DNA of 32,094 nt from Methanobacteriota archaeon (GTDB lineage: Archaea > Thermoplasmatota > Poseidoniia > Poseidoniales > Thalassarchaeaceae): NCBI GenBank assembly GCA_002725475.1, contig PBPH01000017.1, positions 1-32,094 of the forward strand. The letters are read 5' to 3'. Both the position numbers and the translations under genes were made by a program. Below the pieces are notes generated by a model. It made no database searches. It was not told the origin of the DNA and saw nothing but the letters and a program-made list of their open reading frames with translations. Below, in pieces: positions 1-32,094 of the stretch. Every line of letters begins with the position of its first letter. Position 1 is the stretch's first letter.

Positions 1-616
1 ATAGTGTGTAACTGTCAAAAGTGGTACCTGGTTTAGTAAATTGAATACGAATCCCAAACACTTCTCCACCATCTAATTCATCGATATTGTGTCCTTGGAA
101 TGAAAAGGTGTAGATGTCACCATCGACTTCATCTGGCCCACTAAGAGTTACGGATGACATGTCGGCCAATCCATTTTGTTGTCCCATTCTGAGTGTTAAT
201 GTTACCTCTTTGCTACAACCGTTACAATTGATTGCAAGGTTCAGAGTTCCTGTTATTGGTTGAGATGCATCAATCCCGGTGGCATTTTCTGAAGCATCCG
301 TGCCATCAAATGTGAATTCTCTCATTCCTCCACCGGCATTAGCATCACCCGGTATATTTCCCTCAAAGAAACTGGATGCAGACTGACCATCGTTTGACTC
401 AGCATGATTCCAAGTTGTCCATTGTGTTCGATCTGCTCCGGAATCATCTCCGTACATGTACAGAGTGCTCTGTTCGTAAGTTACTACTCTGTTAGGGTCC
501 GAATCATCTTGCATTGTCAATGCGATGGAAACTGATGAAGCCATTACGACACAAAATAGTGCCAACACCGCCCATAGGGCGGTGCCGCGAATTGCCTTTC
601 TACTGGCTCGCATCAT
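1..616 (-). CDS. Secreted/membrane-anchored protein, N-terminal part only (C-terminus runs off the window)
   Basis: Open minus-strand frame from ATG (CAT at 614-616) to the window edge: MMRASRKAIRGTALWAVLALFCVVMASSVSIALTMQDDSDPNRVVTYEQSTLYMYGDD...; N-terminal hydrophobic signal/TM segment. Not in the ORF track because no stop lies in the window. Confidence 0.75.
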   Translation of the reverse strand, partial: MMRASRKAIRGTALWAVLALFCVVMASSVSIALTMQDDSDPNRVVTYEQSTLYMYGDDSGADRTQWTTWNHAESNDGQSASSFFEGNIPGDANAGGGMREFTFDGTDASENATGIDASQPITGTLNLAINCNGCSKEVTLTLRMGQQNGLADMSSVTLSGPDEVDGDIYTFSFQGHNIDELDGGEVFGIRIQFTKPGTTFDSYTL

Positions 617-690
617 ATGTCGGACACCACCGGATGATATAGAATTGAAGGCCGACCGCATACGCCATAAGGGATGGGGGGTGTGACAAG

Positions 691-1869
691 ATGTCTGAAA
701 TTTTGGCTAAAATCGAAGATGCGATTGTTATTGCTAGCGGCTGGCAACCTAACATCGCGAAAATCGAAAATGCCACCCTAGTAGCTCAAGAAAATAAACA
801 TCAAACAATACATGAGAGGGTGACAATTTGCGACAATGACTCTGCGGAAAAAATCGGAAACAAATCATCATTAGTTTCTGAGATTCTATTCCCTGCAGCT
901 CATTGTAAATTCACAAATCAAAAAACTAATTTTGAACGAGTGCTAAATTGGTGCAATAATAACCTATCAAATGATGGTAGAACGATTGCAGTTAGATGTG
1001 GTAAAATTGGTGTGAAGATAGATGGCTGGTCGGGTCGTACTTTGGAACAAGAAATAGGAGGTGCGTTATTTGAATTGGGTTGGAAGATTGACTTAACTAA
1101 ACCCGATATAACCCTTAGAGTGATAGCGGTAAATCACGAGGATGTTAATCTAAACAAAACATGTACCGATGATCCTGCATTAATTTGGGGGGTTAAGAGA
1201 AATGGGCAATCTACATGGGATGATAGAACTGCACCGAAAAGGCCATTTTTCAAACCAATAAGCCTAGACCCCAGATTGGCTCGCTCAATGGTCAATATTT
1301 CTTGTCCAAATGGTGGTAAATTTCTAGATCCATTTTGTGGTACTGGTGGAATATTACTAGAAGCATCTCAAGTTGGATTAGATGTCTATGGTAGCGATGC
1401 CGATTCTAGAATGGTTGAAGGTAGTGTAGAGAATCTTAAATGGTCTTTAGAGAACCAAAATATGTCAGGAATAGCCGAGGTCAGACATTGTAGTGCCACT
1501 AATCTAAGTGAAAGTTGGAGTGACATAACCCCTTTCGATGGTTTTGCCTTTGATCCTCCTTACGGTCTCAATTCTTGGAAGAGCGATGATGGATTTCAAC
1601 TCTTACAAGATACTCTTTCGAGTTGCGCAGAGGTTGCAACTGAGAATGCTAAACTAACAGCCTTACTTCCTCTTCCTCCTGCAGCGATATCACTAAATTT
1701 GTTGGGTGAGGATATCAACAACCCCATCAGTTTCACTTTTGGAAAACAGTGGAATGAAGTGGTTAGAAAAATAAATGATTCTGGATGGGAAATCAAGAAT
1801 TTTGCGACAATACCAGTTCATCGGTCTCTAGCAAGACTTCTCATTGTCTGTCAAAGAAATTTAGAATAG
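691..1869 (+). CDS. tRNA (guanine-10-N2)-methyltransferase-like (Trm-G10/TRM11 family) SAM-dependent methyltransferase
   Basis: Motifs DPFCGTGGILLEA and FDPPYG typical of N2-guanine MTases, with an N-terminal THUMP-like half. Confidence 0.8.
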   Translation: MSEILAKIEDAIVIASGWQPNIAKIENATLVAQENKHQTIHERVTICDNDSAEKIGNKSSLVSEILFPAAHCKFTNQKTNFERVLNWCNNNLSNDGRTIAVRCGKIGVKIDGWSGRTLEQEIGGALFELGWKIDLTKPDITLRVIAVNHEDVNLNKTCTDDPALIWGVKRNGQSTWDDRTAPKRPFFKPISLDPRLARSMVNISCPNGGKFLDPFCGTGGILLEASQVGLDVYGSDADSRMVEGSVENLKWSLENQNMSGIAEVRHCSATNLSESWSDITPFDGFAFDPPYGLNSWKSDDGFQLLQDTLSSCAEVATENAKLTALLPLPPAAISLNLLGEDINNPISFTFGKQWNEVVRKINDSGWEIKNFATIPVHRSLARLLIVCQRNLE

Positions 1870-1874
1870 AGTAT

Positions 1875-1947
1875 GGGCGATGCAGGATTCGAACCCGCGT
1901 CGACGGGTCCGAAACCCGTCAGGATATCCAGGCTACCCTAATCGCCC
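1875..1947 (-). tRNA. tRNA-Arg (anticodon TCG)
   Basis: Reverse complement GGGCGATTAGGGTAGCCTGGATATCCTGACGGGTTTCGGACCCGTCGACGCGGGTTCGAATCCTGCATCGCCC: 7-bp acceptor GGGCGAT/ATCGCCC, anticodon stem ACGGG/CCCGT with loop TTTCGGA, T-arm GTTCGAATC. Confidence 0.92.
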
Positions 1948-2015
1948 AATAATGCCGACGAGCAGGGCATATCTCTTGAAGAGAACGGGTGACAGCCCAT
2001 TTGGAGGTAGTCTAA

Positions 2016-2432
2016 ATGGCAACTGAGTGGGAGGGCACCCCATGTTTATCGAATAAATGTAGTAAATGTTGTCGAGAGACAGAAATGCCACTATCTAAAT
2101 CTGATATAATTAGACTTGAAGCAGCAGGGTTCAATCAATCATACTTCTCAGTTGTAATGCTAGATAATACAGTACAACTTAAGAATTCAGATGAATACAA
2201 CGCATGTATTTTTCTTGAAACAGATTCTAGCGAATTAGATGCTTCAGGTACATGCCAAGTATGGGATATCCGTCCTGAGGGGTGCCGCATCTACCCGCTC
2301 GTTCTAGATGATTCCAACAATCAATTTATGGATGAATTATGCCCACATAGAGATGCTTTTCCAGAACCCCCAATAGGTCTAAGGGGGCGACTTTTAGTTC
2401 TGGCACAATCACTTGATGAAAATAATAACTAA
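2016..2432 (+). CDS. YkgJ-like cysteine cluster (putative Zn/Fe-chelating) protein
   Basis: CSKCCRETEMPLS...C.FLE...GTCQVWDIRPEGCRIYPL...CPH cysteine pattern; Shine-Dalgarno-like GGAGGT ~7 nt before ATG. Confidence 0.8.
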   Translation: MATEWEGTPCLSNKCSKCCRETEMPLSKSDIIRLEAAGFNQSYFSVVMLDNTVQLKNSDEYNACIFLETDSSELDASGTCQVWDIRPEGCRIYPLVLDDSNNQFMDELCPHRDAFPEPPIGLRGRLLVLAQSLDENNN

Positions 2433-3526
2433 CTTTTGCGCCAGTAATCCATACGGTCCCCACCTATGTTTTCACTATTGATGAGAACAAGTCCAGCATT
2501 TTCAAGAATTTTTGAATCGATTCCACCTTTCAACCCATCCTCAAGATTGATTGTGGAATGGAAAATATATGCTTCATCAACTAATTTTTCAGATAGGAAT
2601 TGACCCCAAACATCGGGCCCACCTTCTACTAACAAACGTTGAATAATTCGATCCCCCAATAGATCAAGAAGTTGCTCTAAATCAACCCTCTTTCTTCTTT
2701 CTGAAAAAAGCGAAGGTATCAGAATGGTTTCACATTCAACTGATTTTTCATTTTCTTCGCAGTGTAATAACAAAGTATCATTTCCATCCGTAACTAATTC
2801 AGATGTTACTGGTGTCCTTAACCTTCTATCAAGCACAATTCTAAGTGGCTGACTACTTTTACCAAGATTCACTCTTCTTACTGTTAATCTTGGATTGTCG
2901 CGAATTACAGTATTCACTCCCACAAGAACAGCATCAGATTGTAGTCTAAGCCGATGAACTTCATCTAGAGACTCTTCTGAAGTGAATCTTGCCGGCGGTC
3001 CTGAAATTGAATCTACATTACCGTTACAATCTAATGCCGCTTTCAGAGTAACAATTGGCCTTCGATATTCACACCAATGCATGAAGGATGACATTTGTTG
3101 TAGCGCTTCAGATTCTAATAATCCTTGAGAAACATCTATGTTTGCTCGCTTCAAATATTCTAACCCCCCACCTCTGACTGTTGGGTTTGTGTCTTCAGCA
3201 GCTATCACTACTCTGTTAATTCCCGCCCAGAGCAATGCTTCAGTACAGGGTGGAGTTCTTCCATGATGATTGCATGGCTCAAGTGTGACAAATGCAGTTG
3301 CCCCTTGGGTTTCCACCCCTCGAGATTCAGCATCGGCGATTGCCGCCTGCTCGGCATGCAAATCCCCCAGGTGATCATGCCACCCTTCAGCTATAATTTC
3401 TTCATTTCTTGCAAGAACACACCCCACCGGTGGATTAGGGGAAACTTGTCCAATTCCATTTTTGGCAACTTCTAGAGCTCGCTTCATGCATTGGAACTCA
3501 AAATCAGTCCATTTGGAATCGGACAT
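2429..3526 (-). CDS. ribD: Bifunctional diaminohydroxyphosphoribosylaminopyrimidine deaminase / 5-amino-6-(5-phosphoribosylamino)uracil reductase
   Basis: Deaminase motif HAEQAAI...TLEPCNHHGRTPPCTEAL plus reductase domain (SGPPARFTSEES..VHRLRLQSDAVLVGVNTVIRDNPRLTVR...LLVEGGPDVWGQFL). Start moved to internal Met 30 (MSDSKWTDFEFQCMKRALEVA), where homology begins; ORF extends to 3613. Confidence 0.88.
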   Translation of the reverse strand: MSDSKWTDFEFQCMKRALEVAKNGIGQVSPNPPVGCVLARNEEIIAEGWHDHLGDLHAEQAAIADAESRGVETQGATAFVTLEPCNHHGRTPPCTEALLWAGINRVVIAAEDTNPTVRGGGLEYLKRANIDVSQGLLESEALQQMSSFMHWCEYRRPIVTLKAALDCNGNVDSISGPPARFTSEESLDEVHRLRLQSDAVLVGVNTVIRDNPRLTVRRVNLGKSSQPLRIVLDRRLRTPVTSELVTDGNDTLLLHCEENEKSVECETILIPSLFSERRKRVDLEQLLDLLGDRIIQRLLVEGGPDVWGQFLSEKLVDEAYIFHSTINLEDGLKGGIDSKILENAGLVLINSENIGGDRMDYWRKS

Positions 3527-3616
3527 ACAACGCTCCGGATAAGACGCACCCATTTGTGACTTCGCCTTAAGAAGACCATGCGGATTGTTTGAATGCTCCC
3601 CCCTCTCTGACACTTC

Positions 3617-4645
3617 ATGCCTCGAATTGCTTGCATAGTCAATCCAGCCGGCCGCGATGGTAATTCTCTCAAGAGATGGAAGTCAATTGAACCAGCACTT
3701 GCAGATGCTGGGTTTGAGTGTGAGACTTATTTTACCGAACGCGTGGGGCATGCTCCAGAAATCGCTTACTCAATGCGAGATAGGAAAGATTTGGATCTAG
3801 TTGTTGCATGTGGTGGTGATGGAACAGTTCACGAAGTTGCATCTGGCCTTAGAGGTTCATCGATTCCTCTTGGGATTATACCGGGCGGCACCGGTAACGA
3901 TGTTGCGCGAGCACATGGAATTCCATTGAAGAAAAATGCTGGGATAGTGGATGTGCTAACCAATGGCAAAGATCGTCACGTAGGCGCGTTTCGCCTTCAA
4001 GGCACACCTTCACCGAGCGAAGGGGATTATCCAGAGCCAACCAATCACCCTGAATGGGATGGCGAGCCCGACATCCCCGGGCGAGTTGTTAGGTGGGTCT
4101 TTTTGGAATCTGATTGCGGCGTAACATCAGCAACAGCACGTGCTAAACTTTCACGTGCTAAATGGATTAAAGGCTCATTCAAGTATACATATCTTGGGAT
4201 CACTGAGATATTGCCTTGGAAGAAAAAGATGGCTTGGGTGAAAATAAATGATGCCGAAGGTGAAATTGTAGATTTCTCTATGCTTGCAGCCACGACTACA
4301 GAAATGTTTGGAGGGGGTTACAGAGTTTGTCCTGGTGCATCCCCAATTCTAGAACATGGTTTTCTCTGCCATGCATGGGGCCTTTCAAAACTAAAGATGC
4401 TGTTGTTGATGGGTCCTTTGAAGAAAGGGAAGCATGTAGGAAAATGGGGTATTGAACTCAAACCATGCACTCGACTCGAGATTCGTTCTTTGGATAGCCA
4501 AGGGATGCCCTCGGATGATTCTCACGACCCACCTTTGATTGTTCAAGCAGATGGGGAGCCCTGCCTACAAACTCCAGCATTGCTAGAGTATCACACCAAG
4601 CAACTTTGGATAAGGGGTGCTTCAGAAGTTCCTTGGGATAATTGA
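3617..4645 (+). CDS. Diacylglycerol/sphingosine-type lipid kinase (DAGK catalytic domain family)
   Basis: IVNPAGRDGNS..., ACGGDGTVHEVASGL, LGIIPGGTGNDVARAHGI motifs. Confidence 0.85.
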   Translation: MPRIACIVNPAGRDGNSLKRWKSIEPALADAGFECETYFTERVGHAPEIAYSMRDRKDLDLVVACGGDGTVHEVASGLRGSSIPLGIIPGGTGNDVARAHGIPLKKNAGIVDVLTNGKDRHVGAFRLQGTPSPSEGDYPEPTNHPEWDGEPDIPGRVVRWVFLESDCGVTSATARAKLSRAKWIKGSFKYTYLGITEILPWKKKMAWVKINDAEGEIVDFSMLAATTTEMFGGGYRVCPGASPILEHGFLCHAWGLSKLKMLLLMGPLKKGKHVGKWGIELKPCTRLEIRSLDSQGMPSDDSHDPPLIVQADGEPCLQTPALLEYHTKQLWIRGASEVPWDN

Positions 4646-4740
4646 TGTTGTCTTAGAATGAAAATTCATTGCCGGAAAATCAGATATCTATCAGACCATT
4701 AAACCCCAATCTCTTTGTTTGGGTGCGATACTTCACAACC

Positions 4741-7700
4741 ATGAGAGTGAGAGCCTTGTTGCTGGCCTTGCTTCTTCTTGGCACCATTCCCGCCATGCCG
4801 AATTTACTGATGTCATCAGTTTCTGCGGGTCAAGTGAATCATTTTGGAAATAGTGGTTTTCCTAATTCAGTTAACATCACTTTCAGTGCCGCGGGCAATG
4901 ATACCAGCACGAATCTCACATTGGGGGCAAGTGCAGTTGCTAGTTCGACATCTTTTGATGTACAGGGGATGCCTGACGTACAGGGCCATCGCCCTCTAAC
5001 AATCGGTATCGATGTTGGCGATGATGGAGATTTAGAATGGGCATTTGGTGGTCCTGGAAATGGTTCTTTTGGCTACATAAACGAATTTTCTAATGGTTGG
5101 AGTAAGACCGCTCTCAACCTTTCAAGTGGTCACAATATGACCTATTCTCTTCGCTTACCTATCAATGCCACAGTGAGTTCGGCATCAATGAACGTATCTA
5201 CCTTGAGTGAAATTACTCTTTCTGGAAGTGACGTGCGAGATACCTACATACACAAACCGAATCCAACGTGGGGGAATACAACTCATGCCAACTGCAATTA
5301 TGGTAACTCAACAATCAATTTAGTTGGAAAAACTGAGTGGGCGAATTGGCATATTTACCGTAGCCTCTACTGGTTCAATCTCTCACAACTTCCAACTGTA
5401 ACAGTCTTGGATGCCAACCTATCATTTTGGATTGATGATGTTGTTAACAATGCAAATTCAGGTCAACCAGTGACCGTTCAACATAACTACGATCTTCGCC
5501 CACTTCTCAAAGATTGGGAAGAGGGTCAAGATTTCAATGTATTAGTTCAACAGGCTCCTGGTGCAACATGGAACAAAGCAATTGATAATGTGACAGGAAC
5601 TGATTATTCATGGACAACAGCAGGGGCATCTAGCACATCTGATAGGGGAGGGATTGTAGCTACAATTACTGAAAGCCCTGCAAACCTTGAGCAAACTTGG
5701 ATGGATTTCAATTCCCAGAGCCTGACTAATTTAGTGCAAAGTTGGGTCAATGGAACCGTCAGCAATCAAGGCCTATTGTTCATAGGGGATGAAAGCACAA
5801 GCAAACCCGACGGTTCGACATTAAGAATAGCGTCTAGTGATAATTTGACACATAGCCCACGCTTGGTTGTGGTGTTTGAAGGTAGTAATGATGTGACCGC
5901 GGGTATAGATATAGGCAATGATGGAAATATGCAGTGGAATCATTCAGGTAACCTCAGTAATGGCTCAGTAATTCCTAATTTCGCCTCAACTCTCAACTCT
6001 TTTCTGGCAAATGCATCTCCAACATTCACAGACGGATGGGGTAACGAATTTGTCGATATTCCATTGAATGTAACAGGGAATGCTACTTTGATATTAGATG
6101 AAATAGAGATTCTTTACGATTGGAAACCAACAGTAACAATTTCCCCTCATGGAAATCTGTTATCAGAGGTCAACCAACATCTCTCAACCCTTACTCCCGA
6201 TGCCACAGGTAATGTCAGCATCATCATCAATGTCAGCAGTGGTAGCCCAGGGGTGGTGGAATTATCGAATTTGATTATCGATCTTGGAGATCGCCCTCCT
6301 TCAATTGGTTCCATTTTATTACCTACACAGACGATGGTTCCAAATGGTCAAAATCATGTCATTGGTTTGGAAGTAACATCTTATCAGGGAATTACCAATC
6401 TCTCGTGGATCACTATTACACCACAATTACAAAATGTTGTAAACCGGCCAATTTTTCTTCATTCACTCGTAAATGGCAGTTCTTGGGTCAATGATCCAGG
6501 AAGCTATGTTTCGAACATATCTGGACACTGGCAAACTTTGAATTCAGATACAGGCCAAATTGAGTGGAGTATAGAGACGAGTTGGGCTTGGCCATCAGAG
6601 CAGGATGTCGTATGGCTTGCTCAAACCGGAACAGTTGATGGCCTACACACAGATCGTATGTCAAGTGCAACAACCAACCATGAAAGACGAATGGAAATTA
6701 CTTCATTTCATCTTTGGGATGAGTCCCCCCCCACTGAAGGTGGGCCTGAAGTATTTGAGAATGAATGGGTGGCTGGAGATGACCAATTGCGAGTTAGTGG
6801 AACGGTTAACTTTCTCAATGTCTCCACAAAACCATTGTCTGGTGATGTGCTGATTGAATTAGAGAATGTCACTGGAAATGGGACGACCGATAGCAATGGT
6901 GCTTTCTCAATTTACACTAACGCCCCCAGCGGAAATCGGTATGGCGGTTTCACAATCAGCGCCGAAATTTCTGGTTCTTTAGACTCAACACCATCTGGTT
7001 TGGCTAGCCGAATCTTCAGGGTCGACGCAACCTTACCTGGTATGATGTTACACGCACCCTTAGGTGAGCGTGTAATCCCAAATAATCAGCAATTATTTAA
7101 TGTCTCAATTGCAGAAACCAATGAGTCTAGTGGTGTTGCTGATCAAACCCTCCAACTTCATTGGTGGGTTGAGAATCTGCATGATGATGGCGATGGAATC
7201 CCAGAGATTGATGAATATGCGACTCGCCCCTTATTGAGGCAAGGAACATCAAATTACTTCCACGCTACATTCGAAGACACCTCAAACTCTCAAGGGGATA
7301 TGGTATCCCTCTACATTGGAGGTGGCGACAATGTTGGCAATCTCCTCAATGGAGGTGGTCCTGGTTTTGAAGATGACTTGCACCACTACATGTCGTTAGT
7401 TCCAACTCCCTCTTCGTTGTCAAATGTGACCTTAGAATTATCAGGGGGTGATGTTATTGTTCCAGCACACCCCAATTGGTTGAATATTACACTTCAAGAT
7501 GAAAATTGGTTGGAAGACATTGAACGAATATCAATTGACATGGGTCAAGGGATTGAGTTGACTTGGGTTGCTGGAGAAGGATTTGATTCTAGTAACTCTG
7601 AGGTTGTGATTAATGATTATACTCTAACTAGTCAAGAAGAAGAAATTTTCTTGAATCTCTCTTTCAAAGTCACTCCACTCTTTAATCCAGCATCACCTTA

Positions 7701-9099
7701 CGGCCAGTTACTAATCTATGTGTCTGATTCATCGGGTAATGAGGTGTTCATACCCGGAGTTTCATGGCAGTTCAATGCTGACATCATGCTTGTTGAATAT
7801 ACAATTTCTCTTGCACAAGACCCCTCAAACCACCCACTTGAGAACGATAGCTACGTTTCACTAAACGAGCGCTTGCAAATAAGTGCTAGGGTACGATATT
7901 CAGCTACAAATCTTGCACCACCACCAGAATCATATGAAGTTCTATTGGAGGTACCCCTTGACTTGCCATTATCTGTAATTTCTGATGAAAATGGTTACTT
8001 TTCTGGTGAGATGAACGCATATGGGAGCGGTCTTTACAGAGTAACGCTAGAGGTTTTAGGTGGTCTTGGCATTGTTAGTCCTGAACCAGATGCTGTACGT
8101 TTGGTAATTGATAGCGACCCACCTATTTTAGTTGGCTCCGAGCCATCATTTATTCCAGCCAATTCTACAACTATTGTAATGCAGTTCGATTTACAAGAGA
8201 TTGGAGCAGGTCTGTCTGCAGATGACGTAGTAGTAATGTGTCAAGTAAGAAGAGGGCTTCAATCCATAGGTGTGCAAATCGAGGGTTTAGCTACATTACA
8301 GATATCTGGAGAGGTATCTCGCTACGTGGCCGACCTTTCATTTCCACCATTACAAGCTTCTGATTTTCTAGACTGCTGGCTAGATGTTGCAGACCTTGCT
8401 CGCAATAATCTCACCGGAGTAGGCTCATCTCCTAATTGGCCACTAAGTCTATCGATAGTTGAGACGCGACCAGATATGTTAGCAGATTCCTTAACATTAT
8501 CTCCCGCAACAGCAACCTTTGGTAAGAACATTCTAGTCAATGTTTCTGTGGTAAATATCGGTAACCATACTGGAATGCCGTTTGTCGTCTCCCTTGAAAC
8601 TTTGATAGAACATGAGGGTCAATTGGAGGGTGTAGAAGTGGGGCGACAACAGATTATGTTCCTTGAAGGAGAGAACATGGTAGTAGCTTCTTTCACTTGG
8701 ATACCAGATTGGGTAGGTAATCTCGAACTTGTCGTGCGTGTAGACTCAGATGGTAATATTTCTGAGCGTAATGAGAACAACACTAATTCTTGGGCTGTTA
8801 ATGTAGAATCAGCTCCCAAAGAAGGAGGCTTCTTCTCTCAAACATCTTTCGCAATTTGTGGCCTTTCAATTCTCTTTCTAACCGGGATAGGAATGCTATT
8901 TGCTCTTCGTTTCCGTAAAGAGGATGAAGAATCTGAGGAATGGGATGACTATTCGGATGAAGATCCCCCTCCTTCTTCAATTGAAGGAACTATTCAGCCA
9001 GATGGTCATGAATACGTTGAATGGCCTGTTGGCAGTAATGAATGGTGGCATCGCGAAGATTCTCAACATCAGTGGGAGCCATGGTTAGAAGATAATTAA
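4741..9099 (+). CDS. Very large secreted/cell-surface protein with DNRLRE-like and CARDB-like domains, C-terminal TM and acidic cytoplasmic tail
   Basis: Signal peptide MRVRALLLALLLLGTIPAMPNLLMSSVSAG begins at ATG 4741 (the track start 4669 is a TTG). DNRLRE-like block (DTYIHKPNPTWGN...SLYWFNLSQLP...LVQSWVNGTVSNQGLLF...SPRLVVVFE); CARDB-like segment (LSPATATFGKNILVNVSVVNIGNHTG...); C-terminal TM and WPVGSNEWWHREDSQHQWEPWLEDN tail. Confidence 0.8.
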   Translation: MRVRALLLALLLLGTIPAMPNLLMSSVSAGQVNHFGNSGFPNSVNITFSAAGNDTSTNLTLGASAVASSTSFDVQGMPDVQGHRPLTIGIDVGDDGDLEWAFGGPGNGSFGYINEFSNGWSKTALNLSSGHNMTYSLRLPINATVSSASMNVSTLSEITLSGSDVRDTYIHKPNPTWGNTTHANCNYGNSTINLVGKTEWANWHIYRSLYWFNLSQLPTVTVLDANLSFWIDDVVNNANSGQPVTVQHNYDLRPLLKDWEEGQDFNVLVQQAPGATWNKAIDNVTGTDYSWTTAGASSTSDRGGIVATITESPANLEQTWMDFNSQSLTNLVQSWVNGTVSNQGLLFIGDESTSKPDGSTLRIASSDNLTHSPRLVVVFEGSNDVTAGIDIGNDGNMQWNHSGNLSNGSVIPNFASTLNSFLANASPTFTDGWGNEFVDIPLNVTGNATLILDEIEILYDWKPTVTISPHGNLLSEVNQHLSTLTPDATGNVSIIINVSSGSPGVVELSNLIIDLGDRPPSIGSILLPTQTMVPNGQNHVIGLEVTSYQGITNLSWITITPQLQNVVNRPIFLHSLVNGSSWVNDPGSYVSNISGHWQTLNSDTGQIEWSIETSWAWPSEQDVVWLAQTGTVDGLHTDRMSSATTNHERRMEITSFHLWDESPPTEGGPEVFENEWVAGDDQLRVSGTVNFLNVSTKPLSGDVLIELENVTGNGTTDSNGAFSIYTNAPSGNRYGGFTISAEISGSLDSTPSGLASRIFRVDATLPGMMLHAPLGERVIPNNQQLFNVSIAETNESSGVADQTLQLHWWVENLHDDGDGIPEIDEYATRPLLRQGTSNYFHATFEDTSNSQGDMVSLYIGGGDNVGNLLNGGGPGFEDDLHHYMSLVPTPSSLSNVTLELSGGDVIVPAHPNWLNITLQDENWLEDIERISIDMGQGIELTWVAGEGFDSSNSEVVINDYTLTSQEEEIFLNLSFKVTPLFNPASPYGQLLIYVSDSSGNEVFIPGVSWQFNADIMLVEYTISLAQDPSNHPLENDSYVSLNERLQISARVRYSATNLAPPPESYEVLLEVPLDLPLSVISDENGYFSGEMNAYGSGLYRVTLEVLGGLGIVSPEPDAVRLVIDSDPPILVGSEPSFIPANSTTIVMQFDLQEIGAGLSADDVVVMCQVRRGLQSIGVQIEGLATLQISGEVSRYVADLSFPPLQASDFLDCWLDVADLARNNLTGVGSSPNWPLSLSIVETRPDMLADSLTLSPATATFGKNILVNVSVVNIGNHTGMPFVVSLETLIEHEGQLEGVEVGRQQIMFLEGENMVVASFTWIPDWVGNLELVVRVDSDGNISERNENNTNSWAVNVESAPKEGGFFSQTSFAICGLSILFLTGIGMLFALRFRKEDEESEEWDDYSDEDPPPSSIEGTIQPDGHEYVEWPVGSNEWWHREDSQHQWEPWLEDN

Positions 9100-9108
9100 C
9101 TAAAATTT

Positions 9109-10524
9109 TCAATCAAAAGAGAAATCTGAGAAATCATCATCATCTGCAATATCTGGCCCACTCTTAATTGGTGGAGATGTTTTGTCTTCTTCTTTCTTGA
9201 CAGTTTTAGTTTTTCGAACTTTTCGAGCAGATTTTGTTTCCTTTTCTGATAGATTTTCACTTGACTCATCAGTAGGAATAATTGGGCTACTAGAAACATA
9301 AACACCCTTAGGTCTTTCATTTGCGGCTTTTTCCAATTCTTGAGTTGCATCAAATTCATCCAATTTATCTTGCATTTCAATTGCTTCTACTGTCTCCACT
9401 ACCCCTCCACTACTTGCGGATGTAACAGAGCGTGCGCTTGGTCTATGAGCACCATGGATTGCAGAATCGATGTCAAAATCATCTAGTTCAACACTTTCCC
9501 CCTCAGGTCTTTTCTCTAATTGAGGTTTGCGAGATTCAGTATCCCGAACCTTCACCTTTTCACCAGTTTCTTCTTCAATTTCTCTAACAGCTTTCTTGTA
9601 TTCTGATTTAACACCCCTAGCTGCAATCATCTGGGCTTCAGTTAATAGTTCGCTTGCACTAATTTTTGCCCCCCGGCGAATTAAACCATTAGTTGCTACA
9701 AATAGTAAGAAAGAAGCTCCAAAAGAAATGAGAATTAGCAAAGAGTAAATCCAACTTCCAACTACTGGTACCGAGAATGCATTGTATGAATTTTCTTTGT
9801 CAATCAAGCCATGGTCTCCAAGTGTCATTGAGGTCACCAGCAATGTACCTCTGAAACCTTCCCTGTTTGCCCCTGCATAAATTCTGCAATCTCCATCATT
9901 AGACATATGAATCTCTGAATATCCCATATATGAGCCATCCATCAACCAGCCTTCAAGTGCAATAGGTTGATGCCAATCAAGTGCTGCAAACCCTTCTAGA
10001 ATTTCTTCATTAGCTGGAACTAATCCAACTACAGCCCAACCCTTTTGTGGGAAATCATTAGAAGAATCAAATCCAGGTGGTCTCGCTTTTACTCCAACAG
10101 TAGGGCTACTCCATGAACTTCCAACACCGTCCACTTTTCCTTCTGTTGGGCCTTGGGCATCTTCATATTTACCCAATTCAATTATGACTGCAGAGGCACT
10201 CATACTCTCACCGCCAATTGCACCTTCTGGAAAATGCTTTGAGAGATGTAACCAACCTTCAACATTCACCGGTTTATCGGTTGAAGTTTCATTCACCGCT
10301 GCTGAAAAGTTTCCATTTCCATCGCACCCAAGGAGATTTACAACATCATTTTCCACGTTTAAATCACCGGTATGAGTAGACATTGTAGCTGTCATGGCAT
10401 CATTGTCTATACTAACTTCAATACCTTCTGATCCCCATTCTTGAATTTCTGGGGAAAGGCACCCAGCTAGCATCATGCTAACAACAAGTAGTAGCGCCAA
10501 CACCACTGCTCGCCCTCTCGCCAT
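9109..10524 (-). CDS. Predicted lipoprotein with C-terminal TM and charged Lys/Glu-rich cytoplasmic tail, function unknown
   Basis: MARGRAVVLALLLVVSMMLAGCLSPE lipobox (LAGC); TM near WIYSLLILISFGASFLLFVAT; start taken at internal Met 17 of the ORF. Confidence 0.75.
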   Translation of the reverse strand: MARGRAVVLALLLVVSMMLAGCLSPEIQEWGSEGIEVSIDNDAMTATMSTHTGDLNVENDVVNLLGCDGNGNFSAAVNETSTDKPVNVEGWLHLSKHFPEGAIGGESMSASAVIIELGKYEDAQGPTEGKVDGVGSSWSSPTVGVKARPPGFDSSNDFPQKGWAVVGLVPANEEILEGFAALDWHQPIALEGWLMDGSYMGYSEIHMSNDGDCRIYAGANREGFRGTLLVTSMTLGDHGLIDKENSYNAFSVPVVGSWIYSLLILISFGASFLLFVATNGLIRRGAKISASELLTEAQMIAARGVKSEYKKAVREIEEETGEKVKVRDTESRKPQLEKRPEGESVELDDFDIDSAIHGAHRPSARSVTSASSGGVVETVEAIEMQDKLDEFDATQELEKAANERPKGVYVSSSPIIPTDESSENLSEKETKSARKVRKTKTVKKEEDKTSPPIKSGPDIADDDDFSDFSFD

Positions 10525-10608
10525 GTAATGGCGAGGTATGGAGGAGTTGATGACGGTTGCGAGCCATAACATATGGCAAATATGGATAGTGAATAGATAA
10601 ATAAATCA

Positions 10609-11775
10609 CTAAATCAGTGCTCTTATGTCATGAAGGAATTCATCAGAGTCCCAACTAGAACCAACCCAAACAACCCGCTTTTGCCCATCGTGATCAACTA
10701 TGAATGTTACAGTGCTGTGACCTACGTCATAAGTTTCCTCTGCATGTTCGTTATGCTCACCATGCTCGCCGTGCTCATTCTCTGATACACATGACATTTG
10801 ATTATCACCATCCCATTCATAACCCTCATCACACATACAGTGGGCGCCAGCACCTTGGCCCATAACCCAACCATGTCCGTTGCACTGTTCGCTAGATGGT
10901 GTTGGTAGATTGGAAATATTCGAATTACTTGCAACCCAGGCTAGGTGTGGGTGATGTTCAATATCAACTGAATCAACTCCTACAGAACTTTCAACCCAAG
11001 TGTAGTTGGTGGTATCCCATGCATATAGGCTCCACCACCATGAAGAGTTGGAAGGCGCAACTCCTGAGATGTTTTCCATAAAATGCCCATGCTGGGATTC
11101 TGGTGCGGTGAAAGTAATTCCGTGCATGTTGAAGCCCTTTGTTGTTAAGTTCCATCCAGTAGCATTTTCAGGTAAATGAGTGCTATTTACTTCATATTCA
11201 TTTGTACTATTATCTGGCATCATAGTAACTAACGAATGCATCATTGAGTGGTCACCCGTGTCATGACCATCCATATGCATGCCGCCACTAACATGTAGAT
11301 CAATCATGGTGGTGTTAACTGCAATTCCCCAACCACTCCAGACTTCCTGAATCATGGTTAAATTCGTCGAGGTTAAATGTGGCCAATCATATCCATTGTC
11401 ATTGACATAGTCCGCCAGAACTTCTTGCGTATCTCGTAATGGATCAATGGTTATTGAAAGATAAACGACATCTTCTCCATACGAATCTCCCAACTCTTCT
11501 TTCATGTACTTCATGTTAGATTCAATTACTGGACATATGTCAGGACAATGAGTATAAGTGAATGCGACAACCACCACCTTTCCTTCAAAATCGGAGAGAG
11601 AAACATCATCTCCATTATGATCTGTTAGAGTAAAATCTGGGGCTTGTACGGGTGGGTGGTAAGGTTTCCCATTGAAATCGATATCATGGTGCCCATCACC
11701 CCCAATACAACCTGCAAAAATCAGTGCAGAACATAAGGTCAAAATCAAAACTCTTCGCATAACTAAATGGCCCAT
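10609..11775 (-). CDS. SCO1/SenC (PrrC) family copper chaperone-like lipoprotein with large internal insertion
   Basis: Lipobox FAGC; thioredoxin-fold Sco motif TYTHCPDICPVIESNM, then YLSITIDPLRDT, and C-terminal YDVGHSTVTFIVDHDGQKRVVW. The Cys pair and catalytic His are separated by far more than in a typical Sco protein. Start may be Met 6 (11760). Confidence 0.85.
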   Translation of the reverse strand: MGHLVMRRVLILTLCSALIFAGCIGGDGHHDIDFNGKPYHPPVQAPDFTLTDHNGDDVSLSDFEGKVVVVAFTYTHCPDICPVIESNMKYMKEELGDSYGEDVVYLSITIDPLRDTQEVLADYVNDNGYDWPHLTSTNLTMIQEVWSGWGIAVNTTMIDLHVSGGMHMDGHDTGDHSMMHSLVTMMPDNSTNEYEVNSTHLPENATGWNLTTKGFNMHGITFTAPESQHGHFMENISGVAPSNSSWWWSLYAWDTTNYTWVESSVGVDSVDIEHHPHLAWVASNSNISNLPTPSSEQCNGHGWVMGQGAGAHCMCDEGYEWDGDNQMSCVSENEHGEHGEHNEHAEETYDVGHSTVTFIVDHDGQKRVVWVGSSWDSDEFLHDIRALI

Positions 11776-11851
11776 TCCATTGTATAATATATTTTGTCGC
11801 CCCTGTTGTTACTGCACTTTCAAGAACGATGAATGATTCGGACCAACCGCT

Positions 11852-11934
11852 GCGGACGTCGCATAGCCTGGTATCGCGCCGGATTTGAAATCCGGTGACC
11901 TCGTGTCGCGGGAGTTCGAATCTCTCCGTCCGCG
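11852..11934 (+). tRNA. tRNA-Ser (anticodon TGA)
   Basis: Acceptor GCGGACG/CGTCCGC, anticodon stem CCGGA/TCCGG with loop TTTGAAA, long variable arm, T-arm GGGAGTTCGAATCTCTC. Confidence 0.92.
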
Positions 11935-11952
11935 CTTAATTTCGGATTTCAA

Positions 11953-12279
11953 TTAAAATCTACACCAAGCAGGTAATGAATCTGGTGCGCCTGGTGTGGT
12001 AATTGCAATGAAAACTATCATCAGTAAAATGAATACCCCGGGAAATAGTGCGGTTAATGTTAGAATATTGCTATCTTCTTCAAATCTAAGATGCATGAAG
12101 ACAAATGCAATCCCAAGGAATTTTATTGCTCCTATAGTTACAAGAATTAGAATAACCATCTCTTCAACAATCGCCCCTTGCACAGATGCAGCCACAGCTC
12201 CAACTTCAACAGCAGTCATAATCATCAACATTGCGAAATTTACATTGTAAGCATCTCTTCCTAGAATTTTATGACCCAT
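11953..12279 (-). CDS. Cytochrome c oxidase subunit IV-like small membrane protein
   Basis: Three TM segments, directly downstream of COX3; family-like sequence (NVNFAMLMIMTAVEVGAVA...LGIAFVFMHLRFE...). Confidence 0.75.
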   Translation of the reverse strand: MGHKILGRDAYNVNFAMLMIMTAVEVGAVAASVQGAIVEEMVILILVTIGAIKFLGIAFVFMHLRFEEDSNILTLTALFPGVFILLMIVFIAITTPGAPDSLPAWCRF

Positions 12280-12291
12280 CTTTTTTCCCCC

Positions 12292-13470
12292 TCAATACAG
12301 ATAAAATGCTGGGAACACCAACACCCAAACCAAATCAACAAAGTGCCAATAAATTCCGAAGTATTCGATAGATACTGCGTTAGTCGGAGAATATCCTCCT
12401 TTATGGGCTTTGTAAGTCATGTAAACAAGACCAATTATTCCACCAAACACGTGAGCCCCGTGCGTACCCGTGGCAACGTAAAACGTAGCAGCAGATAGAC
12501 GTAAATTAACATCAATATATTCGCCACCATGGCCAGCGCCCGCAAAGTGATACATTTCATTGTGGATTGTGTATCCATCGTCCAACAAACTAGGGGCATA
12601 GAACGGCCCAATGTTGAATCCAACAAACCATTCAATCAACTTAAGCACCAAGAAAAGAGTAGCTAGAATTAGGGTAGCGCCTAGATAATTCCTAATCTTT
12701 CTAGATCTTTCTTCATGATCTAAATCGGTACGATTTGCGGTCTTCAAAGCCAATACCACAGTGAAGGAAGAAACAATCAAAGCAAATGTATTGATAGCTC
12801 CAGGAACAAGAGTATCGGGGAATAGAACTAATGTCCATGATTCTGAATGAGAACCTGCAATGAAATAAGATGCGGGTACCCAACAAGCATCACCTGGTGA
12901 GAATGGCAATCCGTTTGAATAAGTAGCATGATTGTCTAGGATTGCTTGGCACGATTCAGTTCCCATACGATATCGAATATAAGTCGTAAATAAACTAGAG
13001 AAAACCATCATTTCAGACATCAAGAATATCCACATTCCAACTTTTCGAATATCGATATTTTGGAAAGGAGCGCCTGCAGATTTAGGTTCAAAATGGCCAT
13101 CAAAAGACATATCTTGACGCCACCATACTAGTAACCCAGAAATTATCACTGCAAATCCTACCAAGACTATTGGTAGGTAGTTTCCATTGAACACGGTGTC
13201 GTTTAAGTCATCATTCATTACAAAAGTAGAAGCGAATCCAAATAGGAATATTGTAATTCCAAATGACATGATAATTGGAGCCCAACTATTGTGTGGTGCG
13301 CCGTGTTCCCAATCATGAGGCCCCCATCCATTTCCGTGATGCCCGTAATGGTGATCGTCTCCATGGTCATCATCTGAAGCAGAGGGAGGGGCTCTCTTTC
13401 TTACACCATAATCTTTCATTTCCTCATTGATAATTTGACGAATTCGCTCTTCTGTTAAACTGGTACTCAA
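12292..13470 (-). CDS. Heme-copper oxidase subunit III with His-rich N-terminal extension
   Basis: KVGMWIFLMSEMMVFSSLFTTYIRYR, GTHGAHVFGGIIGLVYM, EYFGIYWHFVDLVWVLVFPAFYLY are subunit III hallmarks. Confidence 0.92.
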   Translation of the reverse strand: MSTSLTEERIRQIINEEMKDYGVRKRAPPSASDDDHGDDHHYGHHGNGWGPHDWEHGAPHNSWAPIIMSFGITIFLFGFASTFVMNDDLNDTVFNGNYLPIVLVGFAVIISGLLVWWRQDMSFDGHFEPKSAGAPFQNIDIRKVGMWIFLMSEMMVFSSLFTTYIRYRMGTESCQAILDNHATYSNGLPFSPGDACWVPASYFIAGSHSESWTLVLFPDTLVPGAINTFALIVSSFTVVLALKTANRTDLDHEERSRKIRNYLGATLILATLFLVLKLIEWFVGFNIGPFYAPSLLDDGYTIHNEMYHFAGAGHGGEYIDVNLRLSAATFYVATGTHGAHVFGGIIGLVYMTYKAHKGGYSPTNAVSIEYFGIYWHFVDLVWVLVFPAFYLY

Positions 13471-15797
13471 TTCATCCCCTCCTCATCGGGATCATTTGGA
13501 ACCATTAACCTAGTCAGCCAATTTTCTTTCTTCTCTGAACCATGTTCCTCATTTACATCAATTAGAGTTGGCAAGTCATCGAACGATGGCGTTGGTGGAG
13601 GTGATGAAACTAGCCATTCAAAGGACCATCCACCCCAAGGGTCTGCGGGGGCTTTCTTACCCTTTACAAGCGTCATCACCATGTTAGTGACCATGATTAG
13701 AGTTGAGAGACCGAAAATAAATGCATTAATTGTGATGAATGAATTCCAACTCGCCACCTCTGGGGGTAATGTTCCTACAACATCACTGTATTCGTTTGCT
13801 TGAATGAAATAGGTGTGATGTCTTCTAGTCATCCCCATTAATCCTAATTTATGCATTGGCCAAAATAATCCATTGTAAGAAATGAAGGCGATGAGGAAGT
13901 GAAGAAGTCCTAGCCTTTCATCCATCATCTTTCCAGTCATCTTAGGGTACCAGTAGTATATTGCTGCAAATAGTCCGAACACAGTTCCCCCTACAAGGAC
14001 ATAATGGAAGTGTGCTACTACAAAGTAAGTCTCGTGTAGGTGGATATCCATAGCAATTGACGGGAAGAACATCCCTGAAATCCCTCCTAGCGTGAATGTT
14101 ACTAAGAACCCGAGAGACCAGAGTGTGTGTGTACGATATACTAGAGAACCTCCATGCATAGTAGCCAACCAATTGAATATTTTTATGCCAGTTGGAACAG
14201 CTACAGCCATCGTAGTCAGCATCATCACGAATCTTAGCCATGGAGCCATTCCACTAGTTAGCATATGGTGGCCATAAACAATGAATGATACAAATCCAAT
14301 TCCAGCCATTGCGTAAACCATTGATTTGTATCCAAATATTGATCGTCGGGAACTTGTTGCAAGCACTTCAGAAACAATTCCAAATGCAGGAATAATTACA
14401 ACGTAAACTTCAGGATGTCCAAAGTACCAGAATAGGTGACTCCAAAGAAGTGGGTCACCGCCAGCACTTGTGTTGAAGAAAGCGGTAGCAATTGTTCTAT
14501 CAAGGAATGCTTCGATTAAACCAATTCCAAATGCTGGGATTGAGATAAATAGGCACATCACAGAAACAAAAACTGACCAAGTAAACAATGGCATTTGCAT
14601 CCAACCCATACTAGGGGTCCTCATGGCACAAATTGTAGTGATGAAGTTAATTCCAGCAAGTGTTGAAGATGCAACTAACATGAGTTGCCCAGCAAGCCAA
14701 AATGTAGTTCCTGGGTGACTTGACACCCAAGATGTAATTGGTTGATAACCAGTCCAACCTACATCCGCTCCAGTTCCGGAGAAAACACCACACAATATTA
14801 GAATAGAACCAGCAGGATTGAGCCAAAAGGCCATTGCGTTAATTCTAGGGAAAGCCAAATCCCTAGCTCCAATTTGAAGAGGTACAATCCAATTGGCAAA
14901 ACCATTGATTAAAGGCATGGCAGCGAGGAAAATCATCACAGTACCGTGTAAAGTAAAGAATTGGTTGTATTGGTCCTGAGTCAAGAAATCATTGCCCGGG
15001 ACTGATAGTTGAATTCGAATCATCAGGGCTATTACACCACCCACTAGGAAATAGAATAGACCAGCCACAAAGTATAGCGTTCCTACCTTTTTATGGTCTG
15101 TGCTAGTAAGCCATTCGGAAATCCATGGTGCAAAAGCACTCCAACTAAAAGACTCAGGGTTAGCGCGATAAAACACATACGCCACACTAATCAACAACAT
15201 TAGTGACACGAGTAGAATGGCAGAGAATAGGACAGTAATGCCATCGGCGCTTGAGGTTGTAGTTTCACCAACTCCTCCAGGGGCTCCCATTACAAATTGA
15301 GATTGTGCCCAATGGTCACCATCACCGGGCGAAGCATCACCATCCACTGAATTGACTGTTAATTGGAAATTTGCTGAACCGCTACTTGGGGCAGTCCAAT
15401 CTACTGACCAGTTCATTTGGTCATTTCCAGTTGTAGTGTGGGTAAGTTGGCCAGCAATCATTTGAGTTGAGTCATCTAAAATTGTCAAAGTACCCGAAGT
15501 GGCTACGAGATTGAACCCGCCAGTATTTTGCCTTTCAGCAATAAATTCTGAGCCCGGACCCCCCGTAAATCCAAAAGAAAATGTGTAAGTTTCTCCAGGG
15601 TTATATTCTGATGGTAATGCACTGCCATTTCCTAGTGTCATGAAAGGCGACACATCACTACTGGGGGAGCCGCTGTGACATGTACATCCGGAGTCAACAT
15701 TGTTGATTCCTCCACTTCTAGCTTGGAGACTAGGTGCTAACATTAGTGAGGCTACTAGAAGAGCAGTAATTGCAAGTATTTTCACATTCACTTTCAT
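13467..15797 (-). CDS. Heme-copper oxidase subunit I with N-terminal extracytoplasmic domain
   Basis: Core: WLTSTDHKKVGTLYF, GARDLAFPRINAMAFWL, WFYFGHPEVYVVIIPAFG region, VYGHHMLTSGM, VPTGIKIFNW, HETYFVVAHFHYVLVGG. N-terminal ~190 aa is signal peptide plus a separate domain containing SGCTCHSG. Confidence 0.93.
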   Translation of the reverse strand: MKVNVKILAITALLVASLMLAPSLQARSGGINNVDSGCTCHSGSPSSDVSPFMTLGNGSALPSEYNPGETYTFSFGFTGGPGSEFIAERQNTGGFNLVATSGTLTILDDSTQMIAGQLTHTTTGNDQMNWSVDWTAPSSGSANFQLTVNSVDGDASPGDGDHWAQSQFVMGAPGGVGETTTSSADGITVLFSAILLVSLMLLISVAYVFYRANPESFSWSAFAPWISEWLTSTDHKKVGTLYFVAGLFYFLVGGVIALMIRIQLSVPGNDFLTQDQYNQFFTLHGTVMIFLAAMPLINGFANWIVPLQIGARDLAFPRINAMAFWLNPAGSILILCGVFSGTGADVGWTGYQPITSWVSSHPGTTFWLAGQLMLVASSTLAGINFITTICAMRTPSMGWMQMPLFTWSVFVSVMCLFISIPAFGIGLIEAFLDRTIATAFFNTSAGGDPLLWSHLFWYFGHPEVYVVIIPAFGIVSEVLATSSRRSIFGYKSMVYAMAGIGFVSFIVYGHHMLTSGMAPWLRFVMMLTTMAVAVPTGIKIFNWLATMHGGSLVYRTHTLWSLGFLVTFTLGGISGMFFPSIAMDIHLHETYFVVAHFHYVLVGGTVFGLFAAIYYWYPKMTGKMMDERLGLLHFLIAFISYNGLFWPMHKLGLMGMTRRHHTYFIQANEYSDVVGTLPPEVASWNSFITINAFIFGLSTLIMVTNMVMTLVKGKKAPADPWGGWSFEWLVSSPPPTPSFDDLPTLIDVNEEHGSEKKENWLTRLMVPNDPDEEGMN

Positions 15798-15808
15798 ATC
15801 ATGTCACC

Positions 15809-16528
15809 TCACTCATGTACCTCAAGTATTGCAGTCATGTAAGCGTGGTCATCGCCACAGAATTCCGCACAATCTATGAAAAACTCACCAGTGATATCGG
15901 GTGTTACCCACATTGATGTGAATATTCCCGGCACAGAGTCTTCTTTTGCACCCCACTGAACGATGTAAGGTGAGTGCGTTACGTCTGAGGATGAAAGATT
16001 GAATCTGTAAGTCACGTCCTTTTTCACGCTCAATACAGTCAACCCAGTTTCATCATGAACTCCAACATCGCATAAATCAGCATCTAAATTCCGACAATCG
16101 AATTCCCAGAACCATTGTTGCCCATTAATTCCAACTTCATAGTAATCAACGCCTTCTACGCCTACAACACTCGGGTCTTCCCAAACATCAGACGCAGGCC
16201 CAAGTGAAATATATGTAAGATAGATGATTAGAATGGATGGAAGAACAACCCAAGCGATCTCCAATTTAGTATTGTGAAAATGCTTTGGAAATTCACCAAC
16301 TGCAATATCGTCAATATTAGGTACTTCTCCATCTTTAGAACGATAGAAAAATGAGTGATGAATTAACCATCCGAAGACGATTACTCCAACCACGCCAGAC
16401 CACAGGAAAAACACATCAAATAACTCGTTATATGCTTCTCCACCAACAGCCACTGCAACCCCTCTTACCGAGGCGGTAATGCAGACCATAGTTAAGCGTT
16501 CTCCGAACCGAACATCTAAGGCAATCAA
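15809..16528 (-). CDS. Heme-copper oxidase subunit II (CuA)
   Basis: CuA motif DCAEFCGDDHAYM, upstream VTHSPYIVQWG His ligand, two N-terminal TM helices. Start uncertain (Met 14 possible). Confidence 0.9.
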   Translation of the reverse strand: MIALDVRFGERLTMVCITASVRGVAVAVGGEAYNELFDVFFLWSGVVGVIVFGWLIHHSFFYRSKDGEVPNIDDIAVGEFPKHFHNTKLEIAWVVLPSILIIYLTYISLGPASDVWEDPSVVGVEGVDYYEVGINGQQWFWEFDCRNLDADLCDVGVHDETGLTVLSVKKDVTYRFNLSSSDVTHSPYIVQWGAKEDSVPGIFTSMWVTPDITGEFFIDCAEFCGDDHAYMTAILEVHE

Positions 16529-16692
16529 ACAAAAATCGAATACCGAACCCTAACTTGTTAGGGACTGGTTGATAATTGCAAATTGTAAAACTCAACATAG
16601 GTGTTTAAATTGTGTTTTTTAATTATTATTTTTATTCTTAAAGAGTATCGACCCGCCAAAGGTTGAATTGTAATGACTCCACCCTCGCCCTG

Positions 16693-17073
16693 ATGGACGT
16701 CAGGGCGCTGGTGGTTGAGGACAACCAAGTTAATGTTCGTCTATTGCTAGCATTGCTGAAAGGAAAAGACATTACAGATATTGAAGTTGCAGAAGATGCT
16801 AATCAGGCCTTTGAAGCATTACAGACGGGTTCATTTGATTTGATTTTCATGGACATTCAACTTCCATGGACGGATGGTTTGCAGTTGACAACAGCCATTC
16901 GTGATCATCCATTAGTTCGTGATAGCAGAATAATTGCAGTTACTGCATTTTCAACACCTGAAGATAGGAGAAAAGCTGCCGCTGCTGGTTGTGATGCATT
17001 CGTTCCTAAACCAGTACGTCGTGAAGAATTATATCGAGTAATAGATGAACAGTTAGCGGCACGTGGGGAATAA
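16693..17073 (+). CDS. Stand-alone response regulator receiver (CheY/DivK-like) protein
   Basis: VVEDNQ, FMDIQLP (phospho-Asp), IIAVTA, FVPKPV; no output domain. ATG at 16693 preferred over the TTG at 16663. Confidence 0.88.
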   Translation: MDVRALVVEDNQVNVRLLLALLKGKDITDIEVAEDANQAFEALQTGSFDLIFMDIQLPWTDGLQLTTAIRDHPLVRDSRIIAVTAFSTPEDRRKAAAAGCDAFVPKPVRREELYRVIDEQLAARGE

Positions 17074-17087
17074 TTGGAAGAACTTGA

Positions 17088-17615
17088 ATGGCTTCAGGAA
17101 ATGAATGGAAACGTCGCCGAAATTCAGTTGGTGGTGACCCTACTAGAGAAGCTCGTTTTGAAATTGCAGGGAAGGCATTGGCTGAAGCAAGAATAAGAAA
17201 TAGACCTCAGAAAGAGGGTGGTTGTTCGTGCCCAATTTTAATTGAGGGAAATAAGGACGTCTTAGCATTGAGGAAATTGGGTTTTTCTGGGACCATTGAG
17301 AAATTAAATAGGGGATGGGATCGTAGTCGTTTGGTTGCCTACTTGTTTGAAACCTATGGCTGTCAAAATCCAATAGATGGTGGCCCCTCTCTGATTATTT
17401 TGATGGATTGGGATAGAACAGGTGGTCGTATTCAAAATGATATCAGCATACGCTTGAAATCTATGGATGTTGTTATTGATGAGGCTACTAGAATGGAGTT
17501 GTTAAAATCAATGAAATTAGAAGGCAAAACAGTTGAATCCCTTGCACCCTTTGCCGATGAACTAAGAGTAATAATGAAGTTATACGACCCTGACGATTGT
17601 TATGAAGAAGAGTAA
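17088..17615 (+). CDS. Small TOPRIM-domain protein
   Basis: TOPRIM signature LIEGNKDVLALRKLGF ... IILMDWDRTGGRI. A few bases after the response regulator, likely co-transcribed. Confidence 0.78.
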   Translation: MASGNEWKRRRNSVGGDPTREARFEIAGKALAEARIRNRPQKEGGCSCPILIEGNKDVLALRKLGFSGTIEKLNRGWDRSRLVAYLFETYGCQNPIDGGPSLIILMDWDRTGGRIQNDISIRLKSMDVVIDEATRMELLKSMKLEGKTVESLAPFADELRVIMKLYDPDDCYEEE

Positions 17616-20612
17616 TCAAAGTAGATTTATTACTATTCTAGCATTCAATTCTGCCTGAAGACTTTCCCTAATTTTTTCTAGGTGTAGAATCCTTTCATCG
17701 AGTTCTTTTCTCAATTTTTCAATTAGCCCAATTTTCATTCTTGCCCAACGTTGATCAACTGGCTGACCACCATGGTGTTCTCTCAATGCCGCCGCTCTCA
17801 ATTGTTCTCTTTCTCTTTCAATTCGTTCCATCCACGAACGTTGTACATTGTGTCTTAGTTCATCTAAAAGAGGGGCGAGTCTAGCCTTTTCATCTTCTAG
17901 TAACCAAGAATGCATTCTATCTAGAGATCGCTCAATGTCTCTTTCAGTTTCGGAATCAAAAATGGTACGTTCTAATTTGTTGAATGATTTCCAAGGGTAT
18001 TTGGGTTGTTCAGGAATAGGAAAACCATCAGCATCAAGAAGTAACCAACGCCGAACTGCGTGACGAGAGAGGCCAGCAACAATCCAGTCAAGACATACTA
18101 ATGTGGCGGCATTATCGGCCCAATCGCTTGGCTTATTTGCTTCTAGGTGAATTACTGGTGAAATACCAGCACTTTTCCAACCATCCAAAGCTGCTTCCTG
18201 ATTTTGGTCTTGACTAATTGAATCCCTCAACCATTGGATGATGGGGTGCCATGGTGCAAGATAAACAAACTCAGTTTTCTCTCTTGCCTCATCTCTGGTT
18301 ATTGTTATTGGGATGATATGAGGTGGTGCAGCACTTGCTAATTTCTCAATTCTTTCTTGCCAGCCAGTAGTTAGTGAATCAGTCCTGCTTTTGTCAGCAC
18401 ATCTTGAAGCCAACTCGCTTACAACTTCATTGCTTAGGATTAGTTGCCAAAAACCTCCAGCAAAATGCAGGCTAGATTGCCCATCTTTCAGTTGTAATCT
18501 CGCACGAACCCATTCCACAAGTTCGTCAGGATTAATTCCAAGTTCCATATTTATAGAATCTTCACGCAATTTTCTAATTCCAGGATCATTTCCAAGCCAT
18601 TCCCGTTCTTCATTAGCACGTTCTTCTAACCATCTATCCCTCATATTCAGCAAGGAATCAAGATTTTCCTCTCCACCGGAGCCATCATTATCTGATAATT
18701 CTCTAGCGTCTATTAGACTGTATCCACTGTCGCCTAATCTTCGTGCTCTTGGTGAATTTAATTCATCTTGAGCAACCATTTTCATCGCTTTTCCTAGTAA
18801 TGGGTCTAGCATCCCTATTGAATCCTCAAAGAGCCTTATTCTGTAGAAAAGCCTACCTAGAATTGCAGCATCAATAGTGCCTTCAACAGCGATATTCAAT
18901 ATGGTAATGACATCGGCTTCTTGCCCAAAACGGTCTAGTCGCCCAATCCTCTGTTCAATTCGCATTGGATTCCATGGTAAATCGTAGTTTACTAGGCGAT
19001 GGCAGTGTTGTTGATCCAAACCTTCACTCCCAACTTCACTTGATAATAAAACATCGATTTCCCCATTTGCAAATCTATTACGTAACACTTCTCGTTCAGC
19101 CATCGGTGTTAGGCCACTTAGGACCTGACAATTTACACCCTCTTCTTGAAGGCGTTCTTTGAGATAGTTTAGAGTTCCACGGAAATGACTGAACAATAAT
19201 ACCCCCCCCTGGTCGTCATTTTCAAGAGTATCAAGCAACCAACTTTTCATCGCCTCATATTTTGAATCAAATCCACCTAATTCTTCTGCGGCGATAACAA
19301 GTTCGTCAAGATCTCCGAAACGACTTAGGAGTCGATGTTCAGCTTCATCAATTGTAATATCAGTGGCTTCTTCCTCTGCTTCAGTACCAAATTCAAATGC
19401 ACTTCTAGCCGCGTCTCTTAGTTGGGTCCTTACATGAATTGCAAAAGCTGGCAAACAACTGCTCGCCATTCTTTCTGGAACAACTAGTGCCCAATCGAAT
19501 CGTTCAGAATCAGGATGACGGAGTTGCATTAAATGCCAAGTCCATCTTCTTGCAGCTTCGTAAAGTCTCCATTCCTCACGTGTCAATTTTACATCTAGAG
19601 TAATTGCATCACGCCGTGCTATGTTTAGGTCTAAATCACGTTTTCTTGTTCTTACTATTAATTCATTTAATGGTCTTAATTCACGCAATAAATCGGCTAA
19701 AATAATTCTCTTGTTATCCAGCGATTCACCAGTCCAACCAAGTGGGTCTCTGCATAAATCCATAGCAGTCATTAACCTAGGATCTGCAGTGAAACCGGGA
19801 GTATTTTCAAGAATTTCAAGGGCCGAAATTGCAACTTCTAAATCAGGCTCAACTTTTGAGGTTGCATCAAGTGCAGTATTGAGTAGCCTCATGGGCCTCA
19901 TTGTATTTTGAAAAGCCTGAAAATCAGGCCACCTATCTGGAGCAAGAAGAGATAGTTGCACCCACAATTCCTCATTTGAGAGATTAACTGGGGTGGCCGT
20001 CAGAAACAGAGTTTGTTTGCTATGTAATGTCAGAAGTTGTATGGCGTCATGAAGGCGACTGCGAGGGTTTCGACAATGATGCGCCTCATCCACCACTGTT
20101 AGAAGAATCTCTGGCACACCTTCTTCCATCAATTCTCGCAGTAATGATGGCTGCCTTAATATTCCATGACTGGTAACTACTACGAGCGACTCTCCTTGTC
20201 TAATTCTGTTAAAGGCTTCGCGTAGTTTTACCCCAGTATTTGCTTCAAATCCATTTAGGTCGCAACGATGAAACATTTCTTGAATCCATTTTAATCTCAA
20301 TCCACCAGGGCAGGCGATTATAGCCCCACCTCTTTCTCCAATAGCGTGCAAACGACGTAAAACATGCAAAGCAGAGATTGTTTTTCCAAGGCCAACCTCA
20401 TCAGCAATCAATAATCCATTCCAATGACTGGAGGATAATCTAGCTGCAGGGAGGTGTTGGTGCGGTTGGTCCTCCCACCTTCCGAATTTCAATAAAGGAC
20501 AATAATCAGTAGGTGGGTATCGAATATCTAAATCATGCCGCAAAAGATTCCATTCAGCATCATCAAGGAGCAGGCCGCTAACGCCGGCTTCATTACTTCC
20601 CAAATCGCTCAA
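17616..20612 (-). CDS. SNF2/RapA-like superfamily II helicase
   Basis: Motif I DEVGLGKTISALH, motif II VVDEAHHCRN, motif III LFLTATPVN, motif V/VI LLSSEVGSEGLD...QRIGRLDRFGQ; long charged C-terminal region. Confidence 0.9.
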   Translation of the reverse strand: MSDLGSNEAGVSGLLLDDAEWNLLRHDLDIRYPPTDYCPLLKFGRWEDQPHQHLPAARLSSSHWNGLLIADEVGLGKTISALHVLRRLHAIGERGGAIIACPGGLRLKWIQEMFHRCDLNGFEANTGVKLREAFNRIRQGESLVVVTSHGILRQPSLLRELMEEGVPEILLTVVDEAHHCRNPRSRLHDAIQLLTLHSKQTLFLTATPVNLSNEELWVQLSLLAPDRWPDFQAFQNTMRPMRLLNTALDATSKVEPDLEVAISALEILENTPGFTADPRLMTAMDLCRDPLGWTGESLDNKRIILADLLRELRPLNELIVRTRKRDLDLNIARRDAITLDVKLTREEWRLYEAARRWTWHLMQLRHPDSERFDWALVVPERMASSCLPAFAIHVRTQLRDAARSAFEFGTEAEEEATDITIDEAEHRLLSRFGDLDELVIAAEELGGFDSKYEAMKSWLLDTLENDDQGGVLLFSHFRGTLNYLKERLQEEGVNCQVLSGLTPMAEREVLRNRFANGEIDVLLSSEVGSEGLDQQHCHRLVNYDLPWNPMRIEQRIGRLDRFGQEADVITILNIAVEGTIDAAILGRLFYRIRLFEDSIGMLDPLLGKAMKMVAQDELNSPRARRLGDSGYSLIDARELSDNDGSGGEENLDSLLNMRDRWLEERANEEREWLGNDPGIRKLREDSINMELGINPDELVEWVRARLQLKDGQSSLHFAGGFWQLILSNEVVSELASRCADKSRTDSLTTGWQERIEKLASAAPPHIIPITITRDEAREKTEFVYLAPWHPIIQWLRDSISQDQNQEAALDGWKSAGISPVIHLEANKPSDWADNAATLVCLDWIVAGLSRHAVRRWLLLDADGFPIPEQPKYPWKSFNKLERTIFDSETERDIERSLDRMHSWLLEDEKARLAPLLDELRHNVQRSWMERIEREREQLRAAALREHHGGQPVDQRWARMKIGLIEKLRKELDERILHLEKIRESLQAELNARIVINLL

Positions 20613-20683
20613 CAGGAGACCACCGCAAATCGACCGTACTTGAAGATGCGCGAATACAGTGGCAATTATGTTGAAAAATTGAA

Positions 20684-21136
20684 CTATTTAGGAGGTAGCG
20701 TGACGCTAATTTCTTTGACAGTATTCAATACAACATGAGTGGTTGAACGCGAAACTCCTTCGGTCGAAAGCACGGTTTTTGTAAAATCATCTAAATCGTC
20801 CCTATCAGTGACTCTCGCAAAAACCAAACTATCCATTTCACCAGTTACATCGTATACCGCAAAAACCCGCGGGTCGGAGGCAATTAGCTCTTGCACCTCT
20901 AGTAATTCTCCTTTCACGATTCTGAGCCCCACCACTACAGTCATTTCCCAACCAATTTTATCTGGATTTAGATTAGCAGTATATCCTGTAATAACGCCAT
21001 GCTTCTCTAATTTATTGAGGCGGTTGGAAACTGTTCCAAGAGCAACGCCAACTCGATCGGCTAGCATTCTCATTGATAGTCTTCCATCTTCTTGCAATGC
21101 TGAAATTAATTTTCGATCTACCTCGTCAATCTCCAT
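20684..21136 (-). CDS. Lrp/AsnC family transcriptional regulator
   Basis: MEIDEVDRKLISALQEDGRLSMRMLADRVGVALGTVSNRLNKLEKHGVITGYTANLNPDKIG HTH plus RAM/AsnC ligand domain. Start at internal Met 14 (ORF to 21175). Confidence 0.92.
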   Translation of the reverse strand: MEIDEVDRKLISALQEDGRLSMRMLADRVGVALGTVSNRLNKLEKHGVITGYTANLNPDKIGWEMTVVVGLRIVKGELLEVQELIASDPRVFAVYDVTGEMDSLVFARVTDRDDLDDFTKTVLSTEGVSRSTTHVVLNTVKEISVTLPPK

Positions 21137-21205
21137 TATTACACATCCGGACCCCTTTCGCTTTAACGGCGGCATTTGAACGTTTTTGTCAATTAATCAA
21201 ATCAA

Positions 21206-21223
21206 ATTGTTCAGTTGAACAAT
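21206..21223. promoter_or_regulatory. Perfect inverted repeat ATTGTTCA-GT-TGAACAAT, candidate regulator operator
   Basis: 8-bp arms perfectly complementary with 2-nt spacer, ~70 bp upstream of the Lrp/AsnC start codon. Confidence 0.5.
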
Positions 21224-21258
21224 AAAGGTTGTAATATTGATGCATTGATATTATTTCA

Positions 21259-22362
21259 TCAATCTTTTTTTATTGGTAAATTTAGGTCAAGAACCCATGC
21301 ACCTAATTCGTCAACTTCAATTTTCCAATGTGTGGCAACAATCTTGCACTCAGGGTTATTACATCTTAGTTTAACCGAAAAATTTCGACTCGTACCTGCC
21401 ACTACTAATTGTTGTTTAGGCGTCTTTCCTATTTTCCATGGTTCGTCAGCATATGCTCCTGTCAATGTTGCATCACGGGTACCAGCGGTGATTACAATGT
21501 CCGCGTGCCACCCTCTGTTTTCCTTGTGTAGGGTGCCTCTTAATCTTGGTAATCCCACCTCTCTCTGCTGATCTTGACGAACAATTACAATCAATCCAAC
21601 AATTACAGCTATTCCGATAATAATTGTTGGTATCATTACCATTCTATCGGGAATACTACTTGGGGTGTGTAATTGGACAGAATCTCCTCCGTAAATGCTG
21701 TGATTCAAATCATCGACAAATAGTATCACAACTTCTAATCTCCATAAGTCATCTTCTGTGAAAGGAATACCGTCTTCAACTAATCGTTCGCTATTAATTT
21801 CATGGGTCCAATTAGTAATATTCAGTTTATCATGATGGAAAGAAGATGACCAACCGTAATGCTTAACCAAATCTTGAGCAACATTTTGACCTAAAGGAGA
21901 ATAATCAACTGTAACATACCATCTCAAGTTTAGTGATTCAGGAAGGTCTTCTAGGGGAATGATTTGAGCGGACAGATATAATCCTTCGAATAGTGTTTCA
22001 GGTTTTTCATAATCATCATTTTCTGATGGAAAATACGCATCTACTTCGAGTGACACATCAACCATTTGTACATTTTCATTCATGTCATAATCGTCTTGTT
22101 CTCCATTAATCCACATTGTACATGCATCAGCCCCCAGCGCTTCAGCTCTCTGTTGTCCTGATAGAATACTTTCATTACCAAATGCCCAATTTAATCTCAC
22201 ATTATTATTTGCTTGCTCATCATAATCACATCCGGAATCGTCAATGAATGATTCGATAACTGTGGGCACGTTATTGTATGTTTCAGATCCACTAGCAATA
22301 TTCATGTAAAATGGTATGGATAAAGTGAGAAGTAGAGCGATAAAAAAAGAACCAAACTTCAT
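21259..22362 (-). CDS. Predicted type I membrane protein: secreted N-terminal region, one TM, C-terminal cytoplasmic domain; function unknown
   Basis: Signal peptide MKFGSFFIALLLTLSIPFYMNIASGS; TM MVMIPTIIIGIAVIVGLIVIV; soluble C-terminal domain. Start at Met 34 of the ORF. Confidence 0.7.
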   Translation of the reverse strand: MKFGSFFIALLLTLSIPFYMNIASGSETYNNVPTVIESFIDDSGCDYDEQANNNVRLNWAFGNESILSGQQRAEALGADACTMWINGEQDDYDMNENVQMVDVSLEVDAYFPSENDDYEKPETLFEGLYLSAQIIPLEDLPESLNLRWYVTVDYSPLGQNVAQDLVKHYGWSSSFHHDKLNITNWTHEINSERLVEDGIPFTEDDLWRLEVVILFVDDLNHSIYGGDSVQLHTPSSIPDRMVMIPTIIIGIAVIVGLIVIVRQDQQREVGLPRLRGTLHKENRGWHADIVITAGTRDATLTGAYADEPWKIGKTPKQQLVVAGTSRNFSVKLRCNNPECKIVATHWKIEVDELGAWVLDLNLPIKKD

Positions 22363-23999
22363 GTTATTACCCCCAATTCTAGCGCATTTGATAACAAAAT
22401 CCGTTCCGAGTCTGGTATCATTAGTGTCAATTTTCCACCTAACCAAGCCGGCAACCACCACGTCAATTGATTTTCGGTAAAGCGCAATATTATCCCCCCT
22501 AATCTCTCTGATTCGAGAGTAGGGATGTCTTCTATTGCATCTTCGATATCTTGTCCCCCTTTGGTAATTATCGTGACTAGTAGTTCTTTAGGAATTTCAT
22601 GTACATGCTTCATACATTTCCGTGCAGTGATATGAATGCCTTTCGAAGTAGGTCTTTGTAGAACGCCCTTTCTTAATTCCCAAGTTGGAAGCCCCGCCTG
22701 TATTACTTGGAAAGGGTGCCAGTGTCCCCCTGCTAATTTTCGTCCTCGTCTCAGCATTCTTTCACGAATCCAAAACCAATCGTAGATATCATTCGAAATA
22801 GAGTAAATTTTACTTCCTCGCGCCATCATTTTTTCATCAGCAAATCCCCATTCTTTTGAAATGGTTTCTAATAATTCATTAGATGCTGGTTTTTGTTCAT
22901 TGCGAGTAAATTCTGGGTGTTGATGTATCTTTTTATCAACCATTTCAGAATCACTGATTAATGCTTCAGCAACTTCATTATTTCCGATATGTTTGAAGGC
23001 TGCAACAAAGAATCCTCCAGAGTTATTTTCGTCATTCCAAATTCTCTTACATTTTGATAATGAATCTAATATTTGATTTGAGAATTTGCTGGAGTCACTA
23101 CCTTCTTGTCCTGACCACTCACTCATCCCATCACGTGTAACGAGTCCTGGGCAACAATCCGAAATTCTAGTTTCATCTAGAATCAAGTGCTCATGGGTTT
23201 GTAGAATTTCGGCAACCACTGCTTCATTTTCGATAGGGTCTAGGGAGCAAGTAGAATATACCATTCTTCCACCAGGTGCTAGTAACATTGCACCTTTTCC
23301 AAGCAAAGCAATTTGTAACGGTTGTAGTCCTATTCCTGATCTTTTCGACCATTTACTCCAAAGTTCTGGATTTTTTCTTGTCGTTCCACTTCCTGAGCAT
23401 GGCGCATCTACTAAGATTCTATCAAATCCCGGATTAGGGCACCTAGGTAAATGCCTTCCATCATGACGAACAACTATCATTGAGGTTACACCAATTCTCT
23501 TTGAGTTAGAAACTAGTAGATTAGCTCGCCCTGGGTTGGATTCATTAGCCACGACTACACCATCATCAGAGATCGCTTCGCAGAGTTGTGTGGCTTTGCT
23601 TCCAGGTGATGCACACATGTCTAGTACGTGGTGTCCTGTATGGCAATCAAGAATTTTTACTGGAATCATTGAAACAGCTTCTTGTCGGGTAATTCTTCCA
23701 CTATCGTGTAATGAGCGAATCAGAAGTTGAGATTTTCTATCTTGACATTTCCCTTTCAGCCATGGCATCTCCCACCCATCTCCTCCACCTCCTTGTGGTA
23801 ACCAAGGAATCGGCCTCCCCCCTAAGGAAAGCAATAGATTCCGAGTATTCTCACAATCCTCCCTAAGTGGATTTATTCGTAATGTTTCACTTAATCGTGC
23901 TTGAGATACTTGCAACCAAGGTGTGGCGTTATCGCGCCACATTTGAACAGCTTCCCAAAGAGCACTATTCGATGCATTAGGCCATTCATCATCGTCCAC
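22359..23999 (-). CDS. NOL1/NOP2/Sun (RsmB/Trm4-like) RNA m5C methyltransferase with C-terminal extension
   Basis: VLDMCASPGSKATQLCEAI, FDRILVDAPCSGSGTTRKNPELW, MVYSTCSLDPIENEAVV motifs; C-terminal ~150 aa possibly PUA-like. Confidence 0.88.
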   Translation of the reverse strand: MDDDEWPNASNSALWEAVQMWRDNATPWLQVSQARLSETLRINPLREDCENTRNLLLSLGGRPIPWLPQGGGGDGWEMPWLKGKCQDRKSQLLIRSLHDSGRITRQEAVSMIPVKILDCHTGHHVLDMCASPGSKATQLCEAISDDGVVVANESNPGRANLLVSNSKRIGVTSMIVVRHDGRHLPRCPNPGFDRILVDAPCSGSGTTRKNPELWSKWSKRSGIGLQPLQIALLGKGAMLLAPGGRMVYSTCSLDPIENEAVVAEILQTHEHLILDETRISDCCPGLVTRDGMSEWSGQEGSDSSKFSNQILDSLSKCKRIWNDENNSGGFFVAAFKHIGNNEVAEALISDSEMVDKKIHQHPEFTRNEQKPASNELLETISKEWGFADEKMMARGSKIYSISNDIYDWFWIRERMLRRGRKLAGGHWHPFQVIQAGLPTWELRKGVLQRPTSKGIHITARKCMKHVHEIPKELLVTIITKGGQDIEDAIEDIPTLESERLGGIILRFTENQLTWWLPAWLGGKLTLMIPDSERILLSNALELGVIT

Positions 24000-24100
24000 A
24001 ATAGTGCCCCCGTGTCATTCGCAAACTAGCCTGCCCGGCTACATCTCTCAAGGATTGTGGGTGCGCTAACCCAATGAGCCACCTTCACATCCGAGTCATA

Positions 24101-25528
24101 ATGGCAGTTGGCGGGGGCGATGAATTCAGTCTTGCCGCTACTCTGTTGACAATCATTCTTCTTTGGTCTTTACTCCAGTGGACAGCACCCTGGTGGCTCT
24201 GTGAGATGGGTAGGAGACAATCAATATCAAGTTCGAATCTGAGACAACTTGACCGGACGCTTACTCTTCTTCCATTGATATTACTTAGCATTGTTACTCT
24301 AGATTTGATTTGGTCCCACTATACTCTTGACTTAACTCATGCACACGTAGCAAACTTTGGAGGGGAACAATACTCTTCTTGGCAGAGGATTCTAGCAAGT
24401 CTTTTCTCGGAAGGTTCGCCGTGGTTAGCAATCCCCCTCTTCTATTCCATTAGTTCATTTGCTTGTGAAAAATGGTTTGGCTTTGATGATTCATTGTTCG
24501 GAAACGAGATTGAATCTAATCAAAGAGCGATTGTTCTTCGTTTGCACGGCTTACTTTGGCCATTCATGCTTCTAGCATTTGTTTCATCCAATTCATTTGC
24601 AGTTTTTTCTGAATCACAATTGCTCTTGGGATCAAATCTTATCTCCCCTAGTAACTGTATATTCCTGATTATTGCAGGCACATCATTAGGGTTTTGGATT
24701 CACTTAACCTCTAAACTTTCTCAACATGCCCCTAATTCGGTTAAGCAACTGAATTTTGTTCTACTTTTGGCATGTCTTACATTGGGTTCTATTCTAGCTT
24801 TAAGAGGGGTTCTTCCTAAAGCAAAAGAATGGCATCAATTCTCCGACTCAATTGCTATGGGGAATGAAGTAAATCTTGCTCTTTGTGCATCATTTGCTTT
24901 ACTTTTAATGAGTTGGCCATTTTTCCTTTTCCTTCTAACTAAAGTTCATTCTATTCGCGGGCAAGCCCGTGAAAGACGTTGGGTTGGTTTGCTTCACATC
25001 TTTTTTCATACACTTATTTTTTCTTGGCTTTCAGGGATAAGTATCCTATATCACCTTCCAAATATTTCCAGTTTGACTTCAGCAATGTGGATATCTCTTA
25101 CACTGCAAATTCCCCTTGCGGTTGCTGGATTACTTGGTGCCCTGTTACCGATGGCCGGTCTAGATGCTCGTCCAAGACCGGAGGCATGGGGTTTCTTTTT
25201 GGTAATGGTAATAGCGAGTCTTTTCTTTACCATAAGAGAGCCTTTGACGGCAACTCTCGCACCAGGTTTGTTTGTTTCAATGACATCATTGCCTTTGTTG
25301 GCCACTCATTTTGAAAAGCATCCATTTCTCTCAATTGATAGAAGAGTAATCGAATCTTTTTCACTTCACACACTTTCTGTCTTGGTTTTATGCGGATTAA
25401 ATATTGGAATGGGTGGATCAACTGTTGGTTTCATTATAGCGATGGTCGCATTAATTATGGTTCCAGCGACTGCACTAATCTTTACAAAAATCAATCTCAA
25501 TTTATCAAAATTTGGTGAAGAAGAATAA
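24101..25528 (+). CDS. Polytopic membrane protein (roughly a dozen TM segments), possible remote CcmF-like protein
   Basis: Multiple long hydrophobic segments; segment DLTHAHVANFGGEQYSSWQRILASLFSEGSPWL resembles the CcmF YVA-NSN...YR..A.WG.HEGSLLLW region, but no WWD motif is visible. Function call weak; membrane protein call strong. Confidence 0.7.
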   Translation: MAVGGGDEFSLAATLLTIILLWSLLQWTAPWWLCEMGRRQSISSSNLRQLDRTLTLLPLILLSIVTLDLIWSHYTLDLTHAHVANFGGEQYSSWQRILASLFSEGSPWLAIPLFYSISSFACEKWFGFDDSLFGNEIESNQRAIVLRLHGLLWPFMLLAFVSSNSFAVFSESQLLLGSNLISPSNCIFLIIAGTSLGFWIHLTSKLSQHAPNSVKQLNFVLLLACLTLGSILALRGVLPKAKEWHQFSDSIAMGNEVNLALCASFALLLMSWPFFLFLLTKVHSIRGQARERRWVGLLHIFFHTLIFSWLSGISILYHLPNISSLTSAMWISLTLQIPLAVAGLLGALLPMAGLDARPRPEAWGFFLVMVIASLFFTIREPLTATLAPGLFVSMTSLPLLATHFEKHPFLSIDRRVIESFSLHTLSVLVLCGLNIGMGGSTVGFIIAMVALIMVPATALIFTKINLNLSKFGEEE

Positions 25529-25627
25529 GGTAGCAAAACCATCATTTTCCGGTTATTTACTACTGCAACGGTTATAGCACCGACAGTGCGCCTGCATCTC
25601 AGTTGCCTGCTTTTTGGAGGTGGCTAG

Positions 25628-26065
25628 ATGGGATGCGAAATGAAAGATGACAGTAAGTCTGCCGTAAAGCGACAGAAGAGAATTAGTCCATTGGCTAAAG
25701 CGAATAGGGATGCGTTTAGAGCCGCAAAAGCTAGAGCGGATAATACGACACAGAAAATCGAAGAAACGAAAGAACTTCGAAATAGATTCAGAGAAATCCA
25801 TGAGCGTGCTCTTGACAGTCAAGTCGAGCAAGGCCCGTTAGTCCCAGTTGATGCTCAATTAGAAGTGGAAGAAGATGATTGGGTGTACCAAACAGTAGAT
25901 GAAGAGACTTTGAGAGACCTTTCTCACAGGGTAGTTTTGCAAACAAGTGCAGGTAAGAGAAAGGTGTTGTTTGAGACAAAAAATCTTGACGAAGCGATGG
26001 ATTGTGCAACAAGAATAGTCGAATTTAGTGATGGCTGTGTATTGGTAGAAACCATTGATCCTTGA
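25628..26065 (+). CDS. Small hypothetical protein (charged N-terminus, compact C-terminal domain)
   Basis: Complete ORF with SD-like GGAGGTG 5 nt before ATG; lies immediately upstream of Sec61-beta. Confidence 0.65.
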   Translation: MGCEMKDDSKSAVKRQKRISPLAKANRDAFRAAKARADNTTQKIEETKELRNRFREIHERALDSQVEQGPLVPVDAQLEVEEDDWVYQTVDEETLRDLSHRVVLQTSAGKRKVLFETKNLDEAMDCATRIVEFSDGCVLVETIDP

Positions 26066-26118
26066 ATCAATTCCCAATTCGTCGCGTTCATATAGGCGAG
26101 GCAGGTCGGGCGTTTTAC

Positions 26119-26337
26119 ATGGCAGTCAAGAAAGACAAGAAGTCCAAGGGGCCAAACATCCAGCAAGCAGCTGGTTTGATTCGCTACTTTGACGAAGAGT
26201 CTGATGAGGCTTGGCAAATTAGTAAAGGCATGATTTACACAGTGTGTATCGTATTCTCAGTTTTTGTATATATTGCGAACCAACCTTCACAGTGGGATAA
26301 TACTTGGATGTGGATGTGGGACAACCTGTTTGGTTGA
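26119..26337 (+). CDS. Preprotein translocase subunit Sec61-beta (SecG)
   Basis: MAVKKDKKSKGPNIQQAAGLIRYFDEESDEAWQISKGMIYTVCIVFSVFVYIA: hallmark QxAAGLIRYFDEE plus single C-terminal TM. Start at internal Met 20. Confidence 0.88.
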   Translation: MAVKKDKKSKGPNIQQAAGLIRYFDEESDEAWQISKGMIYTVCIVFSVFVYIANQPSQWDNTWMWMWDNLFG

Positions 26338-26350
26338 TTCTCATCCGATC

Positions 26351-27340
26351 TCATTCAGACTCTGTCAAATCAACGAACGGTATGTCTTCGTTCGATTCAA
26401 TTTCTATACCTGTAAGTAGGTCATCAGCAGTCACATCACTGGTGGATGTGGCAACTTCAACTGGGGTGATACGTTCAATTTCGTCAGGCAATTCTTCGTG
26501 AATGAGGATTTGTTCTTCTATAATTTCTTCATCAATATCAATTGTAGTTTCCAACAATAGTTCGTCGGCTTCTTGGAATGGTGTTCGGGTAACTTCTGTG
26601 GTGGGGTCGGCTTCAATCAAAGCAGATTCTGCCCTTGCCAATGCTCTTTCAAATCCAGCAGCGTTGTTATCGTGAAGTGCATTACGTGAAATTTCAATCT
26701 GCCTTCTTGCCTCTTCTACATGGCTTTCTGCTTCATCAACATTCCAATTCTTGAAGTCGGCTTCTGCAAATTCATCAAACTTTGCCTCTAAACCCTCAAG
26801 CCTTTGAACATATTTGTGTGCTTCTTCATTCATTTGTTCCCTAGCATATTTGACCAACTCCTCCCATGCTTCTTGATGTTCTCTTCCAGATGCCTTTGTC
26901 GCCCTCTTCCACATTATTCCAAAAGCAGGCTCCCAAGGATTTCTTCCTAGTGACGCTTGCAAATCAAAGACAAATCTAGATCTTCTATCAAGGGGCCCTT
27001 CAATTATCAACTCATTAAGAAAACACGAATCAAATAATCCAAATCCCCAATATGAACGACTCCTAATTTCAATTCGCATTGTAGAATCTTTAACCACCAT
27101 TATCCATTTTTGTTGATCAAACCCGGGGTGTTGTACCAATTTTGGCGGTTCATGAGCCCCAAAACATCGTAATATTGAATCCGCAACATCACCCAAAAAG
27201 AGAGTAGGTGTATTTTCTGGCCAGTTCATGTGACGTAGTCTGTTGTCAGAATCTATCTTCATTTCGGGCTTCCCGCGTTTAACTTGGCACCAAAGATGGC
27301 TTTGAGTAGCGTTAATTCCAACCACAGAAACCTCTTCCAC
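26351..27340 (-). CDS. Hypothetical protein with coiled-coil-like central region and acidic C-terminus
   Basis: Complete long ORF; helical Glu/Ala-rich centre (EAWEELVKYAREQMNEEAHKYVQRLEGLEAKF...), acidic tail; no family recognised. Confidence 0.65.
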   Translation of the reverse strand: MEEVSVVGINATQSHLWCQVKRGKPEMKIDSDNRLRHMNWPENTPTLFLGDVADSILRCFGAHEPPKLVQHPGFDQQKWIMVVKDSTMRIEIRSRSYWGFGLFDSCFLNELIIEGPLDRRSRFVFDLQASLGRNPWEPAFGIMWKRATKASGREHQEAWEELVKYAREQMNEEAHKYVQRLEGLEAKFDEFAEADFKNWNVDEAESHVEEARRQIEISRNALHDNNAAGFERALARAESALIEADPTTEVTRTPFQEADELLLETTIDIDEEIIEEQILIHEELPDEIERITPVEVATSTSDVTADDLLTGIEIESNEDIPFVDLTESE

Positions 27341-27492
27341 TCTTCTCCCTCGTTATATTCGGATGACTCATTAAGCATCATTGTTGCTTCTCTGTGATGA
27401 TGTTTTTTCGTGATTAATTAACCTAATTTAATTTGGAATTCTAATGTTATTGAATCGTAAGGCTGAATAAAAGGTACGCCCCGTAGGGTGTT

Positions 27493-28083
27493 ATGGCGAA
27501 GAAGTCGGGGTCAGCCAAGAAGAGGTCTGAGGCAGCTAAGAAGGCAGCAGCAACGCGTAAGAAAAACGCTGCAGCTAAAGCGAAAGCAGAAGCAGAAGCA
27601 GAGGCAGCCGCTAAGAAAAAGATTGCAGCAGCAAAAAGAGCCGCTACAATCGCTGCTAAGAAGGAAGCCGCAGAGGCTGCTGAGAAAGCAGCAAAACGCG
27701 CCGCAGCCGCTAAGAAAGCAGCAGCCACGCGTGCTGCTAAGAAGAAAGCAGCAGAGGCCCAAGCTGCTGCAAAAGCCAAAGCCGCAGCCGAGAAAGCAGC
27801 TATGGAAGCCAAGAGACGCCCAGGCCTAGTCTTCGCTAGCGAACAAGCAGATCCAAATTTATCTAACAAAATGAGGGCTAGGGCAACTACTTCAACAGCA
27901 GCCTCGCATGTTGAAGCCAAATCTGAAATTTCTAAAGTTATGAATAAACCTGTGAAGTCTAGCCGAGGTGCAAAAAGCACTGCAGATAAGCGTAAAAAGG
28001 CATTTCATAAGCGTTGGATAGAGGGTGCCAGCCCATCTACTGCTGAAGAATATGGTTGGGCCAGAGAATTTCTTAATTCCTGA
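27493..28083 (+). CDS. Lys/Ala-rich histone H1-like basic protein
   Basis: MAKKSGSAKKRSEAAKKAAATRKKNAAAKAKAEAEAEAAAKKKIAAAKRAA... ~110 aa of K/A/R/E low complexity followed by a basic C-terminal part. Confidence 0.72.
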   Translation: MAKKSGSAKKRSEAAKKAAATRKKNAAAKAKAEAEAEAAAKKKIAAAKRAATIAAKKEAAEAAEKAAKRAAAAKKAAATRAAKKKAAEAQAAAKAKAAAEKAAMEAKRRPGLVFASEQADPNLSNKMRARATTSTAASHVEAKSEISKVMNKPVKSSRGAKSTADKRKKAFHKRWIEGASPSTAEEYGWAREFLNS

Positions 28084-28121
28084 GCAACACCTTCATTGAC
28101 CATGTGCTTTCGTTGTATATT

Positions 28122-28307
28122 ATGCCTAGGCGCAAGTACGGTCGCTTACGTAAGACTGTTGAATTGCCTCAACATGATAACTGTTCTAGGTGTCGTTCTG
28201 GAAAGTTTTGTCCCATTCCAGGACATATAGGAAACGAAGTGAGGCCGGAGAAAGAATGGAAGGGGCCCACTAAAGTAAATCGCAGGGCTGGAAAGAAAAA
28301 CAAGTGA
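28122..28307 (+). CDS. Tiny basic protein (61 aa) with Cys/His cluster
   Basis: MPRRKYGRLRKTVELPQHDNCSRCRSGKFCPIPGHIGNEVRPEKEWKGPTKVNRRAGKKNK; CxxC-x5-C-x4-H. Confidence 0.55.
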   Translation: MPRRKYGRLRKTVELPQHDNCSRCRSGKFCPIPGHIGNEVRPEKEWKGPTKVNRRAGKKNK

Positions 28308-28313
28308 ATTATT

Positions 28314-29360
28314 TTAATCAATATCACTGAAAATATCAGTTTCTTGTGCTCTACGATAGACTTCTCTAAGAGTTTGATCTGTAATATCTAGATATATTCT
28401 AGTGGTGCTAATATCAGCATGCCCCATTAATCTCTGAATACTAACTATATCCGCCCCCCTCTCAAGTAAGCCTGTGGCGAAATTGTGTCTCAGTGTGTGA
28501 GGGGAAAGCCTGCTTCTCGGGATTTCAGCTTCGTCAGCAAGTTTATCCATCATCTTCTGCACATTTCTTTGGGTTAGTCTATGTCCTCGACTATTAATGA
28601 ATAGAGCCTCATCTTCCTTAGAATTTCGAGATTTTTTGTGTAGCATCCATTTCTCAATCACATCTTTACTTCTCATTGTAAAGAGTACTTTCCTGTCCTT
28701 ATTTCCCTTACCTGACCATACAGTAGCAGAGAAATCATTCAAATCAACATCAGACAAATTCAATGCACATAGTTCTCCCACTCTCAGGCCAGTTTCTAGT
28801 AAGACCACAACTATGACTTCAGCAAGAGGGTTTTCTGATTGCCTGCAAATTTTAAGTAAATTATTCAATTCTTGGTTAGTTAATGTACGGGGAAGGCGCT
28901 TACTCTTTTGTGGCCTTACAACCCAATCTGGCACCGAATGTCCAATCCATTTCAAAAGGTGCGATATGGCGGCTAACCTTGCGTTAATTGTAGCAGGCTT
29001 CAAGTGTGAAATTGATTGTAACCAAATGTCAAGCCTACCATTGTTAGGATCAAGGTACCCAACGGATTCAATCATGGTCATCTCTTCAGCATCCTTATTG
29101 GTCAAATTTTCTTCATAAGGTAACAGTGTAGTTAGTAATTGTCTTGCAGCGATATAATAGGATCTAGATGTATGACTACTTTTCTTTTCAGCCTTCAACT
29201 GCTGCTCATAACACGCAAGAATTGGTAATTCTTTGAGTCGAACAAGTCTAGTTGGTAATGTGAAACCATGCCCAATAATTTCGTCGCTAAAACGCTCTAG
29301 ATACTGCCTTTGGCTAGAGTCAGCCCAAGGCTGTCCATTTTCATCTTTTTCTGGTAACAT
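28314..29360 (-). CDS. Tyrosine recombinase / integrase (XerC/D, XerA-like)
   Basis: LLETGLRVGELCALNLSDVDL (Arg I), SPHTLRHNFATGLLERGADIVSIQRLMGHADISTTRIY (H-x-x-R...H...Y), with N-terminal SAM-like domain. Confidence 0.92.
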   Translation of the reverse strand: MLPEKDENGQPWADSSQRQYLERFSDEIIGHGFTLPTRLVRLKELPILACYEQQLKAEKKSSHTSRSYYIAARQLLTTLLPYEENLTNKDAEEMTMIESVGYLDPNNGRLDIWLQSISHLKPATINARLAAISHLLKWIGHSVPDWVVRPQKSKRLPRTLTNQELNNLLKICRQSENPLAEVIVVVLLETGLRVGELCALNLSDVDLNDFSATVWSGKGNKDRKVLFTMRSKDVIEKWMLHKKSRNSKEDEALFINSRGHRLTQRNVQKMMDKLADEAEIPRSRLSPHTLRHNFATGLLERGADIVSIQRLMGHADISTTRIYLDITDQTLREVYRRAQETDIFSDID

Positions 29361-29506
29361 TTCACTCTCTCTTCGTCGTTAGCGCCACGATGTGACGCCC
29401 TTCCCATCCCCTTGCAGGGAGCCGAGGTTACGCTAGTGTGACTATCAATGCTTCGTGAGTAGAGGGGTATTATCCGTCCAACATACTCGGGTTAGCGAAA
29501 TGCCGT

Positions 29507-30712
29507 TTAGAAAAAATCACTACTAAATTCCATAGTGGATGGATTGACATTTTCTTCATTGAGGGCTTGAGTTAGCCAAGGCTCAAGTTGGCGGTGTATT
29601 TTGTCAATTTCACCATAGCAAATGATTTCGTCCCCTCTCCTCAGAGTAAAAGTCCGCCTTGGTTTCCAAATATGGCTTCCTTCACGTGCTATTGCGAAAA
29701 CCACCTGTTCATTGATTTCCGTGAAAACGTCACCAATTTGTTTTCCATTTAGCACGGGATGTCGATCAATGGAAACGCTGACAACCCCGTGGTCTGGCCT
29801 ACTACGCAGTAATTGATCAATATCTGTTGTACTAAATCCTTGATTAGCAATACAATGTTCAATGATTGCTCCTGCAACATTCACTCCAGAAGCGGCTTCA
29901 ATTCCTTCAAGCCCCGGTGATGAATTAACCTCTAGCACCAGCGGCCCTCTATCACTTTCCAATAAATCAACACCAGCAACATCGAGATTTAACAACCGTG
30001 CAGCACGAGTGGCAACCCTACCGTATTCCTCTGGCAAATCTATTTTTTCTACTCGGCCATTTAGGTGGAAATTAGAACGGAATTCATTTCCTCGAGAAAT
30101 TCTTCTCATAGCAGCCACAACCTTCCCCCCAACTACTAACACACGTACATCTCGGCCATGACTTTCAGCGATGTATTCCTGAACTAGGACGTGATGCCCT
30201 TCTGATAGTAATTTGTAAGTCAACTCTCTTGCTCTATCTTCAGAATTAACTAGAAACACACCACTACCTTGTGTTCCTTCTGTAACTTTAATCACGATTG
30301 GCATTCCACCTACTTGATTCAAAGCCCTCTCAACATCTTGCCATGTCCGAACATAACAAGTAGTTGGTACGGGTATTCTGTTTTTTGTTAGAAGTTGTGT
30401 GGCATGTAATTTGTCTCTACTTCGGCTAATCCCATCACCACTATTAGCAACATAAATTCCCAATCTCTCAAATTGTCTGATTAAAGCAACTCCGTGGTGA
30501 GTTATTGAATATCCAATTCGAGGAATAACTGCATCTACTTCAACAGGCCATCCTGAATTGAGAATTCGAGGTTTATCATTGCCTACAGTAATACTCAGTC
30601 GCATAGGATCTAGAACTTCAACGTAGCAATCACGCTTCTCAGCTTCTTCAACTAGTCGTCTAGTACTGTACAAACGCGGCCCTCGAGAAAGTATAGCCAA
30701 ACGTACAGACAT
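29507..30712 (-). CDS. RimK-type ATP-grasp ligase fused to C-terminal RCK_C/TrkA_C domain
   Basis: ATP-grasp: PIVIKVTEGTQGSGVFLV, VQEYIAESHGRDVRVLVVGGKVVAAMRRIS, GPLVLEVNSSPGLEGIE; C-terminus HPVLNGKQIGDVFTEINEQVVFAIAREGSHIWKPRRTFTLRRGDEIICYGEIDKIHRQL matches the RCK_C pattern. Start at internal Met 20. Confidence 0.87.
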   Translation of the reverse strand: MSVRLAILSRGPRLYSTRRLVEEAEKRDCYVEVLDPMRLSITVGNDKPRILNSGWPVEVDAVIPRIGYSITHHGVALIRQFERLGIYVANSGDGISRSRDKLHATQLLTKNRIPVPTTCYVRTWQDVERALNQVGGMPIVIKVTEGTQGSGVFLVNSEDRARELTYKLLSEGHHVLVQEYIAESHGRDVRVLVVGGKVVAAMRRISRGNEFRSNFHLNGRVEKIDLPEEYGRVATRAARLLNLDVAGVDLLESDRGPLVLEVNSSPGLEGIEAASGVNVAGAIIEHCIANQGFSTTDIDQLLRSRPDHGVVSVSIDRHPVLNGKQIGDVFTEINEQVVFAIAREGSHIWKPRRTFTLRRGDEIICYGEIDKIHRQLEPWLTQALNEENVNPSTMEFSSDFF

Positions 30713-30874
30713 GGAGCGGCCGTGACACCAACCATTTTTGAGTGCTGTGGATTTAATTCCCACCCCCAATCTTAATTTTTCTGTGTTTTTTCAACATATA
30801 TTCAATATTCACTGTTGATTTGAACAAATCTCAATTTGCGGCGCGTTCATAATCAAACCCGCACTGCCACTTTC

Positions 30875-32094
30875 ATGCAAGCAGGCCCATCAGGACCCCC
30901 CAGTGCAGGCCCTTCCGGGCCGCCTGCCTCAGGACCTTCTGGCCCACCGTCAGGACCTTCTGGCCCACCATCAGGACCTTCTGGCCCACCATCAGGACCT
31001 TCTGGCCCACCATCAGGACCTTCTGGCCCACCTACAGTAAAGGGGCCACCTTCAAGTAGAGTAAAGGGCCCTCCAAAAAAGTCGCTGGCTACTCCCTTTT
31101 CTGATAAATCAGATATGAACGAGGGCGCTTTTGATAACCTCGCAGAACAAAATGTAGTTCGTCAGAAAGAACTAGATCGTCGAGAAAAAGCAGCAGAATT
31201 GAAGTCGTTGAAAAACAATAAGAGAAACAATGTGATTCTAGTGCTTCTATTTATGGTGGTATTTGGTGTGGCTGCTCTTTGGCCAATTACTTACGGCGAT
31301 GTGTCAAACAATCCACATGAATTTAGTACTGAACAGAATATCATAGATCGCAATAACCCAGAACATCCTGCTGCTTGGGATAAAGACGATAGGGGCTTGA
31401 TGGAATCTAAGATATGGGATGGAAATAGTGAATTTTCAGGCTCATTCCAGCGTGATTTGATTCTTCCCGGCCTCCCATTGGATGTCGATGGAGTTACCAC
31501 CATTCCAGTAGAAGTTAGGCTGGTTAGTTATCGCCTTGATGGTTCAGATACTGGTTTTAGAATTGCCCTATTCACTTCAACTTGTGATGAAATGATGGGT
31601 AAATCAATGGACACTTTATCAGATCGTTATCGCTATTCATCGGTCACTCCTATGTTGATTGGTACAGAAGTGACCGTTGAGTTTGAAGTTCCTCCTGGGA
31701 GGTATTGCCTTGTTTTTGCATATGAAACTCCACCATCAACTCCTGGCTTCCGAGCGACCATAGATGCAGAAGTTACTGCACATTGGAATCAACCAATCTT
31801 TGCCCCTTTGTCAGGGATAATGGGATTGCTAGCAATTTTCGCATCTATTGGGGCTCACAAGGCAGGTAAGGCTTGGAAAGCAGTTGCTCAACCAGATAAG
31901 CCAGATCGCCAGACGACTGAGGATGAGGTGCTTGAGCAGGCCGAAGAAGAACGAGGGGCAATGTCTGAATCAAGTGACGCCGAAGTTGAAGCGCCGACTG
32001 AAGAAGCACCAACTGAAGAAGCGCCAACTGAAGAAGCACCAACTGAAGAAGCACCAACTGAAGAAGCACCAACTGAAGAAGCACCAACTGAAGA
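30875..32094 (+). CDS. Membrane protein with Gly/Pro/Ser-rich repeat N-terminus, extracytoplasmic central domain, second TM and EAPTE-repeat tail (3' end beyond window)
   Basis: Open frame MQAGPSGPPSAGPSGPPASGPSGPP...NNVILVLLFMVVFGVAALWPITYG...PIFAPLSGIMGLLAIFASIGAHKAGK...EAPTEEAPTEE; not in the track because no stop lies in the window. Confidence 0.78.
   Translation, partial: MQAGPSGPPSAGPSGPPASGPSGPPSGPSGPPSGPSGPPSGPSGPPSGPSGPPTVKGPPSSRVKGPPKKSLATPFSDKSDMNEGAFDNLAEQNVVRQKELDRREKAAELKSLKNNKRNNVILVLLFMVVFGVAALWPITYGDVSNNPHEFSTEQNIIDRNNPEHPAAWDKDDRGLMESKIWDGNSEFSGSFQRDLILPGLPLDVDGVTTIPVEVRLVSYRLDGSDTGFRIALFTSTCDEMMGKSMDTLSDRYRYSSVTPMLIGTEVTVEFEVPPGRYCLVFAYETPPSTPGFRATIDAEVTAHWNQPIFAPLSGIMGLLAIFASIGAHKAGKAWKAVAQPDKPDRQTTEDEVLEQAEEERGAMSESSDAEVEAPTEEAPTEEAPTEEAPTEEAPTEEAPTEEAPTE
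30929..31033 (+). repeat. Tandem direct repeat, five 21-bp units (TCAGGACCTTCTGGCCCACCN), encoding SGPSGPP
   Basis: Units at 30929, 30950, 30971, 30992 and 31013, nearly identical at nucleotide level. Confidence 0.95.
31988..32094 (+). repeat. Tandem direct repeat of 15-bp unit (GAAGCACCAACTGAA), encoding EAPTE, at least seven copies, truncated by window end
   Basis: Units every 15 bp from 31988 to the last base, with only A/G third-position variation (GCG/GCA, CCG/CCA). Confidence 0.95.

Follow-up and report, generated by a model that had tools for sequence, protein, structure and literature searches.

An RCK_C (TrkA_C) domain is fused to a complete RimK ligase core in a protein of about 401 amino acid residues, encoded on the minus strand at positions 29507-30712 of the window, that is, the whole stretch of 32,094 nucleotides that was analyzed. 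The fusion is confirmed as real, far beyond chance, and is found across the order Poseidoniales. Judged by its sequence, the protein belongs to the RimK family of alpha-L-glutamate-type ligases and has an ATP-grasp core that is intact; on our best reading, its RCK_C domain would mediate dimerization or control, probably with a neighboring membrane protein. Most known roles of RCK_C domains lie in regulating potassium transport and one family of transcription factors; Poseidoniales (Marine Group II) rank with the most abundant marine archaeal groups. The conserved, order-wide fusion suggests that protein glutamylation is regulated in Poseidoniales; a clade whose gene, at the same locus, has lost the domain provides a natural comparison, and the membrane neighbor, found in the same genera, is a concrete candidate partner.

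Gene Organization and RimK Core

The open frame (29507-30769, minus strand) could begin as far out as position 30769, but the likely start is the ATG at 30712, since the orthologues begin at the motif M(T/S)xRLAIL; this start codon is common to them. From the N-terminus, the protein shows a Rimk_N pre-ATP-grasp domain (residues 4-95, positions 30428-30703; PF18030, E 8e-28), a RimK ATP-grasp domain (residues 99-285, positions 29858-30418; PF08443, E 6e-55), a linker (residues 286-304, positions 29801-29857) with the motif FS.VDLDQLLR conserved in the alignment, and the RCK_C domain (residues ~305-375, positions 29588-29800), all on the minus strand. The linker corresponds to a low-confidence stretch of the structure model. 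The C-terminal peptide cited in the preliminary description is present on this strand, in frame with the complete RimK core.

Both core domains score above the curated Pfam cut-offs, with 97 bits for Rimk_N (cut-off 26.4) and 186 bits for the RimK ATP-grasp domain (cut-off 21), and the core also exceeds the cut-off of TIGR00768 (242 versus 143 bits). The closest NCBIfam equivalogue model is that of RimK (PRK10446.1, 266 bits, below its cut-off of 331), ahead of LysX, MptN and CofF, all of which are likewise under their own cut-offs; nothing was found in support of the osmolyte or cofactor synthesis that had been suggested. Residues K101, K142, R190, R203, R212/S213/N214, D249, E261 and N263 are invariant in 19 orthologues, and the invariant residues (K101, K142, D249, E261 and N263 among them) agree with the alignment to Pseudomonas RimK (PDB: 7qyr), which Foldseek matched to the core with E 3e-35. 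Conserved core residues of this kind have ATP- and metal-binding roles in ATP-grasp enzymes. To our knowledge, S6, the substrate of bacterial RimK, is not expected in archaea.

The window's genome also contains a second, stand-alone RimK paralogue (G000:C82:11097-11951), with 45% identity. It further encodes, away from the window's contig, a Zn_protease of PF05618 related to RimB (G000:C83:12809-13192). This protease was rejected as a partner of the fusion, as it is patchy (four of 18 genomes) and not tied to the fused form.

Evidence for the RCK_C Domain

The preliminary description had read the C-terminal segment as an RCK_C domain from its pattern. In profile searches, 13 of 19 orthologues match TrkA_C at E<=0.1 (best 1.4e-8), and the window copy taken alone reaches E 0.16 and 12.3 bits (Pfam cut-off 27); its match to Castor_Poll_mid, an RCK region, is likewise under the cut-off (E 1e-3). 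A 78-position profile of the C-terminal region searched against PDB sequences retrieved 4xtt (1.4e-5), 1vct (7e-5), KhtT 7agv (3e-4) and KtrC 6i8v (5e-4), the best match being annotated as a "putative potassium transport protein", the RCK_C domain of S. aureus KtrA. The isolated domain was modeled with a pLDDT of 90.9, and the best 50 PDB matches listed by Foldseek for this model were all RCK-domain proteins, including MthK, PH0236, TrkA TM1088 and BusR. The doubt raised by the single window copy is removed by the orthologue matches, the profile search against PDB, and the model with its fold search; with the Pfam scores of the core, these results bear out the RimK-RCK_C architecture.

Five positions of the RCK_C signature (G, R, P, D, G) are retained. 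Beyond this general signature, the Poseidoniales fusion family keeps, without exception, a P at position 15, a W at position 45 and a Y at position 62 of the domain alignment. Comparison of six close pairs gave a pN of 0.08-0.23 and a pS of 0.80-0.98 for the domain, which is therefore translated and constrained; in the same pairs, the last 20 residues of the protein are less constrained than the domain. An assembly artefact or chimaeric ORF is ruled out by the low pN/pS and by the presence of the fusion in many independent genomes.

Distribution and Evolution of the Fusion

A genome search for architectures combining ATP-grasp and RCK_C, which the preliminary description had proposed, found the fusion order-wide in Poseidoniales and none outside the order in a limited library comprising a scan of 293 genomes of the phylum, phages, plasmids and viral contigs. 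Matches from outside Poseidoniales in the phylum scan were mostly ORFs of about 190-270 residues, as expected for TrkA-type proteins. The RimK and RCK_C families are both already known; a full-text literature search found no paper describing their combination.

Among the sampled Poseidoniaceae genomes for which a match was listed, almost every one carries the fusion. The clear exception is G190 (genus g18), whose short RimK ends at a real stop; in a second genome (G157), the RimK match is cut by the contig end. The window's family shows the fusion in four of 11 genera (g1, g2, g4 and g9), and RimK without the domain in the other seven (g3, g5-g8, g10 and g11). These short forms have open frames of mostly 325-380 residues, in which the match stops near residue 306, and they hold the same syntenic place, between a SAP-domain membrane protein with ParA and a Xer recombinase; neither an RCK_C remnant nor a separate RCK_C gene was found at this locus in the short-form genera. 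Genome size tends to be lower with the short form (about 1.1-1.6 Mb versus up to 2.2 Mb).

When the RimK cores were placed in a quick tree, the family's 13 short members grouped as a single clade (SH-aLRT 100) nested within the fused ones, and therefore the parsimonious reading is that RCK_C was gained in the ancestor of Poseidoniales and lost once in the window's family and once in g18. A third family of the class has a related RimK that is likewise short. Of 17 genomes tested, which included both fused and short forms, 16 gave a TrkA_N match, and most of these have a TrkA-like protein about 420-500 residues long; the fusion therefore does not replace TrkA.

One genome of genus g4 (G022) has two copies of the whole locus (L145 and L146, on contigs C41 and C9), one g4-like and the other g9-like, each with its own membrane protein, which points to horizontal transfer or assembly contamination.

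Neighboring Membrane Protein and Locus

The divergent neighbor of the fused gene (30875-32094, plus strand, running past the window end) encodes an uncharacterized membrane protein. Two helices are predicted in it, with an N-in/C-in topology, and their flanks carry positive charge on the side presumed to be cytoplasmic. Its exposed loop contains two invariant cysteines, and no Pfam match above cut-off was obtained. Collagen-like GPSGPP repeats and a tail of APTEE repeats were observed in this protein and its orthologues, and the C-terminal motif is not the same in the two families.

A profile search of 148 genomes of the window's family found the membrane protein in 38; every one of these belongs to g1, g2, g4 or g9, and the remaining seven genera gave no match. 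Wherever a locus of the L002-L081 set extends far enough upstream, the membrane protein gene adjoins the fusion; the four loci which lack it each have a contig end close upstream of the gene. The Poseidoniaceae exception G190 lost the domain and kept the membrane protein. The link between domain and membrane protein, at the level of genera, amounts to one evolutionary event plus synteny, because their absences coincide on a single branch, whose genomes are also inclined to be small. The conserved synteny also takes in ParA and the Xer-type tyrosine recombinase (28314-29360, minus strand; PF00589, E 2.6e-42), the downstream neighbor in most fused and short loci, and therefore neighborhood alone is no proof of partnership.

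Other features were also observed. In many Poseidoniales, the RimK locus is adjoined by an ATPase of the ParA type and by a small conserved protein (L004:824-2309). Within the window, positions 27493-28083 encode a lysine- and alanine-rich, histone-tail-like protein, and a cytochrome oxidase cluster with COX1, COX3 and SCO1/SenC lies at 10609-15797.

Proposed Role of the RCK_C Domain

We give about even chances to a RimK ligase whose RCK_C domain, gained in the ancestor of the order, acts as a regulatory and docking module. In this model, the RCK_C domains would pair across the RimK oligomer, as they do elsewhere, and the pair would form the module; binding of a small ligand, or contact with the cytoplasmic tails of the membrane neighbor, could then shift the dimer, and this shift would switch or localize the addition of glutamate to a protein C-terminus. 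Beyond the architecture and the co-occurrence, we infer every step. The earlier term "ligand-gated peptide ligase" is a reasonable inference. A bolder form of the model is membrane-coupled glutamylation in Poseidoniales, where the two-helix protein would signal via RCK_C to the attached ligase; this would be the first post-translational ligase to come under the control of a regulatory domain from ion channels. We hold this bolder form to be rather doubtful.

The domain might instead be a structural dimerization module which sets the oligomeric state of RimK and binds no ligand, a possible but somewhat unlikely explanation. RCK_C domains dimerize widely, as in BusR (PMC8517857), the core without RCK_C suffices for seven genera at the same locus, and no ligand is evident; the family-specific invariant P, W and Y nevertheless hint at a specific surface or pocket. 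A reading in which the membrane protein serves as the substrate, with the fused enzyme docking on it and glutamylating its cytoplasmic C-terminal tail, appears improbable. It would fit the presence and absence of both proteins in the same genera, the predicted cytoplasmic C-terminus, the acidic residues which end many tails, and the addition of glutamate to protein C-termini by RimK (PMC7343187). However, tail sequences differ between families and not all are acidic-ended, and RimK is kept in genomes without the membrane protein, where another substrate must therefore exist.

The least probable of these readings, to which we give very little weight, is a sensor of c-di-AMP, or another cyclic dinucleotide, gating RimK. 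RCK_C domains are known to serve as c-di-AMP receptors (PMC10243994, PMC8517857), KtrA 4xtt is the best PDB match of the profile, and a DAC-domain protein (open frames of about 282-314 residues) was found in 13 of 18 Poseidoniaceae genomes tested. However, no DAC-domain cyclase was detected in 60 genomes of the window's family, 11 of them near-complete, in a search positive for 11 of 14 control genomes, and the five Poseidoniaceae genomes without DAC belong to g13 and g17, genera that keep the fusion. Furthermore, the polar contacts of S. aureus KtrA with c-di-AMP, which we take to be D167, R169 and N175, are aligned (HMM alignment to 4xtt) to a gap, T and V in the window, and mostly to a gap, K/N/P and P in Poseidoniaceae. 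This list of contact residues is partly supported by PMC13022847. As the family lacks DAC in these genomes and the presumed contact positions are not conserved, c-di-AMP is very unlikely as ligand in the window's organism, and its earlier suggestion in that role was rejected there. The regulatory and docking module is retained as the preferred reading.

Comparison with Known Systems

RimK, the ribosomal protein S6--L-glutamate ligase of E. coli and Pseudomonas (PDB: 4iwx, 5zct and 7qyr), has the Rimk_N and ATP-grasp core and the catalytic motifs in common with the Poseidoniales protein, whose core shows 45-48% identity with Pseudomonas RimK when the folds are aligned; the Poseidoniales protein differs in its extra conserved RCK_C domain and in scoring under the NCBIfam RimK equivalogue cut-off. 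In the RimABK system of Pseudomonas fluorescens, RimK activity is altered by the second messenger c-di-GMP and by partner proteins (PMC7343187), although these regulators are separate from the enzyme and the solved Pseudomonas RimK has no RCK_C domain. The RCK_C domains of KtrA, TrkA, MthK, KhtT and CpaA resemble the Poseidoniales C-terminal domain in sequence and fold, whereas the latter is joined to a soluble ligase instead of to RCK_N or a transporter. BusR, a GntR-type regulator, differs in its DNA-binding effector, its ligand c-di-AMP and the coiled coil between its domains; like the Poseidoniales protein, it has a soluble effector domain borne by RCK_C, and its RCK_C dimer is an allosteric switch, rotation of which frees the autoinhibited effector domain (PMC8517857).
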